Shown in pieces: positions 1 to 64,000 of a stretch of 64,000 bases of DNA (the first letter of the stretch is position 1; each line of letters begins with the position of its first letter). The DNA is from Dermacoccus nishinomiyaensis. Lineage in GTDB: Bacteria; Actinomycetota; Actinomycetes; Actinomycetales; Dermatophilaceae. The stretch covers positions 558,001-622,000 of the forward strand of contig NZ_UFXX01000001.1 in NCBI RefSeq assembly GCF_900447535.1, given 5' to 3'. Position numbers and translations under genes: made by a program. The notes under the pieces are model-generated. The model was given only the letters and a program-made list of their open reading frames with translations. It made no database searches and was not told the DNA's origin.

Positions 1-1
1 A

Positions 2-877
2 GTCGGTGAGAACCTCCAGGACCACCTCGAGGTGTACCTGCAGCACGAGTCGAAGCAGCCCGTCTCCATCCAGCCGTGGCTGAAGAAGTGGAAGGCACCG
101 TACATCGGTGCGCAGTGGCTGTTCCTCAACTCCGGTGTCGGCGCCTCCAACCACTTCGAGGCCGGCGGCTTCCTCCGCACGAACGAGGACGTCCAGTACC
201 CCAACCTGATGTTCCACTTCCTGCCCGTCGCCGTCCGCTACGACGGCACCGGCGGTGACCACGAGCACGGCTACCAGGTGCACATCGGCCCGATGAACTC
301 TGACGTGCGCGGTCACGTGCGCATCAAGAACGCCGACCCGAAGCAGCACCCGAGCATCCTGTTCAACTACCTGTCGACGGAGAACGACCGTCGCGAGTGG
401 GTCGAGGTCGTGCGCACCGCGCGTCACATCCTGTCACAGCCCGCGTTCGCCTCGTTCGACGGCGGCGAGATCAGCCCCGGGCCCGACTGCGCCACCGACC
501 AGGAGATCATCGACTGGATCGCGAAGGACGCGGAGACGGCCCTGCACCCGAGCTGCTCGGTCAAGATGGGCACCGACGAGATGTCGTGCGTCGACCCGAA
601 CTCGATGAAGGTGCACGGCACCGAAGGCCTGCGCGTCGCAGACGCCTCGGTCTTCCCGAGCATCACGAACGGCAACATCTACGCGCCCGTCATGATGGTC
701 GCCGAGCGCGCCGCCGACCTCATCGCCGGCAACACGATGCTCGAGCCGCAGGACCCGCCGGTCTACCGCGCGAAGGCCGGGATGCCGCTGTGGCCCCAGG
801 GTGACCCCCGCAACGACGCCTGGGACGCCAAGGACGAGATCCCGAGCGCCGCGAAGGTGATGGCGGAGCAGCCGTGA
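2..877 (+). CDS. betA: Choline dehydrogenase, C-terminal part (5' end outside window)
   Basis: FAD-dependent GMC-family oxidoreductase that oxidises choline to betaine aldehyde, the first step of glycine betaine synthesis. The reading frame is open from base 2, so the gene starts upstream and about 291 codons are visible. The piece begins with [11 protein letters not shown], the conserved GMC segment. The C-terminal catalytic region is intact: the CSVKMGTD segment, then [20 protein letters not shown] and [14 protein letters not shown], which is the family's second signature with the catalytic His/Asn environment. The stop codon overlaps the start of the BCCT transporter gene by 4 bp (GTGA), so the two are translationally coupled. 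The pairing with a BetT-type carrier supports choline over other alcohols as substrate. Confidence 0.93.
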
Positions 878-2913
878 GCAGCCCCGCCACCGTCACCGTC
901 GAGGACGAACAGGTCGTCGACCCCAAGGTCAAGCCTGTCGTCCTCGGCGGCACGGCCGTCTTCATCGTCCTCGTCGCCGGATGGTGCCTCGTCGCGCCCA
1001 AGACCGCCGAGAAGCAGCTCGGTGATCTGACGGCGTGGATGGGCGACTGGTTCGGCTGGTTCTACATCCTCCTCGCGACGGCGACGCTCGTCTTCGTCGC
1101 GTACATCGCGCTGCGTCACTCGAAGGTGCGCATGGGCGCCGACTCGGACCGGCCCGAGTACTCGACGTTCTCGTGGGCGTGCATGCTGTTCGCCGCCGGC
1201 ATCGGCACCGACCTCATGTTCTTCGCGGTGGCCGAACCGGCGACGCAGTACCTCAACCCGCCGGCCGGCAAGGGCGGCACCGTCGAATCGGCACGTGAGG
1301 CGACGGTCTGGACGCTCTTCCACTACGGCATCACCGGGTGGGGCATGTACACGCTGATGGGCCTCGCCCTCGGCTACTTCGCCCACCGCAAGGGGCTGCC
1401 GCTCGCCGTCCGTTCAGCGCTGTACCCGCTGTTCGGCAAGCGCATCAAGGGTGGCATCGGCAACGCAGTCGACATCGCCACCGTCCTCGGCACGATCTTC
1501 GGTGTCGCGACGAGCCTGGGTATCGGTGTCGTCATGCTCAACGTCGGCCTCGCCGTGCTGTTCGGCGCGCCGCAGGGCCTGCCGGTGCAGATCGGCCTCG
1601 TCGTCCTCGCCGTCGTCATGGCGACGATCTCGGCGACGTCCGGCGTCGACAAGGGCATCCGCATCCTCAGCCAGCTCAACGTCATCCTGGCGCTGCTGCT
1701 CGCGGGTTGGGTGCTCGTGTTCGGCGACACGTCGTTCCTGCTGCGCGCCGCCGTCATGAACGTTGGCGACTTCGTCTCGATGTTCCCCGGCATGACGATG
1801 GACACGATGGCCTACGACTACCCCGCCGACTGGATGAACGGCTGGACGCTGTTCTTCTGGGCCTGGTGGATCGCCTGGGCGAGCTTCGTCGGCATGTTCC
1901 TCGCGCGCATCTCGAAGGGGCGCACGATCGGGCAGTTCGTCACCGGCACGCTGACGATCCCGTTCCTCTACATCGTCATGTGGGTGACGATGTTCGGCAA
2001 CAGCGCGATCGAGCGCATCCGGGGCGGGGACGCGGCGTTCGGCGAATCGGCCGTCAACGCACCGGAGACGGGGTTCTTCGACCTGCTCCAGCAGTACCCG
2101 GCCGCGACGTTCATCATCGGGCTCGCGACGTTCGTCGGCCTGCTGTTCTATGTGACCTCGGCCGACTCCGGCGCGCTCGTCATGGCGAACCTTTCGTCGA
2201 CGCTGCCCGACCCGGAGACGGACGCGAAGCCGTGGGTTCGCATCCTGTGGGCCGCCGCGACCGGTCTGCTGACGGTGGCGATGCTCGTCGTCGGCGGCAT
2301 CAAGGCGCTGCAGTCGGCGACCGTCGTCATGGGGTTGCCGTTCGCGGTCGTCATGGTGCTCGTCGTGATCGGGTTGCATCGCGCGCTCGAGGGCGAGCGG
2401 CGTCAGAGCGACGCGCTGCGCGCTTCGCTGCGCTCGTCGATCGTGTCGGCGCCACCCGCGCCGACGCAGGGTTCGTGGCGCAACCGGCTGGCACGCCAGT
2501 TCGGCACCGTCTCGCTGCGCACGCTCGAGACGCGCATGACGAGTGTCGTCGAACCGGCCCTCGAGGAGGTCGCGGCCGAACTGCGCAACAGCGGCGTCGA
2601 CGCCGTCGTCGAGACGAACGCGGATCCGAGCCGTCACGTCGCGCGGACGGTGACGCTCACCGTCCACGCGCAGGGGCCCGGTTTCGACGACTTCCACTAC
2701 CTCACGCACATCCGACGGGTGAAGGTCGCCTCGTACGGATCGCGCATGGTGGAGGCCGACGACACCTCGTGCCAGCTCGAGGTCGTCGTGCCCGGCGGCG
2801 GCACGTACGAGATCGACACGTACACGAAGGAACAGATCGCGCACGACGTGCTCGATCACTACCAGTGGTGGGTCGGCTCCGTCGACGCCGTCGCGACGGA
2901 GGCCGCCCGCTGA
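874..2913 (+). CDS. betT: BCCT-family choline transporter, BetT type
   Basis: Secondary transporter of the betaine/choline/carnitine family, 679 residues, with about 12 hydrophobic segments. The sequence [20 protein letters not shown] (residues about 108-127) is the BetT form of the BCCT signature, and the Trp-rich [16 protein letters not shown] stretch with ISKGRTIG (about residue 330-350) marks the substrate-binding helix and adjoining loop. A soluble C-terminal domain of about 170 residues follows the last membrane helix. Such tails occur in BetT proteins and often tune osmotic activation. GTG start overlapping betA by 4 bp; the operon feeds imported choline directly to the dehydrogenase. 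A near-perfect hairpin follows the stop. Confidence 0.93.
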
Positions 2914-2978
2914 CGCAGCCTCCCCCGCGTCGTTGACGTGCTGACGTGACGGGACGCGGGAGGCCGCGGTGAGGCCGC

Positions 2979-3026
2979 ATGACGAAGGCCCGGTTCGAGT
3001 GAGAACTCGAACCGGGCCTTCGTCAT
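2979..3026. terminator. Perfect 22-bp hairpin, bidirectional terminator between betT and hemQ
   Basis: Arms 2979-3000 and 3005-3026 are exact reverse complements with a GAGA loop. It lies between two convergent genes (betT on +, hemQ on -). There is no U-tract, as is usual for strong GC-rich hairpins in this type of genome. Termination is inferred from position and structure. Confidence 0.8.
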
Positions 3027-3070
3027 GACCGGGCGACGATTGCCTCGCCCCGCGCGGCCACGCGAGAGCG

Positions 3071-3808
3071 TCAGCGCAGACGCGAGACGAACTTGTCCAT
3101 CGTCGTCATCGGGCCGGTGAAGAACGGGATCTCGTGACGCACGTGACGGCGCGCCTCGGTGTAGCGCATCTCGCGCATGAGGTCGAGGATGCGGTGCAGG
3201 TCGTCGGCCTCGAACGCGAGGATCCACTCGTAGTCGCCGAGACCGAACGAGGCGATCGTGTTGGCGCGCACGTCGGGGTACTCGCGCGCGGCCATGCCGT
3301 GGTCGTGGAGCATCTTCTTGCGCTCCTCGTCGGGCAGCAGGTACCAGTCGTAGCTGCGCACGAACGGGTAGACGCAGATGTACTCGCGGGCACGCTCGTC
3401 GGCCATGAACGCGGGGATGTGGCCGCGGTTGAACTCGGCGACACGGTGCATCGCCATGTTCGACCAGAACGGCGTGAGGTGACGCCCGAGCTGCGTCGCG
3501 AGGAATCCGCGGTAGGCGCTCTGCAGTTCGTCGACGGATTCGCTGTGCATCCACAGCATGAGGTCGGCCTCGGCGCGCAGGCCGGCGAGGTCATAAGCGC
3601 CGCGGACGGTGACGCCCGTGTCGGCGAGCGAGTCCAGGAAAGCCTGCGCCTCGGTGGCGATGGCGTCGCGGTCGCCGTCGATCTCCTTGGAGACGGAGAA
3701 GACCGACCACATCGCGTACACCAGCGAACCGTTGATGCGATCGACCATGACGTGCTTCGGTTCGGCCTTGCTCGCGGTGTCTGCGGGGGTGTTCGTCTCG
3801 GACGTCAT
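3071..3808 (-). CDS. hemQ: Coproheme decarboxylase (HemQ/ChdC, chlorite dismutase-like fold)
   Basis: Converts coproheme to protohaem with peroxide, the last step of the coproporphyrin-dependent haem pathway of Gram-positive bacteria. 245 residues, the normal length. Recognisable parts are [17 protein letters not shown] near the N-terminus, the [19 protein letters not shown] segment, and [14 protein letters not shown] near the C-terminus, which carries the conserved proximal-site His region. The open frame extends upstream to 4135, but the ATG at 3808 is chosen because it is preceded by AAGGAGG at good spacing and gives the usual N-terminus. It lies 46 bp downstream of hemY on the same strand, so the two form an operon catalysing consecutive parts of the pathway. 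Confidence 0.95.
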
Positions 3809-3854
3809 CGTCCGCCTCCTTGTCGTGGCACTTCTTCGGATTCTGGTGGAGAGT

Positions 3855-5264
3855 CTAGGCGCGGGGCGCGCTCGAGGTGACGGCGCGATCGGCGGCCGCG
3901 CGGGCCGTCGCGACGCACGCGGGGATGCCGACACCGTGCATCGCGGCCCCTGCGACAGCGAGTCCGGGCAGGTCGGCGAGCGCGTCCTCAGCCCGTTCGA
4001 TGCGCGCCAGGTGGCCCAGGGCGTACTGGGGCAGCCCGTCCCGCCAGCGCTGCACGTGCTGATCGCGCGGCGTCGGCAGCGGGTGGCCGAGGGCGTGCTC
4101 GAGGTCGGCCAAGCCCGCTGCGGCGAGGGCGTCATCGCCCTCGCCGAGGATCGCGTCGTCGCGGTGACGCCCGAGCGAGACCCGCACGTACGTGACGTCG
4201 GGGGCAGCCTCGGCGAGCCACGGCCACTTGATCGACGAGAACGTCGACGCCTTGATCGTGCGGCCGTCGACGGGCGGGACGAGGAAGCCCGTACCCTGCG
4301 GAAGCTGCTGTGCGACAGCCGAATCGAACGCGTAGGTGACGATGGCCATCGAGGCGTACTCGATCTCGGCGAGCGCGTCGGCCGCCTCGGGCGCGAGGTC
4401 GGCGAGCAATCGGGCTGTGACGGGCGCCGGCGTCGCGAGGACGACGGCGTCGAACGTATGCGGCTCGGGCAGGCCCTCGACGTCGACCTCGACGTGCCAG
4501 CCGGCGCGGTGCGCGAGGGCGCGACGCAGGTCTATGACGGTGGCCCCGGTGCGGATCGCCACTCCCCTGGCGTCGAGGGCTTCGCGAAGTTTCTCGGGCA
4601 ACGACCCCATGCCCCCGGCGGGTGCGCCGAACACCTGACGGGCGTCGTTCGACGAAACGGCCGACGACGCCGCCGCAGCAGCCTGCGTCAGCAGGGTGCC
4701 GGCGCGCAGCGCGGCGTAAAGGGCGGGGACGCAGGCGCGCGTCGACAGCTCGCGCGCGTGACCGGCGTACACGCCACCGAGCAGCGGTTCGACCATGCGG
4801 TCGACGACGGCCGAGCCAAGTGCCTGCTCGACGGCGTCACCGACGCTGATGTCGGCGTCAGCATCGTCGAGGGTGAGGCTGACGGCCCGTTCGTCGGCGG
4901 CGCGCGCGACCTCGGCGTCGTCGAGGAGACCGGCGGCGGCGTGTGGGTCGGACGGGATGCCCATGAGCGTGCCCGCGGGCAGCGCCTCGAGCGAGCCTCG
5001 CGACCACAGCATCGCTGGAAAGCGTTGCGGGTGAACGGAATCGACGCCGAGCTCGGCGAGCAGCGCGACGACTTCGGGCCGACGCCAGAGCGCCGACTCG
5101 GCGCCGACGTCGACGGCGTGCCCGGCGATCACCTCTTGGCGCAGCTTGCCCCCGACGCGTTCGTTCGCGTCGAACACCGTCACCTGCGTGTCCGGGTGCG
5201 TCGTGCTGACGTGCCACGCTGCGACGAGCCCCGAGATGCCACCACCGATGATGCCGACCTTCAT
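3855..5264 (-). CDS. hemY: Protoporphyrinogen/coproporphyrinogen III oxidase (HemY/CgoX)
   Basis: FAD-dependent oxidase; in actinobacteria it works as coproporphyrinogen III oxidase, giving coproporphyrin III for ferrochelatase. About 469 residues. The N-terminus [18 protein letters not shown] is a classic dinucleotide-binding motif, followed by [14 protein letters not shown]. The C-terminal [18 protein letters not shown] is the family's FAD-closing motif. The start is uncertain between ATG 5264 (used here, N-terminus MKVGIIGG) and ATG 5276 four codons upstream, which has a GAGGTG Shine-Dalgarno at slightly short spacing. First gene of a two-gene hemY-hemQ operon; hemE lies about 2.5 kb away on the same strand. 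Confidence 0.93.
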
Positions 5265-5416
5265 GTGATCCAGCATTTCACCTCGCACCCCCAGCCACGT
5301 CGTCGAGGGGCGCCTGCGGCCCAGATGGTGACGAAGGTCCTACGTGCGTACCCGCCGTCATCATTGCGCCGCCTCTGCGCCCCTGGACACGACGCGCACG
5401 AGACTCGACTCGCCCC

Positions 5417-5422
5417 TAGGGT
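5417..5422 (+). promoter_or_regulatory. Candidate -10 box of a leaderless promoter
   Basis: TAGGGT lies 6 bp before the ATG at 5429, which has no Shine-Dalgarno sequence. A TANNNT -10 element at this distance places the transcription start at or next to the start codon, the usual arrangement of leaderless genes in actinobacteria. The same sequence context (CGCCCCTAGGGT) precedes the DUF3000 gene at 10438. Confidence 0.55.
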
Positions 5423-5428
5423 GACGCC

Positions 5429-6199
5429 ATGCGCACGCCCCACCCGACCGCCGACGTTCCAGAGCAGGGCATGCCCACACCGCCACCTGCCGATGCGGCC
5501 TCGACCGGCGGCGTGCGGCGCCGTCACCGAACCTTGTCGAACCTGACGCCCGCCGAGCAACTGCGCGCCGGGCGTCTCGGGCTGCGTCTGCCCCAGTTGT
5601 TCGTCGGCCTGACGCTGTACGGCGCCGCGATGGGTCTGTTCGTGCGCAGCCATGTCGGCCTCGACCCGTGGGACGTGTTCCACATGGGCGTCAGCGAACA
5701 CACGGGGCTCGACATGGGCACCGTCACGATCATCACGTCGTTCGCCGTGCTGCTGTTGTGGGTGCCGCTGCGCCAATGGCCGGGGCTCGGGACGATCGCG
5801 AACTCTGTCTGGATCGGGCTCGCCCTCAACGCGACGCTGGCCGTCACGCCCGACGTGCACGGCGTCGCCTGGCAGGTGGCGGTCTTCTCGCTCGGGCTGG
5901 TCCTCAACGGCATCGGCGGTGCGATGTACATCGGCAGCCAGCTCGGCCCCGGCCCGCGCGACGGGTTGATGACAGGCCTGCACCACCGCACCGGTGCGAG
6001 CCTGCGCCTCATCCGCACCGGCATCGAGGTGAGCGTCCTCGTCATCGGGTGGCTGCTCGGCGGCGTCGTCGGGCTCGGCACCGTGGCCTACGCCCTGCTC
6101 ATCGGCCCGCTCGTGCAGTTCTTCCTGCCGTGGTTCATCGTCGACCTGCACCGTGGAGCTGCTACGCCCCATGAAGACGTCGGCCCCGAAGCGCACTGA
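5429..6199 (+). CDS. YczE/YyaS/YitT-family integral membrane protein
   Basis: 256 residues. A hydrophilic N-terminal stretch of about 50 residues precedes roughly five membrane segments. The motifs GLDPWDVFHMGVS, TGLDMGTVTIITS and GPGPRDGLMTGLH are typical of the YczE-like group, whose members in Bacillus sit near surfactin genes and are otherwise of unknown function. The proline-rich N-terminus is longer than in most relatives, but no better start is evident: a candidate -10 box at 5417 supports leaderless translation from 5429. Divergent from hemY and convergent with the mannosyltransferase gene downstream. Confidence 0.8.
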   Translation: MRTPHPTADVPEQGMPTPPPADAASTGGVRRRHRTLSNLTPAEQLRAGRLGLRLPQLFVGLTLYGAAMGLFVRSHVGLDPWDVFHMGVSEHTGLDMGTVTIITSFAVLLLWVPLRQWPGLGTIANSVWIGLALNATLAVTPDVHGVAWQVAVFSLGLVLNGIGGAMYIGSQLGPGPRDGLMTGLHHRTGASLRLIRTGIEVSVLVIGWLLGGVVGLGTVAYALLIGPLVQFFLPWFIVDLHRGAATPHEDVGPEAH

Positions 6200-6252
6200 T
6201 CCACTGCCGCCGCCCTCCACCTTCACCGCGCTGCCCGCCTCCCGAGCGCAGC

Positions 6253-6312
6253 TGAGTCACTTCGTGCGACCCGCGTCAGTCAGGACTGACTCACGTGGCA
6301 CGAAGTGACTCA
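6253..6312. repeat. Long intergenic palindrome, copy 1 of the GTCAGTCAGGACTGAC family
   Basis: Outer arms 6253-6267 and 6298-6312 are perfect 15-bp reverse complements (TGAGTCACTTCGTGC). An inner perfect hairpin, GTCAGTC-AG-GACTGAC, occupies 6275-6290. It lies between two convergent genes and may act as a terminator, but it is not GC-rich like the other terminators here, and its 16-bp core recurs identically at 12491-12506. Confidence 0.75.
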
Positions 6313-6335
6313 ACCGCAAGAACGAGCGCCGAACC

Positions 6336-7829
6336 TCAGGCACTCAGCCAGCGACGCACCCGTGGTGGTAGGTCGTCGCGACGGCGCGTCAGCGCGAACT
6401 GGTGCGACGCGACGACGACGGCCGCAACGAGCAGACTCGCGCCGGCGAGCGTCGTGTCCCACATGACGGTGAGCGCGGACGCCACCCCGAGCGTCATGAC
6501 GAGGTGGATGCGGCGGGTGCGCATCGCGAGCAGCACACCGCACGGCAGCACGGTGAACGCGTACCAGGAGTGCACGACGGGCGCGAGCAGGACGACTGCG
6601 GCGAACACTCCCGCGTTCGTCACCATCGCCGACGGCAGTTTGCCCGTCGGCCGGCGCAGCGCCGCCCAGATGACAAGGATGACGGCGAGACCCATGCCGG
6701 CGCCGCGGATGAGCGACATCGCGAGGTCGCCGGCCTCGTCGCTGATGAAGCCGAAGAAGTAGCGGGGCAGGTAACCGAGAGCCGTGGGGATCGAGGCGGG
6801 CGTGACGACGACGCCCGGCACGCTGAGCGCGCGGATCCAGCCGACGCCGAGGCCATACGGGATGCCGCACAGCGCCGTCACGAGAGCCCCCAGCAGCCCC
6901 GCCTGTGCGAGGCGGGCGAAGCGTCGACGCAGGTCGACGCCCACCGGCAATGACAACAACACGACGGGGACGACGGCCACGATGGCGGTGAACTTGACCC
7001 CTGCGGCGATACCGACGAAGACGGTGGCCCACACCCAGCGCCCCGCCGCTGCCCACACGAGCGCGGCCGTGACGAGGCCCATGAGGAGCACGTCGTTGTG
7101 CTCGCCACCGAAACCGTGGGCGAGCATGAGCGGGGAGGCCAGCGTCAGGGCGCTCGCGAGCGCGGGGCTGACGTCGAGGCGACGCGCGAGACGCGGCATG
7201 GCCCAGGCGGTGAGGACGAGCCCGATGATGATCGGGACGCGCTGCAGCCACACGAGAACCGTCGGTTCCTTCACGACCTCGGTGCACAGGGCGCCCCACG
7301 TCAGGGGCAGCGGACCGTATGGCGTCGGGGTGTAGCGCCAGATCGGGTCGACCATCGAGGTGAGCAGTTCGGGCATCTCCCCCGGGGAGACGACGTACGG
7401 GTCGCGGCCCGACTGCGTCAGTGCCCCCTGCGCGAGGTAGCTCCAGCCGTCGTGGGAGAACATCGGCGGCGCGATGAGCCACGGCAGGGCCCACAGTGCC
7501 GTCAGGCGCCGGACGACGGCCGTCGCCGCGCGTTGCGCGACGCCGTCGCGGGGCGTGTGCCGGGTGGCGCGCACAAGGTCGACCCAGGCCCACGCGAGCA
7601 ACAGCATGCCGGCAGCGACGATGATCCAGCCCGCGACGCGCCCCAGCTGCTGCTGGTAGAGCCAGTGCAGCGGCGCGAGCACGTCGCGCACCGGGCCCGG
7701 CGGCAGGTCGTTCGTCATGAACCCGCCGAGCATGGCGAGCGCGGAGCCGACGACGCCGCGCGCCGTCAGCCCCTTGCTCGTCGTGAGCGCCTGGGCGGGG
7801 CGCTCAGCGCGCGGAAACGCTGTGGACAC
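6336..7829 (-). CDS. MptB-like polyprenol-phosphomannose-dependent alpha-1,6-mannosyltransferase
   Basis: GT-C type membrane glycosyltransferase, 497 residues with about 12 hydrophobic segments. Family marks are [13 protein letters not shown] with GRDPY in the first large loop, where the catalytic acidic residue of GT-C enzymes sits, the [16 protein letters not shown] segment, and [16 protein letters not shown] in the middle. Relatives extend mannan cores of lipomannan-type cell-envelope glycolipids using polyprenol-phosphate mannose. The GTG start at 7829 lies inside the end of hemE (26-bp overlap, same strand), so the gene is probably co-transcribed with hemE. The acceptor in this organism cannot be read from the sequence. 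Confidence 0.82.
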
Positions 7830-8859
7830 GCTCTACGACCCGGGTGACGACGTCGGGGTCGGTGCTCGGCAGGACGCCGTGACCGAGGTTGAAGATGTGG
7901 CCCTTCGCGCGCCGCCCGGCTGCGACGATCTCGTCGACACGCGCCGCGAGCGGCTCCCACGGCGCGAACAGCAGCGCCGGGTCGAGGTTGCCCTGCAGCG
8001 CGTACTGGTTGCCGGTGCGCTCGCGGGCCGCGTCGAGGCTGACGCGGAAGTCGACGCCCACGACGTCGGCGCCCGCCTCACCCATCGCACCGAGCAGCTC
8101 GCCGGTGCCGACGCCGAAGTGGATCTTCGGCACGTCGATGCCGGGAAGATCGTCGACGGCGGCGAGGGCCGTGCGGGAATGGGGCTGGACGAAGCGCAGA
8201 TAGTCGTCGAGCGGCAGGTTGCCGACCCACGAGTCGAACAGCTGGATGGCGCTCGCGCCCGCTGCTGCCTGAACGCGCAGGAAGGCGCCCGAGATCTGCG
8301 CGAGGCGCGCGCACAGGTCCTTCCACAGCTGCGGATCGCCGTACATGAGCGCCTTGGTGTTCTCGTGGTTCTTCGACGGCCCACCCTCGATGAGGTACGA
8401 CGCGAGCGTGAACGGCGCGCCGGCGAACCCGATGAGCGGCGTGCCACCGAGCTCGGCGGTGATGAGCTGCACCGACTCGGTGATGTCGGTGACCATGTCG
8501 GGCGTCAGCTCGGGCAGACGCGCGAGGTCGGCGCGCGTGCGGAACGGTTGGGCGACGACGGGGCCGACGCCCGCGACGATGTCGAGGTCGACACCGGCCG
8601 CAGCCAGCGGCACGACGATGTCGGAGAAGAAGATGGCCGCATCCACGTCGTGGCGGCGCACGGGCTGCAGCGTGATCTCGGTGACGAGGTCGGGGCGGCG
8701 GCACGACTCGAGCATCCCGACGCCTTCACGCACCTTGCGGTACTCGGGCAGCGAACGCCCCGCCTGCCGCATGAACCACACCGGCGTGTACGGCACCTCC
8801 TCGCCGCGGGCAGCCTTGATGAGGACGGAGTTGCGCGGGTCTGCGTTCACTTCGGTCAC
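7804..8859 (-). CDS. hemE: Uroporphyrinogen III decarboxylase
   Basis: Decarboxylates the four acetate side chains of uroporphyrinogen III to give coproporphyrinogen III, the substrate of HemY/CgoX encoded nearby. 351 residues, normal length. [19 protein letters not shown] near the N-terminus is the first HemE signature with the substrate-binding Arg residues. [35 protein letters not shown] and GVDFRVSLD follow in the expected order. The GTG at 8859 ([11 protein letters not shown]) is preferred by homology of the N-terminus; an ATG at 8901 would add 14 residues. The 3' end overlaps the mannosyltransferase gene. Confidence 0.95.
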
Positions 8860-9012
8860 GTCGTGGATTCTCTCACGCGCCCCTTGCCGCGACGCGGTCA
8901 TCCGCGCGTCGAGGGTGTGACGTCTCGTCCGACATGGAGTTGGGCCCTGTCGAAGTCGCTCCCAGTCCGTCCCGCTCCTGCGGCGCGTCAGCCGCCCGCC
9001 CACGCTGGCCCC

Positions 9013-9327
9013 ATGACGACCGACACGACGACGACGCCGCACGCCGACGACGCCCGACGTCCCACTGACGAACTGCGCACCCCGCGCCTGACGCTGCGTC
9101 GATGGACGAATGACGACGTCGACGCCGCTCACACCGGCCGCGGCTACGTGACGGAGGCTGCGCGCGCCATCCTCGACGAAGCGCTCGCCGGCGGCCTGCG
9201 CCGCGGCGTCGCCGTCACCGATCTCGACAACCACGCCTCGCAGCGGGTGGCCCGCAGGATCGGCATGCACCACGTCGGCCGCGCACGCGTCGACGACGAC
9301 CAGGAACTGGAGTTCTTCGTCAGCTGA
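9013..9327 (+). pseudogene. Remnant of a RimJ/RimL-type GNAT acetyltransferase with internal deletion
   Basis: The 104-codon frame encodes both ends of a GNAT protein but not its middle. [20 protein letters not shown] (about residues 23-42) is the typical N-terminal strand and helix. It is followed at once by [17 protein letters not shown], the acetyl-CoA-binding motif A, and then [19 protein letters not shown], the conserved C-terminal part. In intact relatives of about 170-180 residues these two parts are separated by roughly 70-80 residues. The fusion is in frame, so a short protein may still be made, but without the central beta-strands it should not be an active transferase. Inferred to be a decaying gene. 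Confidence 0.75.
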
Positions 9328-9378
9328 CGACGGACGCGCGCAGCCCCGAGACGCGCTCGGCGCCGAGCCGACGTCCCG

Positions 9379-10230
9379 TCACAGCGTCACGAGGACCACG
9401 CCGACGACCGTCAGCGCTACCCCGACGAGTTGCACCATTCGCAGCCGCTCGGCGAGCACGACGCGGGCGAGAAGGAGCGTCGCGACGGGGTACAGCGAGC
9501 CGAGCACGGCGACGATCGACACCTGCCCCTGCGCGGACGCCGCCGCGAACAGCAGGTTCGCCGTCAGGTCGCCCATGCCCAGCAGCGGCAGCACGAGCAC
9601 GTCGCGGCGCGTCAGCGGTTCACGGGCGAGCCCCTTCGAGCGCAGGGCGAACAGCGTCGGCAGCAGCAGCGTCAGCGACCCGCAACGCATCGCCAGCATG
9701 GCTCCCGACAGGTCGTGCCGCGCACCACCGTCCATGCAGTACAGCGACACCCCGAACCCGAGCGCGGAGATGCACGCGAGGACGACGGGGCGTCGTCCGA
9801 CGTCGCCGCTCAGTTCCGGTCCGCTCGCGAGCACCGCACCGGCGAGCGCCACGAGCAACCCGATGCCGATCGAGGGCGTCCACGCGTCCCCGCGCACGAG
9901 GCCGAGGACGACGGGGACGATCGCGCCCAGCGCCGTGATCGGCGAGACGACACCCATCGTCCCGCTCGACAGCGCCGCATACAGACACATCAGCCCGACG
10001 GCGCCGCTCAGCCCCGCGCCGACGCCCCACGTCGCCCACGACGTCCAGTCGGACGAGCCGTGCGTGCCGGCGAGGGAGACGACGCCGAAGAAGATCAGTG
10101 CCGCGACGAGTCCCCCGAGCTGCGACAGGGCCACCACCTTGACGGGGTGGAAGCGTTTCGCCCACAGCCCGCCCACGAAGTCGGCCGTGCCCCACACGGC
10201 GGAGGAGAGCAGCGCCACGAACGTCACCAT
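9379..10230 (-). CDS. EamA/DMT-family permease
   Basis: 283-residue membrane protein with ten predicted helices made of two five-helix EamA repeats (MVTFVALLSSAVWGTADFVG starts the first; VVLACISALGFGVSLYCMDG starts the second). The end LGSLYPVATLLLARVVLAER is the conserved closing segment of drug/metabolite exporters. The substrate cannot be predicted. The open frame runs on upstream to 10677, but the ATG at 10230 gives a proper first membrane helix. Divergent from the DUF3000 gene; the space between them contains a large palindrome. Confidence 0.85.
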   Translation of the reverse strand: MVTFVALLSSAVWGTADFVGGLWAKRFHPVKVVALSQLGGLVAALIFFGVVSLAGTHGSSDWTSWATWGVGAGLSGAVGLMCLYAALSSGTMGVVSPITALGAIVPVVLGLVRGDAWTPSIGIGLLVALAGAVLASGPELSGDVGRRPVVLACISALGFGVSLYCMDGGARHDLSGAMLAMRCGSLTLLLPTLFALRSKGLAREPLTRRDVLVLPLLGMGDLTANLLFAAASAQGQVSIVAVLGSLYPVATLLLARVVLAERLRMVQLVGVALTVVGVVLVTL

Positions 10231-10274
10231 TCGCGCCACTCTAAGGCCATACGCCCGGCGAGACCCCAGCGCAC

Positions 10275-10370
10275 CGCCCGGACCCATCTGCAATTTTCGT
10301 CCACAATCACTCCTGGTAACCGTGGACGAAAATCGCAGATGGGGACAGGAATCGCCGATGGGTCCGGGCG
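10275..10370. repeat. Two overlapping, mutually exclusive inverted repeats
   Basis: Pair one is 10283-10304 with 10322-10343: 22-bp arms with a single mismatch. Pair two is 10275-10288 with 10357-10370: 14-bp perfect arms (CGCCCGGACCCATC). The two left arms share CCCATC, so only one stem can form at a time on a single strand. It lies between divergent genes (EamA and DUF3000), where a simple terminator is not expected. Confidence 0.7.
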
Positions 10371-10424
10371 GGGCCCTTGACGACCCGCGCGGCGTGGCTC
10401 CCAGGTTTCGCGTGATAACGCCCC

Positions 10425-10430
10425 TAGGGT
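10425..10430 (+). promoter_or_regulatory. Candidate -10 box of a leaderless promoter
   Basis: TAGGGT ends 7 bp before the ATG of the DUF3000 gene, with no Shine-Dalgarno between them. The surrounding CGCCCCTAGGGT is identical to the sequence in front of the YczE-type gene at 5429. Confidence 0.55.
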
Positions 10431-10437
10431 TACCGCC

Positions 10438-11019
10438 ATGGGCATGCACACGTTGAGGCACGATGACGCGACGTATTTCGCCGACGTCGTCGAAACGGTC
10501 AAGGCCGCCGCCGTGCGCCCGCAGGTGCACCTCACCGAGGTGCCCGCGCCGCGTCGCATCGCCCCGCACGCCGTCGCGTTCTCGGCGGAGGTCGTCGACC
10601 CCAAGAACGCTGACGACGTCCTCGGCACCGGCCGTTTCGTCCTGCTGCACGACCCCGCCTCCCCCGAGGCGTGGCACGGTACCTGGCGCATCGTGACGTT
10701 CGCGCGCGCCGAACTCGAATCCGAGATGGCGACCGACCCTGCGCTCGGCGCCGTCGGTTGGGACTGGCTCCTCGAATCGCTCAAGGACGCAGACGCGACC
10801 TACTCCGCGGAGGCCGGCACTGTCACCCGTGTCGTCAACGAGAGCTTCGGCGGTCTCGGCGAGCGCCCCTCCGGCGTCGAACTCGAGGTCCGTGCGTCAT
10901 GGACGCCCGACGAGTCGAACATCGCCGCGCACCTGCTCGGCTGGTCGAACCTCATGTGCACCGTCGCCGGTCTGCCCCCCGTTCCGGAAGGTGTGACGGC
11001 GCTTCCCGGGCGCTTCTGA
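10438..11019 (+). CDS. DUF3000 domain-containing protein
   Basis: 193-residue soluble protein of the actinobacteria-specific DUF3000 family, function unknown. It covers the whole family length, with the conserved WHGTWRIVTFARAELESEMA and VGWDWLLESL blocks and the C-terminal LLGWSNLMCTVAGLPPVPEG. Only 3 bp separate it from the ribonuclease D gene downstream, and this pairing is conserved in many actinobacteria, so a link with RNA processing is possible but unproven. The start is supported by the -10 box immediately upstream. Confidence 0.9.
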   Translation: MGMHTLRHDDATYFADVVETVKAAAVRPQVHLTEVPAPRRIAPHAVAFSAEVVDPKNADDVLGTGRFVLLHDPASPEAWHGTWRIVTFARAELESEMATDPALGAVGWDWLLESLKDADATYSAEAGTVTRVVNESFGGLGERPSGVELEVRASWTPDESNIAAHLLGWSNLMCTVAGLPPVPEGVTALPGRF

Positions 11020-11022
11020 TCC

Positions 11023-12402
11023 ATGAACGACTCCCCCACCTCACGACCCGCGGCGCACCGCGACGAAGCCCCGCCAGCGCGGCGAGCGAGCGACGAGCCG
11101 GTGTCGGCCCGCTCTTCCTCGAGTGAATCCCCGGAACCGCAGGAAACGCCCGCGTACCCCCTCCTCGAAGCACCGGCGGACGGCGTCCCGGACGTCATCA
11201 CGACCGCTGCTCAACTCAAGGAATGCTGCGCCGCCATTCGTGCTGGCCACGGCCCGGTCGCCATCGACGCCGAGCGCGCCTCGGGTTTCCGCTACGGCAA
11301 CGACGCCTATCTCGTGCAGTTGCGCCGCGAGGGCTCGGGTACGTGGCTCATCGACCCCGTCCCGCTCAACGATCTGAGCAGCCTCAACACCGCGATCGGC
11401 AGTGCGGAGTGGGTGCTGCACGCCGCGACGCAGGATCTGCCGTGCCTCAAGGCCCTCGGTCTGCGCCCGCGCAAGCTGTTCGACACCGAACTCGGCTCAC
11501 GTCTCGCGGGTCTGCCGCGCGTCGGCCTCGCCGCCGTCACCGAGCACTTCGTCGGTGTGACGCTCGCGAAGGAGCACTCGGCGGTCGACTGGTCGACGCG
11601 CCCCCTGCCGCACGATTGGCTCGTCTATGCGGCGCTCGACGTGGAGCGGCTCGTCCAGGTGCGTGACGCGCTCGCCGCTGACCTCGAGGCGCAGGGCAAG
11701 GCCGAGTGGGCGCGTCAGGAGTTCGAGGCACTGCTCGACTTCGAGGGCCCGACGCCGAAGAAAGAGCCGTGGCGACGCACGTCCGGCCTGCACGCCCTGC
11801 GTGACCTGCGTCAGCTCGCCCGCGTGCGCGCCCTGTGGCAGACGCGCGAGGACATCGCGCAACGCCGCGACACGACGCCCGGGCGCGTTTTGCCCGACGC
11901 CCTCATCATCGACCTCGCACGACGCAACCCGCACGACACCTCCGGCCTCGTCGGCCCGCCCGCCATCCGCCCGCGCGTCGGTGACGGTTCCGCGCGACGC
12001 CGCCGTCCGCGTCCTGCGCACCGGGGTCTCGCGCGCTACGGCGAGCGTTGGCTCGCGGCGCTGAAGGCCGCCGACGCCTTGCCGAACCGCGAGCTGCCGA
12101 CGGCGACGCAGCGAACCTCGGCTCCCCCGCCGATCCGCGCGTGGCATGACAAGAACCCGGCAGCGGCCGGGCGTCTTGACGACGTCCGTTACGGCTTGCA
12201 GCGCTTCAGCGAGGAGCGTCGCGTACCCGTCGAGAATCTCGTGACGCCCGATCTGCTGCGCCGCGTCATCTGGTCACCGCCCGCCGACACGAGCGAGGAC
12301 GGCTGGCACGCGGCGCTGAGCGCCGGCGGAGCTCGCCCGTGGCAGTGCGACATCGTCGCTCCGCTGCTCGCCGAGGCGGCTCTCGACCACCCGTCGCGCT
12401 GA
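11023..12402 (+). CDS. rnd: Ribonuclease D-type 3'-5' exonuclease with HRDC domain
   Basis: 459 residues. After a low-complexity N-terminus of about 60 residues comes a DEDD exonuclease domain. VAIDAERASGFRYGNDAYLV carries the first Asp/Glu pair, LHAATQDLPCL the second Asp and YAALDVERLVQVRDAL the YxxxD motif, all required for two-metal catalysis. The second half contains an HRDC-like helical domain (LHALRDLRQLARVRALWQTR) that binds nucleic acid. Likely role: 3' end trimming of tRNA and other stable RNAs. Co-transcribed with the DUF3000 gene 3 bp upstream. Confidence 0.9.
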   Translation: MNDSPTSRPAAHRDEAPPARRASDEPVSARSSSSESPEPQETPAYPLLEAPADGVPDVITTAAQLKECCAAIRAGHGPVAIDAERASGFRYGNDAYLVQLRREGSGTWLIDPVPLNDLSSLNTAIGSAEWVLHAATQDLPCLKALGLRPRKLFDTELGSRLAGLPRVGLAAVTEHFVGVTLAKEHSAVDWSTRPLPHDWLVYAALDVERLVQVRDALAADLEAQGKAEWARQEFEALLDFEGPTPKKEPWRRTSGLHALRDLRQLARVRALWQTREDIAQRRDTTPGRVLPDALIIDLARRNPHDTSGLVGPPAIRPRVGDGSARRRRPRPAHRGLARYGERWLAALKAADALPNRELPTATQRTSAPPPIRAWHDKNPAAAGRLDDVRYGLQRFSEERRVPVENLVTPDLLRRVIWSPPADTSEDGWHAALSAGGARPWQCDIVAPLLAEAALDHPSR

Positions 12403-12467
12403 CGCCCTGCACGCCCGGCCCACGGGTCCCCGCCGTGCCTGCACGCCCACCGAACGCCCGCTGCAGC

Positions 12468-12529
12468 TGCGTCACGTGCCGCTGCGTGCGGTCAGTCAGG
12501 ACTGACGCACGCAGCGCCGGGTGACTCAC
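12468..12529. repeat. Long intergenic palindrome, copy 2 of the GTCAGTCAGGACTGAC family
   Basis: The core GTCAGTC-AG-GACTGAC (12491-12506) is flanked by CGCTGCGTGC (12480-12489) and its complement GCACGCAGCG (12507-12516), with one bulged G. Outside that, TGCGTCAC and TGACTCA give a weaker third layer. The element resembles copy 1 at 6253 in core, in the outer TGAGTCAC-like ends and in position just after a gene end. It follows ribonuclease D by about 65 bp. Confidence 0.75.
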
Positions 12530-12629
12530 CCAGCCCCCTCCCGTGCACGAATCCGCCCCCTTTCGTACTCAGCGGTAACAAAGCGCGTTAGCCTGGGCAC
12601 GTCAGCTTCGTCTAGCTTCGGGAGGCATC

Positions 12630-13847
12630 GTGCCCCGCACGCTCCATGAGGTCGTCTTCGTCGACGGTGTTCGCACGCCGTTCGGCAAGGCCGGTGAGAA
12701 GGGCATGTACGCCCAGACCCGCGCCGACGACCTGGTCATCAAGTGCATTCGTGAACTCATGCGCCGTCAGCCGAACCTGCCGCCGGAGCGCGTCGACGAG
12801 GTCGCCATCGCGGCCACGACGCAGATCGGCGACCAGGGTCTGACGATCGGGCGCATGGCCGCCCTGCTGTCGGGTCTGCCCAAGTCGGTGCCCGGTTACG
12901 CCATCGACCGCATGTGCGCGGGCGCGATGACGGCCGTGACGACGTCCGCGTCCGGCATCGCGTTCGGCGCGTACGACGTCGTCATCGCCGGTGGTGTCGA
13001 GCACATGGGCCGCCACCCCATGGGTGAGGGCACCGACCCGAACCCGCGCATCGTCGCCGAGAAGCTCGTCGACCCGAGCGCCCTGGTCATGGGCAAGACG
13101 GCCGAGAACCTGCACGACCGTTACCCGGCGATCACGAAGGAGCGCTGCGACGCGTTCGCCGTCGCCAGCCAGAACAAGCTCGCGAAGGCGTACGCGGAGG
13201 GCAAGATCCAGCAGGATCTCGTGCCCGTCGCGACGCGCAACGTCGAGAAGGGCTGGGGCCTGGCCACGGCCGACGAGCCGCCGCGCCCCGGCACGACCGT
13301 CGAGGAACTGGCCAAGCTGAAGACGCCGTTCCGTGCGCACGGCAACGTGACGGCCGGTAACGCGGCCGGTCTCAACGACGGTGCGACGGCGTGCATCCTC
13401 GCCTCCGAGGAGAGCGCGAAGGAGCTCGGCCTGCCCGTCGGCATGCGCCTGGTCGACTTCGCGTTCGTCGGCGTCGACCCCGAGGTCATGGGCATCGGCC
13501 CCGTCCCGGCCACCGAGAAGGCTCTCGCCAAGGCGGGCCTGACGATCGACGACATCGACCTGTTCGAACTCAACGAGGCCTTCGCCGTGCAGGTGCTGGC
13601 CTTCCTCGACCACTTCGGCATCGACGCCGACGACGAGCGCGTCAACGCCTACGGCGGCGCCATCGCGACGGGTCACCCGCTCGCGAGCTCCGGCGTGCGT
13701 CTCATGACGCAGCTGTCGCGCCAGTTCGCCGAGCACCCCGAGGCGCGCTACGGCGTCACCGCGATGTGCATCGGCATCGGCATGGGTGGCTGTGTCATCT
13801 GGGAGAACCCCAACCACCCTGACTACGGCAAGGAGAAGACGGCCTGA
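12630..13847 (+). CDS. fadA: Acetyl-CoA C-acyltransferase (thiolase) of fatty-acid beta-oxidation
   Basis: 405 residues. Catalyses thiolytic cleavage of 3-ketoacyl-CoA. The acylated Cys is in AIDRMCAGAMTAVTTSASG (about residue 95), the catalytic His in GGAIATGHPLASSGVRLMTQ, and the second Cys in MCIGIGMGGCVIWE at the C-terminus. GTG start with GGGAGG at correct spacing. Its stop overlaps the start of the fadB gene by one base (TGATG), so the two subunits of the trifunctional complex are co-translated. A likely promoter lies in the 100 bp upstream, but I could not assign it with confidence. Confidence 0.95.
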   Translation: MPRTLHEVVFVDGVRTPFGKAGEKGMYAQTRADDLVIKCIRELMRRQPNLPPERVDEVAIAATTQIGDQGLTIGRMAALLSGLPKSVPGYAIDRMCAGAMTAVTTSASGIAFGAYDVVIAGGVEHMGRHPMGEGTDPNPRIVAEKLVDPSALVMGKTAENLHDRYPAITKERCDAFAVASQNKLAKAYAEGKIQQDLVPVATRNVEKGWGLATADEPPRPGTTVEELAKLKTPFRAHGNVTAGNAAGLNDGATACILASEESAKELGLPVGMRLVDFAFVGVDPEVMGIGPVPATEKALAKAGLTIDDIDLFELNEAFAVQVLAFLDHFGIDADDERVNAYGGAIATGHPLASSGVRLMTQLSRQFAEHPEARYGVTAMCIGIGMGGCVIWENPNHPDYGKEKTA

Positions 13848-15976
13848 TGAGCGACAACCAGACACAGTCGAGCGCCGAGAACGCGCGCGCCGAGGTCGTC
13901 ACGCACGCCCTCAGCCAGGACATCACGCTGCCGTCGACCGACGGCAAGGGCGCCGGGACGTTCGTGCTCGTCACCCTCGACAACGGCTTCGACCACACGA
14001 AGCCGAACAGCTTTGGCCCACAGGGCCTCGCGGAGCTGGAGAAGGCCGTCGACGCCGCCGCCGAGCGCGCCGCGAAGGGCGAGATCGTCGGTTTCGGTGT
14101 GACGGGCAAGCCGTTCATCATGGCCGTCGGCGCCGACCTCATGGCGCTGCCGTCGATCACCGACCGTGAGCAGGCCGTCGACATCGCCGAGCAGGGTCAC
14201 CGCGTCTTCTCGAAGATCGCCGACCTCGACGTGCCGACGTTCGCGTTCGTCAACGGCGCATCGATGGGTGGTGGCGTCGAGATCGGTCTCTACTGCGACT
14301 ACCGCACGATGAGCGCCGACGTGCCCGCCTACTCGCTGCCCGAGTGCTTCCTCGGCCTCGTGCCCGGCTGGGGCGGCACGTACCTGCTGCCGAACCTCAT
14401 CGGCGTGGAGAACGCGCTGCAGCTCATCATCACGAACCCGCTGAGCAACAACAAGATGGCGACGGGTGCCCAGGCGTTCAAGCTGGGTGTCGCCGACGAG
14501 CTGCTCGCCCCCGTCACGTTCCTCGAGGACTCCCTCGCCTTCGCGGCCGCCGTCATCAGCGGCGAGAAGAAGGTCGAGCGCCCGGAGGTCAACAAGGACG
14601 AGGCCGCGTGGAAGGCCGCGTGCGACAAGGCCCGCGCCTTCACGATGCAGAAGACCGGTGGCGCCGCCCCCGCTCCGCTGCGCGCCATCGACCTCGTCGA
14701 GGCCGCCCGCACGAACACGCGGGCGCAGGGCTTCGCCGGTGAGGACCAGGCGCTCGGCGACCTCATCATGAGCGACGAACTGCGCGCCGGTCTGTACGCG
14801 TTCAACCTCGTCCAGAAGCGTGCGAAGCGACCCGCTGGTGCGCCGGACAAGGCGCTCGCGCGCAAGGTGACGAAGGTCGGCGTCGTCGGCGCCGGTCTCA
14901 TGGCCAGCCAGATGGCGCTGCTGTTCATCCGCCGCCTCGACGTGCCCGTCATCATGACGGACCTCGACCAGGCACGCGTCGACAAGGGTGTCGGCTACGT
15001 CCACGACGAGATCGACAAGCTGCTCGCCAAGGGCCGCATCTCGCAGGACAAGGCGAACCGTCTCAAGGGCCTCATCACGGGTTCGACGAGCAAGGACGGC
15101 TTCGCGGACGCCGACTTCGTCATCGAGGCCGTCTTCGAAGAGATGGGTGTCAAGAAGAGCGTCTGGGCCGAGGTCGAGCAGATCGTCACGCCCGAGTGCG
15201 TCCTCGCGACGAACACCTCGTCGCTGTCGATCACCGAGATGGCAGCGGACCTGAAGCACCCCGAGCGGGTCGTCGGGTTCCACTTCTTCAACCCCGTCGC
15301 CGTCATGCCGCTGCTGGAGATCATCCGCGGCGAGAAGACGGACGACGCGACGCTCGCCACGGCGTTCGCCACCGGCAAGTCGCTGAAGAAGACGTGCATC
15401 CTCGTGAAGAACTCCCCCTCGTTCGTCGTGAACCGCCTCCTCGGCCGGTTCATGGGCGAGGCGGGCAAGATCGTCGATGAGGGCACGCCCGTCGAGGTCG
15501 TCGAGAAGGCGTTCGCCGGTGTCACCCCGATGCCGCCGTTCATGCTCATCTCGCTCGTCGGCCCCGCCATCGCGCTGCACAACTCGGAGACGCTGCACGG
15601 CGCCTTCCCGGAGCGCTTCTACGTCTCGCCGAACCTCGCGAAGGTCGTCGAGGAGAAGATCCCGAGCTTCTACGGCGCCGACGGCAAGCTCGACGACTCG
15701 ATCTTCGAGAAGTTCAGCAAGCCGGCGGACGCGAAGGTGCTCACCGAGGAGCAGGTGCGCGAGCAGGCCCTGTCGGCACTGGCCGACGAGACCCGTCGCA
15801 TGCTCGACGAGGAGGTCGTCGCGGCCCCGATGGACATCGACCTCGCGATGATCACCGGCGCCGGCTTCCCGTTCTGGAACGGCGGCGTGACGCCGCTGCT
15901 CGACCGCACCGGCATCGCCGAGAAGGTCACCGGTCAGCGCTTCCTGCCGAAGGGCGCCGCGAGCGTCGCCCGCTGA
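13847..15976 (+). CDS. fadB: Fatty-acid oxidation complex alpha subunit (enoyl-CoA hydratase / 3-hydroxyacyl-CoA dehydrogenase)
   Basis: 709-residue bifunctional enzyme. Residues about 20-290 form a crotonase-fold hydratase (oxyanion-hole segment NGASMGGGVEIGLYCDYRTM; LPECFLGLVPGWGGTYLLPN with the catalytic Glu). From about 340 comes the Rossmann domain of the dehydrogenase (VGVVGAGLMASQMALLF), with FHFFNPVAVMPLLEIIRG and VKNSPSFVVNRLLGRFMGEA as 3HCDH signatures. The C-terminal helical domain ends at the stop. Works with FadA in the same operon to carry out three steps of each beta-oxidation cycle. Confidence 0.95.
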   Translation: MSDNQTQSSAENARAEVVTHALSQDITLPSTDGKGAGTFVLVTLDNGFDHTKPNSFGPQGLAELEKAVDAAAERAAKGEIVGFGVTGKPFIMAVGADLMALPSITDREQAVDIAEQGHRVFSKIADLDVPTFAFVNGASMGGGVEIGLYCDYRTMSADVPAYSLPECFLGLVPGWGGTYLLPNLIGVENALQLIITNPLSNNKMATGAQAFKLGVADELLAPVTFLEDSLAFAAAVISGEKKVERPEVNKDEAAWKAACDKARAFTMQKTGGAAPAPLRAIDLVEAARTNTRAQGFAGEDQALGDLIMSDELRAGLYAFNLVQKRAKRPAGAPDKALARKVTKVGVVGAGLMASQMALLFIRRLDVPVIMTDLDQARVDKGVGYVHDEIDKLLAKGRISQDKANRLKGLITGSTSKDGFADADFVIEAVFEEMGVKKSVWAEVEQIVTPECVLATNTSSLSITEMAADLKHPERVVGFHFFNPVAVMPLLEIIRGEKTDDATLATAFATGKSLKKTCILVKNSPSFVVNRLLGRFMGEAGKIVDEGTPVEVVEKAFAGVTPMPPFMLISLVGPAIALHNSETLHGAFPERFYVSPNLAKVVEEKIPSFYGADGKLDDSIFEKFSKPADAKVLTEEQVREQALSALADETRRMLDEEVVAAPMDIDLAMITGAGFPFWNGGVTPLLDRTGIAEKVTGQRFLPKGAASVAR

Positions 15977-16300
15977 TCGCGGTCCTGACGTCGGCGTGAG
16001 CCGCCCACGCGGGGCGTACCTCTTGACGGGGTGCGCCCCGCGCCCGCGTCTCGACACGCCGACCGCGACGATTCGGGGCGCTCGCGGCGGTGGCATACCA
16101 TCGTTGAATCGCTGCGCATCGGCGAACCGCGACCGGCCACAGGGCCCGGTCGGCCGGCTCGCACCGGTGCGCGTGGGAATGACGGGGTGAACCGCAGTGT
16201 TCTTCCCGCCGACGCGTGACGTGCCCCCGGGTCGCGTCGCCGCTCGTCACACCTCGGCGTGATGGGTTCATCTGCACCAACTGATTCGGAGATTGTCACT
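15977..16300. other. fadAB-murA intergenic region (324 bp)
   Basis: Contains the hairpin described at 16008-16042 and otherwise GC-rich sequence in which I see no gene, tRNA or repeat. The murA promoter should lie in the second half, but no clear -35/-10 pair is evident. Confidence 0.6.
16008..16042 (+). terminator. Hairpin terminator after fadAB
   Basis: CGCGGGGCG (16008-16016) pairs exactly with CGCCCCGCG (16034-16042), and the stem continues inward to about 15 pairs with two wobbles. It lies 31 bp after the fadB stop. Confidence 0.7.
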
Positions 16301-17629
16301 GTGTCCAGCAACGCGCCCCTGAACCTTCGGATCATCGGCGGCAAGCAGCTGTCCGGGTCTATCGACGTGCGCACGAGCAAGAACGCCGCCGTCGCCTGCC
16401 TGTGCGCCGCGATGCTGAACAAGGGGCGCACGACGCTGCGCAACCTCGCGCGCATCGAAGAGGTCAACCGCATCACCGAGGTGCTCGACTCCATCGGCGT
16501 GCAGACGCGCTGGCTGCCGGGCACGAGCGACCTCGAGATCACGCCGCCCGCCAAGATCGACCTGTCGACGATCGACGAGGGCGCGGCGCGCCGCACCCGC
16601 ACGATCCTCATGTTCCTCGGCCCGCTCATGCACGAGTTCGACTCGTTCGAGCTGCCCAACGCCGGCGGGTGCGACCTCGGTGCGCGCACCGTCGAGCCGC
16701 ACCTGCACGCGCTGCGCGCGTTCGGCATGGAGGTCGTCGCGAAGGACGGGTACTACAACGTCGAGGTCAACAACTCGATCCGCCCGACGAAGCCGATCGT
16801 CCTCATCGAGCGCGGCGACACCGTCACCGAGAACGCCCTGTTCGCCGCAGCCCGCTACGAGGGCACGACGATCATCCGCAACGCCTCGAGCAACTACATG
16901 GTCCAGGATCTGTGCTTCTTCCTCGAGAAGCTCGGCGTGACGATCGAGGGCATCGGCACGACGACGCTCAAGATCACCGGCGTCGCCGAGATCAACGAGG
17001 ACGTCGAGTACTTCCCGAGCGAGGACCCGATCGAGGCGATGAGCCTCATCGCAGCCGCCATCGTCACGAAGTCCGAGATCACGATCAAGCGCGTGCCGAT
17101 CGAGTTCATGGAGATCGAACTGGCCATCCTCGAGGAGATGGGCTTCCAGTACGAGATGAGCGACGAGTACACCTCGGACAACGGCTTCACGCGCCTCGTC
17201 GACATCACGACGAAGCCGGGCCCGCTCAAGGCGCCGACGGACAAGATCCACCCGCTGCCCTTCCCCGGCCTCAACATCGACAACCTGCCGTTCTTCGCCG
17301 TCATCGCTGCGTGCGCCGAGGGCAAGACGCTCATCCACGACTGGGTGTACGAGAACCGCGCGATCTACCTCAACGAGCTGACGAAGATCGGTGCGACGGT
17401 GCACCTCATGGACCCGCACCGGGTCATGATCGAAGGCCCCGCCAAGTGGCGCGCAGCCGAGGTCATGTGCCCGCCCGCGCTGCGCCCCGGCGTCGTCATC
17501 TTGCTCGGCATGCTCGCCTGCCCCGGCACCTCGACGCTGCGCAACATCTACGTCATCAACCGTGGCTACGAGGAGCTCGACGAGCGTCTCAACGCACTCG
17601 GCGCCGACATCACGAGCTTCCAGGACTGA
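16301..17629 (+). CDS. murA: UDP-N-acetylglucosamine 1-carboxyvinyltransferase
   Basis: First committed enzyme of peptidoglycan synthesis; transfers enolpyruvate from PEP to UDP-GlcNAc. 442 residues. SGSIDVRTSKNAAVACLCAA carries the conserved Lys-Asn pair. NAGGCDLGARTVEPHLHAL is the active-site loop and keeps the Cys that fosfomycin alkylates, so target-based insensitivity through a Cys-to-Asp change is not present. RPGVVILLGMLACPGTSTL closes the domain. The open frame reaches back to 16259, but GTG 16301 with an upstream GGAG is preferred. Followed by a strong hairpin; transcribed alone. Confidence 0.92.
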   Translation: MSSNAPLNLRIIGGKQLSGSIDVRTSKNAAVACLCAAMLNKGRTTLRNLARIEEVNRITEVLDSIGVQTRWLPGTSDLEITPPAKIDLSTIDEGAARRTRTILMFLGPLMHEFDSFELPNAGGCDLGARTVEPHLHALRAFGMEVVAKDGYYNVEVNNSIRPTKPIVLIERGDTVTENALFAAARYEGTTIIRNASSNYMVQDLCFFLEKLGVTIEGIGTTTLKITGVAEINEDVEYFPSEDPIEAMSLIAAAIVTKSEITIKRVPIEFMEIELAILEEMGFQYEMSDEYTSDNGFTRLVDITTKPGPLKAPTDKIHPLPFPGLNIDNLPFFAVIAACAEGKTLIHDWVYENRAIYLNELTKIGATVHLMDPHRVMIEGPAKWRAAEVMCPPALRPGVVILLGMLACPGTSTLRNIYVINRGYEELDERLNALGADITSFQD

Positions 17630-17659
17630 TGCTCGACGGCTGCCTGCGCGGTATGCCAT

Positions 17660-17698
17660 GACGAAGCCCGCCCGGTCGCGTACCGGGCGGGCTTCGTC
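17660..17698. terminator. Perfect 17-bp hairpin between murA and hutI
   Basis: Arms 17660-17676 (GACGAAGCCCGCCCGGT) and 17682-17698 are exact complements with a 5-base loop. It serves two convergent genes, so probably terminates in both directions. Confidence 0.82.
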
Positions 17699-17718
17699 GT
17701 GTCTGGGGCCGGCGTTCC

Positions 17719-18894
17719 TCAGACCTCCAGCGTCCGCGCGATCGGCACGCCCGGTCGGTAGCAGAGGTGACGGTGGCTGGGCGCGTCGAGAACGGCGAGG
17801 TCAGCGCGCGCACCGGGGCGGATAACGCCCACGTCGTTGCGCCGCAGCGCCTGCGCGCCGCCGGCCGTCGCAGCCCACACGGCTTCGGCGGCGCTCATGC
17901 CCATCTCGCGCACGGCGAGGGCGATCATGAACGGCATCGAGTCGGAGTAGCACGTGCCCGGGTTGCAGTCGGTCGCGATGGCGACGCTGACGCCCGCGTC
18001 GATGAGGCGCCGCGCATCCGGGTAGGGCGAACGGGTCGAGAACTCGACGCCCGGCAGGAGCGTCGCGACGGTCGACGAATCGGCCAGTGCCGCAACGTCA
18101 CTCGCCGACAGATAGGTGCAGTGGTCGACGCTCGCCGCACCGAGCTCGACGGCGAGTTGGACGCCCGGTCCCTCCCCGAGCTGGCCGCCGTGCACACGCA
18201 GTTCGAGCCCCGCGTCTCGGCAGGCGCTCAGGATCGTCGCGCTCTCGTCGCCGTCGAAGGCGTGCGCACTGCCCGGCTCGCAGAACACGTCGGCCCAGCG
18301 AGCGTAAGGGCGGCACGCCTCGAGCATCTCGCCGCAGACGAGGTCGACGTAGGCGGCACGATCGCTGCCGCTCGGCACGACGTGGGCACCGAGATAGGTC
18401 GTCTCCGGGGTGAGCCGGCGGGCGATGCGCAGCGCTCGTGCCTCGTCCTCGACCGTCAGCCCGTAGCCCGACTTCACCTCGACGCACGTCGTGCCCTGCG
18501 CGCGCATCTCGGCGATGCGCCGCGCGACCAGCGCGGTGAGGCGGTCGTCGTCAGCGTCGCGGGTGGCGGCCACCGTGGTGGCGATCCCGCCCCCGTCGTA
18601 GCGCTCGCCCGCCATGCGGGCGGCGAACTCGGCCGAGCGGTCGCCGTCGAAGACGAGGTGTGCGTGGCTGTCGACGAAGCCGGGCATCAGTGCGGCGCCG
18701 TCGACGTCGACGCGGCGGTCGGCGTCCGGCGCTCGGCGCGCCTCGCCGACCCAGGCGATGCGGTCGTCTTCGACGACGATCGCCGCGTCGGTGAGGAGGC
18801 CGAGCAGGCGCTCGTCCTCGCTCGCGCCAGCGCGGGCGTGCTGCGGGTCGTTCGTCACGAGTTCGGCGATGCCGGTGACGAGCGTCGTCGTCAT
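17719..18894 (-). CDS. hutI: Imidazolonepropionase
   Basis: Third enzyme of histidine breakdown; hydrolyses imidazolonepropionate to N-formimidoyl-L-glutamate. 391 residues, amidohydrolase superfamily. Metal and substrate motifs appear in order: [17 protein letters not shown] (HxH), [43 protein letters not shown] and [19 protein letters not shown]. Last gene of the hut cluster; its start overlaps the hutF stop by 4 bp (ATGA), which indicates translational coupling. Confidence 0.95.
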
Positions 18895-20306
18895 GTCTGC
18901 CTCCAGAAGGAGTCGATGGCGTCGTGCAGGAGCCGCCCGATGCCGCCGGGCGCGAGCGTCTCTTCGAGGCGGTGGCGCCCGCCGCGCACGACGACGCGTC
19001 CGTCGACGATGACGTCCGTGACGTCCTGCGCAATCGCGGCGAGCAGGATCTGGTCAGGCGAACAGCCTGCGGTGCGCAGGGATTCGGCGTTGACGACGAC
19101 GAGGTCGGCGCGCGCTCCGACGACGATCTCGCCGGCGTCGGGCCAGCCGATGCCCGCGTGCCGCGTCGCCGCGGCGAGCAGGTCGCGCGGGCTCAGGCGA
19201 CCGCGCTCGTTACTCGTCAGCCGCTCGTGCATCTCGAGGCCGCGGGCTTCTTCGAACATGTCGATGACGGCGTGCTGGTCGCTGCCGAGGCTGAGCCGCG
19301 CGCCCGCGTCGTGCAGTGCAACGGCCGGCCCGATGCCGTCGGCAAGGTCGCGTTCGGTCGTCGGGCAGAAGCAGGCCGTCGCGCCCGCGCGGGCGAGCGT
19401 CGAGACGTCGTCGTCGCTCAGATGCGTCGCATGAACGGCGGAGAAGCGCTCGCTCAGTGCGCCGGCCTCGTGGAGCAGACCCACGGGCGTGCGCTGGTAG
19501 TGGGCCACTGCGGCGGCGTTCTCCGCAGGCTGTTCGGAGACATGGGCGTGGAGGATCTCCCCCGGCGTCGCGGCGACGACGTCCGCCAGTTCGTCCCGAG
19601 CGACAGCGCGCACCGAGTGAATGGCCGCGCCGACCACGGTGTTCTCGTCACTGAGTGCGTCCTCGCGCAACTGCGCGTGACGCCGCGCCCAGGCGTCGAC
19701 GGAGCCGTCGCTGAAGCGCCGCTGCTCAGCGCTCATCGCGGCGTGGCCATCGGTGTCGAGGCCTCCGTGGAGGTAACACGTGTCGAGCAGCGTGAGCCGG
19801 ATGCCGGCCTCGCGGGCCGCTTGACGCAGCGCAGAACCCATGGCGTTCGGGTCGTCGTAGGGCGTGCCGTCGGGGCGGTGGTGGACGTAGTGGAACTCCC
19901 CCACCGCCGTGACGCCGGCCAGCGCCATCTCGGCGTACACGGCGCGCGCCAGTGCGAGGTATGTCGACGGATCGAGCTGCGCCGCAACGCGATACATGCG
20001 TTCACGCCACGTCCAGAACGTGCCGCCATCGTCATGCGTGCGCCCGCGCAATGCGCGGTGGAACGCATGGCTGTGGCAGTTCGCGAAACCGGGCAGTGCG
20101 ACCCCGTCGAGCCTGATCACGTCGTCCGAGGATGCGTCGTCAGAGGAAACGCCACTCGGCGCCCCACCCGTCGATCCACCCGACAGCCCATCTCTCGGTG
20201 ACGCATTCGCCGTCACCTCGACCCATCGCCCGTCCTCCTCGACGAGTCGGACGTCGCGCGCGAGGCCGTCGCGAAGGTGCGCGAACGGCACGTGGTAGAT
20301 GGTCAT
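18891..20306 (-). CDS. hutF: Formimidoylglutamate deiminase
   Basis: 471 residues, amidohydrolase superfamily. Deiminates N-formimidoyl-L-glutamate to N-formyl-L-glutamate and ammonia. Motifs: [19 protein letters not shown] (HxH), [25 protein letters not shown] (His ligand), [14 protein letters not shown] and [18 protein letters not shown]. Presence of this gene shows that the cluster uses the two-step deiminase route rather than a one-step formimidoylglutamase. Overlaps its neighbours by 4 bp on each side, so it is tightly coupled to both hutI and the amidohydrolase gene. Confidence 0.94.
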
Positions 20307-21544
20307 GACGCGAGATCCTCGAGCACGCGGACGAGTGCGTCGACGCCGCGCAGGCAGTCATCGGTCTGCGCGAACTCCTCGGGCGAGTGCGACGTGCCCG
20401 TCGGGTTGCGCACGAACAACATGACGCTGGGGATGCCGTGGTTGGCGAGGATGCCGGCGTCGTGGCCGGCACCGGTGCCGAGCATCGGCACACCCTCACC
20501 GAGCGTGCGGTGCACGCGCGCGACGAGGTCGGCGTCGAACGGGGTCGTCGGCGTCCATGACTCCTCCCGCCATTCGCCACCGAGTTCCGCTGCGCGACCT
20601 GCGATCTCGTCGATCGCTGCGCGCACGTCGTCCTCGCGGACGCCGCGGGCGTCGACCCACGCCGTCACGTGGGAGGCGATGGCGTTGATGCCGCCGGGCG
20701 TGACGTCGAGCTTTCCGACGGTCGCGACGACGCGGCGCGCGGCACCGTCGTCACGCGAGGTGGCCGCCGCCCGCACCTGCTCGATGAACCGGGCGGCCTT
20801 GACCAGCGCGTCGTCGCGGTCGCCGAGCGCCGTCGTCCCGGCGTGGTCGGCGTGCCCGGGCAGGTCGGCGCGAAACCGTCCGTGCGGCCAGATGTCGGTG
20901 CCGACCGCGACGGCGGCGCCGAACGGATCGCCCGCTGCGTCACGGGGCAGGTCGACGAGGGCCCGCCCCTGTTCGACGTGCACCTCGACGAAGCACGCGA
21001 GGCGCGCGAGGGCCGCGTCGTCCCGCCCGAGATCCGACGGCTCACGCCCAGCGCGCTCCCACGCCTGTGCCATCGTGACACCGTCGGTGTCGCGTAGGCC
21101 GAGGGCGCGCTCGGCCGTCAGCGCTCCGGTGATGAGGCGCGAGCCCGCGCAGGCGACGCCGAAGCGCGCGCCCTCCTCGTCGACGAAGTTGACGACACCG
21201 ATCGGGCGCGCGGGCGCGAACCCCGACTCCTTGAGTCGGCGCACCGCGAGCAACGACGAGACGACGCCCAGGGGTCCGTCGAACGCCCCACCGTCGGGCA
21301 CCGAGTCAAGGTGCGATCCGGTGGCGACGCCAGGCGTCCGATCCGGCTCGCCCCACCACGCCCACTGGTTGCCTGCGCGGTCCTCGACGACGTCGAGACC
21401 GAGCGCTTCACACTCGCCGTCGAACCATTCGCGGAGCATGGAATCCTCACGGCTCCAGGCGAATCGGCGGTATCCGCCGCTGTGCTTGTCGCGCCCCACC
21501 GGGGCGAGGTCGGCCCACAGGCCCTCGAACGTGCGCTCGGTCAT
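20303..21544 (-). CDS. M20-family amidohydrolase annotated as allantoate amidohydrolase; likely N-formylglutamate hydrolase here
   Basis: 413 residues. Two-metal M20 peptidase fold: GSHLDSVPDGGAFDGPLGVV (His/Asp ligands), FVDEEGARFGVACAGSRL (Glu pair), VEVHVEQGRALVD (His of the dimerisation/substrate site) and GAGHDAGILANHGIPSVMLF (C-terminal His ligand). By sequence it belongs with allantoate and N-carbamoyl-amino-acid amidohydrolases. Its position between hutU and hutF, a 4-bp overlap with hutF, and the absence of a hutG-type deformylase suggest that it releases formate from N-formyl-L-glutamate, completing the pathway. The start at 21544 (MTERTFEGLW) is preferred over an upstream extension to 21613. 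Confidence 0.85.
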   Translation of the reverse strand: MTERTFEGLWADLAPVGRDKHSGGYRRFAWSREDSMLREWFDGECEALGLDVVEDRAGNQWAWWGEPDRTPGVATGSHLDSVPDGGAFDGPLGVVSSLLAVRRLKESGFAPARPIGVVNFVDEEGARFGVACAGSRLITGALTAERALGLRDTDGVTMAQAWERAGREPSDLGRDDAALARLACFVEVHVEQGRALVDLPRDAAGDPFGAAVAVGTDIWPHGRFRADLPGHADHAGTTALGDRDDALVKAARFIEQVRAAATSRDDGAARRVVATVGKLDVTPGGINAIASHVTAWVDARGVREDDVRAAIDEIAGRAAELGGEWREESWTPTTPFDADLVARVHRTLGEGVPMLGTGAGHDAGILANHGIPSVMLFVRNPTGTSHSPEEFAQTDDCLRGVDALVRVLEDLAS

Positions 21545-21643
21545 CGAAACCCTCCGGGTCCTCGTCGTCATCGGACATGTCCGGCCGGAAGCGGGGCGGG
21601 GCATGCCGAGCACGCCACGCCCCCGCGTCCGACGCCGTCCGGC

Positions 21644-23299
21644 TCAGCCCTCGCTCATCGGGATGCGGACGCCGCGCTCGGCGGCAACGTTCTCGGCGGT
21701 GTCGTAGCCTGCGTCGACATGGCGGATGACACCCATGCCGGGGTCGTTCGTCAGCACGCGCGCGAGCTTCTGCGCGGCCAGCGGCGTGCCGTCCGCGACG
21801 GAGACCTGCCCCGCGTGCATCGAGCGTCCGATGCCGACACCGCCGCCGTGGTGCAGCGAGACCCAGCTCGCGCCGCTCGCCGTGTTGACGAGGGCGTTGA
21901 GCAGCGGCCAGTCGGCGATGGCGTCGGAGCCATCCTGCATGGCCTCCGTCTCGCGGTAGGGCGAGGCGACAGAGCCGCAGTCGAGGTGGTCGCGCCCGAT
22001 GACGATGGGGGCGCTCACCTCGCCGTTCGCGACCATGTCGTTGAAGCGCAGGCCGGCCTTGTCGCGTTCGCCGTAGCCGAGCCAGCAGATGCGCGCCGGC
22101 AGGCCCTCGAAGTGCACCTTCTCGCGGGCGCCCTTGATCCAGCGGTGCAGGCGCTCGTTGTCCGGGAACAGGTCGAGCACCGCCTCGTCCGTCGCGTAGA
22201 TGTCCTTCGGGTCGCCCGAGAGCGCCACCCAGCGGAACGGGCCCTTGCCCTCGCAGAACAGCGGGCGGATGTACTTCGGCACAAAGCCCTCGAACTCGAA
22301 CGCGCGGTCGTAACCGCCCTGGCGCGCCTCGTCGCGGATCGAGTTGCCGTAGTCGAACACCTCGACGCCCTTGTCCTGGAAACCGACCATCGCCTCGACG
22401 TGACGCGCCATCGACTCCTGCGCTCGCTCGGTGAACTCCTCGGGCTTCTTCGCGGCGTACTCGAACCAGTCGGCGACGTCGATGCCGATCGGCAGGTAGC
22501 TCAGCGGGTCGTGCGCGCTCGTCTGGTCGGTGACGATGTCGATGGGCACGTCGCGGCGCAGCAGCTCCGGGAAGACCTCGGCGGCGTTGCCGACGACGCC
22601 GATCGACACGGCTTTCTTCGCGTTCTTCGCAGCGACGGCGCGGTCGATGGCGTCGTCCAGATCGTCGGCGATCTCGTCGAGATAGCCGTGCTCGACGCGG
22701 CGGTGCAGACGCGCCGGGTCGACGTCGACGATGAGGCACGTGCCACCGTTCAGCGTGACGGCGAGGGGCTGGGCGCCGCCCATGCCGCCGCAGCCGCCGG
22801 TGAGCGTCAGCGTGCCCGCGAGGGTGCCGCCGATCGTGCGCTCGGCGATCGCCGCGAAGCACTCGTACGTGCCCTGCAGGATGCCCTGGGTGCCGATGTA
22901 GATCCACGACCCGGCCGTCATCTGGCCGTACATCGTGAGACCCATCTGCTCGAGGCGGCGGAACTCGGGCCACGTCGCCCAGTCGCCGACGAGGTTCGAG
23001 TTTGCGATGAGCACGCGCGGCGCCCACTCGTGCGTCTGCATGACGCCGACGGGCCGGCCCGATTGCACGAGCATCGTCTCGTCGGCCTTCAACGTCTCAA
23101 GTGTGCGCACCATCGCGTCGAAGCTGCGCCAGTCACGTGCGGCGCGGCCGGTGCCGCCGTAGACGACGAGGTCGTCGGGGCGCTCGGCGACCTCCGGGTC
23201 GAGGTTGTTCATGAGCATGCGCAAGGGGGCCTCGGTGGCCCAGCTGCGAGCGTTCAACTGGGTGCCGCGGGGTGCGCGGACGGGACGGGCGCCTTCCAT
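21644..23299 (-). CDS. hutU: Urocanate hydratase
   Basis: 551 residues, full length for urocanase. Adds water to urocanate using tightly bound NAD+ as electrophile, giving imidazolonepropionate. Recognisable segments are [60 protein letters not shown] (NAD-binding region), and [19 protein letters not shown] near the C-terminus. Lies 102 bp downstream of hutH and 99 bp upstream of the M20 gene, all on the minus strand. Confidence 0.96.
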
Positions 23300-23401
23300 G
23301 GGGTGCTCCTCGGTCAGGTTCGGCGGAACTGCGGGTGGGTCGATGCGGAGGGTGGAGGGACGATCGCCCGCTGGTGTGCGTGAGCAACCGTCCAGGACGC
23401 G

Positions 23402-25039
23402 TCAGTCGAGCGAGCCCGCGGCTCGGGCAGCGGCGTCACGGACGGCGCCGCTCTTGACGAGCGCGACGGCGCGTTCGATCTCCGGCGAGAGGTAGCGATC
23501 CCGCCCCGGCATGCCGGCGGGCTGGCCGGCCTCGTCCGTCAGCGCGTCGATGACGGCGGCCGCGACCGGCCCGGGCGTCAGCGGTGCGCGCAGCTGGATG
23601 CCGCGCGTCGCCGTCAGCGTCTCGATGGCGAGGACGCGGGCGAGACCGTCGACGGCCCGACGCAGCTTTCGGGCGCCGGCCCAGCCCATCGAGACGTGAT
23701 CCTCCTGCATCGCGCTGCTCGGGATCGAGTCGACGCTCGCGGGGCTCGCGAGCCGCTTGAGTTCGCTGACGATGCCGGCGGCCGTGTACTGCGCGATCAT
23801 GAGGCCCGAGTCGGTGCCCGGGTCGTCGGCGAGGAACGGCGGCAGGCCGTGGTTGCGGGCGACGTCGAGGAAGCGGTCGGTGCGGCGCTCGCTCATCGAC
23901 GCGACGTCGGCGATGACGATGGCGAGGAAGTCGAGGACGTACGCGACGGGCGCTCCGTGGAAGTTGCCGTTCGACTCGACGCGGCCGTCGAGCGTCACGA
24001 CGGGGTTGTCGACGGCGGCCGCGAGCTCGCGGTTCGCCACGGTCGTCGCGTGCTCGAGGGTGTCGCGGGCCGCGCCGATGACCTGCGGCGAGCAGCGCAG
24101 CGAATAGGCGTCCTGCACGCGGGTGCAGGCGCCCGGTTCACGGTGGGATTCGCGGATGCCGCTGCCCGCGAGCACCTTGCGCAGGTTCGCCGCCGAGAGC
24201 GCCTGGCCGGGGTGTGGGCGCAGCTGCTGCAGGTCGTCGGCGAAGACGGCGTCCGAGCCGAGCAGGCCCTCGACGCTGAGGCCGGCGGCGACGTCGGCGC
24301 TCGTCAAGAGCATGCGTAGATCGGCGATGGCGAGGCACAGCATGCCGAGAATGCCGTCGGTGCCGTTGATGAGCGCCAGGCCCTCCTTCTCCTGCAGCTG
24401 GACGGGCTCGATGCCGGCGGCGCGCAGCGCGTTCTCGGCGTTCGTCAGGTGGCCGGCGGCGTCGACGACCTCGCCCTCGCCCATGAGCGCGAGCGCGCAG
24501 TGCGCGAGCGGCGCGAGGTCGCCGGAGCAACCGAGCGAGCCGTACTCGCGCACGACCGGGGTGATGCCGGCGTTGAGCATCGCGACATACGCGTCGAGCG
24601 TCTCGGGACGGATGCCGGTGCGCCCGGTCGCGAGCGTCGAGATGCGCAGGAGCATGAGCGCGCGCACGACCTCGCACTCGACCGGTTCACCGCTGCCCGC
24701 GGCGTGCGAGGCGACGAGGCTGCGCTGCAGCTGCTGACGCTTCTCGAGCGGGATGTGCTGCGTCGCGAGCGCACCGAAACCGGTCGAGATGCCGTAGTGC
24801 GGCACCGGGTCGTTGGCGAGGGCGTCGATGATCGCGCGGCTCTTCGCGACCTCCGCGCGACTCGCCTCGCTGAGCACGATGCGCGCGTCATGGCGGGCGA
24901 CGGCGACGACGTCGTCGATGCTGAGGGCGCCGATGCCGACCTCGACCTCGCAGGCAGCGCTCATGTCAGGGGGCGTGACGCCGGCGCCGGGCGTCGCGGC
25001 GGGGTCGTGGTGGTGCTGAGGCATCGAGGCGTTCGTCAT
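23402..25039 (-). CDS. hutH: Histidine ammonia-lyase
   Basis: First enzyme of the pathway; removes ammonia from L-histidine to give urocanate. About 545 residues from ATG 25039; an internal ATG at 24964 (MSAACEVEVG) would give 520, and the first 25 residues are His/Pro-rich and poorly typical. The MIO prosthetic group forms from the tripeptide in YGSLGCSGDLAPLAHCAL, which here is Cys-Ser-Gly instead of the more common Ala-Ser-Gly. The family pattern allows Cys there. Further motifs: HYGISTGFGALA near the N-terminus and EDHVSMGWAGARK. First gene of the hut operon, divergent from the IclR regulator 78 bp away. Confidence 0.94.
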   Translation of the reverse strand: MTNASMPQHHHDPAATPGAGVTPPDMSAACEVEVGIGALSIDDVVAVARHDARIVLSEASRAEVAKSRAIIDALANDPVPHYGISTGFGALATQHIPLEKRQQLQRSLVASHAAGSGEPVECEVVRALMLLRISTLATGRTGIRPETLDAYVAMLNAGITPVVREYGSLGCSGDLAPLAHCALALMGEGEVVDAAGHLTNAENALRAAGIEPVQLQEKEGLALINGTDGILGMLCLAIADLRMLLTSADVAAGLSVEGLLGSDAVFADDLQQLRPHPGQALSAANLRKVLAGSGIRESHREPGACTRVQDAYSLRCSPQVIGAARDTLEHATTVANRELAAAVDNPVVTLDGRVESNGNFHGAPVAYVLDFLAIVIADVASMSERRTDRFLDVARNHGLPPFLADDPGTDSGLMIAQYTAAGIVSELKRLASPASVDSIPSSAMQEDHVSMGWAGARKLRRAVDGLARVLAIETLTATRGIQLRAPLTPGPVAAAVIDALTDEAGQPAGMPGRDRYLSPEIERAVALVKSGAVRDAAARAAGSLD

Positions 25040-25091
25040 GACACCACCTTCGCCCGTGACCACACTCGTGCGTGACCCAGGACGCGCTTTT

Positions 25092-25109
25092 TGTCTCGGA
25101 TACGAGACA
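25092..25109. promoter_or_regulatory. Palindromic operator candidate for the hut IclR regulator
   Basis: TGTCTCG-GATA-CGAGACA is a perfect 7-bp inverted repeat with a 4-bp spacer in the 78-bp divergent space between hutH and the IclR-type gene, 53 bp upstream of the hutH ATG and 8 bp upstream of the regulator ATG. Size and position match autoregulatory sites of IclR proteins. Binding is inferred. Confidence 0.65.
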
Positions 25110-25117
25110 CTGGGCGC

Positions 25118-25900
25118 ATGTCGTCGTACGTCCCCGCCGCCGAGCACGTCCTCGCGCTCTTGCAGCGCATCGCCGCGCGCCCCTCGCCCGCACCGGCGGC
25201 GGCTCTCGCCCGTGAGCTCGACCTGCCCCGCTCGTCCGTCTACAAGTTGCTCGGCGTGCTGCGCGCCGCAGGGTTCGTCACGCACGACGAGGGGACACGA
25301 CGCTGGGGGTTGGGGCCAGCCGCGCACGAGCTTGGCTCGGCCTACCGGCGTCAGGCGCCGCTGCAGCGCGCGGCGCAGAGCATCGTCACCGACCTCGCGG
25401 AGCGGACGGGGGCCTGCGCGCACCTCGCCGTCCTGCACGGGCGCGACGTCGTGTACGTGCTCGAGGAGCGACCGCTCGGGGTGCCGCCACTCGTCACCGA
25501 CGTCGGCGTGCGGCTGCCCGCGACCGTGACGGCGAGTGGCCTTGCGATTCTCGCGGCCCTGCCCGCTGCGCAGGTGCGTGCGCTGTTTCCGCGCAGCGAC
25601 GACCTCGTCCGACGCCGTGAGAACGGCAATGCGCCGGGGACGCTCAAGGAGCTGCGCTCACAACTCACGCAGGTGCGCCAACGCGGCCATGCCTGGGAGA
25701 ACGGCTCGGTGACGGAGGGCTTTGCGTCCGTGGGGTGCGCGGTGCTCGACCACAACGAGCTACCGGCCGCGAGCCTCGCGGTGACGTGGGACGAGGGGCG
25801 TCTCGCGCGCCACGGTGAGGATCCGGCCGAGCGACACGATCGGTTCGTCGCGGCGTGTCGAGCGAGCGCGCAGGCCCTCACTCGCCGATTGAACGGGTGA
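25118..25900 (+). CDS. IclR-family transcriptional regulator of the hut cluster
   Basis: 260 residues. N-terminal winged helix-turn-helix (residues about 5-65: AEHVLALLQRIAARP, LARELDLPRSSVYKLLGVL), then an IclR effector domain with the expected TGACAHLAVLHGRDVVYVLE, LPATVTASGLAILAALP and FASVGCAVLDHNELPAASLA segments. The start at 25118 follows the palindrome and gives the normal N-terminus; an upstream extension to 25091 would run through the operator. Divergent orientation next to hutH points to control of histidine catabolism, probably with histidine or urocanate as ligand (inference). Confidence 0.88.
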   Translation: MSSYVPAAEHVLALLQRIAARPSPAPAAALARELDLPRSSVYKLLGVLRAAGFVTHDEGTRRWGLGPAAHELGSAYRRQAPLQRAAQSIVTDLAERTGACAHLAVLHGRDVVYVLEERPLGVPPLVTDVGVRLPATVTASGLAILAALPAAQVRALFPRSDDLVRRRENGNAPGTLKELRSQLTQVRQRGHAWENGSVTEGFASVGCAVLDHNELPAASLAVTWDEGRLARHGEDPAERHDRFVAACRASAQALTRRLNG

Positions 25901-25922
25901 ATGATTGCGGGGCTGAACGGCG

Positions 25923-25959
25923 CGAGGCCCCCGTGGAGGTGAACTCCACGGGGGCCTCG
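25923..25959. terminator. Perfect 16-bp hairpin between iclR and the BCCT gene
   Basis: Arms 25923-25938 (CGAGGCCCCCGTGGAG) and 25944-25959 with a GTGAA loop, between convergent genes. Confidence 0.82.
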
Positions 25960-25976
25960 GGCGAACGGCGCGCTGC

Positions 25977-27905
25977 TCAGGAGCGCCCGTCGTCCTTGGC
26001 GTGCTTGCCGCCGCCCCACGGGCCCGTCGTGCGACTGATGCGGTAGTCGATGCGGTTGTCGACGCGGTGGTCGACCTGGCGGCCGAAGTGCTCGTCGAAG
26101 TTCGACTGCAACTCCTGACGCACGTACTCGACGCGACCGAGGAACTCCTTCTCCTCACGACGGCGGTAGTCGTAGCGCACCGCCTTGAACGTCGCGACGC
26201 ACATGAGCACGAGCACGACGCTGAACGGCAATGCCGTCGCGAGAGACGCCGCCTGCAGCGCCTTGAGCCCGCCGGCGAGGAGCAGGCCGATGGCGATGGC
26301 ACCTTCCATGAGGGCCCACAGCACACGCGACCACGTCGGCGGGTTGGGGTGACCACCGGAGGCGAGCATGTCGACGACGAGTGAACCCGAGTCGGAGGAG
26401 GTGATGAAGAAGACGGCGACGAGCAGGATCGCGATGACGGACAGCACCTGCCCGAGCGGCATGTCCTGCAGCACCGTGAACAGCACCTTCTCCGCGACGA
26501 CACCGTCGGTCTTGTCGACGAGACCGCCGTCACCGAAGAGCTGACGGTGGATGCCGGCGCCGCCCATGACGGCGAACCAGACGAACCCGACGAGCGTGGG
26601 CACGAGAAGCGTGCCGGCGATGAACTCGCGGATCGTGCGCCCGCGGGAGATGCGGGCGATGAAGACGCCGACGAACGGCGCCCAGCTGATCCACCAGCCC
26701 CAGTAGAAGATCGTCCACGCAGAGTTCCAGTCAGCGCCCTTCTCCCCCGTGTAGGCACCGACGTCGAAGGTCATGCCGAGCACGTTGGCGAGGTAGACGC
26801 CGAGCGCCTCGGTGAGGTTCTGGAACAGGAACAGCGTCGGGCCGAGCAGCAGCACCGAGATGAGCAGCAGACCGGCGAGGCTGAGGTTGATGTTCGACAG
26901 CCACTTGATCCCCTTGCCGAGGCCGGAGACACACGACAGCGTCGACAGGAACGTGATGCACACGATGAGGATGACGAGGATCGTGTTGTCCGTGCTGTCG
27001 AGGATGCCGATGGACTTCAGACCGGAGGCGATCTGTTGCACGCCGAGACCCAGCGACGTCGCGACACCGAACACGGTGCCGAAGATGGCCAGGATGTCGA
27101 CGAGGTCGCCCATCCAACCCTTGACGCGCTCGCCCAGGATCGGCTCGAGAGCCCACCGGATCGAGATGGGGCGGCCGCGACGGTGGATCGCGTACGCGAG
27201 GGCCAGCCCGATGACGGCGTAGATCGCCCACGGGTGCAGACCCCAGTGGACGAAGGTCTGCGCCATCGCGAGCTGTGAACGCTCGGCCTCGCCTTCGGGC
27301 CAGCCGGGCTTCGGCATCGTCGTCGCGTAGGTGAGTGGCTCACCGACGCCGTAGAAGACCAGGCCGATGCCCATGCCCGCGGCGAACAGCATCGCGAACC
27401 AGGAGAAGACCCCGAACTCGGGCTTCTCGTCGTCGTTGCCGAGCTTGATCGAGCCGTAGCGGCTGAGACCCATGAAGGCGGCGAAGGCGATGAACCCGCC
27501 GATGACGAGCATGTAGTACCAGCCGAAGTTCGTGACGATCCACGACTGCATGTTCGGCAGCACCTCACCGGTGCCGTCGGGGAAGGCGACGCCGAGCACG
27601 GCCACCGCCAGGATGACGATGAGTGCCGGCCAGAAGACGCGTGGCGCGACTCCGCCCTTGCCGAGGCGCACGCCCTGGCGTCGCAACTTCTCTGCGATGA
27701 CCTCGTCGTCGTCGTCCTCGGCGATCTGCGCGGCGTCAGACAGATCGGAGGGCAGCGGGTCCGACGACTCGCCCTCGTGGCGCGCCGCTTCCTCGGGTGT
27801 CTGCGGGGTTGCGGCCTCCGTCTCCGGCGCAGCGCTGTCGTCGGTGATCGCCGTTGCCGGGGTGGCGCCCGGCGGGCCGTCGGCCTTCGGTTCTTCGTCT
27901 TGCAT
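25977..27905 (-). CDS. BCCT-family transporter, BetP/OpuD type (glycine betaine or related osmolyte)
   Basis: 642 residues with about 12 membrane segments. Acidic N-terminal extension of about 90 residues (many Asp/Glu, DDDDEVIAEKLRRQG) and a charged C-terminal tail of about 85 residues containing YDYRRREEKEF. Extensions of this type act as osmosensors in BetP. The AAGMGIGLVFYGVGEPLTYA motif is of the sodium-coupled BetP class, unlike the GIGTDLMFF form in the first transporter of this window. YWGWWISWAPFVGVFIARIS is the Trp-rich substrate helix. ATG 27905 has GGAGG upstream and is preferred over the extension to 27971. Single-gene unit. Confidence 0.9.
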   Translation of the reverse strand: MQDEEPKADGPPGATPATAITDDSAAPETEAATPQTPEEAARHEGESSDPLPSDLSDAAQIAEDDDDEVIAEKLRRQGVRLGKGGVAPRVFWPALIVILAVAVLGVAFPDGTGEVLPNMQSWIVTNFGWYYMLVIGGFIAFAAFMGLSRYGSIKLGNDDEKPEFGVFSWFAMLFAAGMGIGLVFYGVGEPLTYATTMPKPGWPEGEAERSQLAMAQTFVHWGLHPWAIYAVIGLALAYAIHRRGRPISIRWALEPILGERVKGWMGDLVDILAIFGTVFGVATSLGLGVQQIASGLKSIGILDSTDNTILVILIVCITFLSTLSCVSGLGKGIKWLSNINLSLAGLLLISVLLLGPTLFLFQNLTEALGVYLANVLGMTFDVGAYTGEKGADWNSAWTIFYWGWWISWAPFVGVFIARISRGRTIREFIAGTLLVPTLVGFVWFAVMGGAGIHRQLFGDGGLVDKTDGVVAEKVLFTVLQDMPLGQVLSVIAILLVAVFFITSSDSGSLVVDMLASGGHPNPPTWSRVLWALMEGAIAIGLLLAGGLKALQAASLATALPFSVVLVLMCVATFKAVRYDYRRREEKEFLGRVEYVRQELQSNFDEHFGRQVDHRVDNRIDYRISRTTGPWGGGKHAKDDGRS

Positions 27906-28181
27906 GCGATGTCCTCCCTGGTGTCCATCGTGCGGTCGGAAGTCACGACTCTTCCGGATCGCAGGCCACATCTCAAGTTGTTACTGGCCGGTACCCGGTC
28001 GGATCTGCTCGCGATCGAGTTCGGTCCGCGGTGGTCTGCCGCGACCGTGCGTGCTGGACGATGCCGCCTGTCGACCGAACACTGCTGATGCCCGCGATGC
28101 CGAATGAGCGCCCCGGACGCCTGACTGTGGCACGATGCGGGAACCCGTTTCGTCTCCCGTCGCACGTGAGGACCGCTGCTC

Positions 28182-28967
28182 ATGACCAAGGCAACCTCGC
28201 ATCTCGCGTCGGGGCCCGTCGCCCTGGCCCACCGCGGTTTCTCCGGTTGCACCTCGCATGCGCTGGAGAACTCGATGGCGGCGTTCCGCGCGGCTGCCGA
28301 GCTCGGCTACCGGTGGGTCGAGACCGACGTGCACGCCACCGTCGAAGGGGTGCTCGTCGCCTTCCACGACACGACCCTCGACCGCACGAGCGACGGGGCC
28401 GGCGCGATCGCGCACCTGCCATGGGAGGTGGTCGCACGGGCGCGCATCGCCGGGCACGAGCCGATCCCGCGACTCGAGGAATTGCTGACGCAACTGCCGC
28501 AGGTGTGCGTCAACATCGACGTGAAATCGGCCGGCGCGGTCACACCGCTCATCGAGTGCATCGAACGGTGCGGCGCGCACGATCGCGTCCGCATCGCCTC
28601 CTTCTCCGACGCGCGGCGCCGAGCCGTCCTCGCCGGCCTGACGCGACCGGTCCGTTCATCGCCAGGGCAGTCGCGCACCACCGCGCTGTGGCTCGCGGCG
28701 CACCTGCCGGTGCTCGGTTCGCCCCTCGTCGCGCGCCTTGCGCACGGCATCGACGCCGTGCAGATCCCCGAACGTCAGGGCCGCCTGCGCGTGCTGACGC
28801 CGAGACTCCTGCGCGTCCTGCACGGCGCCGGGCTCGACGTCCACGTGTGGACGGTCAACGAGCGCGCCGACATGGAGCGTCTGCTCGACCTCGGCGTCGA
28901 CGGCCTCATCACCGACCGCGCCGACGTGCTCAAGGACGTCCTCGTCGAACGGGGTGGATGGGGCTGA
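28182..28967 (+). CDS. Glycerophosphodiester phosphodiesterase
   Basis: 261 residues, GDPD TIM-barrel. LAHRGFSGCTSHALENSMAA carries the catalytic His-Arg and the Glu-Asn pair; ETDVHATVEGVLVAFHDTTL carries the metal-binding Glu/Asp and second catalytic His; NIDVKSAGAV and VHVWTVNERADMERLLDLGV complete the fold. Hydrolyses deacylated phospholipids to glycerol-3-phosphate and an alcohol. No signal peptide, so cytoplasmic. With glycerophosphocholine as substrate it could release choline, which would fit the osmolyte genes nearby, but this is inference only. Confidence 0.9.
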   Translation: MTKATSHLASGPVALAHRGFSGCTSHALENSMAAFRAAAELGYRWVETDVHATVEGVLVAFHDTTLDRTSDGAGAIAHLPWEVVARARIAGHEPIPRLEELLTQLPQVCVNIDVKSAGAVTPLIECIERCGAHDRVRIASFSDARRRAVLAGLTRPVRSSPGQSRTTALWLAAHLPVLGSPLVARLAHGIDAVQIPERQGRLRVLTPRLLRVLHGAGLDVHVWTVNERADMERLLDLGVDGLITDRADVLKDVLVERGGWG

Positions 28968-29155
28968 GCAGAGCGGCTCGACGGGCGATCGCCTGGTTTC
29001 GTCAGCCTGCAGCGCGGACCTCGTCTTTGATGGCGTGGCCGTGCAGAGGCCAGGTGCGGTGTGCTGGACGCACGTGGTTGGGAGTGCGCCGAAGTGGCGA
29101 GGCGCGATCGCTGAGCCGCGACCGTCGAGAATCGTTGACACGGCGGGTATCCGGC

Positions 29156-29183
29156 GAAAGTATCTTTACGTCAAGATACTTTC
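29156..29183. promoter_or_regulatory. Palindromic operator upstream of the VOC gene
   Basis: GAAAGTATCTT-TACGTC-AAGATACTTTC is an 11-bp perfect inverted repeat. Its central 18 bp (29161-29178) differ by one base from the palindrome upstream of aconitase at 44091-44108. A TTGACA (29135-29140) lies 17-18 bp before the palindrome's left part, so a bound protein would cover the -10 region of a promoter for the VOC gene at 29199. The symmetry suggests a MarR-type dimer. Confidence 0.65.
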
Positions 29184-29198
29184 ACCGGAAGGCGCCTC

Positions 29199-29591
29199 AT
29201 GCTCACGTTGCATCATGTCCAGGTCTCGATGCCCGAGGGTCGCGAGGACGACGCCCGACGTTTCTACCGCGATGCCCTCGGCCTCGACGAGGTCGCCAAA
29301 CCCGGCGTGCTCGCGCAGCGCGGCGGCGCGTGGTTCCGCGCGTTCGCTGACGACGGCGCCGTCGCGGCCGAGATCCACCTCGGGATCGACGAACCGTTCG
29401 TCCCCGCCAAGAAGGCCCACCCCGCCCTCGTCGTCGAATCGACAGCTGCCCTGGAGGCCCTTGGCGTGCGCATCGAGGGCGCCGGTTTCGACGTGAACTG
29501 GGCCGAGCGCCACACCCTCGACGGCTACGAACGCTTCCACTGCCGCGACGCGTTCGGCAACCGCGTCGAGGTGCTGACGCCCGAGCTCTGA
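29199..29591 (+). CDS. VOC-superfamily protein (glyoxalase/dioxygenase fold)
   Basis: 130 residues, one VOC domain of two beta-alpha-beta-beta-beta modules: LHHVQVSMPEGREDDARRFY (first module) and ERFHCRDAFGNRVEVLTPEL (C-terminal, with the metal-binding Glu of the family in RVEVL). Candidate metal ligands are His6 or His5, His near LHL and the final Glu. Members range from glyoxalase I to antibiotic-binding proteins, so function is open. The operator upstream, shared with aconitase, hints at a role in oxidative or central-metabolite stress (inference). Convergent with the phosphotransferase-like gene 20 bp downstream. Confidence 0.82.
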   Translation: MLTLHHVQVSMPEGREDDARRFYRDALGLDEVAKPGVLAQRGGAWFRAFADDGAVAAEIHLGIDEPFVPAKKAHPALVVESTAALEALGVRIEGAGFDVNWAERHTLDGYERFHCRDAFGNRVEVLTPEL

Positions 29592-29611
29592 CGGCTCGCG
29601 AGCGCGATGCG

Positions 29612-30631
29612 TCAGTCGTGCGACGGCTCGGGCGCATGCCCGAGGGAACGGTTGATCTCGGCGATCAACCGGCGTCCGTGCACACCCCACGCGTGCCGCT
29701 CGTCGGCACTCGCGCGCGTCAGGGCGCGCTGCCACGTGAAGACGCGCCCGACCCGGGCGATGAGCAGGGCGTCGTCGACGGCGGCGCTCAGCGCAGTGCT
29801 CGAGACGACGTCGCTCCACACGCTGAGGTAGGCGCGCAGGATGCGCTCACGGGCTGCGCGGGCGGCGTCGTCGTCGAGGCCCTCGCCGATGCGCTCGAGC
29901 GGGACGAGCAGCGAGCACAGCGGGTTGCCGACGCTCGCGTCGCCCCAGTCGAAGATGCGCGCGTCGTGAGCGCCCGCCGAGGTGCCGTCGGCAAAGACGT
30001 TGCCGGCGTGCAGGTCGTCGTGCTGAATGGTCAGCGGCAACCCGACGGCGTCGAGCCGCTGCGCGGCGCGGCGCACCTCACGTGTCGTGTCGGGTTTGAG
30101 CCCAAGGCGTTGCCACCGGCGAGCAGATTCGCGCGGCGACATGTCGGGCACGCCCGCGTCGCGCAGTTGATCGACGACCCGCGTCGACGAGCGTTGCAGT
30201 CGCGCGTAGCGTCGCACCACGGACGACATGAGGCTGACGGCGTCGTCGTCACGCTGGACGTCACGCAGCACCGGGCCCTGATCGGGCATGAGCAGCCAGC
30301 CGCGCTCGGGGTCGTCGGCCCACACGACCGGAACCGCGTCGGGCGTGACGGAACGCAACGCGCGCAGGACGGCGGCCTCGGGGCTCATCTCCGGGCTCGT
30401 CGCCTTGAACCACACGCGCCCTTGATCGGTCGTCTCGGCGACGAGCACCGTCGACCAGGGACGCACCCGCGGCTGCAACGGCGTCGTTGGCACACGTTCG
30501 AGACCGCGCCGCGCGAGGGCCGTGTCCATCCAGCGCACAGCCTCCCAGCGCCACGTCTCACTGCTCCAGATCGCGCTCGCGGGCGCGACCTGATCAGAGC
30601 CGGGGAGAACAGGAAGATCGGGTGACTTCAC
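29612..30631 (-). CDS. Aminoglycoside phosphotransferase (APH)-fold protein
   Basis: About 339 residues. Kinase-like fold of the APH/choline kinase group: LTIQHDDLHAGNVFADG (catalytic loop with HDDLHAGN) and RIFDWGDASVGNPLCSLLV (the metal-binding Asp of the DxD-like motif) near residues 195-245. The N-lobe is short and lacks an obvious resistance-enzyme pattern; such actinobacterial proteins are usually uncharacterised small-molecule kinases. The open frame extends to 30796 inside dxs; a GTG at 30631 or 30634 just after the dxs stop is a sensible start, giving a 16-bp gap and probable co-transcription with dxs. Confidence 0.78.
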   Translation of the reverse strand: MKSPDLPVLPGSDQVAPASAIWSSETWRWEAVRWMDTALARRGLERVPTTPLQPRVRPWSTVLVAETTDQGRVWFKATSPEMSPEAAVLRALRSVTPDAVPVVWADDPERGWLLMPDQGPVLRDVQRDDDAVSLMSSVVRRYARLQRSSTRVVDQLRDAGVPDMSPRESARRWQRLGLKPDTTREVRRAAQRLDAVGLPLTIQHDDLHAGNVFADGTSAGAHDARIFDWGDASVGNPLCSLLVPLERIGEGLDDDAARAARERILRAYLSVWSDVVSSTALSAAVDDALLIARVGRVFTWQRALTRASADERHAWGVHGRRLIAEINRSLGHAPEPSHD

Positions 30632-30647
30632 CACGTCGTTCGACCGC

Positions 30648-32684
30648 TCAGTCGATGTCGGCGTGAGCGGCGACCGGCATGGCGTCCCCGAGATCACCCG
30701 TCGCACCGGCATCACGTCCCGCGGCCTGCGTGCCTGCGTCACCGTCGCGGGTGCCTGCACCGCCGCCAGGCGCGTGTGCACCACCGCCGTACGCATCGGC
30801 GCGCGTGAGTGCTGCGTCGTCGCACCCGAGAGCGTCGACGATGTCGGCGGCCGTCAGCCCCACGGTCGCGAGCACCTCGCCGCGCGAGGCGTGGACGAGG
30901 AACTCCTTGGGAATGCCGAACGTGTCGAGCGGCGTGCGCACACCGGCTTCACGCAGGCGTCGCGCGACGGCGCTGCCGACGCCCGCCTCGACGAGGTTGT
31001 CCTCGATGACGACGACCCGGCCCGCGGCGCGGGCGAGGTCGACGAGTTCGTCGGCCACCGGGTAGGTCCAGCGCGGGTCGATGACCTGGACGCGACGGCC
31101 CCGATCGGTGAGCAGATCGGCGACGCCGAGTGCCGTCGAGACCATCGACCCGACACCGACGACCAGCACGTCCACGCCGTCGCCGCCGTCGGGTTCACGC
31201 ATGACGTCGAGGCGACCGAGACGTCTCTCGGCGACGAGCGGGTCGGCGACGTCGCCCTTGGGGAAGCGGATGACGCTCGGCGCGTCGTCGATGTCGACGG
31301 CCTCGCGCAGCAGTTCGCGCACCTGTGCGCCGTCGCGCGGGGCGGCGAGGTGCAGGCCGGGCACGATCGAGCAGATCGACATGTCCCACATGCCGTTGTG
31401 CGAGGCGCCGTCGGAGCCGGTGACGCCGGCACGGTCGAGCACGAACGTCACGCCCTGACGGTGCAGTGCGGTGTCCATGAGCAGCTGGTCGAACGCGCGG
31501 TTGAGGAACGTCGCATAGACGGCGACGACGGGGTGCAGGCCGCCGTACGACAACCCGGACGCCATCGTGACGGCGTGCTGCTCGGCGATGCCGACGTCGA
31601 ACACGCGCTCGGGGTACTTCTTCGCGAACCCGTCGAGCCCGACGGGGATGAGCATGGCAGCCGTGATGGCGACGATGTCGTCGCGCTCGGCGCCGAGGGC
31701 GACCATCTCGTCGCTGAACTCGTCGGTCCAGATGCGGCCACTCACCTCGAACGGCAGGCCCGTCTCGGGGTTGAACTTGCCGATGCCGTGCCACTGGTCG
31801 GCCTCGTCGGAGAACGCGGGCTCGTAGCCGCGGCCCTTCTGCGTGATGACGTGCACGAGGGTCGGCCGGCCGTAGTCGCGAGCGCGGCGCAGCGCGGCCT
31901 CGACCGCCGCCTCGTCATGTCCGTCGATCGGGCCGAGGTACTTGATGCCGAGGCTCTCGAAGACGCCCGTGTCGGGGTAGACGATGTCCTTGAGACCACG
32001 CTTCACGCCGTGCAGCGCCTCGTACATCTTCGTCCCGACCTTCGGCGTCGCCTGCAGGCGGTTCTTGCCCCAGTCGAGCACCTGGTCGTAGGTGTGCATC
32101 GTGCGCATCGTCGCGAGGTGATGCGCCATCCCGCCGATCGTCGGGGCATAGGAACGCTCGTTGTCGTTGAGCACGATGACGAGCGGCAGGTCGGCGTCGG
32201 CGGAGATGTTGTTGAGCGCCTCCCACGCCATGCCGCCGGTCAGGGCGCCGTCACCGATGACGGCGACGGTGTGACGGTCGCTCTCACCCTTGAGGCGGCG
32301 CGCCTTGGCAATGCCCTCGGCCCAGCTCAGCGACGTCGAGGCGTGCGAGTTCTCGACGACGTCGTGCTCCGACTCCTCGCGGCTCGGGTAACCCGACAGT
32401 CCGCCGGATTTCTTGAGCTTGCTGAAGTCGTGACGCCCCGTCAGCAACTTGTGGACGTAACTCTGGTGGCCGGTGTCGAAGACGAACGTGTCCTTCGGCG
32501 AGTCGAAGACGCGGTGCATCGCGATGCTCAACTCGACGACACCCAGGTTGGGGCCCAGGTGCCCACCCGTCTTGGAGACGGATTCGACGAGGAACTGACG
32601 GATCTCGGCGGCGAGCGCGTCGAGCTCCTCGGCGGGGATTCGCTTGAGATCGTCCGGACCCGAGATGGTTTCCAGCAGCGTCAC
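30648..32684 (-). CDS. dxs: 1-deoxy-D-xylulose-5-phosphate synthase
   Basis: First enzyme of the MEP isoprenoid pathway; condenses pyruvate and glyceraldehyde 3-phosphate with thiamine diphosphate. 678 residues. [17 protein letters not shown] is the ThDP-binding motif; [20 protein letters not shown] carries the conserved His; [20 protein letters not shown] contains the catalytic Glu; [10 protein letters not shown] is also typical. After the normal end of the third domain ([11 protein letters not shown]) there is an unusual Gly/Ala/Asp-rich tail of about 55 residues ([20 protein letters not shown]). ThDP dependence is noteworthy given the TPP riboswitch nearby. Confidence 0.96.
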
Positions 32685-32855
32685 GTCTCACTCAGCCTTT
32701 CGAAAGTGCAGTCTCCTGAGTCTAGGTCGTCGACCGCGCAGCCGCCATGCGGGCGGGGGCACCCTCCCGTCGCGCCCCGTCGGAGCCGGTAGCGCCGTCG
32801 GAGATCAAAGGCCGGGACTCTGCCCGCCCACGCACCCGCCCCGAACGCCGGCGCA

Positions 32856-33233
32856 TCACAGCCGAGGGACGAACGTCTTGCCGCGCATCGCCTCGTGCAC
32901 GAGACGGACGGCGCGCGCCGTGGCACGCAACCGCAGCCCCTCCGCGGACAGGTGCTCCATCACCTGCGGCACCGCGCGCGGTGGCAGCTCGTCGGCGAGG
33001 TCGACGCGGATGCGGCGATATGACTCGCGCATCGCGCCGAGTTGAGCGTCGACATGCCACGTCGCCACCCAAGCGAGCGCCACCGGGTGACGGCGCCATG
33101 CGTCGTAGGCCCGAAAATCCGAGGGGCACTGATCGAGCAGCCACTGCGTCGCCGCCTCCTGCCACCCCGGTGCACCCGGCGGCGGCACACCTCTCGGCCA
33201 GCCCGGAGGGCCGGTGTTCACCTCGTCCGACAT
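32856..33233 (-). CDS. Conserved actinobacterial protein of unknown function next to dxs
   Basis: 125 residues, no signal peptide or membrane segment. A Gly/Pro-rich start (TGPPGWPRGVPPPGAPGWQE) is followed by a mostly helical, Arg/Ala-rich body (PSDFRAYDAWRRHPVALAWV, ESYRRIRVDLADELPPRAVP). The ATG at 33233 is chosen over an extension to 33287. I cannot name a domain. Homologues of similar size are common beside dxs in related genomes as far as I recall, which argues that it is a real gene. Confidence 0.7.
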   Translation of the reverse strand: MSDEVNTGPPGWPRGVPPPGAPGWQEAATQWLLDQCPSDFRAYDAWRRHPVALAWVATWHVDAQLGAMRESYRRIRVDLADELPPRAVPQVMEHLSAEGLRLRATARAVRLVHEAMRGKTFVPRL

Positions 33234-33351
33234 GACCCCAGCGTACCCCATTGTTCGAACACGTGTTCTATTTGATGACCGCCCCACGAGACCGCAGACC
33301 GGCGCGAGACACGCCCCCGAAGCCAGGTGCTCTGTGGCATGCTGAGCCCGT

Positions 33352-33438
33352 CACACGGGAGCCCGAGGCGCGGGCTGAGAGGGCATCGCCATGCCGACCG
33401 TCCAACCTGATGCGGTTCATGCCGCCGTAGGGAGTGTT
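33352..33438 (+). ncRNA. TPP (thiamin diphosphate) riboswitch, THI element
   Basis: Conserved THI-box elements appear in order and spacing: CACGGGAGCCCG (33354-33365), GGGCTGAGAGG (33372-33382), GACCGTCCAACCTGATG (33396-33412) and CGGTTCATGCCGCCGTAGGGAG (33413-33434). The closing helix P1 pairs ACAC (33353-33356) with GTGT (33434-33437). The 3' GGGAG is also the Shine-Dalgarno of the permease gene at 33444, so ligand binding should hide the ribosome site and repress translation when thiamin diphosphate is plentiful. This mode is common in high-GC Gram-positives. No separate terminator hairpin is seen between the aptamer and the start. Confidence 0.95.
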
Positions 33439-33443
33439 CGATC

Positions 33444-34772
33444 GTGGCTACCCTGACGCCTGCCCCTTCCCCTGCCCACGACGATGCGCCACGCCTGGCG
33501 CCGGCCGCCGCCACCCCAGAACGGCGCGAGGCCCGCCGCAGCGCCCTCGTCGGAAACTTCGTCGACCAGTTCGACATCTTCCTGCCCGTCATTGCGCTGG
33601 GTGGGGTGCTGTCGACGCGTTCGACGATTCCCGACGGCCTCGTCTTCGCCGCGACACTCCTGGGCCGCCCCCTCGGGGCGTTCATCCTCGGCACCCTGGC
33701 CGATCGTCGCGGACGAGCCCGCGTGTCACGCGGCGCACTGCTCGGCCTGAGCGTGTGCACCGGCCTCATGGTGACGCTCCCCCTGCACACCTCGACGTGG
33801 GCCGTGGCCGCTCTCCTGGCGTTGCGCTTCGCCGCCGGATTCTTCCTCGGCGGGCAGTACTCCGCGGCCATCCCCCGCGCCCTCGCGCTCACAGAGCCGC
33901 AACGACGCGGCCACCTGAGCGGCCTCGTCATGGCGATGTCACCCCTCGCGAACGCCACCATCGCTGCCGCCACGATGATGCTGACGGCCTCACTCGGCGG
34001 CGCGTACACCACGTGGGGGTGGCGCCTGCTGTTCGTCGTCGGCGCACTCCTGCCGTTGATCCTGGCCCTCACCGCGAGGTCAGCGCACGCCGGGCCGGCA
34101 GGTCACAGCCACTCTCCCCACGAATCCGACAATCGCGATCCCGCCGCGCACGACGCGACCGACGACGAGGAAGAGCGCGTGACGGGCCGTGTCGTGGCCG
34201 CATTGTTCACCCTCATGACGGGGCTGTGGTTGTTCACGATGATGGGGGTCTCGGTGCTGACGAGTTCGCTGCGCCCGCACTTCTCCCCCCATGACGTCGG
34301 GCTCGTCATGCTCGTCGCGACGGCCGTCAGTGCGCCGACGATGGCCGCGGCGGGTGCCGTCTCGACGCGTGTGGGCCGTTCACGCTTCTTCATGGCGTTC
34401 GGAGCACTGGCCTGCATCGCCGCCCCCGCCGCCTATCTCGTGGCAATGCATGCCGCGTCATCGGGCAGCATCGTCGCCACGACGATCGCCGTCGCGACCG
34501 TCCAGATCGTCACCGTCTCCGCCTACGGCCCGGTCGGCGCCTACCTCGCCGAACACTTCCCCGAGTCGCGACGTTCGCGCGGTTACGGCAGCGTCTATTC
34601 GGCGTCGATCGTGCTGCCCGGCCTGTACCCGTTCTGGCTGCCCACCGTGACACAGTGGCTCGGCCGTTCGGCCGCCGTCCCGCTCGTGCTTTGCGTCGCG
34701 GGCCTCCTCGTCACTCTTGCCCCCGCGTGGATACGCGGAAGTAACGTTGGTGGTTACGAAAAAGTAAGTTGA
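33444..34772 (+). CDS. MFS transporter under TPP riboswitch control (candidate thiamine or precursor permease)
   Basis: 442 residues, 12 predicted helices with a hydrophilic central loop of about 45 residues rich in His/Asp (SHSPHESDNRDPAAHDATDD). MFS motif A appears as GTLADRRGRARVSRG between helices 2 and 3; FAAGFFLGGQYSAAIPRAL and the SRRSRGYGSVYSA segment resemble the metabolite:H+ symporter group. GTG start; the Shine-Dalgarno is part of the riboswitch. Control by thiamin diphosphate argues that the substrate is thiamine or one of its pyrimidine/thiazole precursors. The family alone would not predict this. Confidence 0.88.
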   Translation: MATLTPAPSPAHDDAPRLAPAAATPERREARRSALVGNFVDQFDIFLPVIALGGVLSTRSTIPDGLVFAATLLGRPLGAFILGTLADRRGRARVSRGALLGLSVCTGLMVTLPLHTSTWAVAALLALRFAAGFFLGGQYSAAIPRALALTEPQRRGHLSGLVMAMSPLANATIAAATMMLTASLGGAYTTWGWRLLFVVGALLPLILALTARSAHAGPAGHSHSPHESDNRDPAAHDATDDEEERVTGRVVAALFTLMTGLWLFTMMGVSVLTSSLRPHFSPHDVGLVMLVATAVSAPTMAAAGAVSTRVGRSRFFMAFGALACIAAPAAYLVAMHAASSGSIVATTIAVATVQIVTVSAYGPVGAYLAEHFPESRRSRGYGSVYSASIVLPGLYPFWLPTVTQWLGRSAAVPLVLCVAGLLVTLAPAWIRGSNVGGYEKVS

Positions 34773-34861
34773 GTGGGTGAAATCAGCTCGAACCGGTGGC
34801 GACGCCGTGATGATCTTGTTAACGTCGTGACTCGGTTCACATCGACTATCGAAGGATGAGC

Positions 34862-35494
34862 ATGTTCACCACACGCCGTACCGCCAAGATCGCCCTCGTC
34901 GCCACCGCCGTGGCCGGCACCGTCACGATGGCTGCGCCCGGCGCGCAGGCCGCGACGAGCGACACGACGAAGGACACCATCTGGAACCTCGGCTACGACA
35001 CGTCGGCGACGACGACGATCAAGAAGTCCGGGCAGTCCTCGACGACGACCGGCTTCACCTTCTCCACCCTCCACGTCGAGAAGGGTGACCTGAGCTCCGA
35101 CATCATGCTCAAGGACTTCAAGATGCCGGTGAAGCTCGGCAAGCTGCAGATCGCCATCGCGACGATCTCGCAGGAACCCGTCGGCAAGGCCGTCGGAACG
35201 ATCGACCCGAACACGCACAAGATCGTGCAGACCCAGAAGGTCAACCTCCACATCAAGGATGTCTCGGCCACGGGTAAGGGCCTCATCAACCTCGTCGGCA
35301 AGAACTGCCGCACGAGCAGCCCCATCACGCTGACCGTGACGGGCAAGCAGGGTGGCTTGTTCGACCCGATCAACCTCTCGGGCACGTTCACCATCCCGAA
35401 CTTCGCCAACTGCGGCCTGTCGACGAGCCTCGTCAACAGCCAGGTGGCCGGCCCCGGCAACACGATCAACATGACGCTGACGCCGCACGGCTGA
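34862..35494 (+). CDS. Secreted protein of unknown function
   Basis: 210 residues. Clear Sec signal peptide (TTRRTAKIALVATAVAGTV, cleavage probably after GAQA near residue 31), then an extracellular Thr/Ser/Lys-rich beta-type domain without Cys except two near the C-terminus (KNCRTSS and FANCGLS), which could form a disulphide. The end NSQVAGPGNTINMTLTPHG resembles repeats seen in secreted actinobacterial proteins I cannot name. ATG 34862 is preferred over 34856 because GAAGGA then has proper spacing. Convergent with the M15 peptidase gene; a hairpin lies between. Confidence 0.75.
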   Translation: MFTTRRTAKIALVATAVAGTVTMAAPGAQAATSDTTKDTIWNLGYDTSATTTIKKSGQSSTTTGFTFSTLHVEKGDLSSDIMLKDFKMPVKLGKLQIAIATISQEPVGKAVGTIDPNTHKIVQTQKVNLHIKDVSATGKGLINLVGKNCRTSSPITLTVTGKQGGLFDPINLSGTFTIPNFANCGLSTSLVNSQVAGPGNTINMTLTPHG

Positions 35495-35520
35495 TTACGG
35501 CCAGCCTCACACGCATCATC

Positions 35521-35555
35521 TCGGCCGCCGGTACCCCACGGGTGCTGGCGGCCGA
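35521..35555. terminator. Hairpin between the secreted-protein gene and the M15 peptidase gene
   Basis: TCGGCCGCCGGTACCC (35521-35536) pairs with 35540-35555 through 16 pairs, two of them G-U type, around a CAC loop. It separates two convergent genes. Confidence 0.72.
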
Positions 35556-35716
35556 CGCGTCTCGACTGACGGCAACCGCCACCCGCCCCGATAGCCGCTC
35601 GAGCATCACGCACCTGCACGACGAATGTGCGGCACATGCTTCGTGCAGACGCGTAATCGTCGAGCAACTGATGGCCGGCGCGGTTCACCCAGCGGTTGCA
35701 ACCTCCGTCACCGTCG

Positions 35717-36517
35717 TCACCCGACGAAGTTGTAGTGCCACCACTCGGGGTTGGACCCGCGCCGATCCATGTAGTCGGGGCGGTCGAATCCCCAGCGCTT
35801 GGAGTTGGCCGTCAGCCACACGTCGTAAGAACGCCCGAAGTACAGAGGCGAGTTGATCGCGTTCGTGCGGGCGATGCCGAAGTCGATCGCGTTGCCCAAC
35901 CCGTGGTTCGAGGTGCCAGGGACGGCCGCGCGGGGGTAGCCGAGAGTGCGGTAGAGCAGCTGCTGACGGCTCAGGGTGCGGTAGGCCTCGGTGATCGTCA
36001 GCGCCACACCGAAACGAGCCTTGAAAGCCGCGGCCAGTCCGAGATATCCGACGGCCGCCGCGCGCGAGAGATACCGCGGCTCGTGCGGCAGGTTGCTGAC
36101 GTTGACGCTCCAGCTCGGCAGTCGTGTGACGGCCGACATCGGCAGACGGCCGTTCACCGCGCGCGCCGTCGTCGCGACGAGGACTGCGGACGTCACCCAC
36201 CGCCCCTTGAACCCACCCTCGGCGATGCGGAACCACAGGCCGCTCGCGTCGTAGGAGCCTGTCAGCGTCGTGGTGCTCGCCAGCGTCCCGACGATCCGGG
36301 CGCGCGGTTCCAGCGTGGGCTGATCGCGCACGTTGACGCGGTAGGAAAGCGTCGCGGTCGTCCGTCGCACGAGGACCGACGTTGCCCCCGCACGGGCCAC
36401 CTGCCTCGACGCAGGAACCGCTGCGAAAGCCTGCGGCGCCCCTTCGATCACGAGGGCCGTCGTCGCCGCAGCGAGGCCGGCGTGTCGAAGTGCGCCACGT
36501 CGCGTCAGTGTCTGCAT
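35717..36517 (-). CDS. Exported M15 (VanY-type) D,D-carboxypeptidase with SH3-like domain
   Basis: 266 residues. The N-terminus TRRGALRHAGLAAATTALVI is a twin-arginine (Tat) type signal, with cleavage likely after AFA. Residues about 60-115 look like a bacterial SH3 domain (VNVRDQPTLEPRARIVGTL, GLWFRIAEGGFKGRWV). The C-terminal peptidase has the zinc motifs SNHGLGNAIDFG (SxHxxGxAxD) and EWWHYNF, preceded by TEAYRTLSRQQ. Expected to trim D-Ala from peptidoglycan stem peptides outside the membrane. A CRP-like site lies about 60 bp upstream of the start. Confidence 0.9.
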   Translation of the reverse strand: MQTLTRRGALRHAGLAAATTALVIEGAPQAFAAVPASRQVARAGATSVLVRRTTATLSYRVNVRDQPTLEPRARIVGTLASTTTLTGSYDASGLWFRIAEGGFKGRWVTSAVLVATTARAVNGRLPMSAVTRLPSWSVNVSNLPHEPRYLSRAAAVGYLGLAAAFKARFGVALTITEAYRTLSRQQLLYRTLGYPRAAVPGTSNHGLGNAIDFGIARTNAINSPLYFGRSYDVWLTANSKRWGFDRPDYMDRRGSNPEWWHYNFVG

Positions 36518-36575
36518 CGCAGAATTCCCCCGTCACTCGTCGGCGCGCTGCCCGCCCCGCCATCTGCCTCTTGAG

Positions 36576-36591
36576 TGTGACACACATCACC
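36576..36591. promoter_or_regulatory. CRP/GlxR-like binding site candidate
   Basis: TGTGA-CACACA-TCACC matches the CRP-family pattern TGTGA-N6-TCACA at 9 of 10 defined positions. It is in the divergent space between the M15 peptidase gene (start 36517) and the B3/4-domain gene (start 36725). Confidence 0.5.
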
Positions 36592-36724
36592 GCGGCTCGC
36601 GGGATCGTGCGTCACGCTCGTGAGACAGCGGCGCGCTGCGGCAGCACCGGTGCGGCCACCGCCTCGAGACACACCCCCACCCGGGGGCACCCACGCGTCG
36701 TGCCGTCCGCGCGAGAATGGGCCC

Positions 36725-37432
36725 ATGACTTCTTTCGACGCCTGGCTCGAAGCCGCTTCCATCGATGACTCCGTGCGCGAACTGCGCCCCGATTACCGTG
36801 CCGTTCTCGTCGTCGCGCAGGGCCTGCACGGCGGTGAGTCGAACGAGGAGAGCGACACGCTGCTGTTCGCCGCCGAGGAGCACGTACGCGGCATGCTCGA
36901 GCACACGCCTCCCGAGGAACTGCCGCACATCGCGGCCTGGCGCGATGCGTACCGCGCGTTCGGCGCGAAACCGCAGCGCACACGCAACTCGGCGGAGGCG
37001 CTGCTGCGCCGAGCCGACGCCCTCCCCCGCGTCAACGCGCTGACGGATGCCTACAACGCGGTGTCCGTGCGTCACCAGACGCCCCTCGGCGGCGAGGATC
37101 TCGACGCCTACGACGGTGCGCTGCGCCTCACGCGCGCCACCGGCGACGAGGAGTTCTCGACGATGTCCTCGGGCGCCGAGACGATCGAGCACCCCGACGC
37201 CGGCGAAGTCGTCTGGCGTGACGACGCCGGCGTCACCTGCCGCCGTTGGAATTGGCGTCAGTGCTATCGCACGCGTCTGACGGGCGAGACGACGAACGCG
37301 ATCTTCATCTGCGATGTCCTCGACGTCGAGCCCGGCGACGGCGAGCAGCGCGCCACCGAGGTGCGCGACGCCCTGTGCGAGGCGCTCGAGGCCGTCAGCC
37401 CCGGAGTGACGCTGACGAGCCGCATCCTCTGA
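36725..37432 (+). CDS. B3/4 domain-containing protein (PheT editing-domain-like)
   Basis: 235 residues with the B3/B4 fold known from the beta subunit of phenylalanyl-tRNA synthetase: PPEELPHIAAWRDAYRAFG, LLRRADALPRVNALTDAYNA, LDAYDGALRLTRATGDEEF and CRRWNWRQCYRTRLTGETTN. Free-standing members are thought to act on mischarged tRNA or small aminoacyl compounds, though most are untested. ATG 36725 is chosen; the open frame extends upstream without a ribosome site. Followed by paired hairpins at 37442-37497. Confidence 0.85.
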   Translation: MTSFDAWLEAASIDDSVRELRPDYRAVLVVAQGLHGGESNEESDTLLFAAEEHVRGMLEHTPPEELPHIAAWRDAYRAFGAKPQRTRNSAEALLRRADALPRVNALTDAYNAVSVRHQTPLGGEDLDAYDGALRLTRATGDEEFSTMSSGAETIEHPDAGEVVWRDDAGVTCRRWNWRQCYRTRLTGETTNAIFICDVLDVEPGDGEQRATEVRDALCEALEAVSPGVTLTSRIL

Positions 37433-37441
37433 TCCATCGGC

Positions 37442-37497
37442 GGCGCCGATGTGGCCCGGGTTTCACGACATCGGCGCCCCGTTTCCCGGGCAACATC
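37442..37497 (+). terminator. Terminator region with two alternative hairpins
   Basis: GGCGCCGATGT (37442-37452) pairs perfectly with 37468-37478. Alternatively GATGTGGCCCGGG (37448-37460) pairs with 37485-37497 with one mismatch. The two stems share GATGT and exclude each other. The element begins 10 bp after the B3/4-domain gene. Confidence 0.65.
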
Positions 37498-37578
37498 GGG
37501 GCGGGCGACGTCACGTCGCGCGCCTGCCGACTCACTAGAACTGCCGAATAACGCCCAAGAGTCGCCTCTCACCTCTAC

Positions 37579-37594
37579 CGTGATTCACATCACG
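37579..37594. promoter_or_regulatory. CRP/GlxR-like binding site candidate upstream of the ligase-lactonase operon
   Basis: CGTGA-TTCACA-TCACG is a symmetric 5-6-5 site fitting the CRP-family core GTGA-N6-TCAC, 17 bp before the ligase ATG. Position just in front of the ribosome site would suit repression or placement over the transcription start. Confidence 0.5.
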
Positions 37595-37611
37595 ACGACA
37601 TGAGGTGACGC

Positions 37612-39111
37612 ATGCCGAACATGGCCGACCCGATCTGGAAGCACGCGACGAGCGCACCCGAGCGCCCCGCGCTTCGCAGCCCGAGCACGACCTGGAACTA
37701 CGCCACGCTGAGGGACAAGGTGGCCGCGTTCGCGGGGCATCTGCGTGACCGCGGCATCAGCCAGGGCGACCGAGTCCTGCTCATCGCCCCCTCCGTTCCG
37801 GAGTTCGCCGTCGCCTACTACGCCGCGCAGGCCGTCGGGGCGATTGCGGTGACTCTCAACACGATGTCCACTCCCGCAGAGATCGAATACGTGGCGACGG
37901 ACTCGGGCGCTCGGCACATCGTCGCGTGGCACGCGAGCGCCGTGGCTGGCGAACGCGTCGCGAGCAAGTTGACGATGGACCTCGTCATCCTCGATGCCGG
38001 CGCCGGCGCCGCCACGCGGGCTCCGCTCGACGAGCCGGTCGAGCGCGCTGACGACGACACGGCCATCCTGCTGTACACCTCCGGCACGACCGGCCGCCCC
38101 AAGGGGGTGCAGCTGACGGTGGCGAACCTCTTCGCTGTGGCGAGCGCGTTCATCACGCAGCTGAACTTCGCATCGACGGAGAAGTTCGGCACCGCGCTCC
38201 CCCTGTTCCACGTCTTCGGTCAGTGCGTGTGCATGAACACCGTCATGCTGGCCGGCGGGTCGTTCTCGGTGCTCTCTCCCTTCGAACCACGCGCGATGTT
38301 GGCGATGATCCGCGACCACGAGATCAACGTCGTCGCGGGTGTGCCGACGATGTGGAACTACCTCGTCCACGTCGAGGGCGACTTCGGGCCGAAGGACTGC
38401 CCCGACCTGCGCCTCGCGGCCTCCGGCGGTGCGAGTCTGCCGGTCGAGGTCATCGCCGCCTTCGAGCGTCGCTTCGCCTGCACCATCCTCGAGGGGTACG
38501 GCCTGACGGAGACGACGGGCGCCGCGAGCTACCACCGCGACGGCATCGAGCAGCGCGCCGGCACCGTCGGCGTCGCGCTGCCCGACACCGAGATCGTCAT
38601 CGAGAGCCTCGACGGGGGCCGCGCGCCCGTCGGTGAGGTCGGACAGGTGCTCGTCAAGGGCCCGACGGTCATGAAGGGGTACTGGAACAACGAGGCGGCC
38701 ACCGCCGCGGATCTGAGCGACGGTTGGCTGCGCACCGGCGACCTGGGCCGTCTCGATGGGGAAGGCTACCTGGCGATCGTCGACCGGGCGAAGGACCTCA
38801 TCATCCGCGGTGGGTACAACGTCTACCCCCGGGAGGTCGAGGAGGTGCTCTACAGCCATCCCGACGTCGTCGAGGCAGCCGTCATCGGCGTGCCGGACGA
38901 GCGTTACGGCGAGGAGGTCGCAGCCGTCGCCGTCCTGGCGCCGGGGCGCGAACTGAGCGCCGACGAGCTGCGCGCGTGGCTCAAGGAGCAGCTGTCCGCG
39001 TACAAGGTGCCCCACCTCATCCGCTTCGACGACGCACTGCCCAAGGGCGCCACCGGAAAGATCCTCAAGCGCGCCATCGAATGGACCACCGACGAAGGAG
39101 CAACACCATGA
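37612..39111 (+). CDS. qsdC: Acyl-CoA ligase of the AMP-binding family, QsdC-like
   Basis: 499 residues. Adenylation motifs are complete: ILLYTSGTTGRPKGVQLT (P-loop), ILEGYGLTETTGAASY (A5), DGWLRTGDLGRLDGEGYL (A7) with IVDRAKDLIIRGGYNVYP (A8), and PKGATGKILKRAIEW with the catalytic Lys near the C-terminus. Converts a carboxylic acid, ATP and CoA into acyl-CoA. Its stop overlaps the start of the lactonase gene by 4 bp (ATGA), so the ligase probably activates the hydroxy acid or fatty acid that the lactonase generates. ATG 37612 has GAGGTGA upstream. The symbol is given by analogy with the rhodococcal qsd operon. Confidence 0.8.
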   Translation: MPNMADPIWKHATSAPERPALRSPSTTWNYATLRDKVAAFAGHLRDRGISQGDRVLLIAPSVPEFAVAYYAAQAVGAIAVTLNTMSTPAEIEYVATDSGARHIVAWHASAVAGERVASKLTMDLVILDAGAGAATRAPLDEPVERADDDTAILLYTSGTTGRPKGVQLTVANLFAVASAFITQLNFASTEKFGTALPLFHVFGQCVCMNTVMLAGGSFSVLSPFEPRAMLAMIRDHEINVVAGVPTMWNYLVHVEGDFGPKDCPDLRLAASGGASLPVEVIAAFERRFACTILEGYGLTETTGAASYHRDGIEQRAGTVGVALPDTEIVIESLDGGRAPVGEVGQVLVKGPTVMKGYWNNEAATAADLSDGWLRTGDLGRLDGEGYLAIVDRAKDLIIRGGYNVYPREVEEVLYSHPDVVEAAVIGVPDERYGEEVAAVAVLAPGRELSADELRAWLKEQLSAYKVPHLIRFDDALPKGATGKILKRAIEWTTDEGATP

Positions 39112-40067
39112 CGCAGGTCCAGACCGTCACCGGCCCCATCGAAGTCGAGCAGATGGGTGCGACTCTCGTCCACGAGCACATCTTCGTGATGAACGAGGAA
39201 TACCGCCTCAACTACGCGGAGTGGGACGAGCAGGCCCAGATCGCCGATGCCGTCGAGCAGCTGACGCAGCTCGAGGGGCTCGGCATCGACACGATCATGG
39301 ATCCCACCGTGCTGGGGCTCGGGCGCTACATCCCCCGGGTGCAGCGCATCGCGCAGCAGGTGAAGCTGAACATCATCGTCGCGACGGGCGTCTACACCTA
39401 CAACGAGGTGCCGTTCCAGTTCCACCACAGCGGGCCGGGGCTGCTGTTCGACCAGCCCGAGCCGATGGTGCAGCTCTTCCTGAAGGACCTCAACGACGGC
39501 ATCGCGGACACCGGAGTGCGTGCCGCATTCCTCAAGTGCGCCATCGAGGAGCAGGGCCTGACGCCCGGCGTCGAACGCGTCATGCGTGCCGTCGGCGCGA
39601 CGAGCGCGCAGAGCGGCGCGCCGATCACGGTGCACACGCACGCCGCGAGCGAATCGGGGCTCGTCGCGCAACGCGTGCTGGCAGAGGAAGGCGCCGACCT
39701 GAGCCGGGTCATCATCGGTCACAGCGGCGACTCGACGGACCTCGACTACCTGTGCCGCCTCGCCGACGCAGGCAGCTACCTCGGCATGGACCGCTTCGGC
39801 CTCGACGTGCTGCTGCCCTTCGAAGAACGCGTCGACACCGTCGCGGAATTGTGCCGACGTGGGTACACCGAGCGCGTCGTCCTCGCGCATGACGCGTCGT
39901 GTTCCATCGACTGGTTTCCCGCCGAGGCACGCAAGGCGGCCGTGCCGAACTGGAACTACCGCCACATCAGCGAGGACGTCCTGCCGGCCCTGCGTGAGCG
40001 CGGCGTCGACGATGCTCAGATCACGACGATGCTCGTCGACAACCCGCGCGGCCACTTCGGCGGCTGA
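39108..40067 (+). CDS. qsdA: Phosphotriesterase-like lactonase, QsdA-like
   Basis: 319 residues, amidohydrolase fold. All metal-site residues of the PTE family are present: LVHEHIFVMN (HxH), RAAFLKCAIEEQG (the carboxylated bridging Lys), ITVHTHAASESG and VIIGHSGDSTDL (His ligands) and VVLAHDASCS (Asp). FHHSGPGLLFDQPEPMVQLF and MDRFGLDVLLPFEERV are features of phosphotriesterase-like lactonases; the whole sequence strongly recalls QsdA of Rhodococcus, which opens N-acyl-homoserine and gamma-lactones. Coupled by 4 bp overlap to the acyl-CoA ligase. No TetR-type qsdR gene is adjacent. Confidence 0.85.
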   Translation: MTQVQTVTGPIEVEQMGATLVHEHIFVMNEEYRLNYAEWDEQAQIADAVEQLTQLEGLGIDTIMDPTVLGLGRYIPRVQRIAQQVKLNIIVATGVYTYNEVPFQFHHSGPGLLFDQPEPMVQLFLKDLNDGIADTGVRAAFLKCAIEEQGLTPGVERVMRAVGATSAQSGAPITVHTHAASESGLVAQRVLAEEGADLSRVIIGHSGDSTDLDYLCRLADAGSYLGMDRFGLDVLLPFEERVDTVAELCRRGYTERVVLAHDASCSIDWFPAEARKAAVPNWNYRHISEDVLPALRERGVDDAQITTMLVDNPRGHFGG

Positions 40068-40116
40068 CCCTGGCGTCGAGCACTCCGGCACCTGCGTCCG
40101 CACGAAACCCGCCCGA

Positions 40117-40162
40117 AGGTTGAGGTGATTCGCGCCTCATGGAGCGCGAATCACCTCAACCT
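40117..40162. terminator. Perfect 19-bp palindrome between qsdA and the VOC gene
   Basis: AGGTTGAGGTGATTCGCGC (40117-40135) and its exact complement (40144-40162) around an 8-base loop, between convergent genes. Only moderately GC-rich for this genome, like the palindromes at 6253 and 10283. Confidence 0.75.
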
Positions 40163-40188
40163 CCCGCGCCGCCGAGGGGCCCGCAGCC

Positions 40189-40932
40189 TCAGACGGACGC
40201 AGCGTCGGCGAGTCGTTCGTAGCCGTAGAAGTCGCGCTGGCGTTCGTTCACCCAGACGCGAGGCCCGTCGGGGGCGCTGATGAGCGCGGTGCGCCCATAG
40301 GTCTCGTCGACGATCTCGACTTCCACCCCGGCCTCGCGACACAGGCGCTCGAGATCGTCGAGCGCGTCGATCTGGAACGACAGTGCGGCACCGCCCTCCC
40401 CCTCGTGGACGAGCACCTCGCCGCCGCCCGCCGCAACCATCTCGACGAAGGTGCCCGCGTCACTGCGCAGGACCGGGTGGAGACCCAACGCCTCGAACGC
40501 CGTGACGGTCGTGTCAATCTCGCCGACCAACGACAGCGGCGTCACCATGAGCGCACCCGGTCGTCGCGGCCCCGTCGGCACCCGTCCTTCGACGACGGCG
40601 ACGTCCGGCCCCGCAGGGCCGCGGTGCACGTCGAGCACGCGGCCGAAGTCCTCCGTCACCATCGTTCCGCCAACCCCCACCGCGGCCAGGGCGCCGCGCG
40701 CGGCATCGAGATCGGCGACGACGACCTGCAACGCGCAGGAGCCGGTCGGCGCCTCGTCGGAGGCGGCATGCACGCCCAGCAACCCACCGCCCGACATCTC
40801 GAACTCGGCGTACTCGGGCGAGGTCACGACCGGGTCGCCTCCCAAGGCCCGCGCCAGGTCACTCCATCGCTCGGCATCGCCGGTGAACACGATCTGCCTC
40901 ACCGCCACGCGCTGCGTGCCCTGCTCTTTCAT
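40189..40932 (-). CDS. VOC-superfamily protein with two domains
   Basis: 247 residues, two tandem VOC-like domains (residues about 10-120 with RQIVFTGDAERWSDLARALG, and about 128-240 with VGEIDTTVTAFEALGLHPVL and PDGPRVWVNERQRDFYGYER). Related to glyoxalase/bleomycin-resistance folds; classical metal ligands are not well kept, so it may bind a ligand instead of catalysing. The ATG overlaps the stop of a 50-residue ribbon-helix-helix gene by 4 bp. Together they form a two-gene operon whose first product is probably its own repressor. Confidence 0.8.
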   Translation of the reverse strand: MKEQGTQRVAVRQIVFTGDAERWSDLARALGGDPVVTSPEYAEFEMSGGGLLGVHAASDEAPTGSCALQVVVADLDAARGALAAVGVGGTMVTEDFGRVLDVHRGPAGPDVAVVEGRVPTGPRRPGALMVTPLSLVGEIDTTVTAFEALGLHPVLRSDAGTFVEMVAAGGGEVLVHEGEGGAALSFQIDALDDLERLCREAGVEVEIVDETYGRTALISAPDGPRVWVNERQRDFYGYERLADAASV

Positions 40933-41081
40933 CGCTTCTCCTCGAGGTAGTCGCTCATGACGTGCTCGACGAAGGCGGACAGGCTCAGCCCCTCGTCGAT
41001 GCTGCGGTGCTTGATCTCTCGAACTAGGTCCGCAGGTAGGTAGACGTTGAACTGTGCCTTTTTCGGACGATTCTCGACCAT
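40929..41081 (-). CDS. Small ribbon-helix-helix (CopG-like) DNA-binding protein
   Basis: 50 residues: MVENRPKKAQFNVYLPADLV is the N-terminal beta-strand that reads DNA, followed by REIKHRSIDEG (helix A), LSLSAFVEHVMSDYLEEK (helix B). This is a complete minimal RHH fold. AAGGAGGGG precedes the ATG at good spacing. The stop overlaps the VOC start (ATGA). Several codons (CTA, CCT, GTT, CGA) are rare in neighbouring genes, which suggests recent acquisition. Resembles antitoxins in size, but the partner is not a known toxin. A palindrome TTGCTAGCAA lies 18 bp upstream. Confidence 0.85.
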   Translation of the reverse strand: MVENRPKKAQFNVYLPADLVREIKHRSIDEGLSLSAFVEHVMSDYLEEKR

Positions 41082-41098
41082 CACCCCTCCTTGTTATC

Positions 41099-41108
41099 TT
41101 GCTAGCAA
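41099..41108. promoter_or_regulatory. Palindrome upstream of the RHH-VOC operon, likely autoregulatory operator
   Basis: TTGCTAGCAA is a perfect 10-bp palindrome in an AT-rich patch (41085-41113) that stands out from the GC-rich surroundings and should hold the promoter. RHH repressors bind short symmetric sites of this kind next to their own start. Confidence 0.5.
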
Positions 41109-41162
41109 TTTAGCATGGACGACGACGTTACCGCGCCAGAAGCAGGAAGTTGCTCGACACGA

Positions 41163-41203
41163 CGACGCGGCCCGGCTCCCCGAAGGGGAACCGGGCCGCG
41201 TCG
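41163..41203. terminator. 19-bp hairpin downstream of acnA
   Basis: Arms 41163-41181 and 41185-41203 pair with one mismatch around a GAA loop, 24 bp after the aconitase stop on the minus strand. Confidence 0.8.
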
Positions 41204-41226
41204 CTCGTGCAGGTGGGTCAGATCGC

Positions 41227-44031
<2,805 letters not shown>

Positions 44032-44089
44032 GCCGACTCCTTCGTCTGTTGCCTGGGCACGCACCCCTCGGGCACGCGTCCCGCGTCAT

Positions 44090-44109
44090 TTATCTTGACG
44101 TCAAGATAA
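44090..44109. promoter_or_regulatory. Perfect 20-bp palindrome upstream of acnA (MarR/TamR-type operator candidate)
   Basis: TTATCTTGACGTCAAGATAA is fully symmetric and lies 59 bp before the acnA GTG. In Streptomyces coelicolor, aconitase is controlled by the MarR-family protein TamR, so a site for a similar regulator is plausible. The central 18 bp recur with one change at 29161-29178. Confidence 0.65.
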
Positions 44110-44284
44110 TCAAATCACACGCCGGGAACGGGCCTCAGCAAAGGCATGCCTAACTTCGACAGCCCCGTCGTGACGCCGCTCTCACGATCGATCGTAGGCC
44201 GATCCGACGCGCCTGTCTGCCCGTGCGCACACTTGGTCGCGCCTGTTCCTGCTCACTGCGTGCGCGCCGAAGAACGGCTGGCGA

Positions 44285-45568
44285 TCAACCCCGCGGACGC
44301 AGCGTCGCGATGCACTCGACGTGCTGCGTCATCGGGAACGCGTCGAAGCCGCGCAGGTTCGTCAGCTCGTACCCGTGCGACACGAAGTAGCCGAGGTCGC
44401 GCGCGAGTGCCGCCGGGTCGCACGCCACGTACGTGACGACGCGCGGTGCGAGGCCGACGATCGTCGCGACGACATCGCGTCCGGCACCGGCGCGCGGTGG
44501 GTCGAGGACGACGACGTCGGCGCGCTCCAGCGGCAGGCGCGCCTTCTCCACGGGTGAGGTGAGGAGGTCGACGTGGCGCGCACCGCCCATGTTGGTGCGC
44601 GCGTGGTCGACTGCGTCCGCGTCGGCTTCGACACCGACGACGCGCCCGTCAGGCCCGACGAGGTCGGCGAGCGCCCGCGTGAACAGGCCGACACCGCAGT
44701 ACAGATCGAGGGCGCTCTCCCCCGGCTGCGGGTCGGTCTCGTCGATGACGGCGTCGAGGAACGTCGCCGCGGCGCCCGGGTGGACCTGCCAGAAACCGCG
44801 GGCACTGACGTCGAACTCCGCACTGCCGTGCGCCGATTCGACGACCTCGCGGACGGTCGGCGTGATCTCACCCCTCGGCTGAGGCAGTTCGATGCCGATG
44901 ATGTCGTCGCCGCCACTCGGGCGCACCAGGTCGAACCCGGTGACGCCGGCGTCGAAGCGTTCGTGCAGGGCGGGTGTGAACCCGGCATCGGCGATGAGGC
45001 AGTCGTCGATCTCGACGAGGCGGTGCGAGCGGTGCTCACGCAGTCCGGCCACGCCACCGTCGACGGCGAGTTCCAGGCGGGTGCGCCAGCGCAGACCTTC
45101 GGCTATCGGGCCGTCACCGGGCAGGGCCTCGACGGTGAAGTCGGGGAAGCGTGCGTCGACATCGAGCTTCGCGATGCGGGCGAGCTGTTCGCGCACGACG
45201 TCGGCCTTGAGGCGGCGCTGCGCGTCGAGACTCGCGTGCTGCCAGTCGCAGCCCCCACACAGGCCCGGCCCGGAGAACGGGCACGGCGGCGTCACCCGAT
45301 CCGGTGAGGCGTTGAGGATCTCGATGGCGTCGGCGCGCAGGAACTTGGACTCGCTCGTGCCGTCCGTGATGCGCGCGACGACGCGCTCCCCCGGCAGCGC
45401 GTGACGCACGAACACGACGCGCCCGTCGTGACGCGCGACGCAGTGACCACCGTGCGCGACGTTCTCGACGTCGAGCTCGAGGCGCTGCCCCTCCATCGCA
45501 GTGCCCTTGCGGGTGCGTCGACGGTTCTGCGCGCTGCGGCGCCCGGGTGCGGTGCGAGAGGTTGCCAT
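44285..45568 (-). CDS. TRAM-domain class I SAM-dependent RNA (uracil-5-)methyltransferase
   Basis: 427 residues, RlmCD/TrmA/RumA family. After a basic N-terminus of about 25 residues comes a TRAM domain (ELDVENVAHGGHCVARHDGR), then the iron-sulphur motif PCPFSGPGLCGGCDWQHAS, then a Rossmann methyltransferase domain (ESALDLYCGVGLFTRALADL; VVVLDPPRAGAG) ending with TYVACDPAALARDLGYF, whose Cys is the nucleophile. Methylates a uridine of rRNA or tRNA; the exact site cannot be told. The start is 45568, with an alternative ATG at 45496 that would remove the basic extension. Divergent from trkA genes. Confidence 0.92.
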   Translation of the reverse strand: MATSRTAPGRRSAQNRRRTRKGTAMEGQRLELDVENVAHGGHCVARHDGRVVFVRHALPGERVVARITDGTSESKFLRADAIEILNASPDRVTPPCPFSGPGLCGGCDWQHASLDAQRRLKADVVREQLARIAKLDVDARFPDFTVEALPGDGPIAEGLRWRTRLELAVDGGVAGLREHRSHRLVEIDDCLIADAGFTPALHERFDAGVTGFDLVRPSGGDDIIGIELPQPRGEITPTVREVVESAHGSAEFDVSARGFWQVHPGAAATFLDAVIDETDPQPGESALDLYCGVGLFTRALADLVGPDGRVVGVEADADAVDHARTNMGGARHVDLLTSPVEKARLPLERADVVVLDPPRAGAGRDVVATIVGLAPRVVTYVACDPAALARDLGYFVSHGYELTNLRGFDAFPMTQHVECIATLRPRG

Positions 45569-45640
45569 ACGCCCCAGGGTTCCTGTCGTCGCCGCGAAAC
45601 GCAACGAAGGTGGGCTTGGCTCGGATGGACACGGCTTCGA

Positions 45641-45646
45641 TAAGGT
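45641..45646 (+). promoter_or_regulatory. Candidate -10 box of a leaderless promoter for trkA
   Basis: TAAGGT lies 6 bp before the GTG at 45653, with no Shine-Dalgarno between them; TTGGCT (45616-45621) is a possible weak -35. Confidence 0.5.
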
Positions 45647-45652
45647 CGAAGC

Positions 45653-46393
45653 GTGCACTACGTCATCATGGGTTGCGGTCGCGTCGGCTCCTACCTCGCG
45701 CGCAACCTCCAGGACGCCGGCCACTCCGTCGCCGTCGTCGACCGCGACGAGGCGGCGTTCCGTCGCCTGCCGAGCTCGTTCGAGGGCAGGCGTGTCGTCG
45801 GCATCGGTTTCGACCGCGACACCCTCGTCGCCGCGGGCATCGAGCAGGCGTATGCGTTCGCCGCCGTGTCCAGCGGCGACAACTCGAACATCCTCGCCGC
45901 ACGCGTCGCGCGCGAGACGTACGGCGTCGACCACGTCGTCGCCCGTATCTACGACCCGGGCCGCGCCGAGATCTACGAGCGCCTCGGCATCCCCACCGTC
46001 GCGACGGTGCGCTGGGCCGCCGACCAGGTGATGCGGCGGCTCGTACCGCAGCAGGCCGTCACGGTCCACCAGGACCGTACGGGCAGCGTCAGCATCGTCG
46101 ACATGCCCGTGGACGCCGCGTGGATCGGCACCCGTTACCGCGACCTCGAAGCCGCGACGGGCACGCGCGTCGCGTACGTCGCGCGCACCGGCACGGCGCT
46201 GTTGCCACGCGAGGATCTCGTGCATCAGGACGGCGACACCGTGCATCTCGTCCTCGCCACCCGCGACGTCGAGCGTGTCGAGGCCGTGCTCGCGGCACCG
46301 CCGTCGAGCATCACGGGTGTGCGCCCTGCGTCGTCAGGAACCGCGTCCTCCGGACATGCAGAAGCGTCCAACCCGACGACCCGCCGGCCCTGA
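45653..46393 (+). CDS. TrkA-family potassium uptake regulatory subunit (first of pair, CeoB-like)
   Basis: 246 residues. RCK/KTN domain: HYVIMGCGRVGSYLARNLQD with a GxGxxG nucleotide-binding motif and acidic VVDRDE at the end of the second strand; SGDNSNILAARVARETYGVD follows. The second half is a TrkA-C domain (VSIVDMPVDAAWIGTRYRDL), then a Ser/Thr-rich tail. Binds NAD(H) or nucleotides to gate a Trk-type potassium channel in the membrane; the membrane subunit is not in this window. GTG start 6 bp after a -10-like TAAGGT. Followed after 41 bp by a second TrkA gene. Confidence 0.9.
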   Translation: MHYVIMGCGRVGSYLARNLQDAGHSVAVVDRDEAAFRRLPSSFEGRRVVGIGFDRDTLVAAGIEQAYAFAAVSSGDNSNILAARVARETYGVDHVVARIYDPGRAEIYERLGIPTVATVRWAADQVMRRLVPQQAVTVHQDRTGSVSIVDMPVDAAWIGTRYRDLEAATGTRVAYVARTGTALLPREDLVHQDGDTVHLVLATRDVERVEAVLAAPPSSITGVRPASSGTASSGHAEASNPTTRRP

Positions 46394-46434
46394 GTCGACC
46401 CGCCGCCCGTCCGATCCGAACCGAAAGGCCCAGC

Positions 46435-47136
46435 ATGCGCGTCGTCCTCGTCGGAGCAGGCAGCGTCGGACGTTCCATCGCCCGCGAACTACTGCTCAAC
46501 GACCACCAGGTGCTACTCATCGACAAGTACGCTCGCGAGTCCCGCGTGCAGTCGATTCCGGAGGCCACCTGGCTGCTCGCCGACGCGTGCGAGGTCACGA
46601 CGCTGCACGAGGCCCAGCTCGAGGCAGCCGACGTCGTGGTCTGCGCGACCGGTGACGACAAGGTCAATCTCGTCGTCTCTCTGCTCGCCAAGACCGAGTT
46701 CGGCGTGCCGCGCACCGTCGCACGCGTCAACAACCCGAAGAACGAGTGGATGTTCGACGACGGCTGGGGCGTCGACGTCGCCGTCTCGACGCCGCGGCTC
46801 ATGACGGCGCTCGTCGAGGAGGCCGTCAGCGTCGGTGACCTCGTGCGCCTGTTCGAGTTCCAGCAGGGCAAAGCGACGATGGTCGAGCTGACGCTGCCCG
46901 CTCACGCGCCGTTCGTCGGCAGCCGCGTCGACGAGGTGCACCTGCCCGCCGACTGCGTGCTCGTCGGCATCATCCGCGACCAGCTGCCCATCGCACCGAG
47001 CCCGCACGACACCCTGCATGCCCTCGACGAACTGCTGTTCCTCGCGACCCCGTCGGCCGAGCGCGAGCTCGCGGCGACGCTGACGGGCCGGCGCCCCGAG
47101 GAGATCTCGACCGTGCACTCCGACCCGCAGGCCTGA
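46435..47136 (+). CDS. TrkA-family potassium uptake regulatory subunit (second of pair, CeoC-like)
   Basis: 233 residues with the same two-domain plan as its upstream neighbour: MRVVLVGAGSVGRSIARELL (NAD-binding GxGxxG), LLIDKYARES, CATGDDKVNLVVSLLAKTEF and a C-terminal TrkA-C domain (MVELTLPAHAPFVGSRVDEV). Paired genes of this kind (ceoB and ceoC in mycobacteria) form a heteromeric regulator of potassium uptake. ATG 46435 is selected. Convergent with the DUF3159 gene 18 bp downstream; no terminator hairpin is obvious there. Confidence 0.9.
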   Translation: MRVVLVGAGSVGRSIARELLLNDHQVLLIDKYARESRVQSIPEATWLLADACEVTTLHEAQLEAADVVVCATGDDKVNLVVSLLAKTEFGVPRTVARVNNPKNEWMFDDGWGVDVAVSTPRLMTALVEEAVSVGDLVRLFEFQQGKATMVELTLPAHAPFVGSRVDEVHLPADCVLVGIIRDQLPIAPSPHDTLHALDELLFLATPSAERELAATLTGRRPEEISTVHSDPQA

Positions 47137-47154
47137 GGCCGCTCTGGGCTCGCG

Positions 47155-47955
47155 TCAGCGACCCTCGTCGGTCTCGACGGGCCCGCTGTGCTGCCCGCGC
47201 CCGAGGTTCTCACCGCAGGGGATGTTCTCGGCGCGCGCGTTGTTCTCGACGAGCCCCGTGTGCTCGGCGTGTTCAAGGCGCTCGTGGCCCTCGGGGTCGT
47301 CGTGCAGCAGCGGGTCGTGCGACTCGAGCGGCGTCTCACCCTTGACGAGCAGCAGCACCATGAGCCCGAGCGCCGCGAGGTACAGCGGCCATCCGAGCAC
47401 GATCTTGCAGACGCCGAGCGCGGTGACGTCGTCGGCGAGGTACAGCGGCACCATGACGGCGAGACGGATGGCGAACAGCGCGGCGAACACCCACGTCAGG
47501 CGCGTGCAGACGCGCACCATCGAGTGGCTGCGCTGCCATGCCGTCGGGTCGTCCTTGAGGTTTGGGTCGCCCCCCGCGACGATGAAGCCCACGAGCGGCC
47601 AGCGCACGGCGATCGACAGCACGCTGATCGCGAGCATGACGCCGCCCTGGATGAGCCCCGGCAGGAACACGTCGGAGGCGTGCCCGGAGCGCTTCGCGAG
47701 GAACGCCGCGAGGGCCGTCGCGAACGCCGCCATGAGCACGAACCTCAGCGTCTGACGCTGCACGAGACGCAGCAGCGCGGCGAGGACGAGAACGGCGCCG
47801 GCGGCCAGCAACGCGGCGTTGAGGTTCTTCGTCGCCGTCCACACGATGACGAAGGCGACGGTCGGCAGCGCGGCCTCACAGGAACCGCGCCAGCCGCCCA
47901 TCGCGGTTGACAACCGCTCGCGGATGACGGCCTCGACGGTGTTCGGTGCGTTCAC
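47155..47955 (-). CDS. DUF3159 family membrane protein
   Basis: 266 residues. About six hydrophobic segments between residues 25 and 215 (AALPTVAFVIVWTATKNLNA, LVGFIVAGGDPNLKDDPTAW in a loop), then a hydrophilic Glu/His/Asn-rich tail of about 60 residues (LEHAEHTGLVENNARAENIP) not usual for the family. Function unknown; conserved in the actinobacterial block DUF3710-OB-fold-DUF3159-trkA. GTG 47955 has GAGGAG upstream and overlaps the OB-fold stop by 4 bp. The frame reaches 48099 but only through the upstream gene. Confidence 0.88.
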   Translation of the reverse strand: MNAPNTVEAVIRERLSTAMGGWRGSCEAALPTVAFVIVWTATKNLNAALLAAGAVLVLAALLRLVQRQTLRFVLMAAFATALAAFLAKRSGHASDVFLPGLIQGGVMLAISVLSIAVRWPLVGFIVAGGDPNLKDDPTAWQRSHSMVRVCTRLTWVFAALFAIRLAVMVPLYLADDVTALGVCKIVLGWPLYLAALGLMVLLLVKGETPLESHDPLLHDDPEGHERLEHAEHTGLVENNARAENIPCGENLGRGQHSGPVETDEGR

Positions 47956-48350
47956 GGCTGCTCCTCGGTGCGTGGGCTCGGCACCAGTTCGTACGCGGGG
48001 TTGAAGATGGCAGGCCGGGTGCGGTGCGTCGCGGCAAGACCGCGCGCCCGCACGACGACACCGGGCTCGATGCCGCCGATGTGGCGTCGCCCCAACCACA
48101 CGAGCGCGACCTCGTCGCCGTCCGCCTCACGGACCTGGGCGACGACGGCGGGCACGTGACCGTCCGCGGCTCGCTCGTCGACGGAGGCGATGACGCCCTC
48201 GACGACGCGCGGTGTGCGCACCGGCGCGAGGCCCGGCATCGACGCCGGTTCGCGTTCCGGTGGCGAGTCGAGGCGGTGCGAGCCTCGCCGACGCTCGACG
48301 CGGCGTCGCAACCCGGTGGGCGCGACGCGGCGCGCGAGCCACGGACACAT
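47952..48350 (-). CDS. OB-fold nucleic acid-binding domain protein
   Basis: 132 residues. Basic N-terminus (ARRVAPTGLRRRVERRRGSH), then an OB-fold of about 75 residues (RVVEGVIASVDERAADGHVP, GDEVALVWLGRRHIGGIEPG) resembling the tRNA-anticodon/RecG-type OB domain. Probably binds nucleic acid, but no specific role is known. Its ATG overlaps the DUF3710 stop by one base, and its stop overlaps the DUF3159 start by 4 bp, so all three are translated as a unit. Confidence 0.85.
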   Translation of the reverse strand: MCPWLARRVAPTGLRRRVERRRGSHRLDSPPEREPASMPGLAPVRTPRVVEGVIASVDERAADGHVPAVVAQVREADGDEVALVWLGRRHIGGIEPGVVVRARGLAATHRTRPAIFNPAYELVPSPRTEEQP

Positions 48351-49216
48351 CAGCGGGTCTCCGTGATCTCCGGGCCGCGCTCGAGGGGGCCGACGGTGGG
48401 GGCGTCGGTGTGCTGCTCGTGCTCCTGCGCGCTCGCCTGAGCCTGCGCCATGAGCTCGGGCGGCAACGTCAGTTCGAGCAGTTCGCGCGGGGCGCGCGGG
48501 TCGGAACCACGGTGCACGACGACGGTGCGGACGAACTCCATCGCGCGGGATGCGGCCTCGTCGTCAATGGCTGCGTCACCGGAGAGGACGGCGCGCAGGA
48601 ACCAGCGCGGGCCGTCGACGCCGACGAACCGAGCCGGCGAGAACGTCGTGCGTCCGTCGGGTCCCTGGCTGGGCATCCGCACGCGCAGTTCCGTGCCGAG
48701 CGGCCCGTCGACCTCCTCGGCCGTGCCTCCGCCGGCGACGATCGCCTCGGCGATCTCGCGCCGGATGCCGTACCAGACGCCCGTCGTCTTGGGCGCGGCG
48801 AACACCTGCAACTGCACCGCGGACGTGCCGGCCTCGCCGAAGACGGCCGTCATGCCCGTGAGGGTCTGGGACGTCTCGTCGACGTCGAGACGCAGCTCGA
48901 TGTCCTCGGTCGGCACGAGGCGCAGCGAACCGAAGTCCATCTCATCGCGCGTCGGGGCCGAGGCGGAGTCGTAGGGGCCGTCGCTCAGGTCGACCTCCTC
49001 CCGCGGACGCAGCTTCGAACGGCGTCGGCGCACAGCCTCGTCGTCCTCGGCGCTCGGCTCGTCGACGTCGACAGCGTCGGCATCGAGGTCGCCGGCGTCG
49101 AGGTCATCAACATCCGTGGAAGCGTCGTCAGCGGGCGTGGTCGGTTCGACCTCTTCGCTCGTCGCAGCGTCCTGCGCCGCGTCGGCGCCCTTCTTGCGTC
49201 GTCCGAAAACGGCCAT
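48350..49216 (-). CDS. DUF3710 family protein
   Basis: 288 residues, soluble. N-terminal GRRKKG is followed by about 50 acidic residues (DDLDAGDLDADAVDVDEPS), then the conserved domain with DFGSLRLVPTEDIELRLDVD, TSAVQLQVFAAPKTTGVWYG and FVGVDGPRWFLRAVLSGDAA. Function unknown; nearly always beside dut in actinobacteria. ATG 49216 is chosen since the upstream GTG lies inside the dut stop. Confidence 0.9.
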   Translation of the reverse strand: MAVFGRRKKGADAAQDAATSEEVEPTTPADDASTDVDDLDAGDLDADAVDVDEPSAEDDEAVRRRRSKLRPREEVDLSDGPYDSASAPTRDEMDFGSLRLVPTEDIELRLDVDETSQTLTGMTAVFGEAGTSAVQLQVFAAPKTTGVWYGIRREIAEAIVAGGGTAEEVDGPLGTELRVRMPSQGPDGRTTFSPARFVGVDGPRWFLRAVLSGDAAIDDEAASRAMEFVRTVVVHRGSDPRAPRELLELTLPPELMAQAQASAQEHEQHTDAPTVGPLERGPEITETR

Positions 49217-49218
49217 GT

Positions 49219-49704
49219 TCACTTTCCCTCTCGCTGGGGCGCGCGCCCTGTGTCGAAACCACCGCTGGAGCCGTGGCCGGATTCACCGCGTTGCGTGCTC
49301 GTCAGCGATTCCACGTGCTCGAACACCACGTGCTCGACGCGCTGGATGACGAGCTGGGCGATGCGATCGCCGCGTGAGATCGTGAAGGACTCGCGCGCGT
49401 CGGTGTTGATGAGGTTGACCTGGATCTCGCCGCGATACCCCGAGTCGACGACGCCCGGTGCGTTGAGCACCGTGATGCCGTGGCGCGCCGCGAGCCCCGA
49501 GCGGGGGTGCACGAAACCGGCCCAGCCAGGCGGCAGTGCGAGCGCGACGCCCGTCGGGACGAGCGCACGGTGGCCGGGCGCGAGCGTCAGGCCGATGCGG
49601 GCACGCAGGTCGGCGCCCGCATCGCCGTCGTAGGCGTAGGCGAGCGGCTCGAGACCGGCGTCGAGCTGGAGCACCTCGACGTGCAGGGCTTCGGCGGCAC
49701 GCAT
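49219..49704 (-). CDS. dut: dUTP diphosphatase
   Basis: 161 residues, trimeric dUTPase family. Hydrolyses dUTP to dUMP and diphosphate, preventing uracil incorporation into DNA. All five motifs are present: DAGADLRA, HPRSGLAARHG, NAPGVVDSGYRGEIQV with the catalytic Asp, RGDRIAQLVIQ and RGESGHGSSGGFD. ATG 49704 immediately follows the DUF4193 stop (2-bp gap) and is preferred to an extension inside that gene. Confidence 0.96.
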   Translation of the reverse strand: MRAAEALHVEVLQLDAGLEPLAYAYDGDAGADLRARIGLTLAPGHRALVPTGVALALPPGWAGFVHPRSGLAARHGITVLNAPGVVDSGYRGEIQVNLINTDARESFTISRGDRIAQLVIQRVEHVVFEHVESLTSTQRGESGHGSSGGFDTGRAPQREGK

Positions 49705-49706
49705 CC

Positions 49707-50003
49707 TCAGGCGCAGTCGCTGCAGACCGGCAGGCCGCCGTCTTCCTCGGCGAGCTGGCTGCGGTGGTGGACGAGGAAGCACTTGCTGCAGGTGAACTCG
49801 TCGGCCTGACGCGGCAGGACTCGGACGGACAGCTCTTCGCCGGACAGGTCGGCTCCCGGCAGCTCGAAGCCTTCGGCGTGCTCGGTCTCGTCGACGTCGA
49901 CGCTGCCGGACGACTTGTCGGTGCGCCGGGACTTCAGCTCCTCGATCGAATCCTCGTTGACGTCGTCGTCGTTCTTGCGGGGGGCATCGTAATCAGTTGC
50001 CAT
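49707..50003 (-). CDS. DUF4193 family zinc-ribbon-like protein
   Basis: 98 residues, small acidic protein of the actinobacterial DUF4193 family. The N-terminus MATDYDAPRKNDDDVNEDSI is typical, and the C-terminus has two CxxC pairs (FTCSKCFLV and PVCSDCA), a likely zinc knuckle. Function unknown; the genome neighbourhood with dut is conserved. Confidence 0.9.
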   Translation of the reverse strand: MATDYDAPRKNDDDVNEDSIEELKSRRTDKSSGSVDVDETEHAEGFELPGADLSGEELSVRVLPRQADEFTCSKCFLVHHRSQLAEEDGGLPVCSDCA

Positions 50004-50102
50004 CAGTGTTCTTTCTTCGCTACGTGCGTGAGGGTGGGCGAAGCGCCCCCATCACTTGATTCCCCGCTGTAACGCGCGGCTGAGCCATTTTGTGCCCGCA
50101 TA

Positions 50103-50981
50103 CTAACGCGCCGCGGGGAAAAGGCAACCGCGAAGCGCCTCGTGAATCTTCGGGGTCGACGCGACGGCCATGGTCTTACCCGCGGGTAGCCCGGGCATGC
50201 CGCTCATGAGAGCGCCCGCCTCGGTTGCGATGACCTGGCCTGCGGCCTGATCCCAGGCGTTGATCCCCGACTCGTAGTACGCGTCGAGAATGCCCTCGGC
50301 GACGAAGCACAGGTCGATGGCGGCCGCGCCGGCGCGACGCACGTCACGCACCCGCGGCAGCAGCGATGCGAGCATCTGCCCCTGCTCGCGGCGTTTGTCG
50401 GCCTCGTAGCCGAACCCGGTGCCGACGAGGGCAAGCTCGAGCCGCTTGCACCCGCTGACGGCGAGCGGGCGTCGCCGTCCCGCCCGGTCGACGACCTCGG
50501 CGCCCTGGCCGTGGCCCGCGACGTACGTGCGATCCAGCTCCGGAGCCGCGACGGCGCCCGCGACCGGCAGCCACGCGCCCTCGCGGGCGGTGTCGCCGAC
50601 GCACACGGCGACGGAGACGGCGTAGAACGGGTGGCCGTAGAGGTAGTTGACGGTGCCGTCGATCGGGTCGATGACCCACGTCAGCCCGGACGTGCCGGCG
50701 CTCGCTCCGTCCTCCTCACCGAGGATGGCGTCGTCGGGGCGCGCCGCGGCGATGCGCGCGCGCAGCAGTTCTTCGCTGCGACGGTCCATGACGGTGACGA
50801 CGTCGACCTCGCTCGACTTCGTGTCGGCGACGCCGAGCGCGTCGGGGCGTTCGTCGACGATGAGCTCGCCCGCCTCGCGCGCGAGGTCGAACGCGAGATC
50901 GCGCAACACGCGCACCGTCGCGTCATCCGGCACGAGGTGCGTCAGCGCGCCGAGGCCGTGCCCGCCGGCCTGTTCGCTCAC
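50103..50981 (-). CDS. Inositol monophosphatase family protein
   Basis: 292 residues. Li+-sensitive phosphatase fold: ILGEEDGASAG (metal-binding Glu pair), WVIDPIDGTVNYLYGHPFYA (DPxDGT motif) and GINAWDQAAGQVIATEAGA (WDxAAG motif). May act on inositol phosphate for phosphatidylinositol synthesis or on related sugar phosphates. GTG 50981 follows the hemH stop by 4 bp; the frame runs upstream only through hemH. Confidence 0.92.
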   Translation of the reverse strand: MSEQAGGHGLGALTHLVPDDATVRVLRDLAFDLAREAGELIVDERPDALGVADTKSSEVDVVTVMDRRSEELLRARIAAARPDDAILGEEDGASAGTSGLTWVIDPIDGTVNYLYGHPFYAVSVAVCVGDTAREGAWLPVAGAVAAPELDRTYVAGHGQGAEVVDRAGRRRPLAVSGCKRLELALVGTGFGYEADKRREQGQMLASLLPRVRDVRRAGAAAIDLCFVAEGILDAYYESGINAWDQAAGQVIATEAGALMSGMPGLPAGKTMAVASTPKIHEALRGCLFPAAR

Positions 50982-50985
50982 CGCG

Positions 50986-52104
50986 TCAGTCCCGGCCGCA
51001 CAGCGCCGGCTTCGCGGCGCGCAGGTTGGGGCAGCAGCCGGGTTCGCAGACGCTGGGTCGCGCCTCGCCGGGCCACGCGGGGTGCTCGGGCGATTCGCCG
51101 CGTGTCTCCGCGGCGCGTTCCTCGAGCAGGTCGACGAGGCCATGGACGAACTCGGGGTCGACGCCGACCGTCGGCACGCGACGCATCGTCAGCCCCAGGC
51201 GCTCGGCGGTCTCGGCGGCCTCGGTGTCGAGGTCGAACGCGACCTCCATGTGGTCGGAGACGAACCCGATCGGCGCGACCACGACGTGCGTCACACCGCG
51301 CTCGGCGAGGTTCTCGAGGTGGTCGTTGATGTCCGGTTCGAGCCACGGCTGCGACGGCGGGCCCGAACGCGAGCAGTACACGAGCGCACCTTCGAGCTCG
51401 CGTGACAGCGTCGCGTTGGCCTCCGAGAGGATCGCCGCGCCCAGCTCGTCGTGCTGCTGCCAGTACAGGTTGCCGTCGCCGTCACCGGGGCCGGAGGTGT
51501 CGTCCATCGCGAGCGGGATCGAGTGGGTGACGAACACGACCTGTACCTGCTCGTCGGGAACGCCCGCGAACTCACGCAGGGCGTCCGTCACGAGGCGCGT
51601 GTTGGTGCGCGCGAAGCTCGGGTGCGTCGCGAACTGACGCACCTTGTCGATGCTCAAGGCGCCCTCGGGGACGCTGCCGTCCTCGGACAGCTCGTGCGAG
51701 GCCGCCGCGAGATCCTCACGGTACTGACGGCACGAACTGTAGGAGGAGTAAGCGCTCGTCGTCAGCGTGACGACGCGGCGCGCGCCGTCGGCGTACGCCT
51801 CGCGCAGCGTGTCGGCGAGGAACGGTTCGGAGTTGCGGTTGCCCCACACGATCGGCGTCGTGATGCCGCGACGCTCGAACTCGGCGCGCAGCGCCGCGAT
51901 GAGGGCACGGTTCTGATCGTTGATGGGGCTGCGCCCACCCATGATCTCGTAGTGGTGCGCGACGTCGGCGAGCCGCTCGTCGGGGATGCCGCGCCCGGCC
52001 GTCACGCGGCGCAGGAACGGCATGATCTCGTCGGCCTTCTCAGGGCCGCCGAACGACGCGAGCAGCACCGCGTCGTAGGGCTCGAGGGCGTTCGCTTCGG
52101 TCAT
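50986..52104 (-). CDS. hemH: Ferrochelatase (coproporphyrin ferrochelatase, CpfC)
   Basis: 372 residues. Inserts Fe2+ into coproporphyrin III, the step between HemY and HemQ of this window. AVLLASFGGPEKADEIMPFL begins the fold; VFVTHSIPLAMDDTSG holds the conserved His; YCSRSGPPSQPWLEPDI and VVAPIGFVSDHMEVAFDLDT carry the second-site residues. The C-terminal tail CEPGCCPNLRAAKPALCG contains a Cys cluster like that binding a [2Fe-2S] centre in other actinobacterial enzymes. ATG 52104 overlaps the upstream TRIC gene by 4 bp. Confidence 0.95.
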   Translation of the reverse strand: MTEANALEPYDAVLLASFGGPEKADEIMPFLRRVTAGRGIPDERLADVAHHYEIMGGRSPINDQNRALIAALRAEFERRGITTPIVWGNRNSEPFLADTLREAYADGARRVVTLTTSAYSSYSSCRQYREDLAAASHELSEDGSVPEGALSIDKVRQFATHPSFARTNTRLVTDALREFAGVPDEQVQVVFVTHSIPLAMDDTSGPGDGDGNLYWQQHDELGAAILSEANATLSRELEGALVYCSRSGPPSQPWLEPDINDHLENLAERGVTHVVVAPIGFVSDHMEVAFDLDTEAAETAERLGLTMRRVPTVGVDPEFVHGLVDLLEERAAETRGESPEHPAWPGEARPSVCEPGCCPNLRAAKPALCGRD

Positions 52105-52739
52105 GGGCGATCTCCTGTTCGAAGGGGCTGCGGCGCGTTGAGGTCGAGGATGACGGCCACGATGCGCAGCACGAAGACGATGACGACGCAGCACCACAGT
52201 ACGGGCACGCTGTAGTGGTGGCTCTCGTGGGCCACGACGACGAGGGACGAACCGAGCAGCGCCGGCACCGCGTACAACTCGCGGCGCAGCACCTCGGGGA
52301 CCTGGCCGACGATGACGTCACGCATGAGCCCGCCGCCGACGGCCGTCAACACGCCGACGAAGATCGACGTCGTCGCACCCATCCCGTACGACAGCGCCTT
52401 GATCGATCCGGCGACGCAGAACAGGGCGAGGCCCGCGGCGTCGAGGATGCGCACGAGGCGCGCGATGCGGCTCACCTCGGGGTGCAGGACGAACGCACAG
52501 ATGCCGGCGAGCACGCAGACGCCCATGAGGCGCCAGTCGCTGACGCCGACGGGCGGCGTCTGGCCGATGAGCAGGTCGCGCAGCACCCCGCCGCCGAGGC
52601 CTGACATGCCGGCGAGGACGATGACGCCGAGTACGTCGAGGCGTTTGCGCACCCCGACGAGCCCGCCCGACAGGGCGAAGACGAAGACGCCGACGAGGTC
52701 GAGGACGAGCTGCAACGAGTGGCTTTGCGTGAGCACCAT
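52101..52739 (-). CDS. TRIC-type cation channel family membrane protein (UPF0126)
   Basis: 212 residues with about seven helices in two repeats: LVGVFVFALSGGLVGVRKRL and GLGGGVLRDLLIGQTPPVGV in the first, DAAGLALFCVAGSIKAL and AVGGGLMRDVIVGQVPEVLR in the second. The paired GGGxxRD motifs are diagnostic for prokaryotic TRIC channels. Likely a monovalent cation channel. First gene of the compact minus-strand operon running to DUF3159. Confidence 0.92.
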   Translation of the reverse strand: MVLTQSHSLQLVLDLVGVFVFALSGGLVGVRKRLDVLGVIVLAGMSGLGGGVLRDLLIGQTPPVGVSDWRLMGVCVLAGICAFVLHPEVSRIARLVRILDAAGLALFCVAGSIKALSYGMGATTSIFVGVLTAVGGGLMRDVIVGQVPEVLRRELYAVPALLGSSLVVVAHESHHYSVPVLWCCVVIVFVLRIVAVILDLNAPQPLRTGDRP

Positions 52740-52838
52740 GGCAGGCGACACGCTATCGCGGGCGGGGCGGCCTCCCGGAATCGTTCGTGGGAGCATGGCA
52801 GGGTAACGCCCAAGGTCTGGTTACGGATGGAGTTCGTC

Positions 52839-54542
52839 GTGCAGGAATTGCGTTTGGTGGGGGTCGCGGAAGACGGGGCGAACCTCCTGCTCGCCGACAG
52901 TGACGGCGGGCGCTTCACCCTCGCCATCACCGACGAGTTGCGCACGACGATCCGGCGCGATCGTCGTGAGCCGGCCAGCGCCGACGGCCAGGCCAAGCAG
53001 GAGAACCCGCTGCGTCCGCGCGACGTGCAGGGCCTCATCCGCGGCGGCGTGCCGCTCGAGGAGATCGCCGAGCGCGCCGGCTGGTCGCTCGAGAAGGTGC
53101 AGCGCTACGAGGGCCCGATCCGCGCCGAGCGCGACTACGTCTCCGAACTTGCCCAGAGGGTGCAACTGTTCGGTCGCGGTGAGACGACGACGCTTCGCGA
53201 GCGCGCCGACCGCCGTCTCGCCGAACGCGGCGTCGAGGCCGAGCGCGTCGTGTGGGACAGCTGGAAGAACGACGACACGCACTGGACCGTCATCGTGCGT
53301 TTCCCCGCAGGCGGCCGTCAGCGCGAGGCGACGTGGCTGTTCGACCCGGTCAACCGCGCGCTGCGCACCGTCGACGACGAGGCCCGCTGGCTCGGCGGCG
53401 ACGAGATCGCCGCGGCCGACGAGGACTCGCCGGAGCGTCAGAAGGCCGCCGCCCGCAAGGGCGGCGCCCGCACGCACCGTGACGCGCCCGTCTACGACGT
53501 CGAGGCCGAAGGTGGCCTCGCCGACGCCCAGGACCCGCACCTCGGTGCGCGCCTGTCACCCTCCGACCCGCGCGCCGGCGCCGGTGACCTCACCGCGTCG
53601 ATGCGCGCACGTCAGGCCAGCCGCGGCCGTGGCCGCTCGTCGTCGCAGCGTTCGAGCGGCGGCGCGGGCACGACGTCGGCGACGTCACGGGCCACCCAGT
53701 TGCCGGCGTCGATGGCACCGACCGAACGCACCGAGCGCATCGACGTGGGCACGACTCCCCCGCCGCTGCCCTCTCACCCGCGTCCCGAAGAACTCAGCGA
53801 ATCCGGCGACGAGTCGCGTGAGGCGCCCGTGAATACCGCTGGGGGCGAACGTGATTCGTCGGGTCGTGACGGCGGCGCCGTCACGAGCGATGCGGTGACG
53901 ACGAGTGCCGCGGGTTCTGGTGCCGACGCTCGGGGCGTGACCGGCGCGAGCGACGACGACTCGCACGCCGGCGCGCAGAGTGACGACACGAACAGCGAGA
54001 CGCCGCGCCATGAAGACGTCGACGAGGCGTCCGGCAAGGCCGCGCGCGGCTCCCGTCGTCGCAAGTCGCGCCGCCCGCGCGCCCGCGTCGAACAGGCATC
54101 TGTGCGTGGCGCACTGCGCGATGACGACGACGAGCACGACGAGTCGCTCTTCGGCGAACTGCCCGGCCACCACGACGGTGGCGACGTCTACGAGGACGAT
54201 GCCATCGACGCGGAGCACGACGGCGAACACGAGTTCGATGACGTCGCGTCCGACTCGTCCGCGGAATTCGACGACGAGGTAGCGGCACAGGCCGAGAACG
54301 AGTCTTCCGACGATGCCGAGATGAGCGCGTCGGCGGCCCACGAGGAAACCTCCGGCACCGACACCCGCGAAGCTGCGCCGACGAAGAACGACACCACATC
54401 GAGGGACGCGTCGTCGAAGGACACCTCGAAGGGCGCCTCGCCCGCGGTGCCGCCGCGCGCGAGTCAGAGCCGCAAGAGCTCGCGTCCGAGCGTGCCGAGC
54501 TGGGACGACATCATGTTCGGGGGCCGCGGCCCCAAGAAGTGA
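52839..54542 (+). CDS. sepH: Septation protein SepH
   Basis: 567 residues. The N-terminal DUF3071 domain (QELRLVGVAEDGANLLLADS, RPRDVQGLIRGGVPLEEIAE with its helix-turn-helix-like core, and YEGPIRAERDYVSELAQ) is followed by a long acidic, Ser/Asp-rich low-complexity region and a basic patch near the C-terminus. SepH binds FtsZ and stimulates filament assembly during cell division in Streptomyces and mycobacteria. GTG 52839 with GGAG 6 bp upstream gives the expected short N-terminus; ATG 52827 is a 4-codon alternative. The last 32 bp overlap the 3' end of the convergent MFS gene. Confidence 0.9.
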   Translation: MQELRLVGVAEDGANLLLADSDGGRFTLAITDELRTTIRRDRREPASADGQAKQENPLRPRDVQGLIRGGVPLEEIAERAGWSLEKVQRYEGPIRAERDYVSELAQRVQLFGRGETTTLRERADRRLAERGVEAERVVWDSWKNDDTHWTVIVRFPAGGRQREATWLFDPVNRALRTVDDEARWLGGDEIAAADEDSPERQKAAARKGGARTHRDAPVYDVEAEGGLADAQDPHLGARLSPSDPRAGAGDLTASMRARQASRGRGRSSSQRSSGGAGTTSATSRATQLPASMAPTERTERIDVGTTPPPLPSHPRPEELSESGDESREAPVNTAGGERDSSGRDGGAVTSDAVTTSAAGSGADARGVTGASDDDSHAGAQSDDTNSETPRHEDVDEASGKAARGSRRRKSRRPRARVEQASVRGALRDDDDEHDESLFGELPGHHDGGDVYEDDAIDAEHDGEHEFDDVASDSSAEFDDEVAAQAENESSDDAEMSASAAHEETSGTDTREAAPTKNDTTSRDASSKDTSKGASPAVPPRASQSRKSSRPSVPSWDDIMFGGRGPKK

Positions 54543-56130
54543 GGCGCGGACCGCGCCCTGCGTTCCATGCGACGACGAGTGCGGTCCACGTCAGCAGCAC
54601 GACCGCGGCGGCGTACATGCCGATCGTCGCGTCGGTCGGGATGATGCAGGCGAAGATGCCGCCGAGCACCCACGCGAGCTGCAGCACCGTCTCCGATCGC
54701 GCGAAGGCGCTGGTGCGCACGGCCTCGGCGAGATGGTCCTGGATCAGCGTGTCGAGCGCCAGTTTGCCGAGCGCCTGCCCGAGGCCGGCGACGAGCCCGA
54801 CGATGACGGCCGTCATGAGATCGAAGTGCACCGCGGCGACGACGACGGCCGCGGTGTCCGCGAGCAGGCACGCGAGGATGACGACGCGCGGCGCGAGCGC
54901 GCGCACGACAGCTCCGGCAACGGAACCGAGCGCGTTGCCGATGGCGGCGGCGCCGACGACGATGGCGAGCAGCGTCGTCACCTTGTCCTCCCACCCGGGC
55001 AGCGGATGGGTCTTCATGAGGAACGCCATGAACATCGTGAGGAAGCCGCTGACCCAGCGCAGCCCGGTGTTCGTGCGCAGCGCAGCGACGACGGCGGGCG
55101 GCATCGTCAGCTTCGGGGCGCGCAGTGAACCGTCGTGGCGGTCGGAGTCGATGTTCGCCGGCAGCAGGATGGCGAGGATGGTGCCGAACACGAACAGCAG
55201 GAACGCGGCGCGGAACGCCCACGTCGCCCCGAACAGCGCGGCCGCGCCACCGGCGAGCGGGCCACCGATCGTCGCGCCCGTGACGCCCGCGAGGCTCATG
55301 CGGCTGTTGGCGCGCACGAGGGTCATTCCGTCGGGCAGCAACCGCGGCGTCGCCGATGATCGGGTGACGATGTAGGCCTTGCTCGCGACGAGGATGGCGA
55401 GCGCCGCGGGGAACTGCCAGACGGAGTCGCGTTCGATCGCGTCGGCGAGCACCCAGCACAGGAAGCCGCGCAGCGCGAACGTCGCACCCATCGCCCACCG
55501 ACGACCGTGACGATAGCGGTCGAGCAGCGGTCCGACGAGGGGCGCGACGATGGCGAACGGCAGCATCGTGAGCACGAGGAAGAGCACGACGTGGCTCTTC
55601 GCCTCCCCCGGCTGGGCGGAGATGAACAGCGTCCCGGCGAGTCCGACGGTGACGGCGGCGTCCCCGGCGTTCGACAGCGCGTGCACCTCCATGAGGCGCC
55701 CCAGGCCGCTCTCGCCGGCGCCCTGGGCGTTGCTCGCGCGGCGGGCCGCGCGCAGGGACGCCTTCGTCGCCCCCGCGCTCAGGCGAGCAGCACCACGCAC
55801 GCCCTGGCCGGCGAGGCGCCCCGCGGCGAGTGCGCCACCGGCCATGCGTCGGGCGTTGTCGGATGCGGACGTTCCGGCCGTGCCCTGGGTGGCGTCAGGC
55901 GCCGGGCCGTCCGTCTCGTCGCCTCGATTCGATGCAGCCGCGCGTGCGAGCTCGCGCGTCTCGTCCAGCTCCCCGGCGTCACCGCGCGCGGTCGTCTCGT
56001 CCCACCCGCGGGTGTCATCGTCCGCGGCGGGTCGCCCGGCGCGCCAACTCGGAGCGTACGAACCGCGCGCCCAGTACGGCGTCTTGTCGTCGGCGTCGTC
56101 GTCTCGAGGGCCGGAGCCTGGCGTGGACAT
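54511..56130 (-). CDS. MFS transporter adjacent to sepH
   Basis: 539 residues. A hydrophilic N-terminal region of about 145 residues (Asp/Arg/Ala-rich, RGSYAPSWRAGRPAADDDTR) precedes 11-12 predicted helices beginning at VTVGLAGTLFISAQPG. GPLLDRYRHGRRWAMGATFA is a motif-A-like loop; VTRSSATPRLLPDGMTLVRA is conserved among actinobacterial neighbours of sepH. The substrate is unknown. Six bp separate it from tdk upstream. Its stop region overlaps sepH, so transcripts from the two strands are complementary at their 3' ends. Confidence 0.85.
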   Translation of the reverse strand: MSTPGSGPRDDDADDKTPYWARGSYAPSWRAGRPAADDDTRGWDETTARGDAGELDETRELARAAASNRGDETDGPAPDATQGTAGTSASDNARRMAGGALAAGRLAGQGVRGAARLSAGATKASLRAARRASNAQGAGESGLGRLMEVHALSNAGDAAVTVGLAGTLFISAQPGEAKSHVVLFLVLTMLPFAIVAPLVGPLLDRYRHGRRWAMGATFALRGFLCWVLADAIERDSVWQFPAALAILVASKAYIVTRSSATPRLLPDGMTLVRANSRMSLAGVTGATIGGPLAGGAAALFGATWAFRAAFLLFVFGTILAILLPANIDSDRHDGSLRAPKLTMPPAVVAALRTNTGLRWVSGFLTMFMAFLMKTHPLPGWEDKVTTLLAIVVGAAAIGNALGSVAGAVVRALAPRVVILACLLADTAAVVVAAVHFDLMTAVIVGLVAGLGQALGKLALDTLIQDHLAEAVRTSAFARSETVLQLAWVLGGIFACIIPTDATIGMYAAAVVLLTWTALVVAWNAGRGPRLTSWGRGPRT

Positions 56131-56136
56131 GGCGAC

Positions 56137-56862
56137 TCAGGGGCCTTCGTGTGCCGTCGACGATTCGCCCGCAGGCTCGGACGCGACGAACGTCGAGGCG
56201 GGCACCGGGCAGACGTCGAGGTCGAACGGCATCTGCTGCGCCCCGATCGTGCGCGCGGCATGTGACGTCATCCGACGCATGAAGTGGCGACGACACAGCA
56301 CCTCGTACTCGACGAGCGGCGTCTCGCCCTGGTCGCCGGTGTCGCCGACGACGACCTGCTCGCCCTCGACGACCATCGTGCCGTCGACGACGCGGGCGTT
56401 GTGCGTCGCGCGCTTGCCGCACCAGCACAACGCCTCGACCTGCAGCAGCTGCGTGCGGTCGGCGAGTTCGAACAGGCGACGCGAGCCGGGGAACAGTTGG
56501 GTCTTGAAGTCGGCGGTGATGCCGAACGCGAAGACGTCGACGTCGAGTTCGTCGACGACGCGCGCGAGCTGATCGATCTGCTCGGGCTCGTAGAACTGCA
56601 CCTCGTCGGCGATGACGTAGTCGAGCTCGCCGAGGGTGACGCGCGCGGAGACGGCGAGATCCCACAGGTCGAGGCCGGCGTTCACCTCGAGGGCCTCGCG
56701 GCGCAGGCCGAGGCGGGAGGAGATGACGGCCTCACCGGCGCGGTCGTGCTGGGTGAGGACGATGCCGCGACGGCCGCGCGCGGCATGGTTGTGATCCATC
56801 TGCAGCGCCAGCGTCGACTTGCCGCAATCCATCGTTCCGGTGAAAAACACGAGCTCAGCCAC
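56137..56862 (-). CDS. tdk: Thymidine kinase
   Basis: 241 residues, type II thymidine kinase. ELVFFTGTMDCGKSTLALQM is the P-loop; YVIADEVQFYEPEQIDQLAR holds the catalytic Glu; FGITADFKTQLFPGSRRLFE is the lasso-adjacent segment; ALCWCGKRATHNAR with CRRHF form the structural zinc site. A C-terminal extension of about 35 residues lies beyond the usual end. GTG start; TAGGGT overlapping the upstream stop 8 bp before it might allow internal initiation. Confidence 0.95.
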   Translation of the reverse strand: MAELVFFTGTMDCGKSTLALQMDHNHAARGRRGIVLTQHDRAGEAVISSRLGLRREALEVNAGLDLWDLAVSARVTLGELDYVIADEVQFYEPEQIDQLARVVDELDVDVFAFGITADFKTQLFPGSRRLFELADRTQLLQVEALCWCGKRATHNARVVDGTMVVEGEQVVVGDTGDQGETPLVEYEVLCRRHFMRRMTSHAARTIGAQQMPFDLDVCPVPASTFVASEPAGESSTAHEGP

Positions 56863-56873
56863 GGTTAGTCACC

Positions 56874-57992
56874 CTAGCGCGCGCCGAGGTGGAGGAACGG
56901 CACGTCGAGTTCGTCGGGCGTCATCGCACCGTGCTGGCCGAGCAGCGTGAGCACGCGGTCGCTCATGACACGCGAGTCGACGTACCCGCGTGCGCTCGTG
57001 ACGGAGACGACGACGTCGCCGAAGCGTCCGGCGGTGGCGGGATCGAGCGCGCCGACCCAGCCGGCGTCGGCGAGCTGTTCGCGGGTGAAGACGTGTCCGT
57101 GCGCGCCGATCTCGGCGCGCCAACGCGACTCGACGTCCGCGAGCGCCCCCGGCTCGACGTACAGGTGCAGCGCGCGCATCTCTCCCCCGACGCGTCGGAC
57201 GCCGTCTCGCAGGTGCGGCGTCGTCGCGATGTCGACGCGCGCGTCGAGGGGGACGTCGACCATGCCGTGGTCGGCGGTCAGCGTGAGAGACGTGCCCGCG
57301 GGGCGCCCGAAGTCGAGGCGCGCCATCGCGTCGTCGAACACGGCGAGCTCGTGCGCCCACTGCGGCGAGCCGACGCCGTGGACGTGGCCGGCCTTGTCGA
57401 TCTCGCCCCAGTAGAGGTAGACGAGTCGGTGACCGCGCCGGGTGGCGGCCAGCGCCGCGTCGACGCGGTCGTCGAGCCCCTCGGCCGGGTAGAACGTCGC
57501 GCCGCGCAGGGCGGCGTTCGTCAGGCCCGAGCCGTCGAAGTAGCCGGGTCCGATCATGGCGGGACGCAGCCCGGCGGCGTCGGCGCGTTCGAACACCGTC
57601 GGGTTCGGTTGCCACGCCTGCGGATTCGGCCCGTCCTTCCACGTCAGCTCGTTGAACACGCGCCCCGTCGCGGGGTCGACGACGAGGTAGCCGGCCAGGC
57701 CGTGCGCACCGGGGGGCAGGCCGGTGCCGAACGTGCCCATCGACGTCGCCGTCGTCGTCGGGAAGCCCGCGGCGAGGGTCTGCATCCGCTCGAGGTGCTC
57801 GCGCAGGAACGGTGCGTGCGCGCTCTGACGGCGCAGCAGCCGCGCGCCCAGCCCGTCGGCGAGGACGACGATCGCCGCGCGCGCCTGCGGCAGCTTGCGC
57901 CCGGCCCCCGCGAACGCGACGGGGTCGAGGCTGCGTGCCACGGACGGCAGCACACCGGCGAGCCCGTCGGCGTCGTAGCGGGGAGCCTTCAT
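56874..57992 (-). CDS. Alkaline phosphatase-superfamily nucleotide pyrophosphatase/phosphodiesterase
   Basis: 372 residues, no signal peptide. AAIVVLADGLGARLLRRQ supplies the first metal Asp; FPTTTATSMGTFGTGLPPG carries the Thr nucleophile; LYWGEIDKAGHVHGVGSPQW and LTADHGMVDVPLD provide the remaining Asp/His ligands. Members hydrolyse phosphodiesters or nucleotides; substrate unknown. ATG 57992 is 8 bp after the DUF5998 stop. Lies between DUF5998 and tdk in a close-packed operon conserved in actinobacteria as far as I recall. Confidence 0.88.
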   Translation of the reverse strand: MKAPRYDADGLAGVLPSVARSLDPVAFAGAGRKLPQARAAIVVLADGLGARLLRRQSAHAPFLREHLERMQTLAAGFPTTTATSMGTFGTGLPPGAHGLAGYLVVDPATGRVFNELTWKDGPNPQAWQPNPTVFERADAAGLRPAMIGPGYFDGSGLTNAALRGATFYPAEGLDDRVDAALAATRRGHRLVYLYWGEIDKAGHVHGVGSPQWAHELAVFDDAMARLDFGRPAGTSLTLTADHGMVDVPLDARVDIATTPHLRDGVRRVGGEMRALHLYVEPGALADVESRWRAEIGAHGHVFTREQLADAGWVGALDPATAGRFGDVVVSVTSARGYVDSRVMSDRVLTLLGQHGAMTPDELDVPFLHLGAR

Positions 57993-58000
57993 CGCGGGCG

Positions 58001-58603
58001 TCAGCGGGCCGCGGAGCCGACGACGGCCGACAGGGCGTGAGCGAACGTCATCGCCTGCTGCAGGTGACCCTCTCCCTCGGCGTCGGCGGAGATGCGTAGG
58101 CTGATGTCGTCGCCGGTGATCGTGCCGTCGTAGCCGTGGTCGGCGTCGCAGTTCGGGTCGCCGCACGTCGCGGGCAGCAGGTCGATGCGGCTGATCGTGC
58201 CCCAGCCGATCGTCAGCGTCACCTCGCGCCCGAGGCTGCCGGAGCGGTAGCGCTCCGGGGAAGTGACGACGTGCGTCAGCGTCACGCCGCGCACGAACGA
58301 CAGCGCGACCGTCTCCGACGTCGCCGTCACGGCCTGACGCGTCGAGCGCACACCCCCGGCGGCTGAGTCGTCGTGGTCGTCGGCGTGAACGATGACGAGC
58401 TTCGTCGGCGTCAGCACGAGCACCGTGATGTGACGCAGCAGTTCGTCCTGCTCGAAGGTCGTCTCCACGTGCACGAGGTGCTGGCGCACCTCGTCACCGG
58501 CGAGCGCGGTGGCCACGACGTCGCGCACGAGCGCGGGAAAATAGCCAGCCTCGTCGATGGCACGAGCGAGGTCGTCGGGAAGGTTCTGAGCCATGCCTGC
58601 CAT
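58001..58603 (-). CDS. DUF5998 family protein
   Basis: About 200 residues, soluble, of the actinobacterial DUF5998 family with unknown function. Conserved parts: LARAIDEAGYFPALVRDVVA, HLVHVETTFEQDELLRHITV, LTPTKLVIVHADDH and LPATCGDPNCDADHGYDGTI, where two Cys residues and a His suggest a metal site. Start uncertain among ATGs at 58606, 58603 and 58594; AGGA at suitable distance favours 58603. Upstream neighbour is the Pat-like gene, downstream the phosphodiesterase. Confidence 0.85.
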   Translation of the reverse strand: MAGMAQNLPDDLARAIDEAGYFPALVRDVVATALAGDEVRQHLVHVETTFEQDELLRHITVLVLTPTKLVIVHADDHDDSAAGGVRSTRQAVTATSETVALSFVRGVTLTHVVTSPERYRSGSLGREVTLTIGWGTISRIDLLPATCGDPNCDADHGYDGTITGDDISLRISADAEGEGHLQQAMTFAHALSAVVGSAAR

Positions 58604-58644
58604 CATCCCATCCTGCGGCCCGCGCTCGCCTCTGGAGGGCGACC

Positions 58645-61317
58645 TCACGTCATGGCCCGTCGGCCCGAGTCCTGACGCAGCGACGCGGGCGCCAGCGTGA
58701 TGCGCGCGCCGAGGACGTCGAGGCCGCCGGGGTGCGTGCTCACCGGGTTGAGTTCGAGGTGGGCGATCTCGGGGTTCTCGTCGGCGAGCACCGACACCCG
58801 CGCCACGAGATCCTCGATGGCGGCGCGGTCGATGCCGCGCCCGCGACTGCCGTCGAGCAGCGGCCACGCCTTGATCGAGCTGACGAGTTCGCTCACGTCA
58901 CCGGTCGTCAGCGGCGGGTTGCGGTAACCGACGTCGTCGAGCAGGTCGGTCGGCGGGCCGGAGACGGAGAACGAGACGACGGGGCCGAACAGCGGATCCT
59001 CGACGCTCGTGACGGAGCAGCCGATGCCGGGGGTCGCCATCTTCTGCACGACGAACTGGTCGGGGCCGTACTCCTCGAGACGCTCCGCGAGCGCCTCGTA
59101 AGCCTCGACGACGGCGAGCGGCGAGCGCAGGTCGGCGCGCAGCGCGCTCGCGACCTGGTGACGCACCTGCGGCGCGATCGACTTGACGACGACGGGGAAG
59201 CCCAGCTCCTCGGCCGCGTCGACCGCCTCCTTGGGCGAGCGCGCCGGAACGGAGGGCCACACCGAGATCCTGGCGAGCGCGAGCAGCTGCGCGGTCTCGT
59301 CGGCGGTGAGCTCCCGCCCGTCGGGCGATTCGGCCATGATCGAGCGCACCATCTCGTGCACGCCCTTGCGGTCGATGCCGAGCGGCGCGACGGGTTCACC
59401 GCGATCGCGCCCGCGCCACTCGGCGTAGTTCGTCGCGGCGGCGAGCGCTCGCACGCCGTCCTCGGGCATCGGGTAGGAAGGCACGATGCGCGTCGAGCCG
59501 TCGGGCGCGGACGCCGACAGGTCGCCGCTCACACCGTCGATGCCGAGGAACGTCGTGACGCAGGGCTTGTCGTACTGCGCGCTGACGGCGGCGACGGTGC
59601 GCGCGACGTCACGCCCGCCCGTGATGAGCGGCGGGATGAAGCTCGCGACGACCGAGTCGACGTTCTCGTCCTCGAACGCGGCGACGAGCGCGTCACGGAA
59701 CGCGTCCTCACTCGCGTCCGCGGCGACGGCGACGGGGCCGCGGGTGACGTCGAGCTTCCAGCTCAGCGCCGCGTCACCGCACAGCGCGCCGAGCGCGTCG
59801 GAGTTGGCGACGACGGCGACGCGCCGCCCCTTCGGCAGCGGCTGGTTGACGACGAGCTGCGCTACGTCGAAGAGTTGGTGGACGTTGCCGACGCGGATGA
59901 CGCCGCTCTGGCGCAGCATCTCGCGGAAGGCACGCGGAGGCGTCCGTGTCTCCCGGACGCGGTGCCCGGGCGGGCGTCCGAACGCGGAGACCTCGGACTT
60001 CACGACGACGACGGGTTTGCGCAGCGCGAGCTGCCGCGCGATACGCGTGAACTTGCGCGGGTTGCCGACCGATTCGAGGTAGAGGCCGACGGCGTGGGTG
60101 TCGTCGTCGTCGATCCAGTACTGCAGGAGGTCGTTGCCGGAGACGTCGATGCGGTTGCCGGCGGAAGCGAAATCGGACAGGCCGAGGCCGCGCCGTCCGG
60201 CGCTCGCGAGCACGGCGATGCCGAGCGCACCGCTCTGCGCGAATAGCCCGAGGTGGCCGGCGGGCGGCATCTCGTAGGCGATGGAGGCGTTGAGGCGCGT
60301 GTCCTCGCGCGTGTTGATGAGCCCGAAACTGTTCGGCCCGACGACGCGCATGCCGTGTCGGCGGGCCAGCGCGAGCAGCTGGGCCTGACGCTCGGCGCCC
60401 TCGGGGCCCGACTCAGCGAACCCGGCGGAGACGACGAGCAGCGCTCGCACGCCCGCGCCGCCGCACTCGGCGACGACGTCGAGCACCTTCGGAGCCGGCA
60501 CGGCGATGACGACGAGGTCGACCGGTTCCCCGATCGCGCTGATCGAGGGCACTGTCGGCAGGCCGTCGATCGTCCCCGCCTCGGGGTGCACGACGTGGAG
60601 CGTGCCGCGGTAGCCGCCCTCGACGAGGTTGGCGAGCACGCGACCGCCGACGGAGCGTCCGTCGCGCGAGACGCCGACGACGGCGATCGACGACGGGTTG
60701 AGCAGCGCACGCACCGACTGCGACTCGGCGCGCTGCTCGCGCGCGAGGCGCACGGCCTGCGACTTCTCGTTGGGCTCGATCTCGAAGCGCACGGAGATGA
60801 CGCCGTCGTCGAAGTTGCGGCTGACGTCGTAGCCGGCCTCGGTGAAGACCTGGATCATCTTGCGGTTCTGCGGCAGCACGTCGGCGACGAACTCGGCGAC
60901 GCCGTTCTCGGCGCCGATCGCCGCGAGATGCTCGAGCATGACGGAGCCGACGCCGCGGCCCTGGAAACTGTCGGCGACGTTGAACGCGACCTCGGCGCTC
61001 GTCGCGTCGCGCCCTCCGAGGCGGTCGTAGCGGCCGATGCCGATGATGTCGTCGCCAACGGTCGCGACGAGGGCGACACGTTCGACGTAGTCGACGTGCG
61101 TGAAGCGGCGCACGTCACGATCGCTCAGGCGCTTGATCGGGGCGAAGAAGCGCAGGTAGATCGATTCCTCGCTCTGCGCGGCGTGGAAGCGGTGGATGCG
61201 TTCGGCGTCGTCGGGGCGGATGGGGCGCACGTGGGCCACCGAACCGTCGCGCAGGACGACGTCGGCCTCCCACTCGCGGGGGTAGTCGGCCGGGATGCTG
61301 GGCTCCACATCGCTCAT
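58645..61317 (-). CDS. GNAT - acyl-CoA synthetase-like fusion (Pat-type protein lysine acetyltransferase)
   Basis: 890 residues. Domains in order: GNAT acetyltransferase (about 25-180; VAFNVADSFQGRGVGSVMLE is the acetyl-CoA motif), CoA-binding Rossmann (about 200-300; IAVVGVSRDGRSVGGRVLAN), succinyl-CoA ligase-like middle (LGLFAQSGALGIAVLASAGR) and ATP-grasp C-terminus (ELGFPVVVKSIAPQVRHQVA). The usual phosphorylated-His motif SHTGALAG of ADP-forming ligases is replaced by GHRVRETRTPP, so ligase activity is doubtful and a sensor plus acetyltransferase role is more likely, as for actinobacterial Pat proteins that acetylate acyl-CoA synthetases. ATG 61317 is preferred over a TTG four codons earlier. 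Confidence 0.88.
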   Translation of the reverse strand: MSDVEPSIPADYPREWEADVVLRDGSVAHVRPIRPDDAERIHRFHAAQSEESIYLRFFAPIKRLSDRDVRRFTHVDYVERVALVATVGDDIIGIGRYDRLGGRDATSAEVAFNVADSFQGRGVGSVMLEHLAAIGAENGVAEFVADVLPQNRKMIQVFTEAGYDVSRNFDDGVISVRFEIEPNEKSQAVRLAREQRAESQSVRALLNPSSIAVVGVSRDGRSVGGRVLANLVEGGYRGTLHVVHPEAGTIDGLPTVPSISAIGEPVDLVVIAVPAPKVLDVVAECGGAGVRALLVVSAGFAESGPEGAERQAQLLALARRHGMRVVGPNSFGLINTREDTRLNASIAYEMPPAGHLGLFAQSGALGIAVLASAGRRGLGLSDFASAGNRIDVSGNDLLQYWIDDDDTHAVGLYLESVGNPRKFTRIARQLALRKPVVVVKSEVSAFGRPPGHRVRETRTPPRAFREMLRQSGVIRVGNVHQLFDVAQLVVNQPLPKGRRVAVVANSDALGALCGDAALSWKLDVTRGPVAVAADASEDAFRDALVAAFEDENVDSVVASFIPPLITGGRDVARTVAAVSAQYDKPCVTTFLGIDGVSGDLSASAPDGSTRIVPSYPMPEDGVRALAAATNYAEWRGRDRGEPVAPLGIDRKGVHEMVRSIMAESPDGRELTADETAQLLALARISVWPSVPARSPKEAVDAAEELGFPVVVKSIAPQVRHQVASALRADLRSPLAVVEAYEALAERLEEYGPDQFVVQKMATPGIGCSVTSVEDPLFGPVVSFSVSGPPTDLLDDVGYRNPPLTTGDVSELVSSIKAWPLLDGSRGRGIDRAAIEDLVARVSVLADENPEIAHLELNPVSTHPGGLDVLGARITLAPASLRQDSGRRAMT

Positions 61318-61329
61318 GTCGTCATTCAA

Positions 61330-62676
61330 TCACCGTGCGCCGACAGCGTGGCGTGACCAGTGCACGCCGTCGTCGGCGGAGGTCCAGATGTCGCCGTCAT
61401 GGCGCGTGACGGCGGCGACGCCGGGCTGGCTCGCCTGCAGGGAGTCGAACCCTCCCGGGCTGGGGCGCGGCGTCGGGGAACCCTCCGTCCACGACGCGCC
61501 GCCGTCCTTGCTCGCGGCGACGGCGATGTCGCTGAGCGATCGCGTCGTGCCGTCGAGGGCTTCGCGTGGGCCGCCGCTGACGGCGACGACGTGTGTCGGA
61601 TCCTTCGCGGCGATCGTCACGTGTCCCTGCGTGGGCAGTGTGAGGTTGCCGGCGCCGACGAGCTGCCACGTCGCGCCGCCGTCGACGCTCGTGACGGTGG
61701 AGTAGCTCGTCGAGCGGGACGTGACGACGGCGTCGCAGACGGCGACCATCCGTGACGTCGCGCCGAGGCCGGTCGCCGCTTCGATCGTCTTGCCGTTGCA
61801 CGCGGGCGGGGTCGACAGCGGCGTGAGGGCGTCGCCCGTGAGTCGCCACGCGCCGGAGGCTTCGCCGCCGCTGCGTTCGGCGTGCGCGAGGACGAGCAGG
61901 TTCTCGCCGGCCGCCGTGATGCCGGCGTCGCTCACCTCGCCGGGCGGCGTGACGCCCGCGACGGCGTCGGTGACAGCGGGCGTGCGGCCGGTGCCGATGC
62001 GGGCGACCTCGAGGCGTCCGGTGCAGCCACCTTGGATGCAGCTCGCGGCGGTGAGGGCGTGGGCCTGGCCGTCGTGAACGGCGACGTCGAGAACGCTGAC
62101 GCCGGGGTGCTGCACCTGCGTGAAGCTGCGACCACCGTCGTGGGTGACCCACAGGTCGGAGCCGAACAGGTACCCGGTGCGCGCGTCGAGGAAGCGCAAG
62201 TCGCTGATCGCGCCGGCGGGTTGGATGAGGGGTTGCGCGTCGCCCTGCGCGGACGACACGTCGGCCTGCGTGAAGGAGTGCACCTGCTGCCAGGTGCCGC
62301 CGCCGTCCTGGGTGCGCAGCAGGGCCGGGCAGTGTGTGCCCGCGCACGTCGTCTGCGCGAGCGCGAACTGGGTTTGGCCGAAGCGCGCTGACAGCGCCCA
62401 CACGATCGACGACGTCGACGCCGGCGTCGCGGCCTGCGCGGTCTCGACGTTCGGCGACGAGCCGGACGACGGCTCGGCCGCCACGCCCCCGCCGACCGGT
62501 TCGCCGGCGCGAACGGTGCTCGTGCCCAACGGATCTCGCACGATGGCACGCGCGCCGTAGATGACCGCAACGACGCCCAGGGCCGCAAGCACGAGCGCGA
62601 GCGCCGCCCGCATGCTCGGCGAGCGGCGCAGTCGATGCCACCGGTCGGCCGTGGACGTGGCGCGCCGTGCCCCCAC
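61330..62676 (-). CDS. Membrane-anchored beta-propeller protein with Asp-box (BNR) repeats
   Basis: 448 residues. One N-terminal membrane helix (MRAALALVLAALGVVAVIYG, residues about 22-41), then an extracytoplasmic domain with repeated Asp boxes: TQDGGGTWQQV, THDGGRSFTQV, SVDGGATWQLV, SKDGGASWTEG and SADDGVHWSRH. The pattern resembles sialidase/YCF48-like propellers, but catalytic sialidase residues are not evident. Likely an outer-surface scaffold or binding protein. Only 12 bp separate it from the acetyltransferase gene downstream. Confidence 0.82.
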   Translation of the reverse strand: MGARRATSTADRWHRLRRSPSMRAALALVLAALGVVAVIYGARAIVRDPLGTSTVRAGEPVGGGVAAEPSSGSSPNVETAQAATPASTSSIVWALSARFGQTQFALAQTTCAGTHCPALLRTQDGGGTWQQVHSFTQADVSSAQGDAQPLIQPAGAISDLRFLDARTGYLFGSDLWVTHDGGRSFTQVQHPGVSVLDVAVHDGQAHALTAASCIQGGCTGRLEVARIGTGRTPAVTDAVAGVTPPGEVSDAGITAAGENLLVLAHAERSGGEASGAWRLTGDALTPLSTPPACNGKTIEAATGLGATSRMVAVCDAVVTSRSTSYSTVTSVDGGATWQLVGAGNLTLPTQGHVTIAAKDPTHVVAVSGGPREALDGTTRSLSDIAVAASKDGGASWTEGSPTPRPSPGGFDSLQASQPGVAAVTRHDGDIWTSADDGVHWSRHAVGAR

Positions 62677-63074
62677 GCCTTCCCCCTCACCGACCTGCCG
62701 GTCCTCGTATGGCCGCCTGCGGGGCCTGGTTCACCCCGTGCGTGCGATGGTCAGCCTACGTCGCTACGCCGACATCGCCGCCCGAGCAACCCGCACCGGG
62801 AACCACGAGGCGTGCTGGCCACGGCGGGCTTTTGGTCAGGCCGGGGGCTCTTGGTCAGGGCGGCACAAGAGCACACATGGGGTGGATACGGGCCCGCGTC
62901 GGCTATGACAGGAGCGGCAGCCATCATCGTGACCACCCGTGCCGCTGATGTCGTAGCTCTCACTACTCCCCGTGAGTCATCGGCCCAGGCGCCGAACGCG
63001 CCGTAGCCGCCACCCGTGCCTTGCGTCACTCCAACCACGATGCCAGGCTCAGGCCATACGCCTCCACCCGCCAA
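62677..63074. other. Intergenic region without a convincing gene (398 bp)
   Basis: Lies upstream of the Asp-box protein and downstream of the mazF remnant. Codon pattern in all frames is poor; a TTG-start frame on the minus strand (62751-63074) lacks support. TTTTGGTCAGG and CTCTTGGTCAGG at about 62829-62860 form a short direct repeat. The promoter of the gene at 62676 should lie here but is not obvious. Confidence 0.5.
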
Positions 63075-63422
63075 TCAGAGGTCGAGATGAAGACGCAGTG
63101 CTGCGTCGAGTTCGAGCATCTGTCGCGCGGAAAGTTGCCCGATCTTTCGACCGAGACGGTCCAGCTAGACGGCTCGTACTTGCTCGGCCTGCGCTTTGGA
63201 ATGACGCTGCAGGCCGCATGAGCCGTCAGGAAGGTCGACCTGGAACGGCCGCGCAACGCTGACGTTCGACGTCACCGGAACGATGGTGACGACACCACGC
63301 TCCACACGCGCTGCGGTGCTGTTGGCCCGATCGTTGCTGACGATGATCGCGGGCCGCCGTTTGTTCACTTCCGAACCCTGCGCAGGGTCGAGGTCGACCA
63401 AGCAGATGTCACCGCGTCGCAT
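63075..63422 (-). pseudogene. mazF: MazF/PemK-type toxin gene broken by a premature stop codon
   Basis: From ATG 63422 the frame reads MRRGDICLVDLDPAQGSEVN, KRRPAIIVSNDRAN and VTIVPVTSNVSVARPFQVDL, the conserved start and core of MazF endoribonucleases. At codon 86 (63165-63167) a TAG follows QAEQVRAV. Reading on in the same frame gives LDRLGRKIGQLSARQMLELD and a normal end at 63075, the usual family length of about 115. A Ser codon (TCG) at the TAG position is usual, so one base change could explain the break. The truncated protein lacks the last helix and should be inactive. The start overlaps the antitoxin gene by 14 bp. Confidence 0.85.
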
Positions 63423-63630
63423 CGTTGAGGCCGTCTCCGGTGACGGTCTCCTGGGCCGCGTCGTTCCCGCTATCAGCCCACTCGGCCCAGGCCGCCTCGT
63501 AGTCCCGCTCGAGGTCGGGGTGCTTGAGGTTCCTCACAGCACGCTGCACAGCCGCCGACCGCGAAGCCAGTCCGTGCTCGGCGGCGCCCAGTGCGCCGCG
63601 TGTGTCTCTATGTCCTAATGCAAAAGACAT
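63409..63630 (-). pseudogene. MazE-like antitoxin remnant with altered N-terminus
   Basis: 73 codons. AEHGLASRSAAVQRAVRNLK and DLERDYEAAWAEWADSGND match the second half of actinobacterial MazE-type ribbon-helix-helix antitoxins that precede this type of mazF. The expected N-terminal strand and first helix (about 20 residues) are missing and replaced by SFALGHRDTRGALG, encoded across a 12-bp inverted repeat. Without the strand, DNA binding should fail. The C-terminal toxin-binding region is intact. Likely decayed along with the toxin. Confidence 0.65.
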
Positions 63631-63637
63631 AGAGACA
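63603..63637. repeat. 12-bp perfect inverted repeat at the 5' end of the antitoxin remnant
   Basis: TGTCTCTATGTC (63603-63614) and its complement (63626-63637) with an 11-base spacer. AT-richer than the surroundings. It may be the old mazEF operator or the scar of the rearrangement that removed the antitoxin's N-terminus. Confidence 0.65.
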
Positions 63638-63763
63638 TGACTGCCACGAGCGCGCTCACGCCCCCGCCGCGTGTCGCGAACCCCCGTCAGCGCGCGGATG
63701 CGCGAGGATGAGCGATGCACCCTGCCCGGGCACCGGGCGTCAGCGAGCTAGTGAGGAAGCGCA

Positions 63764-64000
63764 GTGGCACGCACGAAGAAGCCCGAGATGCCGGACGAGG
63801 ACATCGTCGAGAACATCATCGACATCGATGTCGAGGACGAGATGCGGGCGGCTTTCCTCGAGTACAGCTACTCCGTCATCTACTCGCGTGCCCTTCCCGA
63901 CGCGCGTGACGGGCTCAAGCCGGTGCAGCGGCGCATCCTGTTCTCGATGGACGAACTCGGCCTGACGCCGAACAAGAACCACGTCAAGTCCTCGCGCGTC
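63764..64000 (+). CDS. parC: DNA topoisomerase IV subunit A, N-terminal part (continues beyond window)
   Basis: 79 codons are visible. [20 protein letters not shown] and [20 protein letters not shown] are the N-terminal signature of type IIA topoisomerase A subunits. The tyrosine-rich [18 protein letters not shown] form is characteristic of actinobacterial ParC rather than GyrA (which has DYAMSVIVGRALPDVRDG). The acidic start [19 protein letters not shown] also fits. GTG at 63764 has GAGGAA upstream. The catalytic Tyr lies outside the window. Confidence 0.88.

Follow-up and report, generated by a model that had tools for sequence, protein, structure and literature searches.

A TPP riboswitch-controlled MFS permease of Dermacoccus nishinomiyaensis is a probable importer of the thiazole precursor of thiamine

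The window analysed here, a stretch of 64,000 nucleotides from Dermacoccus nishinomiyaensis, contains a 442-residue MFS permease whose gene follows a TPP riboswitch, and we think it fairly likely that this protein is a riboswitch-controlled importer of hydroxyethylthiazole (HET), supplying thiazole where the thiazole synthase ThiG is missing. ThiM would phosphorylate the HET taken up, and ThiE would join the HET phosphate to HMP-PP derived from ThiC and ThiD, bridging the missing ThiG step. The features of the locus, in window coordinates, are as follows.

30648-32684, minus strand: dxs, 1-deoxy-D-xylulose-5-phosphate synthase (TIGR00204, 612.3 bits, cut-off 465.95)
33345-33450, plus strand: TPP riboswitch aptamer (RF00059 at full length, model positions 1-105)
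33428-33434, plus strand: 3' segment of the aptamer (P4 3' strand, joining bases and first base of the P1 3' strand), holding the Shine-Dalgarno sequence
33444-33446, plus strand: permease start codon (GTG), 10 nt downstream of the GGGA core and within the bounds of the Rfam match
33444-34772, plus strand: MFS permease, 442 aa, predicted HET importer (from family, context, phylogenetic profile and model)
34074-34178, plus strand: codons of a His/Asp-rich central loop (about residues 211-245), of low confidence in the model and unconserved

Scanning the whole window with Rfam cmscan gave a single match above any gathering score, that of the TPP riboswitch (THI element, RF00059) at 33345-33450 on the plus strand, which covers the model end to end with 68.5 bits against a gathering score of 54.3 (E 2.4e-11). 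This bears out the nearly canonical THI-box described in the first-pass annotation, and structurally we noted no difference from the known class. The Rfam structure line places the P4 3' strand at 33428-33431, the joining bases at 33432-33433, and the P1 3' strand at 33434-33438; the Shine-Dalgarno-like AGGGAG at 33429-33434 lies inside the aptamer as its final segment, as had also been claimed from the letters alone, so that ribosome-binding sequence and start codon both stand at the aptamer's 3' end. Because that end contains the permease Shine-Dalgarno, TPP probably turns translation off: with TPP scarce, the aptamer would be open, 33429-33434 free, and the permease made, and with TPP bound, P4 and P1 would close over the Shine-Dalgarno and translation would stop, a response that we infer from the layout. 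The evidence for the aptamer is the covariance score, the folding energy of the leader being not unusual relative to shuffles (z 0.43 and -0.17). The riboswitch sits in the leader of the gene for this permease, a predicted thiamine-related transporter.

A similar layout of the P4/P1 3' segment and Shine-Dalgarno recurs in 17 relatives. There are 22 directly linked orthologue leaders, of which we counted 18, including that of the window; taking as start codon our choice of the one closest to the aligned N-terminus, we find 4-12 nt between the end of the terminal aptamer segment (a GGRA core, GGGA or GGAA) and the start codon in 18/18. This spacing supports control at translation, with the aptamer itself capturing the Shine-Dalgarno and no expression platform apart from it. 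The leaders outside the count are those of genomes G064, G024, and G272, where the automatic start lies elsewhere, and G069, where a short upstream ORF follows the aptamer; for G064 and G024 the printed sequence shows a start adjoining the aptamer. A short upstream ORF was also seen by eye in Raineyella (locus L019, approximately 4865-4945) between riboswitch and permease, and the overlap of its stop with the permease start suggests translational coupling.

The protein was described at first pass as an MFS member resembling metabolite:H+ symporters, and the models agree: MFS_1 (Pfam) gives 81.8 bits against a cut-off of 33.4, and the nearest NCBIfam model is the metabolite/H+ symporter TIGR00883, though under its cut-off. 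The permease resembles these symporters (including E. coli ProP, ShiA, and KgtP) over residues 67-397, with an acidic TM1 motif at the corresponding place; its score of 112.5 is far below the TIGR00883 cut-off of 443.45, and its family forms a clade of its own. Proton coupling, like substrate and transport direction, is a prediction. An AlphaFold model built with 13 sequences is helical, with a mean pLDDT of 85.6; values drop below 50 in segments close to each end and over residues 214-230. Its best structural matches are MFS chains of several kinds; the structure search and a PDB sequence search returned generic MFS chains (sugar, phosphate, and others) and no pointer to a substrate. The unusual His/Asp-rich central loop pointed out in the annotation does exist, with 5 His and 9 Asp/Glu, and it proves to be an oddity of one protein. 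Each of the 42 aligned relatives has at most three His in this loop (one has 11 acidic residues), and we discarded the loop as a substrate or metal site because 0/42 match its His count and it is mostly of low confidence in the model. Among the 43 aligned sequences the His-rich loop is private to the window's copy and gives no functional hint.

The genome of the window (3.1 Mb, two contigs) has four TPP riboswitch matches at E <= 0.001: that of the permease at 68.5 bits and three others at 60.0, 48.3, and 35.9 bits, of which only the first exceeds the gathering score. These three precede a thiB-like set, thiC, and thiM-thiE-thiD, all placed elsewhere on the contig than the permease locus, and for these genes the earlier statement that no thi gene is nearby holds. 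The thiB-like set, of thiBPQ type, consists of a lipoprotein, a two-domain ABC permease, and an ATPase behind a TPP riboswitch of its own; the lipoprotein passes the cut-off of a thiamine-binding subfamily model and fails the thiB equivalog, and neither the ABC permease nor the ATPase reaches its equivalog cut-off. ThiC, ThiM, ThiE, and ThiD each score above a curated cut-off. Full-length ThiG was not found in this genome: PF05690 gives two partial matches (30.5 and 20.0 bits), the weaker of which reaches 34.9 together with its neighbours, and full-length ThiG proteins elsewhere score at least 315 bits. From this computed gene complement, the genome therefore encodes HMP synthesis, the thiazole kinase, and the coupling steps, and apparently does not make thiazole, as judged from ThiG. 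The nearest enzyme gene upstream of the permease is dxs, which lies on the opposite strand and outside the control of this riboswitch. Its product, DXP, is a thiazole precursor.

As the first-pass annotation had recommended, we looked for the same riboswitch-permease pairing in related genomes. A collection scan yielded 12 orthologue loci (42-50% identity), and 58 related genomes yielded six more besides the window's own (40-52% identity, E 1e-65 or better), the remaining matches there being at most 34% identical with E 1e-22 or worse. Among 396 genomes of the order, searched at E <= 1e-30 with at most four first-look candidates scored per genome, 33 carry the permease, 27 of them new, which brings the total to 46 genomes with that of the window included. 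A co-oriented TPP riboswitch lies upstream, at a distance of at most ~2.1 kb, in 40/46 loci. In the first 19 loci it stands directly before the permease in 11 and one gene upstream in five (16/19, counting sub-threshold riboswitches read by eye in L009, L014, and L019), and in the other 27 it lies within 2.1 kb upstream in 24. Three further loci lie among thi genes with no riboswitch visible: L017, in the order thiM-thiE-thiD-MFS; L016, with the permease behind thiM and a ThiE-like gene; and L126, in the order MFS-thiM-thiE. In L016 and L017 the riboswitch could have been cut off, because both contigs end at thiM. No thi link was found in the remaining three genomes (G041, G289, and G292; 3/46), the surroundings of G289 being covered by the TPP search only. 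By this computed family-wide linkage, 43/46 orthologue loci have a TPP riboswitch or thi-gene neighbours, and the view that this permease is not normally linked to thiamine has to be given up.

The operons take several forms, TPP-thiC-MFS-thiM, TPP-thiD-MFS-thiM-thiE, thiM-thiE-thiD-MFS, and MFS-thiM-thiE. The gene between riboswitch and permease was identified for part of the one-gene-upstream loci: it is thiC in L018 and L119 (scanned), L081 and L120 (placed), and L009 and L080 (by sight), and thiD in L082 and L122 (with tenA) and L124 (without tenA). Among the 27 genomes new in the order sample, 13 have a thiM start 104-201 nt downstream of the permease match, and in G010, G037, and G428 thiM likewise stands immediately behind the permease; overall, thiM adjoins the permease in at least 16/46 loci.

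Several observations were made alongside this survey. Five genomes from another family of the phylum (G474, G526, G556, G565, and G660) have homologues that were set aside; these have other neighbours, judged from ORFs by sight rather than by family-library scans, and their flanks of ~1.2-1.6 kb contain no TPP match at E <= 0.1. Distant homologues at L136-L141, also in another family of the phylum, carry the TM1 motif GFFVDMFDIYLP or a similar one, have no TPP match nearby, seem to be surrounded by other genes, and possibly serve a non-thiamine role. Contig WNZI01000005.1 (L011), labelled Vibrio cholerae strain 35D, has its genes in the order seen at loci L010 and L012 of Arthrobacter; the assembly behind it was probably mislabelled or mixed. 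In Kocuria palustris, a SAM-IV and a SAM riboswitch lie back to back close to the permease locus (L014, 7886-8222).

The distribution of the permease among the 396 genomes, which encode ThiM in 181 cases, ThiG in 104, ThiC in 67, and the permease in 33, points to its substrate. ThiM is present in 33/33 permease genomes against 148/363 others (Fisher p 1.1e-12), two matches within the 33 being imperfect (weak in G117, in two pieces in G024), and the permease occurs in 0/215 genomes without ThiM; by genus, ThiM is found in 13/13 with the permease against 33/94 others (p 5.6e-6). Within this sample it is thus encountered only alongside the HET kinase, as expected of a HET transporter. In G024, which also keeps ThiG, the two adjoining pieces of the ThiM gene (G024:C1:2137582-2138306) may reflect a frameshift. 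This association bears on whether the permease imports thiamine itself, the riboswitch then acting on a plain vitamin importer. TPP control would fit, and a genome without full-length ThiG would benefit; a thiamine importer, however, needs no thiazole kinase, yet in the 396 genomes the permease is never found without ThiM, it adjoins thiM in at least 16/46 loci, and the genome of the window already has the thiBPQ-type transporter under its own TPP riboswitch. We consider thiamine an unlikely substrate.

The second pattern concerns genomes that make HMP. The permease is present in 12/14 ThiC+ThiG- genomes and in 2/53 ThiC+ThiG+ genomes (p 1.3e-9), or, in a hand tally by genus, in 5/6 against 1/18 (p 8e-4); these genomes cannot be treated as independent, one genus supplying 7 of the 12 ThiC+ThiG- carriers, and the statistics were computed without a species tree. 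Divided by ThiM, it is found in 12/13 ThiC+ThiG-ThiM+ genomes and 0/1 ThiC+ThiG-ThiM-, in 5/37 ThiC-ThiG+ThiM+ and 0/14 ThiC-ThiG+ThiM-, and in 14/104 ThiC-ThiG-ThiM+ and 0/174 ThiC-ThiG-ThiM-. ThiG absence was rejected as a simple marker of the permease, with ThiG in 7/33 permease genomes against 97/363 others (p 0.68). Absence of ThiG is common across the whole order, and only the ThiC+ThiG- class is telling; among ThiM+ThiC- genomes, ThiG absence and the permease are unlinked (5/19 against 32/122, p 1.0), and full-length ThiG is kept in 9/46 permease genomes. In HMP makers, then, the permease appears where a HET transporter would fill in for the missing thiazole synthase, and it does not follow this rule in ThiC- genomes. 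The whole distribution is most simply read as a dependence of the permease on ThiM, with retention mainly in genomes that make HMP but not thiazole.

Import of the pyrimidine precursor HMP, or of HMP degradation products, would be suggested by L082 and L122, where the permease follows a thiD-tenA fusion gene and could serve HMP salvage. The permease is, however, concentrated in ThiC+ThiG- genomes, which make HMP, and only 5/51 ThiC-ThiG+ genomes carry it, where an HMP importer would be expected; this is the least probable of the readings that we weighed. The HET importer is favored because the observed profile is the one predicted for HET and not for a thiamine or an HMP importer. The guess made at first pass, of thiamine or a pyrimidine or thiazole precursor, was thus right in kind, and the comparison narrows it to HET.

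A genus-mate, G001, is the sole ThiC+ThiG-ThiM+ genome of the profile without the permease. It has ThiC and ThiM, lacks full-length ThiG, and shows TPP matches at a thiB-like binding protein as well as at thiC and thiM. Sequences flanking the window's cassette are conserved there at the DNA level (dxs region 85%, a small ORF 84%, a secreted ORF 71%), and alignment of window positions 32856-34856 with L130 5092-6660 places a BenE-family permease gene of G001 in the position of the riboswitch-permease cassette. Because the flanks are shared while the slot in G001 holds this other gene, the comparison indicates that the cassette was either gained in the window's species or lost in G001.

The window's copy is itself the most diverged member of its family, and its substrate could therefore have drifted. 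In a tree built from 43 orthologues and 12 paralogues, the family groups as a single branch (SH-aLRT 100), the alignment taking in 43 of the 46 orthologues and leaving out G282, G321, and G393; the window's permease has the longest end branch in the family (1.44; the median for all rows is 0.31). At near-invariant columns, those common to at least 40/43 aligned sequences, it deviates at 13/99, two of these being gaps, and the next highest member deviates at five. Consensus residues lost include E148, W149, Y211, and R313, and the TM1 motif GNFVDQFDIFLP is retained with much of the conserved core. Across the orthologue alignment the TM1 motif comes in two main flavors, DQFDIF and D[NQ]xHxF, which split the family with few exceptions. 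The divergence may reflect drift, a change of specificity, or early decay, with riboswitch and reading frame intact. MFS carriers can run in either direction, and one could imagine export of HET or a thiazole breakdown product, or a diverged copy that has moved to another thiamine-related substrate, as the loss of near-invariant E148, W149, and Y211 and the private loop might indicate. Repression by TPP, in contrast, fits import under vitamin scarcity, and the intact riboswitch and retained core argue against a shifted substrate; we regard export or a shifted substrate as very unlikely, and HET import as the preferred reading.

ThiW is not known to be an MFS protein. It resembles the window's permease in being predicted to fill the same metabolic gap and in its reported position after a putative TPP riboswitch of Bacillus methanolicus, where it is called a thiamine transporter (PMC4342826). 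ThiU (HI_0418; TC 2.A.1.6.12), encoded in a Haemophilus thiamine gene cluster, is closer in kind: it is an MFS thiazole transporter predicted by Rodionov 2002, as cited in PMC10588857, and shares with the window's permease a likeness to metabolite/H+ symporters, linkage to thi genes, and thiazole as predicted substrate. Both ThiW and ThiU are listed as HET transporters in Table 1 of PMC6593275, and on average 30% of the genes under TPP regulation encode transporters (PMC3766115); a TPP-controlled precursor permease is therefore already a known kind of system, and the supposed rarity of the pairing finds no support. Our tree combines 19 family members taken from the 43 aligned, E. coli YhjE, ProP, ShiA, and KgtP, and 12 actinobacterial paralogues; in it the window's family is a branch apart (SH-aLRT 100), with ThiU represented only through YhjE, which PMC10588857 gives as most similar to ThiU among published MFS transporters. 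This suggests a recruitment separate from that of ThiU, although the permease may still be a ThiU orthologue. This actinobacterial TPP-MFS pairing is described in none of the titles and abstract openings of the literature matches listed, and an earlier listing is quite possible. We see about an even chance for the fuller account, in which an MFS branch separate from ThiU was recruited in Actinobacteria as a dedicated TPP-riboswitch-controlled HET permease, with the window's copy diverging rapidly in a slot that holds BenE in the genus-mate.

Thiazole importers are a weak part of thiamine-salvage maps, with ThiW assigned to 64% of HET auxotrophs (PMC6593275) and the ThiU prediction described as experimentally untested (PMC10588857). 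If the reading proposed here is true, it would provide an actinobacterial permease family with a clear neighborhood and gap-filling signature that is directly testable, would explain the thiazole supply of thiC+ thiG- Actinobacteria, and would explain why thiazole cross-feeding could matter for them.
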